This document shows positions 1-64,000 of a DNA stretch of 64,000 nt, in pieces; within the stretch, counting starts at the first letter, position 1, and each line of letters starts with the position of its first letter. The notes under the pieces are model-generated. The model saw only the letters and a program-made list of their open reading frames with translations, searched no databases and had not been told where the DNA came from. The stretch is from positions 6,483,034 to 6,547,033 of the forward strand of contig NC_082618.1 in the NCBI RefSeq assembly GCF_030936135.1, read 5' to 3'. The position numbers and the translations under genes are program-made. This stretch comes from Gavia stellata. Lineage: Eukaryota > Chordata > Aves > Gaviiformes > Gaviidae.

Positions 1-620
1 CCCTGGGGTGAGTGGCAGAGGGGATGGGGTGTGCAAGGCCAGGGCTGGGAGCCAAGCGCTTGGATGAGCAAGAGGTATCTAAGTATATCTTCACTACCGC
101 AGGTTGTCAGAAATCCCCCTTCTCCATTTAAAACCCGGGAAAACAAATCCCGTAGAGAGGAGCACCCGAGCAAGCGTGGCAGGTTGCAGTGCTGGGGTTA
201 TCACGCAGCTGAGTTCGCATCTGCCAGAGCACCCCGAGACCACCCCGCCGGAGAAGCAAAGTTCACCCTCACCTCGGCTGCCATTTCGGACGACGTTTTG
301 CTCGTTTGTGCAGCGATCCCGGCAACTGGTGCAACCTGGGGAACGGCGAGGTGAGGTGAGGCTAGGCTCCAGTCCCGCTGCCCGCTGCCCGCTGCCCGCT
401 GCCCGCTGCCCGCTGCCCGCTGCCCGCCCCGGCTCACCTGCTCCGCAGCGCAGCCCCGGCTGGTCGCTCGCTGCTCCCCGGCCCCGCCGCCCCGCTTTTA
501 CACGCTTCGGAGCGGGGCTGGCGGCTCGTCCCGCCCCGGCGGGGCGGGGTGTCCCCGGGGCCGGCCCCGCTCCGGTCCCCCCTCTCAGCCCCCTTCGCCC
601 TTCCCACCCCTCTCCTGCCT
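1..620. promoter_or_regulatory. CpG-island-like block of an unassigned neighbouring promoter
   Basis: The stretch is GC-rich and CpG-dense from about 230 to 620, in contrast to the AT-rich DNA after 850. It carries first-exon-like signals on both strands. On the + strand a strong donor (GCGAG|GTGAGG) lies at 350/351. On the minus strand a TAAAAG motif (491-500, read right to left) precedes a CAG|GTGAGC donor at 438/437, which would make a very short leader exon. A GTGAGT donor-like motif also lies at 8-13. No reading frame here resembles a family I know. Human synteny would put ASL upstream of CRCP, but I see no ASL coding sequence, so the gene is left unnamed. Confidence 0.45.
374..427. repeat. 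Heptanucleotide tandem repeat (CCCGCTG)n
   Basis: There are seven perfect copies plus a partial copy of the 7-bp unit CCCGCTG. The array lies between the candidate + strand donor at 350 and the candidate minus-strand donor at 438. Perfect copies suggest a young, length-variable minisatellite in a promoter island. Confidence 0.95.
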
Positions 621-3600
621 CTGGCCCCTGCTCGACCAGCACATGAGTATCAAGACAGGGAGAGAAGTTTCTCTGGAGGCAGGGTTGCTGCAAAGAGGAG
701 GGTTGGGAGAGATGCTCTCATGTTGCTTGTTGGTGAAGTTACTGGTGTAGCTTTAGGCAGTGCTCCTGCAGTGCCAGAGGGTCTTGTGTGTGGACAGGTC
801 AGCTACTTTTCTGGGAATATCCTTGTACTGAAGGAGTGACATCACTCTGTGTCATACCTCTCTAATGAGTAGTCTTTGATATTAATGTAATTGATATGAT
901 GGCTGGATCACCATTGCTCTGTCCTCATTACCACCCCAGCAAACACACAAAAATAAAATAGATGTGAGGTACTTGCTCTCTCCCGTTTCTGTGTGGATGA
1001 GACTTTTCACCCCACCTGTAAGGATGCTGCAGCTCCAGCTTTGGGGCTTCCCTGCTGTCACTGGTTGCATGGGGTCCCTCTTGCCAAGAGGCTTCCATGA
1101 GCCTCAGACTGCGGCTGTGGAGTGCGAGGTTGTGCTCTGCAGCCTTGGCAAATAGCCCATATCTTAAACTCATCAAACCCTAAATATCATGGAAGTAAAG
1201 AACTGATTTAAAATACAAGAGAGCTTTGGGAGCAGCAACTCGCAAAGCTGCGGCTCAGCACCAATTTCTCATTAACTTCTCAGACACAGAGCACTTTTCT
1301 GCAGCCGCTCCACAGAAAGCAGAGGGCTTGCTGGCTCACCTCACTCAGTGTGCTACTATGGTATAATATTTTTCCATCTGCATGGTCCAAATGCTTCACA
1401 GTGCTCAGGAAACATATTCCAACTTTCTCCCCCGCATTTTGTTGGGTAATTTTCTTCCCTTTAACTGGCCCTCTTGTCCTTTTCTACTGTTCTCTCAGTT
1501 CTGCAACTTACCTCCTTTTCCTTTTTACACTAGGGCATTTACACTAGGAAACAGTGCTTAATCATTTTGTGATCATGTTCCTTCCTACTCTGCAATCCCT
1601 CATTTTTACCACTTTTCTTGTCTTGTTCACCCTTTAAGAGCATCCTTGTCCATACTCCAGGCTTTGACAAGAGATGGCTGATGTGTTGGGAAAATAGTAA
1701 GCACTGAATTTATAAACAGAGTGAATCTATGTCAATAAGATCTTATTAATCTATGTCTGATATTACATGTGGCAAGGATGCATGCTTTCACATGGGATCT
1801 GTCAGCAGTATCATTGTGTGTTTAACAAACTTCATAGGGATTAGTTTGCTTGCAGTACGCTGCTTAACTTCTGTCCCAGTTTGATCTCAGAGATTATTAA
1901 TTCTTTCTTTTCCCATTTTTAGATGAAACTCTGTATAATAAGAAATTTAGAATATAGAGTAATATTTTTACAAAAAAAATGGAAGAGAAACTGTAAATCC
2001 AAGCAGAAGTCATTAACGTAAAAATGAACATTGAAGAAATAGGATTTCTTAAAGACGCTTGGAGCTGGAGAGTTGAACATTTTTGAGGGGAAAACAATGA
2101 AATAGCATTGCAAAGTAGGTTTTCTAGTGCACACTGAAATGTATTCTCATTACTGTCTTCTCTATTTGGTTTGGATGGCTCTCCACTACCCGTCGTCTTC
2201 TTTTAGTATTTTATTTGCTTAGTGAAATAGAGAGATTAATCCCCAAATCCCCACTCCACAGTTAAATACCACGGAAGGTCTAAGGGAAAGGTCTTCAACT
2301 TATTTTCCCTTCTGGCACAGTGAATGGCACATTGATCATACATTAATATTCCCAGCTACACCCTTTTCCAAGCTGACGTACAATAAGGTGGTACTAGAGA
2401 GTAAATTGCCCATTGTGCAGCATGGAGAGGTTTAATTAAATATATTTTAATGTCCTCAAAGGTTTGAACTTTATTTGTACTTGCTTTTGTAATCAGTCAC
2501 AGCCTTACTACTTCTTTTAGAGTGCATTGTTTGTTGCAAGAGTGCAACACTTGGGGAGTGCAGTTCTTTAATGGTTTCTAGAAATACACTTTTCATAATA
2601 GGACTTATTTTCATAACTGAGTCCAGCGAAGAAAAAAGGATGGCATAAACTGCTACAGTGCACCTTCTTTAAAAACATTCTTTTTTAACAGTCATTTTGG
2701 TTTAGAAAAAGAAAAAAGCTCTATGGGCTGAAAGTGCTAGTCAAACGCACTGTCAGCTAGACTGATGTGAAGCGGTGCTGACATTTTTTGTTAAAAAAAA
2801 CCCACTTTGTTTAATGAATTTTGAATGTAAAAGAAAAAAAGACACTATAGGGTGATCAGCAAAATGCTGAATACAGTAAACATCTTTCATGACAAAGAAT
2901 ACAAATACCCTGCAGATCTGCTTTCAATAGCAATTACTAGGCCCCCTGCTTTCAATAGTTAATACCGAGGCCCCCCTCTCACCGAGCCTTCGTGGTAACA
3001 ATCACAAGCCAATGCTTAAAATGTTGACATGCTAAGCACATTTAGAAAAACCTATGTCTGCATTCCCTATGGATGGTGTAGCATAACTGTCTAACACCTA
3101 AAGTGCACCAATTAAAAACAAAGTGAACCGAGCTAATCACCTCATCTCCTGAAAAGTTGTATGTAAGGGTAATGAGTTCCCTCTTAGATATTCCCCTTCT
3201 CCCTTGCATGATGTCAGTGGATGTGTAACTGGTCCATATGTGTATTTACACCCTAGCAGGCTATATGTCTCCACTGGAAAATATTTAGGAAGAATATCTC
3301 TATTAGAAAAAAAATTGAAAGCTGTTGAGAGAGGCATTTGTATTATGCTCATTCATCCCAGCTGCTGGGTAGGGCATCATCATCATGGATTGCAAGAAAG
3401 AATATCAGCAAAGGTCTAGAATTAAACTTTTGGAGAAACAGTGAAAATAAAATTGGTGCTGGGGGTGAGACATAAAGAGGGGATGCAAAGGAGAAATTAA
3501 ATTAATATGCTGAAGATTTTGAACCCATATCTAAAGAGGGTGGTGAGGGGCAGGCAAAGATTAGTAGATTTCTAGAACAAAACTCTGAAATTTGATAGGC

Positions 3601-4529
3601 TGGAAATACCATATTTTCAAATGAAAGCTGACATCCTTTCCCTTCTTTTCTTCCCTTTAGCCTGGCTGGGAGCTGGTGTACAGGCAGTTTCACGTGCAGG
3701 GTTTGAAACATGGCAGAGAAGTTACAGAGCATTTGCTGTGCCGGTTTTGGCCGACTTGCAAGGTCAGTTAATCCTGACATGGAAAAGGACAGCATCCATT
3801 ACTTCCTGTCCACTGACTCAGACCAACGGCTTTCAGTCTGCAGTTTGGAGACCCTTCTCCTGGCTCTTTTTCCATAGGACTCCATGACAAATTATTCTGG
3901 AGTATAAATGAATTTCTATCTGTACTACAATCTGTGTGTGATGGGGTCCACGTGTCCACTGAAACTTTTTTAGGGGTCTTCAACTGAAAAGGCTGAAAAA
4001 GCTTTGCAGTAGGCTTTTAAACTTTGCCCGGCACTTAGGTATCTGATGACGATGAGCTGGAAGCTGTTTGTTGCCCACTGTCCTGGCAATGAATACTGCT
4101 CCTGAAGCACTGCATTTTGCTCACGTTATTAGAATTGGTTGAGGATTTGCAACACCCCAAGGAGCAGCAAAGTCTCCAAGAGAGAGTGGATTTTATTCTG
4201 GCTTGATTCTTGAGAGAAAAGTGGCTGGTGGATTTTGTGCTAGTATTGCAAGCCGGAGGTTGTGTGCACAAGTAGTCTAACCCATTTGGTTCCCTAGATT
4301 GCTCTTACAGCCCTGCTGCAAATGAGCAAGTGTGTGTGTATGTAACTCCCTAGGGAGTTAGTGGTGTTGTGTTTGCATATAAACTTTTGCCTGAGAGATA
4401 ATGGCAAAATAAATGAATTAATGTTTCCTTGCCTCTCAGTCTCTGAGCCAGACAATTTTCTTTGCTGTAGCCAATGGGATTTTCAGCTATTTGCACTCAA
4501 TGAGGTGTCTTTGTTTTCTCGAGAATGAA
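621..4529. other. Intergenic DNA upstream of the tRNA/CRCP locus, no gene recognised
   Basis: The composition becomes AT-rich after about 850. Open frames are short (under 100 codons), lack splice context and resemble nothing I recognise. The only structure noted is a short tandem duplication near 2918-2976. No promoter, RNA gene or intact transposon is visible. Confidence 0.6.
2918..2976. repeat. Two-copy diverged tandem duplication (about 28-31 bp unit)
   Basis: The motif CTGCTTTCAATAG followed by a TA-rich stretch and a GGCCCCC run occurs twice in tandem, at about 2918-2945 and 2946-2976. The second half of the unit has diverged. Confidence 0.8.
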
Positions 4530-4703
4530 AATTCAAGGAGCGTGTGGATGTGGCATTGTGGGATGTGGCTTGATGGGCATGGTGCTGTGTGGTGTTGGGT
4601 GGGTTGGCTTTTGGTGTGTTGTGGGTTTTTTTTGTTTTTTTTTTTTTTTTAAGGTTGGACTTGATGATCTTACAGGTCTTTTCCAACCTTAGTGATTCTG
4701 TGA
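4530..4703 (+). mobile_element. CR1 LINE 3'-end fragment
   Basis: The segment 4652-4703 reads GGTTGGACTTGATGATCTT, then AGGTCTTTTCCAACCTTAGTGATTCTGTG. This is the diagnostic 3' terminus of chicken-repeat-1 (CR1) elements in sense orientation. The upstream part (GGCATGGTGCTGTGTGGTG) is also CR1-like, but it is interrupted by an expanded T-tract at about 4626-4650. It is a 5'-truncated, non-coding relic. The 3' boundary is firm and the 5' boundary is approximate. Confidence 0.85.
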
Positions 4704-5059
4704 AAAGGGCTCTTGCAAAATTTAGTAGCACATAGATTAAATGGGAAAGAATCACAGTGATGGTAGGAAAAAGACATATGATGCTGATGAGCGTGGTAAG
4801 GTGTATGTACAGGTGCTTTAAAAGGCAATAGGAGTATTACACAACTAGTTCAGCCTTACAGTATTCCGTTTGCACATGGCTAGAGATTTGATTTGGAAGG
4901 ACCTCTACAATACTCTCTTCCCCCCGTCATACTCAACAGTGGCGAGTTGTCAGAATCAGAGTGGGTTTTCAGAACGCGTTTTGCCGCAAATGGCGGGTTT
5001 TGTAGTTCCTGTCCACGCGAGCTACAACTCAGGGGGCGGGACCACTCTTACCATCACGG

Positions 5060-5130
5060 GCATTGGTGGTTCAGTGGTAGAATTCTCGCCTGCCACGCGG
5101 GAGGCCCGGGTTCGATTCCCGGCCAATGCA
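5060..5130 (+). tRNA. tRNA-Gly (anticodon GCC)
   Basis: This is a 71-nt canonical cytosolic glycine tRNA. The acceptor arms GCATTGG and CCAATGC pair fully and are followed by discriminator A. The anticodon GCC is at 5092-5094 in a TGCCACG loop closed by a 5-bp stem. The T-arm contains GGTTCGATTCC. The internal promoter is intact, with an A box at 5067-5077 (TGGTTCAGTGG) and a B box at 5109-5119. There is no intron, and the 3' CCA is not encoded, as expected for a eukaryote. A Pol III terminator follows within 8 nt. The gene sits on the same strand as CRCP, 218 bp upstream of its ATG, and should be functional. Confidence 0.98.
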
Positions 5131-5137
5131 GCCCAGA

Positions 5138-5148
5138 TTTTATTTTTT
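5138..5148 (+). terminator. RNA polymerase III terminator of tRNA-Gly
   Basis: TTTT (5138-5141), an A, then TTTTTT (5143-5148) starts 8 nt after the mature tRNA end. A T4 tract backed up by a T6 tract is an efficient Pol III stop. It would keep Pol III from running into CRCP exon 1. Confidence 0.93.
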
Positions 5149-5343
5149 ACACCACCCCCCCACCCCCGTCATTTCTCCTTCCTTTTCCGCTTCCGTTCCG
5201 CCCGCCAAAACTTACTTTAGCGCAACCCAGCCTCACCCCGCCTCTCCTTGCCGTCGCCGGGCGGGCTGCGGGTGTGTGCGTGGAAGTTCTGCGGCGAGGC
5301 GGCGGCCAGGGGCAGCCCCAGCGCACGGCCCTGCTCGGGGCGG

Positions 5344-5356
5344 ACAAGATGGAGGT
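5344..5356 (+). promoter_or_regulatory. CRCP: TISU/YY1-like element over the CRCP start codon
   Basis: The bases ACAAGATGGAGGT surround the ATG at 5349. They match the TISU/YY1 consensus (SAASATGGCGGC) at 10 of 12 positions. TISU elements combine YY1-dependent transcription with start selection on mRNAs that have very short 5'UTRs. If this one works, the CRCP leader may be short and begin downstream of the tRNA gene. This is inferred from sequence only. Confidence 0.5.
5349..5356 (+). CDS. CRCP: CRCP coding exon 1 (coding part, 8 nt)
   Basis: The start codon is ATG at 5349, followed by GAG and the first two bases of a Val codon. The intron begins GTAAGG at 5357. This donor is required because exon 2 begins with a single A that completes GTA (Val) before AAA GAT. 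An overlapping GT two bases earlier (GTGTAA at 5355) would shift the frame and reach a stop in exon 2. The 5' end of the exon (TSS) is not determined. Confidence 0.93.
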
Positions 5357-8300
5357 GTAAGGAGCGGCGGGGGGGGCGCGGGGACGGGCCGCTGCCGCCT
5401 CCCCCCCGGCTGCGACTCTTCCGTGGCGGCAGCGGGGGCTCCAGGGCCGGGGTGGGGGTGTGTGGATATCTGGGGGTGTGTGGATATCTATATGGGCGTG
5501 CCTCCGTGTGCGTGTTGGCGTGAGGGCTGGGTTGTAGCTATATGGGCCTGCAGCGTGTGTGGACATCTATATGGGCCTGCCAGGGGTGTATGGGGGGTGT
5601 GCTGGGCCTTTAACGCCTCCATAGCCAGCACTGTGTTCAGGCATTCTGGTGAGAAACTGAGTTGTGGTTTTTTTTTTTCTTTGATTTAAAAATCTTGCTG
5701 CAGCATCAGTTTGTTTGGGCAAAAGGCGTCGAGGCTCAGCTTGACTCCCGCTCTCCGTCCCCACCTCCCCTGCCCCTCCTGTCCCCTGGCGCGCCATTTT
5801 CCCTTCTGCCCCGGCAGAGGTGAAACGCAAATCCTCTGCTGCAGCTTCTGGGAGAGAGCTGTCCCTGTGAGCGCCAGGTAGACGGCTTGTGGGAGCTGAA
5901 CATGCTGGAGAAGGAGAAAACCTGCCGGCTGTGCTCCAGCAATTGCAAACATAAGAGGCGAGTCAAAATTTTGGCTAGCTGATGGTTCCTGGCAGTTACC
6001 CCAGGCTGCCCTCCCAGCAAGTTGTGTTGCCTTCCTACGCTGACAGCACTACGCATGTTTCTGTCTTGTTAGCGTCACCTGGGCACAAAACGATAGGATT
6101 TGACCTATTTTGAAGCTTAGAAACTCATTCTTGTGAGTTCTGTGGAGGCTGTTACGTGTGTGGTTATGTACATGTACGCAGTGCTGGTTTGTAATGAGTG
6201 GTGGCATGGAGGATGCCAGTCCCGTGGGATGTACGTCACCGTCCGCCAAAGTCAGCTCAGTTATTGCAGTTCATGTTACCCATAGATGCTTTATTATCAT
6301 TAAATCTTCTATACTATTATATCTATTATCATAAATCTTCTACATGTAAAATTCAAAAGCAGGTAACAAATGACACGACCATTGAAATACGGGTTTGTGT
6401 TACATTAGCCTTAACATGAGTAGCAGCCTGCAGGGACGTGAGCTGTTCTTCCTGTTGTATACTGAAAAATGCTGTGAAACTCATACACAGGCTCAAAGTT
6501 GCAGTCGCATGTAAGGAAAGATAGGATTTGCCCTGCTGAGAAAGATGCTTTGGATACCATTAGTAGTAAGTCTGTGATGCTGCTTATACATACACTTGTT
6601 TTTTACTACCTTGAGTAGCCCAAATTACTTTACTGGTGCTACCTCTTTTAGTTCCAGTAGGAAGGTGCATCAGAGGTAGAAGACCTGGGCTGAAGTCCTG
6701 AGCTGGGGGTGGGTGGCCCTTACATTGGAATGGAACAACTTAGTCCATTTTGCACTTGAATTGCTGTTGGAATTTAATCTCCCTAATCTTTTGCCTCCTG
6801 CCAAATGGCCTTCCTATAGGGAAGCTCTGCAACTAGGAAAACCTCTCCTAAGTTCTTACTGTGTCAGAAGTATCTGTTACTAGAGAAAAGAACCCTTCAG
6901 GAAACATTGTGGTTTAAATATACAACATATTTTAAGCAGTAGATTTAAAAACTTGAAGTGTCAGTGATATTTTTAGAGGTGTGCTGCCATACACTAAGAT
7001 ATTTTTTGATACATGCAGAAGGCCTTCTCAATAATATTTTGGTTTGGACTAAAATTTGGGCAAATACTACCTATTTAAAGAGTCTAAAAAGTGTTTATAC
7101 GTTTGGTGTTAATATGACTTTTTTTTCCTTTCTGCTTAAGTCTTAATCTCATAAAAATGAAGCATTGTTTAGTTGATGATTTAACAATATACATTAGAAT
7201 TCATTATTTATAATTTCTTGTTTTCTGAATGTAAAATTGATAGTTGATTCATGAGATTTAGGACTGAAGACAATTGTATTTCTGCTTTATAAGTCCTGCA
7301 AAGCAACTGGTCTTGTTTATCAGTTTATAATTCTGGTATTTCAGCACAACAGAAATTGTTGAAGATTTGAGACTGACTTATTTGCTATCCATTGTTAGAA
7401 GAAAAAATAAGTATTTTTCTGAATGACAAAGTGTTTTTTAATTAAAGGAGCAATTGTCTTAAGTAATTTAACTTCAGAAAGATTTCACAGACTCATTTGC
7501 ATAGTAATGTATTTACTCTATATGACCCTTTCACTTATTTAACAGAATAATTCCCTATATAATTATTCTATAGCATTATTCTTTCTAACAAAGAATGTCT
7601 TTGATCCATAGGAATTTCTGTAGCGATAGCCTGAATGCAAATATTCTGAAGAATTGCATTTACCTAACAACAAAAGCTATATGGTTTGTAAAACATGAAT
7701 GAAAACTAATGCGTGTGTGAGCTCACTTGCTGAAGTTTCACTCGAGTCAGCGAAATGGAAGTTGAAGTTTATCTCAGCGTATTTTAGAAGGTCCTTTTCA
7801 TTTAAAAACAATGATAGAACCTGTGGAAGTTTGTGGACGCATTTAACTCATTAGAAAGTGATGAACGTGACAGTTCTATTCAAACAGTTGACGGTGCTTA
7901 ACAATACATTGCACCTTTTTTTTCCTTTTTTTTTATAAGCTGCTGCACAGACCTGAGAAAGGCCTTTTTTTCCTTTTGTATGGAAACGTTCTGTTGTTGT
8001 GGCTGCTGTCTGCTCAGCAGAATGTGTTGTTCAGGGAATATAGGATGTTCTGCATCAGGTTTTTCCTCCCTTTTTTAATTTAAAAATACAAAATTACAAT
8101 ATCCAATAGTAAGAGAGGTATGATTAATCTAAATATGCGCTTGATTCAAAGAGAGTGCATTCAGCCTAGCAGTGGTGGATAACGATTCGTGCTTAATTGG
8201 GACAGAATTAGTGGGGAAGTGTTTGGCTGGTGGAAAATGGGAAGCTCTCAGCCTTGCCCTGCTAATAAAGGAGTAGCCACATAAGGTTCAAAGAATAAAT

Positions 8301-11300
8301 AAAGTGGAAATGCAGTAAGGTGGTTTTTTTTAACTCAGTACAGTATGTGTAAATATAGTGCCATGTCTATATCTATACACACACACACAGAGTACAGAAA
8401 TACTCATTGTATTTTCTTTTTCCATGCTGTTGACAAATAAATAAATACTGTATGTTATCTTAATGATTTTTCCTGTTAGTCTTTATTCAAATAAAACTGG
8501 AGGCCTGTTTTTGTAAGGAAGAAGCAAGGCAATCTGGTTTTTCTTCATAAAATTGGATGAGTGAATAAAATAGTGTGGCTGCTGAGTAGAAAGATTGTCA
8601 TGTAAGTGTATTATGATTTATGGGGCAAATTGTGCAAAATATACTGTATATTTAAGTAATAATTATACTAACAATATGGAAAAATATTTTCCAGAGGTGG
8701 CAACAGCTTGGTAGTTGTAGAATCACAACAAATAGATTTCTTGAGGATTTTTTTGAAGAAACCAACTTTATGAAAATAGTGTCTGTTCTTGTAGGATCTG
8801 CGTAACTCAGCAAAGAAAAATTTTAGACAGTTTCATTTAGAACATAAATTAATCGGTTTCATTTTTCCTTTTAGAAAAGATGCAAATGCCGCATTGCTAA
8901 GTAACTTTGAGGTAAGTTTATCTGTGTCCTGGTTTTAAACCAACAGTTTAAAGCTGTACTCAGTCACTTGTATACTTCTTTCAAAGCTGAAAATTGCCAG
9001 TGGCAATCAGCAAGACCTGTATGTGATTTCCACCTGCTCCATTTGATCTGTTATTAAGAAAAAAGCTTTTTAAAGAAAATCTAGTTTTCTAGAAAATTAC
9101 TAGTTTTCATTACTAATGGGTGCTGTATTATTATTTGGTTGGTCCCAAATCTATAAAAACAGATAGAAATAACTTTTTTCAAATAGGTGAGGAACAGATC
9201 TTTAGAATGTCGGTAACTTTAACTTCAGCCTTGCGTAGTACACTGTTGCCGTGTGGTTAGTTTCTTGAATCCTCTTGTGTATGGTGGTTTGTCATTGAGG
9301 ATTCGATTCTCCACATCTTTGAACACTTGTGTATTTGGGCAAGTGCACTAGATTTACTGGTGCTTTGTCTGACGTATGGTGCATTGGATCCCAAATCAGG
9401 AATGTTGACACCAGCGATGTCCAAGATACCTTTTTTTGAATTTTGTCTTATGACAAGCCAATATACCACCGAATGAGTGACACACGCTGATTGCTGGAGT
9501 CTCTTTAATATTGCAACTAAAAATTCTTGCAGAAAAATTGAAACGGTTTTCACAGATGGCTGCTGCTAGAATCTATGTTTCATATTTAACTTTAGCATTG
9601 TGATGTGCAGTATCACTTGAGAACCTGTAACTCATTAATGCGTAGTTATATTAAGCCAGAGCTACTACAAATGCAGTCTTACACCCCTGAATGCCTGACA
9701 GTATTTTTTTTAAAGATCTTGAGGTGTTTCCAAAGCAGGATAGGTTATAGTAAGGGTGAGGCAGTTTGCTGATCTGAGATGTGTTACTCAGGATAAACAC
9801 TCCTAGAAACCAGTGACGTACCTCAGTCTGGTGTCATGGGGAAGCTATGGTGCCCTGTCATAACAAACAATGAATATTGGCATACAAATAAAAAAATAAT
9901 CTTTCTTTTTAGTATAGAGCAGTTCTGAATCATTTTCCTCTCTCCAGAGCAAACATATTTTTTCAGTGAAGCAGAAAGAAATGTTGTGTTCTTGTTGGTT
10001 TAACTTCTGCCAGGTAGTGGAAAGATTTCAATGCTTTGTTTATGAATGTAAATTTTTGAATGGTTTTAATAACCCAAGTGCTTTGTTTATATTGTTTTAT
10101 TGCTGAAGCTTGAAAGTTGCACAGCTGTTTCATCCTATTCTGAAATAAATCTTGAAATGTTTTATCTTGAGCTGCATTTGTCTGCAGAGAACCATCTGGT
10201 GACTGTTAGAAGAGCTTTAGTGAGGTACTTGGAAACAACTGTCTTGCCTAAGAAATAGGTGATGTTATGTCAGCCAAACGAGTATTGAGTGTCTGTTTGT
10301 TAAAAACATGTACTATTGCAGTACAGAAAATAGCAAGTATTTCAGAGATTATTTATTGCAAAATCTTCTCTGCTTTCTTCTTCATTTGCTGGGATATTGT
10401 TGGAATCGAGGTATTACTGGCTGCTGAGTCAGGTAGTGGTGTCGGGCACATTATGTAAAGTCTATAGGTGTCCTAAATGTATGGTCCAGAATAGGGAGAA
10501 CTGCAGAATCCATTCTTCGTGCTCTTTAGTCAGAACTTTCTTCAGCTGAGTCTTTATGTTAGTGAATGTACCACGTGTGTTGAAAAAGAGCAAAAGGAAG
10601 TGGAAAACGAAAGTTACTGATGAGAGTGCTTATTTCTCATTTCTCTTTCACAGCAGTTGTCATGCATGCAGCTTTTTGATTCTTTGCAGGAAGGGATTTG
10701 CAGTGTCTGCAGCTACAGGCTTTTGGGGCATGGCTTTTTACTGCTCTTCAAAGTACTGATTCCCCTAAAACTACCGATCTCTTTCTGTTTGCTGCTCTTT
10801 CCAGTTGCAATTTGACTGGCATAGCTAACATTCTCTTTATTGAGGTAATACTTTGCACAGAAAGTGGTGGTTGAAAGGAGTATTCAGGATTGACATGTTG
10901 TATGTTCCATGCCTACATTTCTTCTGTGAGTTTGGAGTTGTCATTTTGTGTTGTGTTGTCACTGGCTACGTTTTCTTCAAATATTTACTAGATAAAAGTT
11001 CGTAGCTTGTGTTTTGGCTTTCAAGTCAGGATTGACAGGTGTTCCTTTTTCATAGAAGATGCAGTATAAAGTAGTTGCTGGATTCGTAGCCGGTTATGTT
11101 CTTATTTCTCACTGTCTGGAAATGTTTGTATTCTTATTTCTATGGACTTGTCAGTTTATAATGCCATTGGATCTGGATCTTGAATGAAGCTAGTTAAAAA
11201 TCAGGGGATAAACAGTAAGAAGTGGTCTGTTACTTTGCTGTGGGTATTGGCTCTGGATATACCGTGACGTCTGAAGCAAAACATCTGAAGCAATTTCAAC

Positions 11301-14300
11301 CTAATGTGATTTAATATGGGAATAAAAGAGTAATTGTGATGCTGTCTCAACATTTTGCTGCACATCTAGCTACGATGAATAAAGATGTTGCGTTGTTGCA
11401 ACAGATTTGACAAAGCACAGTTGCAAAAATCAAAACGTTTTCCTTGCCTTCAGACTTACCCTCTGAACCTTGCTCCTACATTAATACTCACTGCATCATG
11501 AACGTGAAGACAACTTTATTACATTCTTTTCAAGAATATCTCCTTGTATTACATTGTTGTGATGAAATAGGGAGCTAATTTAATCTTTGTGGCTTAACAT
11601 ACCATAACACCATACCGGTCACTGTAACATTTGCTATTACGAATAACTCCACTGGAATTTACAATAGGATCGCTAATCTCAGGAGCATCTATAGGTCAAG
11701 CCTTTATTTAGCTGCTTCCTGGCAGTGTGACAGTTGTAGGGTTTACTTTTTTTTTTGCAGCTAATGTAAAATTGCATCTTCCCGAGACAAGATATATATC
11801 CATTTTAATATTATAGGTACATCTGTCATAACAAATCTGGTAGGACCATAAATTTGTGTGACATTTTGCTTCAAGCATCACTCATATTTAAATGGGAGCT
11901 CTATGCCAATACAGCAGTGTATGACCCAACTCGGTTCAGGATGTGAGATAAGATAAACAAGTAGAATAGATTCATCCTGGCAGCTTCTCCTTTGGGGCTG
12001 TTGGATAACATTTAACAAGTGCTGAAAATATGTTTAAAATAATCAGTTTTTAAAAAAACAATTTACATACCTATTCTTCATTCTGGTGCCAAAATATTTT
12101 TCATTTCAATTGCTGGTGCAGTCACCAAAGAAGCCACACTTTTTTTTTTTGTTGTTTGATTGATAGGATTTTGTGTTGTTCATTTATATTTTCCTGCTGT
12201 AATATATTTAGGTAAAATACGCTCAAATGGTGTAAAACACTTTATTTTTTTTTTTCCCCCAGGTGTTCCAGTTACTTACTGATCTTAAGCAGCAGCGCAA
12301 AGAGAGTGGAAAAAACAAGCAAAGCTCTGGTCAGCAGAATCTGAACACAATCATGTATGAAGTGAGTAGCACTGTGAAATTCCTTTGCAAATTAGCCCAA
12401 GCTGGAGAAATTTACATCCTTAGGTCTGTATATTAATAATTTTGTATCAAATTTCCCCTATTAAAAAACACAGTAAAATATTTTATTTGCCACTTTCTGT
12501 GGTTGATTTATTCAGGTTGTAGGCTAACTGCGCTGTCAGGGCAGAGGCATGCAGCTGCTCTTATTAAAATCTATCACAAAAATAATACCCCCCCCCCCCC
12601 CCGGTTTTTATTCTATTCTTTTAAGACCCAGGGCAGAACTTGCTATCATCTGATGAATTGATGATAGCACCTAATCATGGTTTCAAAGCTGAGGCACAGG
12701 TATTTTCTTATTAACAGAATTAAACTAATAATTTTCCACTAAGAGCAAGTCATGGTCAACCTGAATAGCAAAAATCACATGAACAGATAGCAACATCAAT
12801 TGGATGCCACATTGGTAATAAATGTTCAATCTATTGCTAGGAAGAACTTTTAAAATCATGTAGTACAAATAGTAGCATTTTAAATATCTCAAATTAGCAA
12901 CTTCATAACAGACTTGCAGTATGATCTATTGTGTCCGTGTCAGAGAATTGCATGAGTAGCACCACGATTGGCAGCGAGTTGAAAGCTGTTTGCCTTGCTT
13001 GCATGAGTAATCCTGTTGAGCAGTGAAACTACTCATGTGAATAAGATTTGGCCTAGGCTTTGTTTTTGTTTTAGTTCTGGCTTTGTTTGAAAAGGTTGTA
13101 ATTCCTAAGCCTCATACTCAACAAAATAGGGGCTTACAAAAAATCTAATTTAAATCTTCATGGAGACTAACAGTCTCTTCCTGTACCTCTTTGAAACAGC
13201 TGAGAAAGATCCTGTAAGTATATTTTGTCAGAATGCACCTTAAAGCTTTATTTGCCTTGTTATATTGCTACGTGTTAAATACCTGGAGAATGCTCGGTTT
13301 TGTGCATGGAATGAAGCTGGTGTAAACTCTAGGTACATTTTCTCTACAGTTGACTGAAAGAAAACCAGAATTTGATCTTGCAGGATTGTTTTTATTCATG
13401 CTGAGTATGTCTTTGTGAGCTCTGTGCAGGCTTGTATCCATTGGTACTGAAATAACTAGATGAAGCTTGCAAAACTGGACCTATGTTTTGCTGTATGTCT
13501 GGCATTTTAATTGATCTGAAATTGCCGAAAAAAAGACTAAATGGAAAAGAAATTACTCCTGTTAAATAATTCTATTACATGGCAATATGATGATTTCCTT
13601 TCAGTCATTATTGGTGAATAAAAACTTCATTTTATCTGAAAAGGTCAGACAGGGCTTACAGAAAGGGGGTTTATCGAATATGTTGTTATGCTTTTAAATA
13701 TATTCTCAGTAGTCCAATGAAACTGGTCTGTAAGAATACCAGTGATTCACATTTCATCAACACTCTATATGTTAGTAGGATAAATTATCCTGTGTTGTTG
13801 AATTCTGTTTTCCTTTACCTAGCATTTTTAAATGGTAACAGATATTAATGGAAATACACTGGAAATACATTTGCGTATTTTCTTATTTGCCATGCTGATC
13901 TTGTAGCTCTTTTTTTTTCCCCAGCATCTGTTGTTTTCTGCTCTGTGAATACGGATTCATCTTTTTTGGCTTCTGACTTTTCAAATATAAATGTTCAGTT
14001 CAAAGATTTTCTGAGAAAGAAACGCAGAGAGTATCACATAGAATTTTATGGGGTTTTATTATTATTATAGATAATCTGTGCATGTGGTATTGTACTGCAC
14101 TTCTGTCTGTATTTGCAATCCAGTTAGTGAACCATGAGTCAGTTGTATTGATGCTTCTAAGCTTTATGTATAGCTGTGCAGTATCAACAGATGAAGATTT
14201 TCTTCCTTAATTCAAAACAAGCATTGACAATACTCTTTTAAATCCTTCAGTTGCTGATGCACACAATGCAGACAATGCAAGGATTTTCTTGACTTTTCCA

Positions 14301-17300
14301 TTGATGCTCATTATTTCCAACTCTTCATTTTGGGGTCTAATCCAAGCAACAAGCAACATTCAGGAAGATTCTAAGCTACTTCCAGTGAAAAGACAGCTGT
14401 GAACTGGAATTTGTACAGGTTTTTTTATCAACAATTCTTTTGTTTTACTCAGGTCAAATTACATTATGTATTATCCGTCTGCTTGGTGTTGTGTTCTTTT
14501 AAATAAAGAAGCAGAGGAAACATCTGCTGCAAAAGTTAGCTGAGATTAGTAGGTATTACATGTAAAAAATGGAGCAAAGATAAATTGTCTCAAGTCAGAT
14601 AAACATTTCTAATGCTACAGTATTCTTGCAAATTTTCATGACAACCCACCTAACCTGCTTGTATGAACTTTAGGAAAGCATTGCCAAATATGCATATAAA
14701 GGATGAAAACAACTGTAGATTGGAGAGCTTAATGAGTTATTTATGGGTTGGCAGTGAGAGTATTCCTGGCACTGAGCACATGAAAACTTGGCAGAAGGTA
14801 ACATGGTTTTAAGGGTGAATAGTGTTCAACTTTTCTGAAGTGTTACTGCTTATAAAAAACAAAAGAACAAAAAATAAACACCACAAAAAAAACCCTGAAC
14901 CCCCTATCTTGGTACCTTTTTAAACTAGCTTTGAATCTGTAAATGTTTGTTGGTTTTAAAAGGAAAAGTAAATCTGAGTGATACTATTTAGCACAGCTGT
15001 AAGTATGTCTTGATCACAGTCTTAACATCACCTGAGATTATTTCAAAGGGAGAAAGCAAATGTTTTTCACAAACAGCAGGTGTTTTTTTTAGTAGACAGA
15101 GCTAAACCTCGTTCCTTTCCTGTATTCTTCAACATGCGACTTTGGGCTTTGAACAGATCAGATAAATGGCCATCCAAAGCCACAGAGGGAATAGTCAACA
15201 CTGTAATTCTCACCTGGCTGTGTAATGAGCTGGCTGGGTCATGTCTTTACAGAATGAATTCACTGGGGCTTTCTGGGTAAGTACTAATGTAATTTCCATT
15301 ACGTAAAGTTACATATTGCCTGTTTCTTCCTCCCTCAGCAAATAACAGTATAGTCTTACTGAAGACAAAAAACCGTGAGTGATCTGTGTCATTTATGACA
15401 GCACTTCTTACTGTTAAAAAAAAAAAAAAGGTAAAAAGCCAAACCCCAAGACTTGAATTGACTTTTCCAATTTTTCTGGGCTGTACTGAGGAGACTTTCC
15501 AAAATCGGCTTGTTTCCTACACAACTGATAAAGCAAATAGTAACTGTGAAATAATGCATACTTTCTTTCTATCTGTTGCAGACACTGAAGTACATTTCAA
15601 AAACACCCTGTAGGTACCAGAGTGCTGAGACTGTGAGAGATTTCCTCGTAGCAATGAAAGGCCATAAGCTAACCAAGTAAGTAGAGATATGCCTTTGAAT
15701 AAAAGTATAAATGCGTGGAAATGTTGAAAAACTTATCCCCGTGTACGCATTATGATAATCTGTGTGGTTTTGATTAATGTATTTTAAGTATTTTCTGCCG
15801 TTATTTAAATACTCATCCAAACATCTTTCCCTTCACTCATTAACACCTACATGAATGAGTATTTCCTTGAGTAGGCCTGTGTTTGCCAACGTATTTCTCA
15901 AACAGATTCTTGTCAGTATGTTGGATTTTGGCATGGTTTCACATGGTGCAAGCACAAAGGAGAGCTCAAAATATTTTCTGAGGAAGAAGTTAAAAGTTGT
16001 AAATGGGTTTTAAACACAGTAAGAGAACTGCAAAAAAAACCGCCAACCCAACCTCGGTTTATTATCAGCCTTATTTTTATGAACTTCCTTAAGCAAAAAT
16101 GCATTCATTCCTAAGAGGTGAAAAAGGTGGCTGTATTGCAGGGACATAACAAGTAAACAAAATCCTAATATAGATGTATGGGAAAGAATGTTGTTCTGAA
16201 GTTAAGTTTTATGAGAATCTGTGAATCCCAACTGCTACAGATCATCTCTCAGGGTTACGCTCTCTAACTGGCGTTAAGTAAACTAAGATGTTCATCTTGT
16301 GCTGTTTGTCCACTGATGTTTATGTCCACTAGAATTTCTCAGACATACATTTCAGTTACCTAAATACTGTGTCAATCAACCTTCCCCCGCCTCCCCCCTG
16401 CTGCCCTTGCAGTTTCTAGTAAAGCTGAACATATAGTTCATTTTTCTTATTTTGGGAAGTCCTGCATAGAAAATAAAAGATTTCCTTCACTACGAGAAAA
16501 CTCAAAGGGTATTTTTCTTCTTTGGCAGTGGTGTGAATGCCTGTTCACAGTGCTTGAAATGCATGATCCTCTCCAACCTCTCTCCAGAGTGTGAGTGAAG
16601 CCTGTTGTAAATAATCAGACCCCCAAAAAACTGAAACAGACTACTTGCTTGGATAGTTCTAATCAGTCATCTGATTTTTAAAGCAGAAAGAACAAAGGTT
16701 TAGTTGCTTCTAAATGACTCCCTCTTCACCACGAAGGAGTAGTTTATGCTCTATAGACACTGACTGCATTTTTCTTCCCTGGTGGAGGGAATCCCAAGGA
16801 GTTCATGCTCTGGGAAGGAAGCTCTTGCTAATAATTTGGTTGTCACAAAAAAGAAATGCAAAGTAAGAGCATCTGCAGAGTGCAGTGCTACAAGGCAAGT
16901 TTTTACCCTGTCCAGAGCATAATAAGTTGAGTAGAAAGCAGGTTGTCAGCTATTTTGTTGACTTTCAGTGCCCCCTCGCTACAAACAATTATGCTCACAT
17001 CCAGTGTATCAGCAGCTCTGATCACAGTATTGCTGTCACTGCAGAGCTGGGGGTGCTAATACTTGGAAGCTTTGTCATGGGTATTGTAGCTTTGCTTGTA
17101 GTGCTTTCTTTTGTAGAGCTAAAGTTGCCGGGTCAGTATGTCAGTGGTTAGTCCTCCTGTAGCACATTTTATATAGCAGGATACTAATTTATGTAGTGGG
17201 CACGGTGTCCTAATTATTTTCTGACGTGGAGGTATTCAAGCATGGAAAAAATACTCTGCTTACTGTAAAGAGCTGATACTATGGAAGTGAAAGAGACTAC

Positions 17301-20300
17301 CTTAAAATTGGCAATAAACTATTTCTTGAGTAAGTAGTGAGCATCACTCACTTCTGGTACTGTGAAACAGGCATCCTGTTTGAAGTGAAATAAGCTTGTT
17401 CAATCTGTACAGGGCAGCAGTTTAGGAACGGACCAGAAGAATGCTGTATCACAGCAAAAAGCCAAGGGGAGTTAAAAAAAAAAATAGAGTAGGATTTTTC
17501 AGAAGTAACTGAATGAGTTAGGTGTAAGAGTCAAGGGCTTTTTTTTGTTTTAAAGCTCATTTCTAAACTTCTTTCTGGTAGAATTTGACCAGGACCTCAG
17601 GGTTAACTCTTACAAAAAGGCAGGGGAGCTCTGTTACCACGTTAGATACCTTGACTGCGTCTACTCCCCTGCTTGGGATCTCCAAGACTGAAGTACTAAA
17701 TGATGTTGGGTCATATGCAGAAAATTCTAGCTACAAAATCTCTCAGTCTCCTATAGCACCTGGCTGTCTTGTAGAAGATCTACCCAAATAGTCACCTTCC
17801 CAAGCCTGCTTGTTCTGTGAGCTTCTGCTGCAAAGGTTGAAACAGTTGCAAGCTTTAAATGAGCTTTTTGACTATTTTATCTTTTATGGATGCTCGGAGG
17901 TGCCTTTGGTTTTATGTATTATCCTCTCTGTCCTTTTTCTTTGAATTGGTCTGTAAGGTAAGCAAGAGAATTATTCCCAAGTCATTTTCTTCTGCATAAT
18001 GGCAGAAGGATGAGAGTGAAGAGCCAACCACTAGTTTATGTTACAAATTTACCACGTTTATGGCTTATCAGAACTCAGATTGGACTGTGGTACCTTAGTT
18101 TCTTGAGCATTCTCTACAACTTTTACTTTGTTAATATCTTTGTCATTTGGTAAAGAACTTGACAGCTCTGCATTTGCCACGTACTTTACAAAATAAGAAA
18201 CAGAATTGTTTAGCGTGATCCTGGCACTTTTTCTTTCTTCTAATCTTTTCCATTCAGACACTTCAAGCTAGAAGTATCAGAGCCCACCTGGCAGCCTCTT
18301 CACACCAAAACACAGAAAGCATATGGTATGCAATTACTATATGATGCACTTTATGTTATACCACTTTAAATAGTAATGCCTCCAAGGAAATTTTGAACTA
18401 CCCTTTAGTTCATAATCAAGACCCTTTCAACAATGCTCTGTTGTTAAAGAAATGAAAAACTGAAGTCTTTAATAATTTCCATTCTGTGCGATGGACATTC
18501 TATTTGTATAAAATACTTCCCTAGAGATTTTTTTCCAGTTAGCTGGTAGAGAGCTTTCCTACCCTTTGAGAGGAAAGAACCTGCAATGTTTGCTCCCCAG
18601 GACCTTTGTTACGTGATCTTGCTGTAATGATTTTTCCTTCCACGAAGAGTAATGAACTCCACAGTCTGTCTCTGCTTCTTCCTTTCTGGGTAAGGCATTC
18701 AAAGAGAGATGCTCTCTTCCTTAATCTCTTAGCTGCTCACATGCTCTCTCTGCTGGTAACAGTTTTCTGAAAGTAGCAGATTTGATTTAAGATACGTGTT
18801 ACTTGGTGTCTGTCCCCAGGGAGGGCACAGCAGCGTTTTCTGTTTTCTCATTGCAAGAGGAACAGAGGTTCTGGTTAGAGGGCACGACTGGTCAGAAACA
18901 CCCCGTCATCTTAGACTGCTTCCTCTGCCGTTTAAATTCCTTGTTGTGACTCTGCCTCTAATGAAGGAGGAAACAATTAAGTAGTGTGTTTGTGCTGTTA
19001 GGCTCAGCAACTTCTTTTCTAATACAAGGACTTCAGGGCTTTGAATATAAGAAGGATTTGCAGGAATTATCTAAGAACCTGATGGAGGTGGGTAGTGTGA
19101 GGAGCTGACTTTCCCTGCTCAGCATGTTATTGCAGCACACAAGCACTAGGTTGTGCTAGTGTATGAGACAATGTCAAGGTAGTGAAGAAAGACCAGACAC
19201 CATCCAGAGACGCACCAAGAATTGAAGCACATTCATTTGAAGAACGGAGCTTTTAATCAAATGAATTCTCATTTTTCCTGCCCTTCTTCCACAAACCTGC
19301 AATACTAACCATGCAGAATGTATTGCTCATCAGGCTACATGTGATGTCCTAAAATGTTCTGGCTTCAGTTAGAGAGCTGATAGCATTGTGCTGGCACATG
19401 ATGCAGTTCCTGTAAAATCATCTCAAGTCTTTTCTTTCTCTTATTGCTGATATTTGCTACTCGAAATACCAGGTTAACGGACCAGCGTTTCTTTTGTGCT
19501 GACAGCCATCCATCCACTTCGTGATGGGTTTATCTCATTAGTGTTACAGGCCAAAAAAAAAAAATCACTTTTCCTGAAAGGCAAATTTTAAAAATAAATA
19601 CTAACATGCAAAAACAACTTAAAACTTTCAGAGTAATTCCAGGTAACTGCCTTGCTAAATGGAGCAAATTCAAAGACATCTAAACATATATTTCACTAAT
19701 ATAGTCAGTAGAGTATGGTACAGCACAGGTTTTTCCTTGTCATCAGTTATTTTGGTGACATTGAAACTGTAGAACTGAGATTATTTATTTTTTTTTAAAA
19801 AGGAAAAGCTCTGAACTGACATCATAGTGAATTTTATTATTACCTTGTTGAGGCCTCAAGCTTTTGCTAACGCTACAGTACAGTAAGCCATGTTGTGCTT
19901 GGAAATACAGTATGCCACTAGCAGCTAATTTTCCAGTTTTATTCCCTGGAATGGCTTCATGTTTTGTAAGGTAGTGTGAATGGCATTTCATGAAAAGAAC
20001 GTTTATTAAGCTTGCACTCTGTAATTGTGCTTAAATGAAAACTGCCTCTACTTGTACTTCTTTCTGCTACTGATAGCCTATCTTAGATCTAATTTTGGAA
20101 TAATCAAATGTCCAATCACTGTGTACTATCACAATTTTAAAAACTGGACATAAACATTGCCCTTTTTGTCTTTAAATGAACACATTCAAGGACGTATTGA
20201 GCTGAAAATGAGTAGTACTTTTAGAAAGCATTTTCCCTCATTACTGCCAAAAACTACAACAAATATAAACCTCTGCAATATTAAAGGCTGGATGATTTAC

Positions 20301-23300
20301 TTTGTAATTTTTGTCTCCTCCAGAGCTTTCAAAGTGAATATTCAACACCAAATTCAGGATGGTGCTAGTTTAACAATAGCATCATTTAATAGTCTTTAAA
20401 AAGACCATTGTTTTTCCCACGGAATTGATTTGAAATTAACCCTTTGATCTGCAGCAGTGTTGCTCAATTTTTTGCATTCAGATACCATTAGCAGCCCTCA
20501 GACTTCATCCTGCACAAATGTACCGACATTGAAGTCCGGTGGTAACCCCTGCAGAGGATACAGACCGGTAGGTTTGCACAGACCACGCTCAGACTGGTAC
20601 TGTGATTTCATAGACCATGGCTCGGGACTGCTCATCCGTTAGTCAGATCCCATGATCTTGATTCAGACAACGTTCTACATGAGTTGCTGTGGTTGCCTCA
20701 AGACCGTAGGATTTGACTCTTAATTATTTTCAGCTAGTAATAAAACACACTGTTACGTATACTGCTGTTCCTTTATGGTTTTCCTAGCAACTAAAAAAAC
20801 ATACGTTCCTGAGGATAAATTTGCCTCTGCACAGTCACAGATGTTTTAGGGCTTTTTTTAGCTCTGTGTGCTGTATCTTGGCACCAGTACTGTTTTCTCC
20901 TTACCCATGCCTATAGATCTCTTCCTAGAAAAACAAAACGTGCATGCATATATATTTACATACAGTCTAGGAGTTGAATAGCTAAAAAATGGGCAATACA
21001 AAGACATTCAATAAGAGGTTTTGGTTAAAATATAAATGCTGCAAATATTTGGCTTGCTGCTGACAGAAGAGGATTCCTTTTGTATTAGTTTGCACAGCAG
21101 TATGTAACTGTTTTTATTATTTTTTAGAATCTGTGAATTTATTATGCACTGTAGCAATGAGCTGTCCATTCTGTCTACCCAAATATGCAGTGTGATCTTG
21201 ACCACAAGACAGTGATTTTCTTTGTCTTCCAGGAGAACATTTTTTTGATTGTGAAGGATTACACTATTGTCATCCTACATCCTCACCTCTTGCAATATAC
21301 ACTCTCCCCTCAAATGCAGGACTCAGACCCACTTTCTTCTCCCATAACTGCGCAGATTTTTGTCTCCTGCAGCCTGAGCTTTATATGTCCCAAAGCCCAC
21401 TCCACATCATTTTGCCCTCAGCTGGAAATGCTGATCTTGGCTCCAGCTGAGTCTCAGCTACTGCTGGATGTGGCCTAGAAGTGGGGCGGCACCGCTCAGC
21501 ATAACTGCACTAATTGCCGTTTTGGGATTTCTCACTAGGCAGGTCCTGTAAGAGTCTGCATAACGGGCGATTAACTCTGATTAGTGGAATCTTGCTTTTA
21601 TGTGAGAAAATGGCTTTCAGCCGTCACTCATCTTTTGTATGTATTCTTCTCTTGAACGAGCAGCTTTCGTGTTCCAAACAGTGTTACTAAAATCCAGGCA
21701 GTCCAGAAGAAATACAAAGACTTACTTTTTTGGGGCAATTAAACTGAAAATATTCTTCACCTTCTGTTTAGATGAATGGGACAGTTATCCTTTTTATTTA
21801 ATGAGCGTGAGTGTAAACATGCGTGCTGTAGAAAGTGTAAATATTCATCCGAGTTGGAAAAAGTTCCTTTTATTTTGTAGGTGTAATGGAGCATGAACTA
21901 AATTCAGGCTTACCATGTCTGTGCCCATGCAAAATACTATGGTCAGCAGTGATGCTGATGCATGTTCAGGCTTGCAGCGTTTGCCTTCCTTAAAGCTTAT
22001 TTCTGATGGAATTGTTAGTATTCAGGTTCTGATTTGTGTACGTGCTAGCAAGAAATCCCAGGTACGCAGAGACTCTGATCCTAACAGTCAATTTTTGGTA
22101 TCAGTGTTAGAAAAAGTCAGTGCGGTGGGTACTGAGCTCCAACTTGTACTGCATGCAGTGATACACTGCTTACTGCTAGCGTTGAGGGCTGAGTAATCCA
22201 GTTTTCTATTGCAACGTTGAACTTCAGAGGCATTTTGTGAGCGTTTGCTTCAAGGGGATGCCAAGAGAACTAATCTGGTCGGTCCATTTGTAATGAGTAG
22301 GAAGGTCAGAAATTGCACACAAGGGGAAGAGCTGGGACCAACACATCAAGAGAGTCCCCTGAGGTGATCTCAGATCATGTACTTGGCGTGCATGTGTGTA
22401 TTCTCTACAAAAACCAGCGGGAAGAACTGCTAACGTGGACCTCCCGAGTAAGCAGAGGTAACTGTTCATGTCTTGCACACATGCATGCTTACTATTTCTT
22501 AAATAATCTTAGCAGCTGGATAGTTACTAAACAGAAGAGGAAAGATAAAACGTTACTGTTCTCTATTGCAGGAGGAGCATATCTACCCATACTAGTATCC
22601 AGTGTACCCACACTGGTATTAACATATTTGTCCAAATGTCTTCAATTACAGTCAGTTATCCCTTTGCCATCTTGCAATATTTTGCCAAAATAAAATAACT
22701 TGCATCTTCATTATCAGAATGATGTTCAGGTTGATCAGCAAATAACTGGCTAGGTACCAATTTTCAGATGGCAGTTACTGAATAGTTGGTCATTTCTCTG
22801 TGTCTTTGGATTCAATCTCTATGTAAATAAAACAAATGCGTTGCTTAAATCATAACTATAGAATGTTAACATGTCTAAAGATTGGGGTTTTTTAGTGGTA
22901 ATTAGTGTTCATAATTTCTAAAACCCTGTAACACTACACAAGCACCTTCAGATGAAATATGTCATTTATGTAGCTTTTGGGTTTTTGCACCCTGCTGCTA
23001 ATTCTGTTTTTGATGTTCTGAGTCATTTTTCCCGTAGGGAGCTTTGCAGATCAAAAACAGGCATGAAATTTTTCAGATAACACGTTTTAATGACTGACTT
23101 GCAAATTATCGCTCATTCTTCTGTACACATTTTAAAAACTGCAGATACTCTGGACGATACCATCTTTGCTGAAATAATGCTTTTGAGATCCGTTTGTCCT
23201 GACTGTTAAACTTCTATCTATTCCCTAATGAGTTATAGTAAAGTTAATGGCTTATAAGCAAAAAGTCTTTGCGAGGTGACCTTTTTTATTGTGTCCTGTT

Positions 23301-26300
23301 TCTTGTCTTCTGGAAACATGAACAGTTTCACTAATTGATCGTTTTAGTCCTGATGTATAATTGGTTTTAATTTATTTCTGTTGTTACTTGCTCTGCCAGT
23401 AATCTTTCTGTGATAAACATGATGGAGCTCTGCCTGTTTTGAAACAGCTCTGAATAAATAAGACTTGCGTTCTTTAGCACAGGCATGACATGGTTTTGGC
23501 TATTTGACCCTGTTTATTTGGCTTTGAAGTTTTGTTGGCAAAAAATTTCAAAGATGCTACTTTGAAAAACAAGAATATGAGAAAATGATCTTATGTGTTC
23601 TTTTGTAAAAGCCAAGTAATATGTTTTGTCTGGAGATGTGGTGGAGCAATAGGATTGGGTTGGGATATGTCTTGCTGCAAAAGTGAAGAAAGACTCTGGT
23701 CTCGGAAGTGGCATGTGAGTGTACAGTGCAGTGAGAAACTTGCATGAAGTATGAATTAATTGGTGAACGTAAAAGTCTGTCTTTGTAAGTAGGGCTTTGG
23801 GAGGAGGGGGAAGTGTTCTACAAGTAGATATCCTCATAGCTCTCCTGTGAGAGCTGAGAATGTTGTCTCTGTTTTAGGTGCCTGGAAACTGAGGCACAGA
23901 TACGTGCTTGGCCAGGGCCCGTAAAGCAGCTAACAGTGAGAGCCAGGACCAGGGCACCAGCTTCTGCGCCTCCGTCAAGTGCTCCCGGCACTGAACTAGG
24001 CAGTTTCCTAGCTCTTGAGGAAAAAGCACTAAACTTTTCATACATTCACGCAGATGAATTGGCCAGATTTTTGTACGCTGAAGATGTTATTTAATATTCT
24101 TTATCCAGCTCTGTTAGGGCTTCTGCTTTTATGGCAGTGATGTCTTTCGCTACAATTTCACAAGGGTGGGGTTTTTCTCTCATTGATTCCTAAGTGACCT
24201 GCTCTCAGTTTTAATTCTGGTCTAAAGGATTTCAGTACTTGTCTCTCATCAATATTAAGATATTATTTCTGTCCTTTCATTACTTACAACAGTAGTAAAT
24301 GGCAGCAGTTGTAAATATGTTATCTTTTTGACAATAAAGCAGCCAACAGTGGTGCTCTCAGTTCAGTGTTAAATTCAGCCATGCTCTTAATAGTCTCTTG
24401 TTGTAAACATCAAGCTGCCAAATAGATGTAAGTGATTAGCATGGGAAAACACAGGAGGTGTATTCACTACTTCCCACCATTGGAAACATATTTGGCTTTC
24501 ATCCTTGATTTTCCAAAACCAAAGCAATCTAATAAATCTGGCTAACCAAATTAATTCTGGTTCCTTTGTGTTGTCTGTAAAATCACAGTTTTCAGAATTT
24601 AAGACCAAACCCTGTGCTGCCAAGGGGTTGTTAACAGGATAGGGAGGAAAAATGTAAACAGTTATCCTGCAGGAGGGAAGAGAGAAGGTAGTTACTGCAG
24701 TGGAAATTGCCTTTAACTACTGATTTATACTGTAATTGACACAAAGGTCCTTCTCCCCAGCTTCCTCCTGTATTTTTGCAGCCTGGATACACCTTACAGT
24801 TCATGAATGGAAGGACAGATCCTTTTCGGGGCACTACAAAATCTCCAAGAGGAAGGAGCAGGTCTGGCCAGGGGCCATGACCACACAGTCCGTTTCAGCG
24901 TTACGTAGTGGAGCCTTCGGAGAATATAGCAACGTCTGCTGTGATGCACTGATTCAAGGGCCTTTCCTGTTCTCCTCCCACACCACACCTCTTCCCTACT
25001 CTTAACACCTGCAAACCCCACTGCCTTTAAAGCGCTCACCGCTTAATCGTTCTCCCTCAGTATTACTGTCTGTAAAATGGGAATAGTGATCCTTACTACT
25101 TTATACGAGATGGACAAATAAGTGCGGGCAAGCTCGAGGAACTAATTTGATAATTGGTGTTTCTTAGAAAACACGTTGAAACCACTGTTCAAATATTTGC
25201 TTTAGGAACATATTTAGGCACCTTTTTTTTTTAGGAGTAAGTTGATGGCCCTGCTTGGAAGGGCAAATGCTGAAGTGCAAGTATAAACATCTTCCTGTTC
25301 TTCAGCAAAAATAATCTTTTAGCTGTGAAATCTGAAATCGATGTGAAATCTGCCACACTTGTTGGCATTTATCCAGGTGCCAAATGTCATTTTATTGCAG
25401 GGTTTTTCTGAAGACTGCAAAAAAACTTCTGATGTGGTTCTGTAGAAGTAGAAAAGAAGATTAAAAGGATAGGGTGGTACTCAAAATGTTTGAGCTCATT
25501 TTTTAAACAGACATTTTGAACAGTTCTGTGATTGATTAAAATGGAGTTTTCTCCTTTTTTGTTCTCCTTTATAAAGTCCTAATTCGTTATCCCTTTCTCC
25601 AATTCTGAAATTTAGAGAGGAAAAAAATACGTACATTTGTAAAGTAAATATAAATTCAAGATGTGGAATTGTGTGCACTTTTTAATGGTAAATGAATATA
25701 TAGGAGGATTTCTTGGAACTTTCTGTAGTGAATTATGAATATTTCACAAATGCTGCATTTTAAAATTGCAAGCTTCTCTTTTGAAGTTGAAAGTCATTAG
25801 ATTAGAATTCGTTTCCAGCATTTTATAAAAATAATGGCAGAATGGCTCAGGGACTAGGTGGAACAATTAAAAACTTTTATTTTTTAGGATTTCGTTTTGT
25901 CACCAGCAGACTGGGTCTGAAAACAACAGTCAGCATGTCATCTCTTCGAAGCTGTTTTCTGTTCTTTGGGGCTGTGAATACACATCACAAAACCCTCCGG
26001 TATAATAAAGCCCGATGTTTAGTATCAGCAAAGCTATTGTCTTCACTGAGCCACAGAGTCTCCCGTAGCCCCATTCCCATCACTAAGTCACTTGCAGTCG
26101 TGGACGTTTTAGCCAAAGAGGGTCTGTTAGACCATCCAATCTGTTGTACTACAGGATTTTTCCTTCAGGAGACATCAGCCGGGAAAATGTTATGCTAGTG
26201 CTGCTCATTCAGCGTGTTCAGTGGATAAATGAAGGGCCTTATTCTCTTTGGGTGTCAGCTGCCTGCCTTCTTAAGTATTAAATTCAGTCTCTTGACATGT

Positions 26301-29300
26301 GCATGCATGTACACACCGCAGCAATGCATCGTTTGGCAAAGGCTTCTCCTGAGGAGTCTAAACACCTTGATCTTTGAACACGTACTGGTGCGCATACATG
26401 AATGATGAAGTATTGAAGTGCCCGACAATATTATAAGCTGTTAGCTGGTGTTAGATTTCGAGGACAGCCAGTGTTGGAGGCCATTTGAAAAGGGACGGTA
26501 CCTCTGAAGTATCTCCAGACGCGTAGACATTGACCTGTTGGTCTGTAAATGCCTGCGTGGGAGAGCTGGGGCTGTGCACTACAGCATCTGCGTTCTCCTG
26601 AAAACCACCCACAGGTCCAGTAAACCAGGGGGAAACTCTTCAGAATCAGTTTAAATATGCATTAAAGATGCCCTTTAAATAATAATAAATTCCAAGCTTT
26701 AGTTCTTCAAAGCCGTAGTTCACTACTGTATCACAGACTGGAAGATCGTGCATGTTAACTGTCACTTCTCACTTTAATGCATGAATGTGCTGCATAAACA
26801 TAGATGGCTGCTAGGAGAGGCTGTACGTCAAGTAATAATCATGCAAGATTCCCCCCCCCCCCAAAAAAAAAAAGTATGTTCAAGTTCCTTTACTCATTGT
26901 ATTATTATTATACTTTAATTGTATGTTTTTATTATAAAAGTGCATTTGTTACTGTTTCATATGCCCTTTTAAACATCTGTTGTATTTTTAGGAGTGTTGT
27001 ATTATCGTGCTTTTCTGTGCTAAAACACAAAGATCAGCTCAGATCATTAGTCATGCTGCTGTTATGTGGTCAATGTTAATGTTTTGAGCTTCTGAAATTT
27101 ATGAAATAAGCATTGCTGGCATATGACAGCTGTTTTCTACTTTGGTTTTAGAATTATTTGTATTTAAGTAGGGTGTAAGATTAATATTTTTTGGCTGCAG
27201 AGCTATTGCCTGAATGTTGTGGTTTGAATTTAATGAAAATACTTGTTTGATCACATCTTCAAAAAAATAATTTTTTTTTAATGTCAATGAAATTTTCTCC
27301 CTCATGCCCTTTATTTTCTATTTTAATGATCAAAGTGTTCTAATGGATATTTGTGAGATCTTGTGCTTTCTTGATGGAAAAAGTAGAGCTAATAGCTGTT
27401 TGGTTAAAATGAATCCAGAAAAGCTGTGAGTCTGGGTGAGCTTAATGATGGTTCTGAATGTATCTGGGGTTTTGCCACTGGCTTCAGTGGTGCTAAACAG
27501 TCTCCCTGCATATTAAAGCGTTTTGTGTTTAAGTACCAACATCAGACAAATTCTACTGACTTCTCCTTGTAGGCAGAGGAGAATGGAATTTGAACCATTA
27601 AACAAACAAATGCAACACAGTTCCTATCTAAAATCAAAACAAAAGAAGCTAATATTGATTGAAGTGCTTCTGGGCTAAAGGCACGGGACTGCAAATCTGA
27701 ATGCATGAAACTGCTTTCTGTCTGCCTTAGAGTGTGGATAGGTAATCAGAAGTGTTTGAATTATTGTAAATTAATGAATTATCACTTGTCTTTTACACTG
27801 CAATAAGTAACCATACCTTTACAACTCAGGCACTGATTGAGGGTGGTGGGGTTTTTTTGGCATTTTCTGTATCTTTGCTACCTTGCTGTTCGTGGTCATG
27901 CAAGTCTTTGTGGGACTGTGCAGTGAGTCAAGTCAAAAAGGACTCGGGGAAAAAGAGGTTGGTTATCTTTACAGTCCAGCTCAGTCCCCACCTGGTTTGC
28001 TGCATGGTGCCCAACAGTTGTAGAAACACAACAGAAAGGTAGATTTGCATGGGAACAGAGATGAAGATACATTTTTTTTGCTCAAAGATAAATGTGTAAA
28101 ACTATGGCCTCAGCCCATTGTAATAATGTTTGAAAAAATGCATTGGCTTAAAACGTGTGGGTTGCAGAGAGTACGTGTGACCGAGTGGTTTGAAGATGAT
28201 TTTTTTTTTTAACTTTGCATTTGCAGTGGGCTAAAAGAATAAACAAGTTATTGCCATTTGGCTGATGGATTGTAACTTCTTAGGTATGATAATTGTTCTT
28301 GTGGTCGTGTGCTCATAGCAAGAGTCTGTGATCTTTGACGAGTTGTTCGCCCTTTCTGTACAGCGTTTAACAAAGCAACAGTGCATGTTAGTTAATGCTT
28401 GTACAGTAATGATCTAAGGTCCTCTGCCTTGCCACCTTAGACTAGAAATGGCAACATCAGTATGTGTAAACACACAAAGAAGTTCTGTATTTAAAATACC
28501 CAGGTTATCATGGTGAATAAACCACGCTGCAAACCCAGTCAGAATTATTCTTGGCAGTGACTTTTCATCCCTAAACTATCAGGAATGCATTTGCCTCCTA
28601 CCAGTCATTTTGGGGGATCCTCAAATTATATAGTAATGTGGATTGTTTTACGCTTTGCTTTTAAACAGGGCAGAAAAGCTCCAGTTGCTTAACCACAGGC
28701 CTGTGACGGCAGTTGAAATACAGCTGGTGAGTAACAATGCTCCTGACTGTCCAAAGCTTAAACGAAAGCAGCTTTAACCTTGAAGATCAATTGAATAATT
28801 ACTTTCTCATGGTCAGTGATTGAATGTATCCCTTTATGCACATCTATACATTCATGGTTTCAAATCCACTCTGCTTCCTGAGAGCTCCTTAGAGACTTGC
28901 CCATCTTTCTCTCAGGCAGATTCTCCACCTCTGTTTGCTGCAGTGTCACATATTGAAAATGCCCAATGTGGTCATTAAAGGTTAGTTACAGTATTACAAC
29001 TAAGAATATATTTAACCTGAGTCTTTTTGCTGCTGCTCTGTAATCAAGTACTTCACTTTTTGACAGCTGTGATGACACGGTTGTTTTGATGGCAGGCTTT
29101 TATGTTATAGTAAAACCAAACATGCTAAAAAGGAATGAGTAATGACTGATACAGGATTTTGAGCAGAGGTGCAGAATGCGAAATGGATATAACCAGACTT
29201 TCTGATGGAAAGTAGCCATTATCAATCTGTTAAGCACAATTCTGATGTAAAGAGGGATTGTCACTGAATAGAAATAGATGGTTATATTCTCTGAAGTATG

Positions 29301-32300
29301 TCCTTAGGAATACAAAATCCTGTGGTAATAAAAAGATTATTATAATAAGGCTATTCTTTTAATAAAGATCTCTTACATTAAGAACATCTGGTTACAATCT
29401 TATCCTGAAACCAAACTGTAGTAACAGGATCATACTTTGCTGCAAAAAAGGGGAGGATTAAAGAGGTACCAGTAGGACTATTTTCCTTTTCCGTTATAAT
29501 GCTGAAGGCGTCTCATGAAAGAATGCTTCTAGCTGAGGAATTAATACTGTGTTTTGTGATTGAAGAGATCAGTGTCAGTCATCAACCCAACAAAGAGCAT
29601 TAAGGCTTCATGAGTTTTGCTTAGGAAGTTAGTCATAAGCGATGATGTAGAGCCTGTCTAATACCTTTGTTAGCTTCATGTGCTTAGACACAGATGTATT
29701 ATATTCCCATATAGGCCATATACTGTCTTTTTTTCCCTTTTCTTCTTTAAGCGCAATAATCTGCTGCTGCTTTCAGGTGACTGTGATTTTTGTCTGTCTT
29801 TTCCCTCCTCCCCTCATTATCCTACGTAGTTCCTCATTATCTTATCTATCCATAAAATACTGAAAATAGTTTTGCTCCTGTGTCATGTTTGAAGTCCAGG
29901 AGGCAAGTATAAGAAATCTGGGCCTTTATATTAGAAGTCACGTTTCTGTAGAGTGTTGTACTTTAGATATTCCAGGGTTTGTCATGTCAAGTTAGATAAA
30001 ACTCATTGCTAAAACTTACAGAATACAGATAGGAGATTTGAGTTCAGTGTCAGCCCATTATCGATAGGTAACCCTTCTCTAATGATCAAAAGCAACCTGT
30101 GAAAAATGTAATATTCATACATTTGGGGACTAGCCTGAATTTGTATCATCACAGAAGTATTGGGGATGCAGTTACTTCTGTTCCATTGCGATACCCCTGT
30201 AATTCCCGGGGCAAGTTTCTCCAAAACTAGTATTACGGTAAACTAGGTTGACTGGATTGTGTTAAATTCAGCCTCCCCAAATTGCAGTACACTTACTCTT
30301 TCATCAAAGCACTTCAAAGTCTTTTGAGCTCAATAACTGCGAGGAAACTGCAGGCCATTTTTGTTAGTGAAATACAGAGACAAGCAGCAATTATTTTGCT
30401 GTTCGATTGCTGTCTTGGATCATTTTGGTTTCTGGTGAGGAGGGGGGAAAGACACTCTAGCAATGCAACCTCTTTGAACGCAGAAAATCTCTGTCTTCTC
30501 TGAGCATCTGTGAGTATAAAATGATGCAGAGCCGTGGAGGATACCAGCATTTTCTTCTTTGATGTCGGTAGGGAGAAGATTACCCGTACACAGATTTTGT
30601 GCGGGCAAGTCAATTCACTGCAGTTGATGGATGAGAGACAACCTACAGAGAAGTGAATACTAGGTCTAAAATTGCCTCGATTCTCTCTTCATTGAACTTG
30701 CCCCTGCCACTCAAAAGCTTTGAGTCACTTCTGGAATTGAAATCAGAAATAAATGATGATGAAAACTCCTGACCACTTCATATAATGTAGGCAAATCAAT
30801 CTTATTTTTTAAAAGCCAGCTTTAAACAAAAGGCCAAACAAGCCATCTCTCTCTCTCTCACTTGCTCATATAGTTTTGATGTCTCAAACTTTTGTTGAGT
30901 GCTGCCTGTCCATGGAATGGAGTCAAATTTACCTGATAGGCTTTTAGTAGCTGTTGTGAGAGGATAGTTATATTTACTACTGCTTGTTGCTTTTTTGCCT
31001 TTCCAGCTTTGTGTTTTTTTACTTTCCCTCTATAAAATTCCCTGTCTTTAGTTGTATGTAAACAATAAATCAATTTTGATAAAATTATATTTAAGCTAAA
31101 AAGCAAATTTATGTTGTGATCTTTTGATCTCAAGTTCTTTTGTAAGTCTTTATGCATAAATTGCTATATTGTTCATATTTGTCTTTCCGGACTGTGTGCC
31201 AGGATTTATTTTCAAACAACAATAGCAACAAAAGGAGCATGAAATTCTAATTCATATCCCACAGGGTAAAACACTGTACACATCGCGGCTATCTTGACCT
31301 CCTGTTTTAATCTTTAACATATGTTGTTCCTGGCTCAGTGATTCACAAAGGAGGGAAAAAAAAGACAGTGATGTTGATCTAACCATGACAGTGGTCCAGC
31401 TTTACTTAATGCTGAACCATGAGGGGTTTGAAGATTAAGCATCATATTTTCTAATTAACAATTGTTCTACATTCTTCTTTCTGAATGGAAAAGTAGACTT
31501 TAATTCTGTGCTTTTTAAAACTAGATTTCAGTGTCGGAGAGCTTTGTACCTCGTGATATGTGCTCTGCATAACCAGCCTGGCAGGTTGTCTTTTATTGTT
31601 GAATAGAAAATAATAATGTAAACTATTCTTCCGGAAAATGGAAGATGTTAGAGGATTTAAACATTTTATTTTCCCCACAATATATTTTTGCTTCCCGCTT
31701 TGCATACTTGGTTAATTATCTCTGAGGGACATTAATCCAATCATTCAGTCTTTTACTTTATTTCTTTTTTATGTGCTTTTTTTCTATTAGCATGTTAGTG
31801 CTGAACAATTTCAAATTACTGCTCAGAGGAGGAAATAGCAGTCAGTTTCTCATAAAATATGTACCTCCTACACTGGAGTTAAATTATGTGCTTGATAGCT
31901 TTGGAAGTGATCAGAACCCCGATTTCCTTTTTTACTGTAGTTTACTGATTATTTTTAAATAGAATTCTTAGCTTATTATTCAAATAAACAATAGCTTTTA
32001 ACTCACAGATTGTTCTGTGATGCTGAGGTTTGTTACCCATCAAATGTTACTTATAACAGTTTCCCAGTTCTTTCAGAACTTTTTAGGGTTCTTCACAGTG
32101 TGGCTTTATTTATTCTTCAACATTTGCAGTATATTGTCATGTCTCAGGAGGCTAAATGAAATAAATATTAGCACTGAAAGCTTAAAAGAAGCCCAGTGAG
32201 GATGATGAAGTCTCTTATACTTTGCTTTTACTTGGGTAAGCAGAAAAGATCAGGTATGGTTATAAATAGGGAAAGCATGTTCCTAAAATGTTTGTCCTTG

Positions 32301-35300
32301 TTTCACAGAGTAAAAAAAAAAGAAAAATCTGGACAAGTATGCATGTATATATAGGTCTATGTTCTTATCTTGTGCTTATATGTGTACATGGCACTATGAA
32401 CATACAGATTTGCACATTCATTTTATGAATAAACATTTTAATCTTATCTTGGTAGTCAGGCTAGCTGTTATCTTCTGATTTACCTTCTTGGTAAATAAAA
32501 TCTGTAAAAGCCTCTGAAAATTACTTTCTGCCATGAGAATTTATCAGCAGGTTTTAATGTGACTTACTGCTTGATGTAATTCTGTTATTACATTTGGATT
32601 TGGTAATTATGGTTGTTTTGTTCCTCTGAGAAATTCATACATAGTGCTCAATTAAAAAAAGCTACTGTTAAAATGTGCAGCTGGGAAAGGCTGCATGGCA
32701 ATAAAATATTCCACATACACATTTGTTTAATAAGCACAGCTCTGGTTCCCAGTAGCGGTTACGTTACTGAGCAAGGCATCTGCCAGTGTTTAATTCTGCA
32801 GTTGACAAGCGATTTGTCTTTTCATTCTCTCGTAGCAAGGTTCAGTGATGGATGTTGGGTGCATGTTTCATTTTGCTGCGTTAGAAAGCCCATGTGTAGA
32901 TGTATCTGGACAGGCAGAACAGAATTAGCATCCTTTTCTTGATGTACTCTCCATTTAGTAAATGTTTGCTAATTTTAGGCTTAAAGTCCCGTTAAGTTAG
33001 TTGGACCTCTCAAGTACTTGAAATTAAGTCAATACATGAGCTGTGGCTTAAGGATTGTAGGCACAAGGTGCTTAAGCAGGTGACAAATTGGTTATTAGAC
33101 TTCTAAATAAAGGTAGCATCACTCTCAAAGGTGAGCAGTACAGTGGCTTCAGCTGCCTTCTGAATAATTCATATATATTCCACAGTTCTGAAGATCTGGC
33201 TGTTTTGTGAATACATTTCTCAATAAAGTAAGAAGCAACTCTAGGTACTCAGGCTTGAAAAGTATATACTAGCTGCAGGGGGAACAGGTCTCCTTTTTTT
33301 TTAGCTGTAAGAATTTTATGCCAATTAAGTTACCAAATAAATTTTTCCCACTTCTTTCCTTGATTCCTTCTTTGGTCATCTTGTAGATTATATTGTTTAG
33401 AGCACTAGCTGGGGGGGGAAAAGCAATGTGAAAATTGCTTACTGCGTGAATATATTGCAGTGAGAGTTTAATAACTAACTGTTACTAGTTTGAGTGACGT
33501 AGAAGTTATTACTGAGGCCTGACTTGACTGAGTTGATCTTGACCACGTAGTTGCATTTCGTAGAAAATACATACTGTGTATATGTATGAATGGCATTGAT
33601 ATACTATAGCATTTGCTACAAAACCGCTGTAGTTGTTTTGGGATAGTATAGGCTTGAATGCTGAAAAGCAGTAATGACTTGGGAATTATTTATGAGAAGC
33701 AGCATAGCTGACGTGGCTTACTGCCTTTCCCTTGTGTTCATTTCAAGCAAAGCCTTGCTTTCAGCCTTGAGAAGGAGACATGCTTGTCTTGCTGCACATC
33801 AGCGTGCTTTTTATCTATCAATTGTGTTACTGTAACATTGTCCAATTCTGTTACTTGCACAAATCCCTGAATATTGAAAATACACAGTTCACTGGAGCTT
33901 TGGTTGATGATACCCTGCACTTTGCACATGGCATCATCTGTGAGGATAATCTATTTCCATTTGGTGTGTGTGGCACTGCCAACATAAACATCTTATGTCA
34001 TATGCTTATTAAAAACATTGGCATTTTTGTTTTCCTTAGTATAAACTTTGCATTCCTGACTGCTTATGGTTTGAATCTGTTGCTTGAGCAGTTTCAGCCA
34101 ATTGCAAGTTAGAGGTTAGCAAGGCTTTTTGATAGATATTTTTTCATATATTGGTGAAATTCATGCAGGAAAAGTAGCTACTTAAAGACCATTGTTTCTT
34201 TTTGCCTCTTAGGCTTTTTCTTATGTGTAATTTCTCTTCTGAGCATCGTAACATTATCTCCTAGTACGATCAGCAGCAAAAGTATTTTGTCTTTCAGTTG
34301 TACATCAGAAGACTGTGCGAACATCTGTTGAATGTAGAATAAGCCTCTGAGTGACCTTCTGTTTCCCTTGATACCTGTTTTCCTTTAGGACAGTTTAATT
34401 TGTCTCTTTGTCTACAGGCTCTCTGTGCTTAATTTTTGAATTTTTCCTTTTGACATGCTGCTTTGCTGCTTCCTAATTGCTTATGTTTTCAGAAGTTGCT
34501 GCTCAGGCTGTTTCCCTGAAGAGTGAAAAAAATGGATTTTTATAGCTTAGGCTTTTGATCCTTTGAACTCTTGAATAGTATCACAGCAAAATAGCACTGA
34601 AGCATCAACTTGAATAATGAGCTGTCCATCCTGCCAAATGCAGATTTTTGTCTATCGGTAATTCCTGGTGTGAGAGCTGGCGGTGGGGATGCATGGCTCG
34701 GAGGCACCGAGAGGGGAGCCGTTGATGAACACAGTTGAAGGAATTACCACTTCCCTCTGGCAGAGACTACAGATCTGTCAACAGAAGGGAATTTGGAGCT
34801 GCTTTACCCGCTCCTCAGTTCAGTATCCAGCATCTTTAAAGAAAGATGCTTTTCTTGACAGTTTAATGAGACATCAGTTACAGCACCAAACCACCTGTAA
34901 CACGAGAGACTATTTTCTTTCGTCAACTTTCTGGTAAAGAGTGATTTCTTCAACTGCCGGAGCAATCACCAGAGCTCATCTGTCAATGTCCCGAGTCTAC
35001 CTGCAGTTTGTCAGTCTTGCAGGCTTCCACGTTGAGCCGGTACAAATGACATCACCATGATTGTTCATACTGGGAGTTGGGTCATTACTCATTCGGCACT
35101 CAGGAGCATGGAAGAAGCAGTGATTAGACACTCACGTAACTATATTCTGCCTTAAATGCAGAAGCTGAGAAGAGTTGATGCTGATCTAGAAATCACTCTC
35201 TGTTACCTATTTAAGTTCTGATCAAATCCTTGTGTTTAACTCTGGCTACCTGAAGCAAGCACCTAAGGAGAAAGTGTTTGGAGAAGAAAGGGAAAGGAGA

Positions 35301-37251
35301 TGTATTGGGAGGAATAAAATGTAAATGGGGAAGAGGGGTGGACTTCACGTGATCCAACATATCAAATCTAAACCAGGCAAGGTGCCATTTTTCTGAAGAT
35401 TGGAAAGCAGTGGGATGGTAACGAATGCAGGACACATTGCCCACTAAGAGATACATCACTCTGCCTTAAGTGATGCTGCCTGTCCAAAGCACATGGGCTT
35501 TTTCTTTGTACAGTTCCTGCTGCTATGGGGCTGTCACCTTTAAAATTCAATGTACCAGTAATTAACACTATAATCCAGTCCAAAAACCAGGCTGATAATC
35601 CTCTGCAAAACTTAGTAGCATAGGTCATCTGTAGAGTAATGGCTTTGTCAGCAGTATTGGCAACAAAGAGTGTATGTACGCACTGTAACATACTTCGTTG
35701 TGTAATGTTGATGCTCCAAGGTATGCTAGTCAAGCTGCTGAGGTGATCACCTCTGAAATGCAGCCTAGCAGGCAATTATCTGATACCACTTCAGTAGCTG
35801 CAGCCGTTGCTTAGACAGAAGGGTAACGTTAGGAGGATTTTTAGTGTATTTTAACTCGTAGTGTATAGTATAGCAGCTGGCGGTAATGAGAGCCAGGGCT
35901 GTTTTTCAAGCCAGGGTCCTACAGTAGTTCTTGAACTAACTGTAGTTTGAAAGCCACTCCACAGAGAATTTAATCCTTTGATCAGGATGGTCCCCAGAAA
36001 CAGTCATTTGCAAATGGATATTCACTGTCTGCCGTTTGCTACATGAGTGGATTCTAGCGTGCTCACTTTCCTCTCATCAAGGATCTGTGGATAATGGCTG
36101 ATGAAAGATGATCAGATTATGCAAAGAGAGTGCATAAGACATTGAAGAAAAAAAAAGTTAATTGAATACACCACTCTGCTTTTTAGAAGGCAAGATGCAT
36201 CTGACTAGCTGACAGTTTATAGCTAGAACTGATTAAACCTGCATTGACTTGGAACCATAATTAATATAAATCACTGCTCTTCAAAGGACATTTTAAAGGA
36301 CTTTGTATAAAAAAGAAAATCTCAAACTCCGCAATCCTAATTGGTTTCATTTGCGTTTGAAGAGTTCATTTGGCTTCCTTTTCCAGTCCTCTGACAAGCT
36401 TTTCCTTTTAACAGCTGCCTATAAATTAGGGCAGTTGTTTTTACTAGTAGCAGTGATATAAGAGTTCCCACAGCTCCGCAGTGAGAGCAGGTCCCTAATT
36501 AATCTTACAGAATTTTATTGTTGATTTGTGACAGCATGTTTTGTGTTGCTCAGAGCTTTTATATTCAGGAATCTTACAATCGAAGTAAATTCCAATAAAG
36601 TATGGCTGCTGTAGGATTAGATGGCTTCTTTTATGGCCTAATTACTTACAGTCCAGGTGCTGGATAAGATATGAAGGTTCAGGTAACCACTGTCAGGTTA
36701 TCTCATTTCAGTTCTCGCATGAAAGCACAGGAACTTAGAAAAATAGCTCTGGAAGGTAGCTCTGCACGTGAGCTAAATGAAAAGCCTGGCTCAATATACT
36801 GATGTGTAGGTTAAGAGAGGCTATAGGAGAAACCAGGGAGGAAAGCCTGGTTTGCGTGTGTGGCTTTCCTTGTTGTAAAGAAAGCATGGTTTCATTATGG
36901 GGTGCCAGTTGTCGTGGTTAACAATGGAGCTGCTCTTTCTTTTTTTAAATAAGAGTTCCACTTTGTGAAGTGCTTTTGTAATGAGCTCAGACTATGACTT
37001 GCATCCATTGAGAACAGTATTTCCCAATTAGTTGAATCCTTCTCTTTGGAGCTGAGGAAGGAAGTACGGATTTAATGATTACAATGGATTGGTTTTTTGA
37101 CCTGCAGATGGTAGAAGAAAGCGAGGAAAGGCTAACAGAAGAGCAGATTGAGTCACTTCTCCAGACAGTCACCAGTATTCTTCCAGGGGATCCAGAAGAA
37201 CAACAGAGAGACTCAGCAATGGCAACTGAAGAGAAAGGTGACCAAGCGTAG
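5349..37251 (+). CDS. CRCP: CRCP: DNA-directed RNA polymerase III subunit RPC9 (CGRP-receptor component)
   Basis: The six exons join to 441 nt (146 residues plus stop): 5349-5356, 8875-8911, 12263-12361, 15582-15676, 28669-28726, 37108-37251. The product is the Rpb4-like subunit (yeast Rpc17). With RPC8/POLR3H it forms the Pol III stalk used in initiation on tRNA and 5S genes. The mammalian orthologue was also described as a CGRP-receptor coupling protein. Recognition rests on near-identity to human CRCP from memory: start MEVKDAN, then VFQLLTDLK, KESGKNK, SSGQQNLNTI, TLKYISKTPCR, AEKLQLLNHRPVTAVEIQL and MVEESEERLTEEQIE. The length is close to the human protein (about 148). The N-terminal part is Rpb4-like and the C-terminal half an HRDC-like helical fold. 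The last about 20 residues are acidic, Gln-rich and diverged from human. All introns are GT-AG with matching phases. No frameshift or internal stop is present. Confidence 0.97.
5457..5585. repeat. Degenerate tandem repeat, GTGTGTGGATATCTATATGG type
   Basis: About 26-bp units of the form GTGTGTGGAYATCTATATGG plus GCSTGC recur at 5476-5501 and 5555-5580. Partial copies lie between and before them. The array is at the downstream edge of the CRCP CpG island, inside intron 1. Confidence 0.8.
6292..6342. repeat. Two-copy duplication of an AT-rich 20-mer
   Basis: TATTATCATTAAATCTTCTA (6292-6311) recurs with one base missing at 6324-6342, 32 bp away. It is a local duplication within CRCP intron 1. 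Confidence 0.75.
8875..8911 (+). CDS. CRCP: CRCP coding exon 2
   Basis: This 37-nt exon follows the acceptor TTTTAG and ends TTTGAG|GTAAGT. It encodes the end of Val3 and then KDANAALLSNFE. Human CRCP has KDANSALLSNYE here. Confidence 0.95.
8912..12262 (+). other. CRCP: CRCP intron 2
   Basis: This is a 3.35-kb GT-AG intron, AT-rich throughout. It ends in a long T/C tract before exon 3. A 98-codon open frame on the minus strand (9257-9553) resembles no family I recognise. No repeats of note are seen. Confidence 0.92.
12263..12361 (+). CDS. CRCP: CRCP coding exon 3
   Basis: This 99-nt exon (33 codons, phase 0 at both ends) follows a strong polypyrimidine tract ending CCCCCAG and stops at TATGAA|GTGAGT. 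It encodes VFQLLTDLKQQRKESG and onward to NTIMYE. This is the first part of the Rpb4-like domain. Confidence 0.97.
12362..15581 (+). other. CRCP: CRCP intron 3
   Basis: This is a 3.2-kb GT-AG intron of phase 0. It contains a 15-base C homopolymer (12588-12602) and a 12-base A run near 15419. It also holds a 24-nt segment with microexon-like borders (15253-15276), described under findings. Confidence 0.92.
12588..12602. repeat. C15 homopolymer
   Basis: There are fifteen consecutive C residues about 225 bp after CRCP exon 3. The complementary strand is G15 and could form a G-quadruplex. The length is likely variable and difficult to sequence accurately. Confidence 0.9.
15582..15676 (+). CDS. 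CRCP: CRCP coding exon 4
   Basis: This 95-nt exon follows the acceptor TGTTGCAG and ends ACCAA|GTAAGT. It encodes TLKYISKTPCRYQSAETV through GHKLT plus two bases of a Lys codon, which the first base of exon 5 completes. Confidence 0.97.
23871..23975 (-). mobile_element. MIR-type SINE relic, antisense
   Basis: The run GGAAACTGAGGCACAGA, then a CTTGGCCAGGGCC region, then CAGCTAACAGTGAGAGCCAGGAC lines up in order with the reverse complement of the MIR core. In that consensus GAGGAAACTGAGGCACAGAG is followed by TTGCCCAAGGTCACACAGCTAGTAAGTGGCAGAGCC. It is strongly diverged and truncated. The match is from memory of the consensus. Confidence 0.65.
25051..25125 (+). mobile_element. MIR-type SINE relic, sense
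   Basis: The sequence CCTCAGTATTACTGTCTGTAA followed by AATGGGAATAGTGATCCTTACTACTTTATA corresponds to the MIR core CCTCAGTTTCCCCATCTGTAA, then AATGGGGATAATAATA and a CCTCAT-type region. It is truncated at both ends. It lies in CRCP intron 4. Confidence 0.65.
28669..28726 (+). CDS. CRCP: CRCP coding exon 5
   Basis: This 58-nt exon follows TTAAACAG and ends CAGCTG|GTGAGT. It encodes the rest of Lys and then AEKLQLLNHRPVTAVEIQL. This is the most conserved block of the protein and is identical to the human residues as I remember them. Confidence 0.97.
28727..37107 (+). other. CRCP: CRCP intron 5
   Basis: This is an 8.4-kb GT-AG intron, AT-rich, with a (CT)6 run at about 30848. One weak MIR-like match is possible at 35874-35925 (GAGAGCCAGGGCTG then CCAGGGTCCT), too diverged to assert. 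No exon or RNA gene is recognised. Confidence 0.9.
37108..37251 (+). CDS. CRCP: CRCP coding exon 6 (terminal)
   Basis: This exon has 144 coding nt after acceptor CCTGCAG and encodes MVEESEERLTEEQIESLL to a TAG stop at 37249-37251. The 47-residue tail begins as conserved HRDC-like helices. It ends in a diverged acidic segment (about PEEQQ...TEEKGDQA) that differs from the human C terminus. Confidence 0.97.
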   Translation: MVEESEERLTEEQIESLLQTVTSILPGDPEEQQRDSAMATEEKGDQA

Positions 37252-38400
37252 GAGGCATCTAGACCAAAGCTGGCAACAATTTCAGCAGAACCAGCTAATA
37301 TTTTTCTGTCTTTTACTTGATACCAGTTTAATCTTGTATTGGACATCGTTGTAAAACACGTTACAATTTTTATTACTCAGAGGTGATGAGGGAACCAATT
37401 GTTCCCAAGAAAGCATGGAAAAGGACACTATTGTTTTGGCATTTTGTCATAAACGGGGATGGTAGTAACCGAGTTTGTAATGTAGCAGTCCGAGAAACTA
37501 TGGGTCACAGAATCTGAAGCTTTTGTATTTTTTCCATTACCCATGTAACAGCTGTACATTTGAATAGGCTTATATACAGCTGGAAATGTTTTAATTATCC
37601 AGCAGTACTATAATTATAATTGTTTTCATATGCTTTTGAATTGCCCAACTGGTTTTCAGAATATGCTCTACAATACAAAGCCAACTTCTGAAGCTGTTTG
37701 TGAAAAGGGCTGTTTTCAGGGATCAGAACACAGAGTAATGTACAAGAACTGCTTGGTATCTGGCCAGACAATTTCAAGTAGGCTGTTGGCACCATGGAAG
37801 CGAGAGGATCCGTTGGTAGGGTAACCGTTCTCAAGGATGTCTCACAGTCCGTACTTGACAAAAGAGAGATCCAGATCATCAGCTAAATCAACATATTGCC
37901 ACTGAAATCAGCTGAGTTGGACCAGTTTATAGCAGCTGAGGTTCTGGACTGTAACGTTAAAGCTCTTGGTAATAAAAACAGAAGAACGTTTAGGTGTGAG
38001 GTGTATATTTTCCCTTTGAACGTTTGTTCCGATATTTATATATAGACAAATCATGGTCTTGTGAACGTGCTGTTGACCGTGGAATAAATGAGTGAGTCAA
38101 CACTGAATGAAGTCCTAATCTGGTTTAGAAGAATGAGAATCAGTCCTGGCTGAAGCAGAATTTTCTGTGTACTGAGCTTTTGTCTGATTAAAGATTTCAG
38201 GATCAAGTATTTAATGTTGAAAGCACTGATGATTAAATAAATTTTTGTCTATGTATACATATATATACATAAAGTCATGAGTTACACATGGCACTGGTTT
38301 TATACTATGACTGCAGACCATTCTTCTGTAATTATTATAATGTGCTGGAAATAGAAATAAAGTTTGAAGTACATCCTGGGAATTTTGTGACTTATAAACA
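37252..38400 (+). other. CRCP: CRCP 3' untranslated region
   Basis: About 1.1 kb follows the stop codon without a splice signal. AATAAA hexamers occur at 37971, 38083, 38236 and 38356. The last has a TGTA element 16-19 nt upstream (38337-38340) and a GT-rich region after it, which makes it the best distal cleavage site. The earlier ones could give shorter isoforms. A 64-codon frame at 37630-37824 inside the UTR has no support as a gene. Confidence 0.7.
38356..38361 (+). promoter_or_regulatory. CRCP: Probable CRCP polyadenylation signal (AATAAA)
   Basis: This is a canonical hexamer with an upstream UGUA element and downstream TTTTGTG. It is the last of four hexamers in the 3'UTR. Cleavage would fall around 38375-38390. 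Confidence 0.6.
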
Positions 38401-40802
38401 AGATATAAGAGCTTGAATCAGAATATCTGTCGTCTTTTTTTCCTGCTTCTGTCATGGTTTTATTTTGTGCTTTTATGCAAAGAATTTATGCTTTCTGAGC
38501 TTTAGTTGCGCCGTATGTGAAAGGGAGTGATAACTTCCAATGTCTGGGGATTTATGATACGCATTTCCGTGGTATTTTAAGTTTCTTTGATGTTTGGAGA
38601 GGAAAGGAAATTATTGGAAAATGTATTTGTTACCTCTTAAAGATAATTTCTCTTCCAAGGCTGGAGGCTAAAGGTACATTTTGACTGGGTAAGTGTAGTA
38701 TTAGAGGGCTAAAGTCCTTGGTGGTTTTTGTGATACATCAATATATATTTTTCTCTCTAAATGTGCACCAAACCAGAAGAGATAAGTAGATCATATCACG
38801 GAATGATGTGAAATTAATTTTAAAGTTAGCATTTTTACTCTCAGCAGTCATTGATGTTGTTTGACAAGCTGTGGCCTTGGGCTACAAGTGTTTACATTTT
38901 TATCTGTCTTTTTCTAAAATTAAGTTATTGAAGCATGCTGTAAACTTACGAAAAGCAGATGGAAGCAGATTGCAAGTATCTTTAGCCAGCAAGAATATTT
39001 TAACAGGTCTCTGAAGTTGGATGTTCCATCTTAGGAATTGCTGATTTGTTATCGTAATGGATGTTTGCCAGCATCCATGTTGTCTTCCGTTGTATGCGTA
39101 TTGTACAAGATACAAGAACCCCTTCACTTGCTATTGTATTTAACCTTTTTATCAAAATCAATTCCAGATGGAATCATATATTAAACTTGTGCAAATGCAT
39201 GGATAGCTTGTTCAGTCTCAATCAAGATACATAAACTATAATTTCCCTAAAAATGCAATACTGAGTAACGTTTGAAGGGATCTGGGATTTTGACAGCTGC
39301 ATTACACCAAGAAATCTTATTTAAATCTACTGCCTGTGCTCTCTGCCCGTGTAAGTGCCGGTGAGGAATTACTCTGGCTCTGAGAGCAGGTTTCGCGTTG
39401 TGGTGTTTGCTCTTGGGTGTGTTCTTCGGAAACCCGAGACTCAGAAGTGGTTTATGGAAAGTAAATGTCATCTTGCTTACGCGATACCGTTTTTCCGGTG
39501 TTCTGTATATTACATAAAAGATCTGCCTGTCTCCCAGGGCTGCATTTTGGTTTTTTAACTAATCAGTTACCTAACACAATAAATGTACTCCGCTAGTTCT
39601 TTTGGAGGGGACAAGACAGCATGAAGAGAGTGGCCCTCTGATGCGTCATGTGTACGAGAAAGCATTCCTGCGTATTGGGCACTTAAAAGCTCGGTCCGTA
39701 ATATTGAGAAAAAAAGGGCAGACTACTCGGCACTTTCTGAATATTTAAGAAGTGCATATTATTTTTTAGCTTTCTCCTTTCTTGTGTGTTCCTCACTTTT
39801 ATTCTGTATCGCGCGTTTGGGTCTTGGCAGATTGACAGCTCTGTTTACGGCATCTCTTGTGCTCAGGCGCTGCGCTGGGAGAAAGGGGGAACGAGCTGCC
39901 AGAATTCCTCCGCTCTTCTGAGACTTTAAATACCTGGGGTTTCAAGCTGTTTGTGGGGTGTCATGACTTCTCATAAGCTCAAGCCCAAGGCAGCCAGCTT
40001 TCTTTAGGATTGTTTGGCAGTCCTTGCTGGAGGAGTTTTATTAGTAAGAAGCTTTGTTTTAAGGGAGGAGAAGGAGCTGTGGTGTACTTACTAGATAAAG
40101 GTGTGTAGTCTTAATTAGAAAAAGCAAACCAGAAACCAAAAGTTTGGAGTTTTGGTTTTCTTTTCAAGCAGGTTTTCTTTTAGGCAGGTTTTCTTCTGAA
40201 GCGTGTCTTTAAACGACATTGAAGTAGTACATGGAAATGGCATTCAAGCCTAATGTGTCAGTGTGCTGGAAGGGTTAAATAACATCTATGGAGTGTCTTG
40301 AAGTTTAAAAGTGTTTATATATGTTTTAAAAAAGGTCCTGTCACTAACAGTTCTGTACATAACTTCTTACTTACTAAAATCTCTACTGGTCATAGACAAG
40401 CTATTGCTTTTGAAGTCACCCAAACCGGGCTGATTTACACCGGTTGAGAATCATGCCCTAAAAGAATTAACCAGTCACATCACGATACGGCATCAGGGGT
40501 GGATGTCTGCAGCTGCTGTAATCCTAGCAGAGCCCTGACAGATGATGAATAATCAAGCTGGACATATTTTTTTAAACTGTCATACCTTAGAAGAAATTAA
40601 AGTCGAGAAATTTAACTAGAAGGCAGCTGAGTTGTTGCAGACCGAGGTCAGCGTGTGCCCTGGAGCAAATTCCTGCTGGTCCCAGAGCTGTCTTGGAGGC
40701 TGCTGAGAGGGAGCGGGGTGAGCTGCAGGCTGCCTAGTTCTTCATCCCCTTGGAAATACGTCTTTCTCCCAACTGATAGTTGAAGGGGGAAGACCTGGTT
40801 GA

Positions 40803-40872
40803 CGCTGCTTTGAGCAGGGGGTTTGCACTAGGTGCTCTCCTGAGCTCCCGTCCAACCTCAATGTTTGTGTCA
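40803..40872 (+). mobile_element. Old CR1 LINE 3'-end fragment
   Basis: TTTGAGCAGGGGGTTTGCAC, then TAGGTGCTCTCCTGAG and TCCCGTCCAACCTCAATG, aligns with the CR1 3' region. That consensus has GAGCAGGGGGTTGGACTAGATGA, CCTCC and a TCCCTTCCAACCTCAA block. It is more diverged than the CR1 copy at 4530. Confidence 0.7.
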
Positions 40873-42607
40873 GTCTGCTTTCCCTTCCTCCCGCTACGGA
40901 CTCGGGAGGTTTTTGTTCACTCGCTCAGCTCGGAGGTAAAGGCTGCTCTCGTTAAGAGCTGAGATGCAGCGTATCGGGGGCTTCTCCCCTGTCCCCCTTT
41001 CTGTGCATGCCGGGTGCAGCCTGGCCCCTTTGCAGGTGGGTGCTTGGGGCTCTGGCACAGTGCGAGTACTTTCTTTCTGGGATGCTGGCGAAGAGCGAAG
41101 GGGACAGTTTTGCAAGGATCGCAGCAGGATTTTGTGTCGTGCCTGCGGTTTCATCAGTTGCTTGAGCCTGAAATTGCGGTTTATGGAGTTGCTCTGCATT
41201 AGCAGTGTGTCCTTCTGCACATTGCAGCTACGACAGCGAGTCGAGTCTGTTCCAAAAGAGGCTCCTCCGATTTGAAGGATGTGTCCCAGGACACTGCTGG
41301 GATTAAGATGGTGTTTCAGTGTGATCTTAATCATGGTTTTCTCTTGTGTTTTGCTTATTGTTACTCCATGGGCCAAATTAATCCTTGGTGCCTCTGCTGT
41401 CTTAAATTTGGCCTGAAATACAGAACTGTTCACTCATTGACACTGTCTGTGCTCGGCCCCCTCTGAGTCAAGCCATGGGTGAATTAACCCAACCCAAATT
41501 GGGATTATTCTGGATCCTGGTTTTGAAACGCACACATTTTTCTGTATTGCATTTTCTATGATTAAATTTTTTATTGCTTCTGCCTCCCTGGGGTAGCAGC
41601 TCTTTGCCGCAGCAAGTCCGAACAGCATGTTCTGTATCCCAGAAAATACTTTGCTTCCTAGGCATGAAATCCGCTTCCCTGTGTTTGGACACAGGCTTCA
41701 AAAGCATCGGTCTCAGCTGGGAGCTACTGTTCGAGTGACTTCTGAAATGCTTTGGGCTTTGGCAGGGGGAAGGGGAGTCGGGGGAGCCTGTGTGCACCTC
41801 GGCTTGGCCAAGACGGGGCTTTTCCCACTTTTCTTTCTTCGTTTTCCATCCGCTAGCCATAACCAGCCTTTTCCAGCCCGTTCCTGGTACCAGCTCCCAG
41901 CGTGAAGGAGATGCCAGGCTGTTTCAAAAGATGTACTGCAGAAGGAGCATGAAGAAGACCTTTTGTGCCGGAAAACTTGTCTGTTTTTTGCAGTTGTATC
42001 AGTTGGCCAGACACTATCTGTTATTTAGACCCTGTGAGCTTTGCCTTGCCGATAAGAACATCTGTGGTTATGAAATGTTCCTGGTAATTGAGAAGGATTC
42101 ATGGAAGTATCTCGGTTGATTCCTGTCCAGCGCAGACAGGCGATGCGCACTGGTTAACCGCCTGGCAGGCGGCAGCGGCTGCCTCTTCATGCCCCGACCC
42201 ACAAGAATAAAGCCTTACATTTAGATCCAAACAACAACTATCATCCTTTTAGGATGCGATGGTGACCCGGCACGGACTAAAACTCGGCTTCTGCTGTTCT
42301 CAGAGGTCAGTTCTTTGTCCTTAGAGATTTCTTTCCTTTCCCGCAGATGAGCAGCGCTGGGGTGGAAGATGCGGAGCAGGGAGCCGGCGTGGCAGGACGG
42401 GTTGTGTCTGACCTGGGAGATGCCCGTGAGACGGGTGCGTGGAGCAGCGCTGGGCAGCGAGGTGCCGGTGGAGAGGGGACTGCATCGCAGGCTCTGCGTT
42501 TGCCACCTTGAGAGCTTTCCGTTGGGTCTCCAACACCGCCCCACCAGCAAGAGGAGAGGAGAGTTATATGGCAGCTTTGGAGCCGGACTCAATCAGCAAA
42601 CGCCAGC

Positions 42608-42690
42608 TCTGCCGCTGGCTTGCGGCCTCAGTGAAGTCATTTCTCTTCTCTCGGCCTTGATTTCTTCTTTGGTCAAAGGCCCCCAAAGCC
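42608..42690 (+). mobile_element. MIR-type SINE relic, sense
   Basis: The order GCGGCCTCAGTGAAGTCATTT, then CTCTTCTCTCGGCCTTGATTT and CTTCTTTGGTCAAA, matches the MIR core in consensus order. The corresponding consensus blocks are CCTTGGGCAAGTCACTT, CTCTCTGTGCCTCAGTTT and CCTCATCTGTAAAA. It is diverged and truncated. Confidence 0.65.
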
Positions 42691-45600
42691 CTCAGGACCC
42701 TGAGGTGAGGATGGAGGGGCGCAGGCGGGGCTGTTGCTCAGAGCTTGCAGCGAGGCTGACGCCAGGAGCGCTGCCCAAGGGCTTGTTTAACATTTTTGTG
42801 CATCTCGATAGATAAAGGAGCCTTTTGTACTAGTAACTACAGAGCTGATGAGGAGGCTGCAGCCCTCGGCTCTCCCTGTGCTTTAAGACCAGCATGTGGG
42901 TGTCCGTGCTTCGCTGCCGGGGTGGCTGCACCCACAGCAGCGCTGCAGTGACCATGGCCCCGTCCCGGACACGTGGGTGTCCGCCGTGCTCATGGGCTCT
43001 GCTCCCAGCTGGGGCTGTCCCCTTCCCGCGGCAGTCCCGACGTGACCGTGTACTTGCATAGCTGCAGTGAACCCTTGGAGGTCGTTCATTACAAGGAGTC
43101 AAGTTAGGAATTTCATAGGCTGAGGAGTTGCCAGACTTCACAGCCTTGCACCCCTGGGAATTATCCCACCACGAAGGCACGTCCTGCATGCGCTGCTCAT
43201 CTTTCACGTCACTTGTAGCAGAGATAACGGGGAGCTGAACTGTGTGATGAAATGACTTTCTAATGAAAACATCTGTGCTCTTGAAATGGGCACAAGATCA
43301 AGTCTGATGGGGCTGAGCCATGAAGGCAAAGAAAAGCATTCCCATGTGGGTGGGCTGCCGAGCATGACACGGGGCCAGTGGCCGTGTCCCCTTCAGCAGG
43401 GGAAGGTCATGCTTTCCAGAGAAGCAGCTAATTTAAATTATTTAATGGCAAACAGAGGGTCATGTTTCTGCAGGAAACCTAAATTGCACAGGTTCTTCTC
43501 GTGTTTAAAATGCAATCGTGGGGGCAGATCCTGAGCTGGCGTTGCTCTCCCGACCTCAGTGGCACAACAGCAACACGTGCAGGAGCATCCCGTGACTCAA
43601 GGAAAACGTGGGGAGGGCAGCGCTTGGCATCATCCTAGCGAGAGTTTGCAAAGGGCAACTCGGGGACACCAAAACTGGCCTTTCTGCATCGACGAGGTGT
43701 TGGTAGGGAATCCAGTTTGTGTCCCAAAGTGAGCACTGCGGGAGAGTTGATGTTGGGGACCTGGGTGGGGACGTGGGACGAGCAGGGCAGGCACCTGGAA
43801 AGCCGCCGAGAGGTGAATGAATGGTGAGTACCAAAATGAGCATCCTACCTCTTTCTTGCCTGTGAAAGCGATGCCTTTGGGTGGTGAGATCCTGCCCTCA
43901 GGACACCGGTTCCTCACCACCAGCTTGATAACCCAACGCCCCTGATGCTGGGTTGGGGGATCGAGGATTGGGATCCCTGTTCCCAGGTAGGATCCTGTAA
44001 AAGGGGATTTGGGTCAAGTCAGGCAAGGAACTGTTTGTCCTTGGGATGTTAAAGCTCTTTAAAATATTTCAACAGCAGCTTGGATGCATCCAACACACAT
44101 GCACACCCCTGATGAGCCCAGGGAATTCTCTGAAGAAGCCCAAAGCACCCCTTAAAAACCACAAGTGATGTTCTGTAGCTTTCCTAGAGAGAGGAAGGTC
44201 ATGTTAGCCCCCTTTCCAAAGGGCTGCTATTGAGGTGCAGTTTGGGATCCGGCCAGCATCCTGGAGGGAGTCGATGGCAGCGTTGTTTAGGTTGGAGCTG
44301 CCGAAGACGTTGACAGAGAAAATATTTTCTGTTCCCACAGAAAGAAATCCTGCTGCAAAGTTTTTATTGAGCAAAAAGCAATGCTTGTGCTGAAAAAATC
44401 AGAGCTGCGGCCAAAGCACAACTAAAATGCAGCAAGCACTTAGGAAACGTTTGTTAAAGCCCAAGAACCTTTGCTTGCCACGAGCAAGAGACTCCCTGCA
44501 CATGTTGCTTAAATTAATTTCCCTCTGCATTAAGGATCTTTATTTTATTAACTTTAGTGTTTATAAAAACAACCATCAAAGGTAGCTGCGATGCTGTTAA
44601 AGTTTAAAGATAATTAAAATAAAGCCAGCCTGAGAACCAGCCAAACATGGTGAGAGAACATCTGAAAGAGAAGGGAAAGCCAAAAAATCATCGGGCAGGA
44701 CTTGATGCAGATAGGAAAGCTGGGAAGGGAGCTGCAGGGAGGGCTCAGGGATGCTGCAAACGGTCCCAGCGGGGCCGAATGCCCGGTGGGAGCTGCCACT
44801 GTGCTGGCTGATCCCCGGGGGAATAAAGAGCATCCTCCGAAGGGCTCTCGCCAATGTCTCTGCCACATCGTGGCAAGGCAGCTGGGGGACGTGCTTCATG
44901 GGAGCACGGGAGACGCCTGGCACGGAGATCCCTGTCCAAGATTCACTTTTTCCCACAGCCAAACCTGGAGTAGCAGCTTTTTCTTGCGGCCACCTGCAAA
45001 ACGGTGCTGATGGTGCATTTTTCTGCAGCCACCCAGGTCTGGCTGCGGCACAGCTCCGCCTCGCCTGGCGTCCAGCCCTTGCAGGTTTTGCAGAGCTATC
45101 AGATATTCTGGTTTATTTTAGCCTTTTCCTGTTGCCTTGAGCAGGGACCGGGCTGTTCCCAGCCAGTGCTGGAGGCTGCTGGCGAGGCAGTGCCTGGGCG
45201 CAGGAGGGAGGTGGTGGCACCGGTGTCTTCGGTCACTTTGGACAGGCTTCGGGGCCAAGCTGTGCCACTGTGGTTTAAAGCCCTTGTTTGTGCATCCCAC
45301 CCCTCGTCCTCCTTCTGACGGGCAGCTTCACCGCCCGACCTGCTGCGTGCAATTAGTGCTTGGCCCCGCTGGGCTCCCAGGCGGTGTCCTGCCGCGCTGC
45401 GAGAGAAAAGCTGGCAGGAATCACCCGGCCCTTCGCTTTTATGAGGCCAGGCAGAAACTTCATTGTTCATTTAAAAAAAAAAAAAAAAGAACACCAAACC
45501 CAGCTGTTTTGCAAAGTCCTCCACCTCTCACCCCAAAAAATCCCCACCGTTGGTCTCTCTGGGGACAGGAGGACAGGGTGGTCACGGATGCCCCATCACT

Positions 45601-46527
45601 TCCCAGCCGGACCCAGTGGCAGGACGGGGATGTCGAACGTGAGCCGGGGCAGCAGCGGGGCCGCAGAGCGGAGCGTTAACCTGGGACATCGGTGTGGAGG
45701 GGACGGGGATGAGCTCAAACCATCGGTCCCAGCTGGAAACGAGTAACTGGGCATCTTCACCGCTGGGCTGCTGCGCCGCATCAGGGACCTGGTACGTTCA
45801 CGTGTCTGCTGCAGGGTGATTCCTCCTGCCAGGTCTGCTCTTTATGCAGCAGCTGGCTTTTTCCTCTTAAAAGCTATGGAATTAAAGCACACATCGGCTG
45901 CTGCTCCTGGAGCTCGGGGCATTTTAGCAGGTCCTCTGGAACGTTTGCTCTGCCGCACGCTCGCGGTGGAGGAGCGGTTTCTCGCTGGGCTCTGCCTCAG
46001 TCCCTGAGCCCTGCAGTGCTTACTTGAAGTTAAAGGTAAAGATTTGCTTTTCCCAGAGATTTGTTAGCCCGGAGGTTTCCATGACAGGGTCGGGGTGCCG
46101 GATGGGGTCAGCAATCCCCTAAGTGGGCGATGCCTCGATTAACCCAACCTGTTACCCCGGGGATGGGCTGTGGGGTCTGCAGAGCGTTGGGGATGGAGAA
46201 GGGCACGTTAAGCCCAAGATTAAACCCCCTGCCCCGGCGGTGAGCTGTGCTCTGGCCAAGGAGAGCTCTGCCCATCCGCAACCCCTGTGCCGCCCTCGGG
46301 GCTCCTCCGGGATACACCACCCCCTTCACCCCAAGCGCTCGCCCTTTGCTTCCCGTGGAGTCTCCCCTGACCTCGCGTCTCGCCCCGCGTCGCTCCCTGG
46401 GGCTCCTCCATCGCGGGATTGCAGTTTGGGGGAGCAAATCCCCTTTGTTACAGACCAGATGCCGTCGGGAAAAAGGCATCCCAAAATAGAAAGTCTGAGC
46501 TGTTGAAATTATCCAGCTCAGTGGAGA

Positions 46528-46596
46528 GTGTGTGTGTGTGAGTGCTCTCCCAGCTCTTCCCACACTTTATATATGCGTATATTTATATATATAGTG
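46528..46596. repeat. (TG)n run followed by a TA-rich low-complexity tract
   Basis: A short TG dinucleotide run (about 46528-46540) is followed after 25 bp by a TATATATGCGTATATTTATA-type tract. It is local simple sequence in the GC-rich intergenic region. Confidence 0.8.
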
Positions 46597-46997
46597 AAAG
46601 TTAACCCCTGGAGATATGTTAAAGGCTTTAAAAAAAGTGCTCTGTTGGACCAGAGATATTTTTGCCAAGTCTAAAAGGACCTTCAAGTTCACTGCTCCCC
46701 ATGCTGCCCGTCAAGGAGGGAGGGCATCAGCCGGGATGAACCCAGGGGCTTTTATCGGCAGCTGTGGTTCAAGCTTCTGCTTTTGCACCGGGCTGAGAGG
46801 GCTTGTCGACAGATTTAAAATGCTATTCTTTTTGTTAATTAGATGCATTGAGTTATCCGACTGCCCCAGGACGGGACAGTGATAGACAGTGAGCTCCGAA
46901 ATGTCGTGGGTGGACAGAAAGCAGGTAGGGTTGGGGGGAAACATGCAGGACAAGCACCTTGATGCCTCTGCAAGCGGCATCCTGGTCCTCATCCCGA

Positions 46998-47048
46998 TGT
47001 CCCATGGGGAAAGTGGTGTCCCTTGTCCCATGGGGAGAGTGGTTGGTG
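46998..47048. repeat. 26-bp tandem duplication
   Basis: TGTCCCATGGGGAAAGTGGT (46998 on) is repeated 26 bp later as TGTCCCATGGGGAGAGTGGT (47024 on). There is one mismatch over the first 20 bases. Confidence 0.85.
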
Positions 47049-48862
47049 CCACCGCAACGGAGCTCGCCTTCTTGGGCACTTGGCAAATTCACCTGCGAAG
47101 GTGGGGGGTTCCCCCCCTTTTGTATTGTTCACCAATTTCCTTAGAAAACGCCGTGGCGAGGCAGCACTAAAGGCTTCGTCGGGGTGCAGCAGCCGGAGAG
47201 CGGCTGTGAGGGAGGGAAAAGGAAGCGCCGAAAACACCCACTCAAAACCTAACAGGAATCCAACCGCCTCTTCCCAGCAATTTTGCTCCTTCATCGCCCA
47301 GCAAAGCCCATAAAACCCCCTAACGCTGCTGCTCCCAGCTGCCCACGCTGCAGCGGCCGTGAGCGGGCCGGGGGTGGAAACGGGCCGCTTCAGGCCAATT
47401 TCAACATTTTCCCTTTTCCTGTGCGACGTCCTGCCCCCAGGCGTGGGCTCAGCGGAAAGTTGCCTCTTCTCCAGGCGCGGGGGGCTGCGCCGAGTGGGAC
47501 GGGACCCGCTGCCCATGTGTCACCGCCTCGGGTGAGACCCCAGCAGTTGACGCAAGCGGAGAAGGCGGCTCAAGCGCCGTGGGTGTTGCACTGGAAATGG
47601 CCCCAAAATGCCCCTTTTGCTCCAAAAAGCTGGGGGAGGGTGGCCACGGAGGCTTCCAACCCAGCTCCTGGGGTGGCCGCGGGCTTGGCTCGCGATCACC
47701 CTCCTGTTTGAATATCGCAGGGTAAGGTGAATGCTTGAATTTCCCATTTCTGGGAGGAAACTGGTGTAGCATTCAGCAAGGCTTGCAACGACTTTATAGC
47801 AGAAGTCACGGTTAACACCTCAGACCACTGCAGGTCACAGATGTTCACACGGCTCCCCGGGGTCTGGCACGGAGCCGCTGCCATCGGCACGAGCCAGAGG
47901 CAGGGGTGTTCCCCCCAGCCCTGCCGCGGTTTCGGGGTTGGTGTGTAACTTGTCCCCGCGCAGTGATGAGCAGCGTACGAGTGTCCAATGTTATTCCGGT
48001 GAAATACGATTTATCCTGTTCGGCCTTGTGCGGGGCTGACGGGCTTTGCCCAGGCGAGGCTTCGCTCTGCAGGCGTGGGTGCAGAAGCAGGGGTTGCTTG
48101 GGCGGGGGTCTGTGCAGGTAAGGATGGGCAATTGCTGCTTTCTTATGGATTTTCCTTGTGCACGGATGCCGGGCGCGGCTCAAAAGGCGAATCCAGCCCC
48201 GAATTGCCCTGCTGCTGGAGCCCCGGTCCTTGCAGCTGTGAAATGCCCGGGGCAGGGACCGCAGCTGGCACGTGCGGGGCCGGTTCTGCACTAACCCCGG
48301 CTCACGTCCCCGATAACTTCACCACCAGCCACAGCGTCCCTCTGGGTTTCATCAGGGCAACGGAGAGCACGGTCCGGCCGCGGGCTCCGGCTCATCTCCA
48401 GTGCCCAACGCGCCGAGAAAGCCTGCGATTCACTCCAAAACCTCCGACTGACTCTACAAACGCTGCTTCTTCATTATTTAACCTCCAAATGTTGCTTCTT
48501 CCTCTTCGGACTCTGAGTTTTGAGATTTTCCCAGCCCTTTTCCCAGCTTTTCTGCAGCTCTGGGAGCTGGAGCCTTCCCTCCAGCGTCAGCTGAGCTGGC
48601 TGTATCAGGCCAGGAGTGGGAGCTCGGAGGAAAACCATGGATATTGGGAGACTGGTGATGAAGCGGGGAGCTGGCAGGAGGGGAGGGAGGGACGGAGGGA
48701 GGCTGCGGATTCTGCATTTTTTGCTGGGGCCTCAGCAGAGCCCAATAGTTAATCATTAAAATATGCTTATATGTAACTAATCTCTGCAGGACAAAGAACT
48801 GAGAAATTATTTAACGCAATTTAAATGGGTCATAGTAGGCACTATAATAAGTGTGTCTGGAG

Positions 48863-48892
48863 CCAATGGGAGCTATCAGGCTGCTATAAAAG
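48863..48892 (+). promoter_or_regulatory. Orphan CCAAT + GATA + TATA arrangement
   Basis: CCAAT (48863-48867), an inverted GATA (CTATC, 48873-48877) and TATAAAAG (48885-48892) are set as in a compact Pol II promoter. Initiation would be expected near 48915-48920. The CCAAT-to-TATA spacing (about 20 bp) is short. No recognised gene follows, so this could start a non-coding RNA or be chance. Confidence 0.35.
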
Positions 48893-50672
48893 CGGGTGGG
48901 GAAGAAATAGCAGCTGGTGGGAAGAGATCACCAAAGACCTGATGCGTGTCGTGAGTCGCCTCTCGGCGTGCGGAGATCCTCCCGATCTGCCCGAAATCAG
49001 GCTCCAGCTCCGGGCTGAGCCCCGCTTCAAATATTGGTGATCCCTTTGGTGGTCAGTGGTTGCGGTGGGAAGGACGGGGTCTGCCCGGAGCCGGCACTCG
49101 TGGCTGCACTATCTCCTCTGCTGCTCCTTGGTGCTGCCGGTGGGGACCAGAATTGCCTATTTAAGCCTAAAAAGGTGAAATTCAGCAGTGCTGTGAGTTG
49201 GGGGTTGCGTCGCTCAGGTCGGGGGTGAGCGGGATGCTCTTCCACGAGGTGGGTTGGACCCGGGGGTTTTGGTGAAACTCCATCTGGGCTTGCAGTTTTG
49301 GAAATGTGACGATTTTAGCAGCGTTGTCACAGAGTTATCCTGCGGGGACACGCAGCACCGAGTGGGCGCTGCTGCCGGGGTTTTGCAGCAGCTCTATAAG
49401 GGGAATAAAGGGGGGGAAAAATGAATGGAAATGGATTTTAGTGGACTTTGATCAGTCTGTGAGAGGGATTATATCAGTCGGGCGCTTCGTGAGCTGACCC
49501 TGACGGCTCTCTGAAATCCTGTCCTCCCACGAGCTCTGCACTGGGCTCCCAGCCTTCCCACCGGCGCGCTTCGGCTTTATCCCGGTTATTGTTTGAAGCC
49601 GCACAGGACCGACGCACTGAGCGCCGTTGGTGAGCGCAGCTGAGACCCTCCAGCATAGCACTGACCATGGCTGGGGTGAGAATACATCTGCTGGAGGGAG
49701 AAGTGACACTGAGCTTTCTGCCAGCCTTGCTGCCTGCCTTAAAATACCCCAAAGAGGTGTTAAGTGCAGTTATTTGTAGATCCACAGTGCAGATATTTAC
49801 TCCTGCAGCGATACGCCGCTGGCCTTGCTGCCAATCCTTAGATAAGCAGTAAATCCCAACATCTCCAGACATTCATTTCATCCTGCTGCTTGCTTTTTCT
49901 TCAGTTTGTTAGTTTAATAGTATTTCATCTGTCTCTTTGTGACTTTTCCGTCTTTTGTCCAATTTTAAGTCACATAAAATTGATTTATACCAAACCCACA
50001 TTACATGAAATCAGCTTTCAGCTCCCTTTTTCCAGCTTGCAAAGAAGCAAATGGGTGCAAGGACTTTCAGAGGTAATCGTGGCTGTGCTGGCCAGCTGCT
50101 CTCCAATCCAGAAAATAAAGAGCATGGCCTGTTTCCTGTTAAATTTTGCTGGTCGCATTGATTTACATTGTTTGTCTCATGTTTTATGGCTTCCAAGCTG
50201 ATGTTGCGTTAAGCTGGCTGGAGTTTAGGCAAGAAATCAAATGCAGGCACTGGCAGGTTTCCCCAAACGCATTCATGAGGGTTGATCGCATAGTCACATT
50301 TTCTTAGTCACTGGAGGAGAAATAGCGGAGCTGGCTTGCTTGTGTCCCGGCCAGTTTGCATCGATCCTGTGCTGGTAAAAGGCACTTGTCAGACAATTTT
50401 GGAAATTCAAACCATGGGGCAATGCAGGTGGCGGAGGGGCTGCGTCCCCCTGCACCATAGCTGGGAGCTCCTACAGCTGCCGGAGCTGTGGTTTGGTGGC
50501 CGTGGGGCGTCTCCTGTCTTTATCTTGACCCATGAGCTTCTTATTTGTCTTATATTCTTCCCCATCCTGTTGAGGAGGAGAGTGAGAGAGCAGCTGGGTG
50601 GGTGCCCAGCAGCCAGCCAAGGCCACCCCACCAAAAACATGGACTGGGGCAGAAATTCTCATATATATGTAT

Positions 50673-50840
50673 ATAGAATCATAGAATATCTCAAGTTGGA
50701 AGGGTCATCGAGTCCAAATCCCTGCTCCTCGCAGGACTAACTAAAACTAAACCATATGACTAAGAGCATCGTCCAGATGCTCCTTGAACTCTTGACAGGC
50801 TTGGTGCCGCGACCAGTTCCCTGGGGAGCCTGTTCCAGTG
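50673..50840 (-). mobile_element. CR1 LINE 3'-end fragment, antisense
   Basis: The segment begins ATAGAATCATAGAATATCTC, then AAGTTGGAAGGGTCATCGAG, which is the reverse complement of the CR1 3' terminus with its ATTCTATG tail repeat. It continues through TCCAGATGCTCCTTGAACTC, a GACAGGCTTGG block and GGGGAGCCTGTTCCAGTG. About 170 bp is retained. It is the best-preserved repeat in the window, typical of a 5'-truncated bird CR1. Confidence 0.95.
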
Positions 50841-51937
50841 TATGTATGTGCAAGATAGATATATATAAATGCATTTTAGGCAAAGCAGGATGAGTTTCTC
50901 ACGCCCTTGCTTAGGGCATGCCGTTGGGACTCCATGCAGATAAATGGGACTGCCTATTGCTGGTGCCGGCAGCTGCAGGTCGGCGCTTTACCGGGACGGC
51001 AGCATCGCGGGCGGCCGGGAGGAGAGAGCCGCCTTTCGCCCCAGGCCGGCATGGGGAGGTCGTTCATACGGGTATGTTTGATTTGAGGTGGCATGTTGTA
51101 GATCTGCATCCCCGACGGTTTGCTAGCGTCCTCCTTGCTGGCTCTCAGCAAGTCTGCGCAATGAGCTGTGGATGTGTCCACAAAAAAACCCCAAACCCAA
51201 ACCAACGGCTTTCCATCCGTCTTGGGTTAGTCAGAGGCTGTGTGCAGAGAAAGGCAGGGATTTCTGCCCAAAGGAACCCACAGTATTTGGAATCGAAAGC
51301 CCTGCTCTAAGGGCAAAAGCTTCTTGCTGGCCACACGAGTAAAGAAATTTTCTTACTTCATTTTACAAGCATCAGCAGCACTTTGGCTGGGGAGTTCTGC
51401 CCCTTCTGCTCCGTTTCTGGCAAAAAAAGTCTCATTTTTCCTTAGGAAAACAAGAAATAGAATATTCCTATAGGACTGAATGCAGGAGAAGGTGCGGAAG
51501 TTAATATTAGGGAAGACACCTACAGAATTCAGCAGGTTCCTATGGCAATAGGTCGAACGGCATTTAGCATTAACTGTAAATTGTCTGTTTATGTACCTGT
51601 ATTTGGAAATAACAGAGAAGCCGTGCAGGGGGTGTTGGATGCAGGATGGGCTGAGTGAGTCTGATTTTGCCATTTCTGTTCCCTCTCTCTCCATCACAGT
51701 CTGGAAAATTGGTGTATTGACGGCGGCTCTCTTTTATTGATTTAAAAGTACTATTGCAGAAAGATGGGTTCATTATGTGCCTCTGCTGGTGCAATTTTGG
51801 TTTTCTTGAGAAAAAGCGATTGTTTCTTTTTGTGCCCCAGGTTTTGTGCAGAAGTTCAGTAGATTATTTCTTTGGTGCATTTTATTCCCTGTACTGCTTT
51901 TTTAATGTAACATCTGTTTTATGGTTGAGGGGGATGT

Positions 51938-51996
51938 TATTCAGTGGTTAGAGCAGGGGATGGGGAGAAAGGAGGTCTGGATTTCGTAGCTTGTCT
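51938..51996 (+). mobile_element. Amniote MIR-type SINE head (tRNA-derived part), relic
   Basis: TTCAGTGGTTAGAGCAGGGG, then ATGGGGAGAAAGGAGGTCTGG and ATTTCGTAGC, resembles the tRNA-derived head of amniote MIR elements. That consensus has CAGTGGTTAGAGCAGGGGAC, TGGGAGTCAGGA and a CTCCTGGGTTC block. Only the Pol III-promoter-like head is retained. Confidence 0.6.
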
Positions 51997-54764
51997 ACAA
52001 AGAATTTATAGTTTCATATAGGCCATTTTTTTGGTGGGTGCAGATTTCAGATGTCTTCACACCCTTAGGTTCTCGGTTGGGTCTCACCGCTCCCATCAGC
52101 TCTCTAACAAAAGGTCCTCCTCTATTTTCAGTTAGGGTATTTCCTCTCCCTGTAGCAAACCCAGCAGCATCTCAGCGAGCTCAGAGAAAGCATTAAATGC
52201 CGCGTTCCCATTTCGAAAGGCCACCATAAAAATAAATGAGTGATGGAAACCAAACAAGAAAAGGGAGCTCTGCAGAAGGTACCGCTCCTCCCGCCGCTAT
52301 TTACTGGTCTCCCAGACTTTGGCCCAGGGGCTCAGGCTTCACCCATTTCACAATGTGCCTCGCTCAAGACCTAAAGATATGGCCTTGGGAATGAAAAATG
52401 GATCCGGACCAATATTTTTCAAGCAACACTCTGAGCTGAGCTGTTCAGCCGCTGCAAATGGGGAAAAAAACCACTGCCAGGGCAGGGTGCTGGATCCAGC
52501 AAATGAGCCTGTCCCCAAAAGCAGTGGGATTTTATTTATTTTTTGGGGGGGGCATTGCATTACCCTCCTCATCTCCCCGCCGGTGAAGTGCCAAACTTCA
52601 ATCGCTGAACTGCCGTGTGCTGGTGATGAGGCTGAGAGCAGCGGGGCCGCACGGCAGCCCCCGGGGAGGGAGAATTAGGGTTTAATTCAGTTTCTTCTAG
52701 CTGACAAGTCAAGCTCAACCATAAAGGAGGCAGGGGAGGATGAAAATGCTGCAAGTCTGGAACAAGAAACCATGGTGGGGATGGGATTTAAATCCCGTCT
52801 TGTTTCATCTTTAATAATGTGAATTTTAACACCACTTGTAAGAAACTCAAAGAAAAGGGCTGCACCATGTATGACTTCATTAGCAGCATTAATGGAGATC
52901 CTTCAGAGCTTTATGTTATTTTAAAATCATTTACACTTGAATAGCTCCTTGCAAGCTGACCAGCTAACGAAATGACGAGCGATGGACCCACTGGGCACTC
53001 GTACAGTCACTGCTTTCAAAACGCCCGCGCCTTGCCCATGATAGAGATGCCAACGTGTTTAGACGACGGGATATTTTTGTTTTCAGAACTGCTGCGGTTG
53101 CAAGAGCCAAGTCCTGCAAGACGGGCCAAGCTGGCCGTCCTCCTCCGGAGAAACTCATCACACACATGGCCAGCTGCCCGGGCACGGTGTGTGCGGCCGA
53201 GGCGATTTCACTGAGGTCTCACTGCCATCAGGGTTTGAAAGCCTTTGATGCAATGCAAGCAGAGCTCGGTATCTTTGGCAGTGGGTTGGTTTTTTTTTTT
53301 TGATGCTGGACGTTGTGAGCTGCTTTTTCACCTCCTTGCGCTGTTTTCCAGACACAGATGAGATCATTTCTTGTATCATCGGCATTATAAATAAGTTAAT
53401 GGCTATTTAGCTCATTAAGTGGCCACACTTGTTACTGCTTTACAAACTCAGTGGTGCTTTCCCAGGCAGACATCCGTGAATGTGATGAATGAATGTGCTG
53501 AGGATGGGCTGTGCGGGTGTAACAAGGCTCTGAGGAGCATCGCTCCTCGCTGGTGGACAAAAGCCCGGTGCTTTGCTCCCTGCCTCCTCGACCAGCCGTG
53601 CAGGGCAGCTCGGCAAAAGCAGCCAAGAACATCGCACATCACTCAAGGCAAACGCCTTCAGCCGCGTGGTAGTGGTCGTATGAGACTTTATAAGAGCTCC
53701 AGCTTAGCTGGTCTCTGTGATATTGGATTTTTTTTTAATTCTTCTTCTTTTTTAGGGAAACCTAAAGGAGGGGAAGGAATTGAATTAGGCAATGGCTTGT
53801 TCTCGGATGTTCCTGTGCCGGAGATGAGCGCTCCGCCTGCACACGTCCGTCGTGCCACATAGGCAGCTGTCTGCAAGCCAAGAACCCGGGAAGATGCCTG
53901 TAGATGTAAAAGAGGAGAGTATTCACTCCTGCTTTCTGACTGGAAAAACAGCTACTTCTATATTTATTGGATGGCTGGGACTGCCTACCAGCTGGAAAAA
54001 CCCGAGGACTCTGCACCTCCAGAGGCTCCTACAGCTGGGGAAAAAATCTTCCCGTGAAATAAATACATCTGATGCCTAAAACGCCTTGCCTGCGAGAACA
54101 GGGATGAGGACTGCACGGAGATATTCCTAGCCCCGTAATTATTTCTCCAGGCACGGGGAATGATCAATTCTCAGCTGTCACATTTAGAAAGCAGCAGACA
54201 CGAGATCAGACAGAGACGGGGGAATATGGAGCTATTTATCACAAAGAGCTGCTTTACGGGGTTGGAGCAGAAACCGCCTCGTTCCTTTCTGAGCTGCAAG
54301 CGGGTTAAGGTCGGGTTGCATCTACCTAAAGAAAAGTCCATGTTCTCCCGAACAGGGAGACCAAGCTGAGCTTTTATATTTTCAGGCCAATATCTTTCCG
54401 GGCAAGTAGGTGCTGTTGCAACATGGGATGAGTGAGAGGAGGTTTGAAGAGCAGGATGAGCCTGTGCCGTGTGAGAGCCGTGGGGAATCACTGCCTGTGA
54501 TTCCCCAGGACAAAGCCAGAGGTTAGAGGGATGCTTTCAGGTTATGCACAAGGATGATGCTGTGCGTGCAGGTTAGGCAGATCCCTGTGCTGGCAGCTGA
54601 GGCTTTTTGCAGGCAAACACCGAGAATGGCACCTTTCTGGTCCCGCAGTGATTCCCAGGGCTCGGTTTTGCTGGCTTTGGCTGTGAGATACAAATTGCGT
54701 GGCTATCATCGAAAATGTCCAGCGGGGCCCCACTACATCTACATCTGCTGTGCTATCCCCTCTG

Positions 54765-54796
54765 GCAAACTTTGCTCTGCCAAGGGCAAAGTTTGC
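54765..54796. repeat. Perfect 11-bp inverted repeat (hairpin) with 10-nt loop
   Basis: GCAAACTTTGC (54765-54775) and its exact reverse complement GCAAAGTTTGC (54786-54796) flank a 10-nt spacer. Each arm is itself a palindrome around a central base, so the pair can also be read as two related nuclear-factor-type half-palindromes. Confidence 0.9.
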
Positions 54797-57700
54797 AATG
54801 CTAACGTGATCGATACGCGAGGCAGCCGGGCCAGAAAAATAATATCGGTAGCAGAGAAAAGGAATAAAAATGATCCTGCCTCTGGGAAACGCAGAGAGAC
54901 ATTAGCATCGTCCCAAGTTAAACAGCGTCCTCGCTGGCTTCGCAGTTGACAGGTTTGCTCTGCTCGTAAGACAGATTGCGTTAAGTGCAAGGCATGATTC
55001 TGGATGCAGAAACATCTATTCAGCAGAAACATCTTACTCTCCTGCTGTGAGGGGATGCAGAGGAATGTCATCAGCTTAATGTCTTGTGGGGCCTGTTTTC
55101 CCTAAACTCAGAGGCTCGTGAACACAGTCCTTGGATGTTCTCCTCCTCCGGGGATCGTAAGTCTTCCCTGAACCTTCAGGCTGGGTTTTTTTGGATCAGT
55201 CTGCACTTTCAGACACTGCTGGGATCCATTTGCGGTGCTAGGTGCCAGCTGCCCCCGTTGCTCCCCGTCCTGCCGCGATGTGCAGCCAGGAGCAGAGTAA
55301 TCCTCTCCCCTGTCCCTGCTTCTGGAATAACCCTCAGCTCAAGATAAATTTAGGGCATCTCAGAGGCCGGGATGTGGAGAGGGATGCTGCCCCATGGTCC
55401 TGCCCTGACCAAGGCACCCACCGAGGGCTTGAGGTCTGTGCTGGTTTAACCGCCGGCAGTTTACTTTGTCAGTAAGGTGTTAAGTCCATCCTTTTTCCCC
55501 TGTTCAGAGGGCGGTTCGTTCGTATTCATAAAGGCAGAGATAACAGGATTGACTGAAGGATGGCTTTGACACAGAGCCAACTAAGCACTGAAGCAGGGGT
55601 GGCTGGGGGGGAAGGATGCCCGGCCGCGCTCTGAGCTGCGAGACAGCACAGGCACACACGGGGCTTGGGATTTCTGAATTACTTCTACCCAAAGGCCAAA
55701 TGAATTTCCCAGATGCACAGGACAAGCTGAAATCTAACCCAGTTGCTTTGTGCTTTATCATATCGGTATCGTCCAAATTCCTCTGTTCCCTCAGTTCCTT
55801 CTATATGGATCTTCTTTGTAGGAGAGGTAACGAGAGATTTTTCGAGACAGAAATGACGGCTGAGTCGGGATCAAAGCCACAAGCACCAACCCTCCTCCAT
55901 CTGCCTCTCAGCAAAGGGGAGGTCCTCCCGGGCGAGACAGCCAGCGAGAAGCCGGGTTGTGCAATCACTGCTGAGGCATTCGAGGAAAAAGAATAATATT
56001 TAACAGTTCTGGCAAGAATGTGCCTAAGCCAGCAAGCGCAGCTCTGCTTGCTCCAGCCCAGGGAATGAGCTGGGCAGAGCCAGAGGGAAATTCTTTGCAT
56101 TCTTAAGAATGGGAAGGTGGAATTAAGGTAAAATACTCCTGGATGAGGGCCAGGATATCTGGACTAGCAAGACTTCTCTTGCTTTTAAACATCACACTGG
56201 AATTGAATTCAGGAATAATTTTGGACTGGAGTTGGTGTCAGGAAAAGCATTGTATTGGGAGTCCAGGGTGAAAAAAAAAAAGACCCATTTTTTTGTCTCT
56301 GAATGTGCCAGACCTCCAGCTAGCAGAGGTCAGGGCAGCGTCGCTGGGGACTTTGCTCGCTCACACGCTGGCCCAGGAACTTGCATGATGTGGTAGGAAA
56401 GCTGCTGCTCACCAGACAGGCCTTGGTATGAGCGTAAGGCAGCAAAATATGTCACTGCTGCTGGATCTGTGACAGCCCATGTTGCCTGAGGCTGTGCAGG
56501 ATGGCTCCTGGCTGCTCCGCGTGCCCTGGACCCCTGATGTGCCCTGGATCGGGTGCACGGAGACAGCGCGGATGCAGCCACCGGGCTCGGTCCCTCCAGG
56601 CAATGATGTCCCGCTGGTCTCTGCCATAGCAGGGATTTGGAGAATAAGTTTGGTTTATGTTGTGGCTCACATTTGGAAAGAACATGAAAAAGAAGTTTAA
56701 CGTAGGCTCCTAAATAGCACCAGCTTTCAGGACTCAGGGCTGTTCTTCCCTCCTCCTCCTCCCACCAGCGGTCCCAGAACTGCTAGAACTTAAAGCCTGG
56801 GAACAACCGTAAGCCGTGCCACTGCTGAGGGAGAACCGGGCACAAAGCAGGCACAGCCCCCAGGACCTGCTTCTGGGCTCTGTTTCTCCTGGAGCTCAGC
56901 AAACCCTGGGCTGTGGCCCCGCAGCACCAGCCCCGCTCCCCCAGAGCTGCAGCTTCGCTCCTGGGCTCGTCCTTCATCCCGTGCGTGCAGCTGAGCGCCC
57001 GGCAAGGAGGAATTATTTCCCAGCTTTAAGGAACAAAACAGGAACAAGCCAACAAGGAACAGCCAATGCAGCTGTCACATGATAAGCAATTAAATGCTAT
57101 TGCTTCTCGTAGTGTTTATCCACCAGCTACAGCAACTTCACGGCCGAGTGTTAAGCTCTGTCGGTACCGAGACTTTGCGTGATGCCATATTTGATGGGTT
57201 ATATGACCCGTGGCTCTTAGAGGAACGCTGATTAAAGAAGGGCCCAGCGTGGGGCACCCGCTATGCACAGTAGCTCTGTCTGCTTCATACAGCAGCATCG
57301 AGTTTTTCCCCTTTCCCTTGGAGAATGGCAGTTTTTCCCCCCTGGAGGCACTGTTTCATTGCCACAGATTGGAAGCCTTTAAAAGGGACGATCTGTGTGA
57401 GTCACAGTTAAAGCCATAAAAGAAAAACCAATAAAGCGATCTGAAAAGTGCTGTTTAATGGATTGAGGCAAACTTACTGGAAACAGGATACAGACTGTTT
57501 CATCTTTAAATCGTTAGTTCAAATCCAGCTGCATTCGGGAGCAAATGACATTTATTACTCATCAATAGCTGTCAGAGAAAAGAAATTTGAAATTAATTTT
57601 ACCACCTGAAAGGACTTTCTGGTTTCTCTGAGCTCCCAGCAGCTCCTGAGCACATCTGAAAGCCTTACAGGCGTTAGGTACTCTTAAAACTCAGTCCTGA

Positions 57701-58863
57701 CAGGGCAGAGCTTTCCTCACCATGAAAATACTTGTCACTGTCCTGAACGTAGGTATCTGCTCGCATGGTTGCCTTCGCTTAATTTTCTTAGCAAATAAAA
57801 CATGCATGAGCCGCACCGCGTTTGCCCCACTCAATAGCAATGCTCCTCTGCCACCTCGGAGAAGCAGGAGGCAGAACAAGCGCTCATCCGTATCGGCTCC
57901 CTGGGCAGCGCCGGCAGCGAGCGTTGGCTCATTGGTATCGGTGGAAATCACATCCTGACAGGCTCGTAAAAGTTTTATGATAGGCGCTTTGCAAGGGCTA
58001 TGAGAAATGAGGTAATGGGCTGTGATTAATTCTTTCATCCTGACGGTATTGCTGTCAGCTCAGGCACCGTCGCTCCGCATCTCATGAGGCTGGGATGACG
58101 ACAAAGCCCAGCTGGTTATCTCCCCAGCCGCGCAGGATTTGTACCGTCTCTCCGGGAGACGGGACAGTGAGTCAGACCTGATCTTAGGGCTTTTGGGATT
58201 AAAAAGGGATATTCTCCCACTCGGTGGTTCCCATCCTTTTTATACCAAGGTCTCGCTGCTGGTGCTCTCTCCCAGCCCCGGTGTCCCCGGCCAGCCGAGC
58301 CCTCACCGAGTCTGGCAGCACCGAATCGGTGGTGGCTCTGGGTAGCTGCCAGCCCCTGTGCTGCACTGCCCTGCTGCAGTGACGGTGGAGGGGATGCCAC
58401 AACCACAGGAGGGTTTGGGATGCAGAGGGCACAAACATCTGTCGGGGATGAGCAGGAGCTCTTTGTCGAGCATCACTGCTCAGTGCAGACGCAGCTTTTC
58501 CCAGGCTGAATTTTGGGCTGGCATCATGTTATATCCCTTTAGCTGATTTTCTTTTTCCATTTGGCAAGCAACACAAATCTGGGGAGTGTCCCATGGGATT
58601 GTTCCTTTTGATACGAACCTGCAACAGCACTGACATTTCCGTGGGGTGTTTGTCTGCATACGGGGATGGCAGCTGGGCCGGAGCTCCTGTATGTAAAGAA
58701 GAAATAGGTTCTCACTTTGATTCAGTCTTTACATATCACTGTGTTAATGTTAACAAGTCAAACTCAACCTATTTTCCTGCTCTTTTGAGATAAAAGCTGT
58801 CTTTCTGCATAGAGCACTGAGAAGGAAGTGGTTAGGATGGCCTAAGGCCAGTCTTTTTTAGAG

Positions 58864-58905
58864 GTGAGTTAATCTATAGATGAGAGTCAATCCATAGATG
58901 TGAGT
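58864..58905. repeat. Two-copy imperfect tandem repeat (about 19 bp)
   Basis: GAGTTAATCTATAGATGAGA is followed directly by GTCAATCCATAGATGTGAGT. This is a diverged local duplication. Confidence 0.7.
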
Positions 58906-59397
58906 CTCGTCATATAACTTCCATCTCCAAGAGCAAAGTGCTGGTGCAAATCATCCTCGCTCCTTGCCTGGCCGCTTCACCCAGCTGTGGGTCAGAGGAG
59001 TTGTGAGATGTGCCAGCAGCCGCTCGGGCTCCAGCTTCTGCTCCAGCCTGATGCTATTCCAGATGTTTCCACAGTTGCACACGTGCTGGGCACATGGCTT
59101 GTGCTTCCCCACTGCTGCAAAACAGGTGTGTGATGCCAGAGGACACCTGAGCTCTGAGCCCGGCGGTATTCCCTACTGTCCTGCGCCTACTGACATGCGT
59201 AACCGTAGCTTTTCTAATTTATCGGACAGTTGCAGCGCTGCACTTAAAACCCGTTTGCCCAGGACAACAGGTCCGTGTGTTTTGGATGGTTTCACCTGCA
59301 AGGCCAACCTCTGGAACCTAAGCCAGTGGGTAGCATTTGGTAAAGAGTCTTCTTGTTAAAATCTTCTTATGGGTCAAGCCCCTGCCTTTCTTCTTTA

Positions 59398-59423
59398 GCG
59401 TGTTTTTGTGGCGTGTTTTTGTG
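59398..59423. repeat. 13-bp perfect tandem duplication (GCGTGTTTTTGTG)2
   Basis: Two exact adjacent copies are followed by a third partial GCGTGAG. The duplication lies just upstream of the third CpG island. Confidence 0.9.
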
Positions 59424-59773
59424 GCGTGAGCTGCGACACACTCCAGCTGTTCCCAGCTATCAACATCTGTCTGGCACAGCTGTCCAGACGTTGGTGCACA
59501 TGGGCTCCTCCAGATGCTCACGTGGCGCCACTGCCCAGATGTGCGCCCGCGCGCCCCGCCTGCTCCAGCTGTGCGCTCCAGATGTTTCGCGCCGCACCCG
59601 CAGGGGTTAACGGCCCCGCCCCCGCCGCCAGGCCCCGCCCCCTTAGCTGTCAATCTTCAGCGCCGGCCCAACCGCGTCCCGCGACACATCGAGGCCCGCG
59701 ACCAATCAGGGCGTGGTTGTGATTTCCATGGCAGCCGCAGCCGCGCGGCTGAGGGGAAGGTGGCGGCGCAGCC

Positions 59774-59839
59774 GGTCCCGGTCCCGGTCCCGGTCCCGGT
59801 CCCGGTCCCGGTCCCGGTCCCGGTCCCGGTCCCGGTCCC
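59774..59839. repeat. Hexanucleotide array (GGTCCC)11 in the CpG island
   Basis: There are eleven perfect tandem copies of GGTCCC (66 bp), located in the presumed first exon between the CCAAT box and the splice donor. Perfect copies imply recent expansion and length polymorphism. The sense frames read Gly-Pro, Val-Pro and Ser-Arg dipeptide repeats. Confidence 0.97.
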
Positions 59840-60248
59840 TACCCCCTGCGATGGTGCCTGAGGGGAGCCGCGGCGGAGGAGGGGCAGCGGTGCTGCTGCT
59901 GCGCGGCTCTAGCCCGGCCCTGGCAGCGGCCGCCGCGGCGCGGGGGCGGTGGCAGCGCAGGTGAGGAGCCGCTGCCCGCCGCGCACCTGAGGCGGGAGGC
60001 TGCGGCGGGGCGGAGCGGGCCCCGGGCGCGGCCGTTCCCCTCCCCACCGCCCGCGCAGCCCCGGCGGCTGCCGCCGTGCTCCGCCCTGCCCCGCCCGGCG
60101 CTGGGGCGGCTCCGGTGCTGCCAGAGCCGTTGCCTTTGTCGGCCGGGCTGGGGACGGCCGCGGCCTGAGGCGAGGGCTGGGAGCGGGTCGGCGCTGTGGC
60201 CGCGCGGTCCCCGCGCCCCTCAGGCGCCGCTGCCGGGCCGGGGGAGCC

Positions 60249-60266
60249 GGGCCGGGCCGGGCCGGG
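60249..60266 (+). repeat. (GGGCC)n tract with G-quadruplex potential
   Basis: Four GGG runs separated by CC lie in an 18-nt tract inside the CpG island, downstream of the presumed first-exon donor. Four such runs satisfy the usual G-quadruplex pattern. Confidence 0.85.
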
Positions 60267-60450
60267 CCGTGCTGGCCGGGGCGCTCGGCTGTGCGGGCAT
60301 CGCCGCGGGTCCCGTAGCTGCAGCCGGGAGCGCCCGAGGATGCGCGGCGGGGGCGGCGGGGCCGGCTCGCTGCTTCCCGCCGGTGCCGTGGCGCGGTGCG
60401 AGGCGGATCGGAGCCGGGTAAAGCGGAGAGTTTCCGTACGGGCGGGCTAA

Positions 60451-63400
60451 CTTGCTTAAGGAGCTCCCGGCGCTTCTGATGTCTTTGTTCAGCAGCTGGG
60501 ATGTGTCGGGGGAGGCTGGCCGCGGGTGCTACGCTGCTGAAAATAAATACTCGCCGTAGAGCAGGGGAGGCACAGAGAAACAGTTTTATAGCGCGGCGTT
60601 TGTATATGCGAACACAACCTGTTATAGTCAGAGTACGCGTAAGCATTTTAGCAACAGTTTTATAGCAGTAGACCTATTATGTCTCTTAGCTGGAGGTGGT
60701 TTTGCTGGTGGTATTGCTGGAAGAAGCTATCTGCATAGGTTGTTGTGAGCGTGTTGTGCAAATTTTTGTAGGTCTGTATTTTTTTTTTTTTGTATTATTA
60801 AGCAGTTTGATACTTTTAAGTACCTTATTGTATAATGGAGTGCTGAAGCCCCTCTTAGGAGGCACAGTACTCGTAAAAGTGCACAGAACAGTAGCTCACT
60901 TGCTATTAGTGTGCTTTTTTCTTTTTTTAAAGATAAATTTAAGGAGCTACAAGCCTATGTGTGTTGCCAGTAAAATTCATTTTGTTGAATTGTTCTCTAG
61001 AAGTAACTGTAGTACTTAACAAATACTGTGTATTCTTGCATAACTGGGAGCATGTTGGTAACTCTTTTTTGACCATTCAATATGCAGATCCAGATAACTT
61101 GCTGTATGTATTATATATGTAGGTAGAGTAGAATGTATAGAGTTCTTTGCTTTCATTTGAAGCAGAACACTTTAATTAGCTGTACTTTAAACTCATTTTA
61201 GAGGTCTTAAATGTTGAAAAACCTAAAAGTATTGAATTTTGAGTGCTTTGGTAACATTATTAGCTGTTTGGATCTGGTATGTTTTTTTCTCTTGCTTATT
61301 AAGAAAGCTTGTAAGTGTTAGCAGATCCAGAGGAAGGACAAATGCTTCTGAATTTCTCTTTACACACACACATATATTTGTGTGTGTATCTATATATTTG
61401 TCTAGTGGAGGATTATGAAGAAAGCTGGTTTTTTTCGGAGGGGGGGTGTTTAACTGGTAAAAGGAAAGGGTACAGCTTGCTTCATCTTCTACCTATTGAT
61501 TATATGAGGGAAATGCATAAATATGAGCACATCTTTCTTTTTTACTCCTTGTAATGTGATTGTACTAGAAATTGTGGAATTATTACATAGTTGTGTGCAG
61601 TCTTCCCCAATATGGAAACTTCGCATTCAGCAGTGGTCTATGGCTGTGAAGGTTAATTTGTCCTCTACAATTTTTCAGAGCTTTAGATTAAAAAAAAAAA
61701 AGTGTAGGTTCAAGGGAATGCAAATGTATCAACAACATTCCTATAGTCCCTACAGTGTGAACTGCAAGGGAATGTTGTTCACACATCTGCATTCCCTTAT
61801 ACTAATTCTGTCCAACTTTGTCCTGTCATTCTACTTGTCAGACTGCTCTGCATGAAGACAGGGTTTATTAGGTCTGGTTGGCTGTCTTTCATCCCAGATG
61901 CTTTCTGCCAGGTGACTTACTACTTATTTCTTTGTGGAGGTGAATAAAAATTGCTCATTCTATTTTATAATCCTTTTTTACTGTATAACTAATGAGGGGA
62001 GAAATCTAGAGAAAACAGCTGCAGGACTTGAGAGCCATGATGACTTGAAAAGCTAAAGATGGACTTGGTACTCAAGGCTGCTTGATTTTTATTTCTAGCT
62101 CTGCTGAGGATTTTGCTTGGGGTTTGCTTGCTTGTGCTGTACTTTTGACATTTGTCTCTCAGCTCCTGTTACGTGACTGGTAGTAATACATGATATCCGG
62201 TCTTTGGGGAAATCATTAAGGTGATTGTCCAAACTCCGCTTTGAAGACATAAAAATTCTTCCTGAATACTTAAATGATTTTTGGAATAATCTTCTAAATG
62301 AGCCTGTGACAGTTTGGATAGCTTCTTGAAGTGGTATACTGTGAATATTTCAGTCGTGTTCCTTGGTGTTGTGCTATACCATTATCATGTAACTGTCGGC
62401 TTTCCTATGCAATCTTCTTTGTGGTGAACAAACACGAACGACCAGAAACAAACCAGTTCTTTGAAGGAAAGGTTTTATGGAATTCCTTTCTTTAACTTTC
62501 ATTTAGGAATGCTGAAAGACTAACGTTGTATGCAAGGGCTTCTTACTCAGACTATTTGATGACCTTAGTATAGAACTTCCTCTAAGAAATATATTGTCTG
62601 CAGTTCTCTAAATGTATCTTGTTTTGAAGATGATTCTTAAGAATTCTCAGTATCTGCTGCCTTTCCAGTATTTATTTTTACAGAGGAAAAGTGAAGGTGC
62701 AAGAAGAGGCAAGGAAGATACTGACATGGTTGCTATTTGCTTCTTTAAGTCCTAGCAGCATTTTCATTTCTCCCTCTGCAGTCAAGAGCAGAGAAGAGAG
62801 TGACGATGGATAACAACAGTTTAGGATTTTTTTTCCATTCATCTTAGCTAGCTTGCCACTGTAAAATGAATTTCCTCTGCAGATTTATACCACAGGCTTT
62901 GGGTGCGGTAGTCAGACTGTGGTTGTGCACCTGAAAGCATTTCTGAACTGTGAGAGTCTTCTATTTCTGGAGTCTGTATTTTGGAGTCTACTGCATAAAG
63001 CCTTATGGAGGGGTCACAGCCCCAGAGACTAAGGGGTTGAGTAGACCTCCTAAGTAGGAAAAGAAAATCATAGGAACATGGTAGGAGGAGATGAGGGTGA
63101 ACTGTAAAAAGAGTGTGAGGGGAAAGACAACTTTCTGATAGTATGAAGTCTAGCATTCTTCCCCTCACCTCTGTCTTGCTCCTGCTTTCCAGCACAGGTG
63201 GGAGGGCACAGCGTTTTGAGAAGGATGCCTGGGAAGCCTGATGGCCTGTTGACACAGACCTGAGTGTGATCTTTCCTCCCAGCGAAGTTCTCGGAAGCGT
63301 TGAGGTCAAACACTGTGATGAACACTTGGGTAGATGCAGGAACAAGATACACTCCACAAAAACCTAAGCCATACTACTATACTTGCTCTTCCTAGAACAA

Positions 63401-64000
63401 CATCTGGTTATCAGAATCTGAGCCAGAAGTTCAAGAGATGGAAGCACAGGACAAGCTAATCACTGAAAAATGCTTTATATATTTGTGTGAACATGAGAAG
63501 GGAGGTCATCATCACTCTTTCCAGCCTCTACAGTGAAAGTCTGAGCTCTAGAGCTTAGGAGGATTGCTTATTACTGGGTGGTAATGGATCATCTTCTTTC
63601 CCCTGGCAGGGAATGCTTTAAACAACAACAAAACCTAAACTGTTCTAACATAAAATACAAGTGAATGACTTGCCTCTTGACTAAGCTAAAAATCTTCAAC
63701 AGTTTTTGGATGAACTTGAGGAAAAAAGGTCTTGACTTGCTGCACGTAGGGGGAGGGGAGGAGGGAGAGAGAATTAGTGTGTGCTGAAGGGGGAAACAAA
63801 GCAGTTATTTTGCTTTGCAAACATCTTTTTGTGGCTGAGTCATAGATCTGACTTTTCTGGGAGTAAAATTCGGTTATGTACACTACTTCTGCCTAGCTGC
63901 ATTTTCTTGTACTGAAACTTGTAGATCCTAACTCTGTCTTTTTTTGAGTTACACTTAAATTTTTCTAGGAATTCGTTTTAGTCTGTCATTTGAAACTGTT
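60451..64000 (+). other. AT-rich sequence downstream of the CpG island, probable first intron
   Basis: Composition drops sharply to AT-rich after about 60.6 kb. Short AC/GT and TA simple repeats occur near 61362-61400. The open frames (up to 169 codons, minus strand, 62848-63357) have no splice or family support. No coding exon is recognised, which fits a long 5' intron. Confidence 0.55.

Follow-up and report, generated by a model that had tools for sequence, protein, structure and literature searches.

The closest described counterpart of the arrangement considered here is mouse Polr3e, where, according to the covered sections of a 2017 study, an antisense MIR element in intron 1 represses the host gene through Pol III interference, which its authors proposed as a possible negative feedback loop (PMC5358760). 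The same sections report that the MIR effect in a reporter required antisense orientation, and that the Pol III transcripts that were tested showed no increase despite the extra POLR3E present after deletion of the MIR; they also note human sense Pol III units with a build-up of Pol II and a yeast TFIIIB effect that is independent of orientation. Upstream of the Polr3e TSS, the study further records a Pol III-occupied tRNA-Leu gene, which served as its positive control for Pol III ChIP (PMC5358760). Two other papers, as far as their covered parts go, bear on the MIR itself: depletion of Pol III raised the Pol II signal there (PMC9703767), and the element is elsewhere termed an enhancer of POLR3E (PMC5340127). 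Finally, in HEK293 cells carrying a POLR3B variant, CRCP mRNA is reported to rise, and to rise more than that of POLR3E, for which a response in human cells is described as well (PMC10896340, in excerpt).

Beyond Polr3e, two further systems offer partial likenesses. In yeast, the ETC6 site in the TFC6 promoter is cited, in the text available, as a case of TFIIIC autoregulation (PMC4228148); there, the gene for a Pol III factor carries a Pol III factor site in its promoter. This differs from the locus described below in the organism and in that the regulated gene encodes a TFIIIC subunit rather than a polymerase subunit. ETC6 is a TFIIIC site that is not known to yield a tRNA, and the original work on ETC6 and TFC6 is reportedly that of Kleinschmidt et al. 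2011. More generally, tRNA genes are often closely spaced with coding genes, and one such pair is described as kept across vertebrates and co-regulated; unlike the present case, the coding neighbours named in the covered part of that source include no Pol III subunit genes.

In Gavia stellata, an intact tRNA-Gly(GCC) gene followed by Pol III terminators lies a short distance upstream of an intact CRCP gene, which encodes the Pol III subunit RPC9, and a single CpG island spans the tRNA gene and the start of CRCP. The window, by which we mean the whole 64-kb stretch of DNA that was analysed, contains the following features of interest, all positions being counted from its first nucleotide.

4900 to 5600 (approximate limits), no strand: CpG island with the tRNA gene and CRCP exon 1
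4987 to 4996, plus strand: YY1-like site with one mismatch, 64-73 bp 5′ of the tRNA gene, at chance level
4995 to 5006, minus strand: weak ZNF143-like match with two mismatches, at chance level
5021 to 5032, plus strand: weak ZNF143-like match with three mismatches, at chance level
5032 to 5040, plus strand: GC box GGGGGCGGG, 20-28 bp 5′ of the tRNA gene, inside the region where TFIIIB would be expected
5060 to 5130, plus strand: tRNA-Gly(GCC) gene, 71 nt (ARAGORN; Rfam RF00005, 66.6 bits)
5067 to 5077, plus strand: A box TGGTTCAGTGG, matching TRGYNNARNNG
5109 to 5119, plus strand: B box GGTTCGATTCC, the sole exact match in 64 kb
5138 to 5141 and 5143 to 5148, plus strand: oligo-T Pol III terminators (T4 and T6), 8-18 nt past the tRNA end
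5346 to 5355, plus strand: YY1-type site with no mismatches, overlapping the CRCP start codon
5349 to 5356, plus strand: coding part of CRCP exon 1, ATGGAGGT, with donor gtaagg
8875 to 8911, plus strand: CRCP exon 2
12263 to 12361, plus strand: CRCP exon 3
15582 to 15676, plus strand: CRCP exon 4
28669 to 28726, plus strand: CRCP exon 5
37108 to 37251, plus strand: coding part of CRCP exon 6, with stop codon TAG

The tRNA gene aligns over the full length of the RF00005 model (positions 1-71), whose gathering score is 29, and forms a complete cloverleaf with zero non-standard pairs marked in the Rfam covariance alignment; by ARAGORN and by Rfam alike it is the sole tRNA in the window. Its sequence is presumably that of the common vertebrate tRNA-Gly-GCC. 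The spacing between the A box, which was recognised by its match to the consensus pattern, and the B box is normal, and the one exact B-box match in the window compares with 0.16 expected, at least one match being found in 15 of 100 shuffles. The two predictors and the motif positions agree with the sequence-only reading, which had described a complete tRNA-Gly(GCC) with A box, B box and a T4/T6 terminator.

Several other descriptions of the unit were tried and set aside. A retroposed tRNA or tRNA-derived SINE was rejected, as neither CCA nor an A-rich tail follows the tRNA. A 10-bp direct repeat, CCCCCGTCAT, is present at 4921-4930 and at 5163-5172 and encloses 4931-5162, including the tRNA gene and the motifs upstream of it; as a mark of retroposition it was discarded, an equally long repeat having appeared in 7 of 100 dinucleotide shuffles. 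A type-3 promoter of the kind that drives tRNA-Sec or U6 was rejected, there being no plus-strand TATA[AT]A within 4901-5400. A scan of the window for paired A and B boxes returned two pairs, namely the tRNA-Gly(GCC) gene and a minus-strand pair near 50457 with a spacing of 91, which was judged a chance occurrence and not a second Pol III unit. Some 350 bp upstream of the tRNA gene lies a fragment (4650-4705) that resembles a CR1 3′ end.

Joining the six CRCP exons yields an intact open reading frame of 146 amino acids, and the splice sites conform to consensus (five AG acceptors and five donors of the GTAAG/GTGAG type). The predicted protein matches human RPC9 (7a6h_D) with an E value of 3.8e-70, compared with 1.7e-05 for RPB4, and Pfam RNA_pol_Rpb4 with an E value of 5e-31. 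Because the RPC9 match is far better than that to RPB4 and is joined by the Pfam assignment, the gene is identified as CRCP/RPC9, the identity first proposed for it. The tRNA gene ends at 5130 and the CRCP ATG lies at 5349, both on the plus strand, so that 218 bp separate them, exactly as had been claimed. The claim of a single CpG island likewise holds: 200-bp windows starting at 4900-5400 have a GC content of 0.55-0.74 and a CpG observed/expected ratio of 0.60-0.97, and both measures are raised over approximately 4900-5600.

The ATGs that different transcripts would contain bear mildly on where CRCP transcription begins. A transcript from upstream of 4990 would carry the ATG at 4990, which opens a 76-codon reading frame ending at 5220, as well as the ATG at 5126, whose frame runs for 187 codons in unspliced sequence, whereas the stretch from 5131 to 5348, between the tRNA gene and the CRCP start codon, is free of ATG. 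The presence of the upstream ATGs and their absence from 5131-5348 argue mildly for CRCP transcription starting past the tRNA terminator and ahead of the CRCP ATG. The promoter-type motifs, which were scored against consensus patterns, fared unevenly. The sequence-only reading had placed a YY1-like site, a ZNF143-like pair and a GC box upstream of the tRNA gene, and of these the GC box stands, being in the wording of the analysis rarer than chance would give (3 matches in 64 kb against 0.17 expected). The other two are at chance level: the YY1 pattern with at most one mismatch is not enriched in the window (14 matches against 17.5 expected), and the ZNF143 pattern at the mismatch level concerned occurs 90 times against 86 expected, so that the pair, with two and three mismatches, was dropped as promoter evidence. 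YY1 sites in plus orientation sit just downstream of many start sites. The sole perfect YY1 match in the window is the site on the CRCP ATG.

Like the Polr3e MIR, for which negative feedback on the Pol III level was proposed, the tRNA gene is a type-2 Pol III unit close to where a Pol III subunit would have its promoter, in this case 218 bp upstream of the CRCP ATG. Unlike the MIR, which is a SINE lying antisense in intron 1 and is thought to collide with elongating Pol II, the unit at CRCP is a tRNA gene that lies upstream of the ATG and in the sense orientation, tRNA and CRCP both being on the plus strand. The mouse tRNA-Leu gene, which Pol III occupies, is similar in that it, too, lies upstream of where a Pol III subunit gene starts; it differs in the subunit concerned (RPC5 as opposed to RPC9) and in its isotype. 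An adjacency of this kind has therefore been published before for a different subunit, and the idea itself has precedents.

How often such an adjacency should arise was estimated roughly and post hoc, counting tRNA genes on either strand. The inputs were 169 tRNA genes per bird (from a news article on a bird tRNA paper, Ottenburghs 2021), the report that 44 of 558 human tRNA genes lie within 500 bp of a coding gene (PMC10791582, in excerpt), half of which were taken to be at the 5′ side, and, as round figures, totals of 16,000 for all genes, 17 for Pol III subunits, 30 for the Pol III machinery and 200 for tRNA-related genes. On these figures, one expects 0.007 cases per bird genome (about 1 in 140) of a tRNA gene no more than 500 bp from the 5′ end of any of the 17 subunit genes; the same expectation is 0.013 for the 30 machinery genes and 0.08 (about 1 in 12) for the approximately 200 tRNA-related genes. 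The closeness of tRNA and CRCP is real and mildly unusual. We know of no tRNA gene beside human CRCP. A literature search brought up no paper on CRCP together with tRNA-Gly; where CRCP is paired with a tRNA gene, the mentions of CRCP name no adjacent tRNA in the text covered, work on bird tRNA synteny gave nothing direct on CRCP, and the covered parts of PMC4378963 and PMC8362101 contain nothing on a tRNA-CRCP locus. Two sequence searches were uninformative on synteny: the 55-nt tRNA core gave 0 matches among viral contigs, a non-vertebrate set, and the CRCP protein gave 26 pattern matches and 0 relatives among prokaryotic contigs.

What Pol III activity at such a position would do to a neighbouring Pol II gene is suggested by work elsewhere. 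Fly Fiber-seq, in the sections covered, found Pol II and Pol III initiation to be anti-coordinated within 5 kb, and defined Pol III footprints at fly tRNA genes as those with a start 45-55 bp upstream and a length of 30-140 bp (PMC10769320). In mouse ES cells, acute Pol III depletion altered both the occupancy of nucleosomes and the activity of Pol II at mRNA genes close by, which was read as Pol III facilitating those genes; tRNA annotations were, in the same excerpt, not highly enriched near affected genes (PMC9703767). A further study reports no clear association in its covered part (PMC10791582). Taking the Polr3e MIR and the fly data together, local interference between Pol III and Pol II is plausible by analogy, its sign being disputed.

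We consider it most probable, at odds of roughly two in three and judging from the sequence, that this is an ordinary and probably active tRNA-Gly(GCC) gene sitting in open CpG-island chromatin that it has in common with the housekeeping gene CRCP, with mild crosstalk at most. TFIIIC would bind the A and B boxes, and TFIIIB would cover approximately 50 bp upstream of the tRNA; since the GC box lies 20-28 bp upstream, within the span of the fly footprints, bound TFIIIB would be expected over it. Pol III would stop at the T4/T6 run, and Pol II would initiate CRCP separately, between approximately 5150 and 5348. The two units may keep one another's chromatin open and may compete mildly over 5000-5150, and no dedicated capacity-sensing loop would be needed; that a tRNA gene and the gene for a Pol III subunit have met here would be mostly coincidence. 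The intact tRNA with its boxes and terminators, the intact CRCP and the island over both support this account, the ATG-free stretch mildly fits it, and, as far as the covered source goes, synteny is kept by very few tRNA genes between mouse and human. It must nevertheless accommodate an expectation of only 0.007 cases per genome when mouse Polr3e gives another in print, a CRCP mRNA that responds somehow to Pol III deficiency (PMC10896340), and the fly anti-coordination, which, holding within 5 kb, would make an effect on CRCP more than mild (PMC10769320).

The main competing possibilities differ in the sign and the site of the effect. The tRNA gene may aid CRCP transcription, with Pol III and TFIIIC excluding nucleosomes and helping to recruit FACT, and both the facilitation reported in ES cells and the island common to the two genes are in keeping with this; the absence of a high enrichment of tRNA annotations near affected genes (PMC9703767), the lack of a clear association (PMC10791582) and the opposite sign of the fly data (PMC10769320) all weigh the other way, and we regard it as rather unlikely. 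A negative feedback sensor, one form of the Pol III-capacity sensor that the sequence-only reading had suggested and one that we hold to be unlikely, would instead have Pol III on the tRNA cover the GC box and upstream promoter and lower CRCP, scarcity of Pol III then raising CRCP and restoring the stalk subunit. The GC box would lie within a fly-type Pol III footprint, the fly anti-coordination has the right sign (PMC10769320), the Polr3e MIR follows the same logic at another subunit (PMC5358760, PMC10896340), and Pol II signal rose at the MIR when Pol III was depleted (PMC9703767). The increase of CRCP mRNA in POLR3B-variant cells cuts both ways: it indicates that CRCP responds when Pol III is deficient, but the cells are human. 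As no tRNA gene is known beside the human gene, that response may not need one.

Further points count against a sensor at CRCP. Of the upstream motifs, all but the GC box occur at chance level; the MIR effect depended on antisense orientation in a reporter, while the CRCP tRNA is sense and upstream; the failure of extra POLR3E to raise the tested transcripts suggests that a subunit may not be limiting (PMC5358760); and the Polr3e MIR has itself been called an enhancer (PMC5340127). A broader version, in which the promoters of vertebrate Pol III subunit genes, such as POLR3E in mammals and CRCP in this lineage, repeatedly gain tRNA or tRNA-derived units as cis sensors that lower expression when Pol III is plentiful, with TFIIIB on the tRNA-Gly gene directly masking the CRCP GC box, seems to us decidedly improbable. 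Least probable of all is that the tRNA lies inside the CRCP 5′ UTR, with a Pol II start close to 4987, where the YY1-like site lies, and a tRNA that is excised from a longer transcript or read through in it: that site and the GC box do stand upstream of the tRNA in plus orientation, but such a transcript would carry the ATGs at 4990 and 5126, and the one YY1-type site without a mismatch overlaps the CRCP ATG. A CRCP promoter that responds to Pol III is possible.

Elsewhere in the window, positions 1-750 form a second GC-rich stretch (GC 0.65-0.69), with a CCCGCTG tandem repeat of 7.7 copies at 374-427. On the minus strand, a start-and-donor pattern, ATGGCAGCCGAG followed by gtgagg, with its ATG at 284-282, suggests a divergent gene, perhaps ASL/delta-crystallin with its first coding exon here, the remainder of which would fall outside the window. 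At the other end, 59600-60450 looks GC-rich, as judged from its translations, and holds two GC boxes (59615 and 59634) and a simple repeat that reads as SR or GP dipeptides depending on the frame; it is perhaps the promoter of the next gene.

The pairing of CRCP with a tRNA gene bears on how Pol III levels are set in cells; in the portions of the literature covered, the Polr3e MIR is the one cis loop found at a gene for a Pol III subunit. If the arrangement is not conserved, it would be a neat but ordinary instance of open promoter chromatin hosting a tRNA gene; if it is conserved, CRCP would be a second case of a tRNA gene at the promoter of a Pol III subunit.
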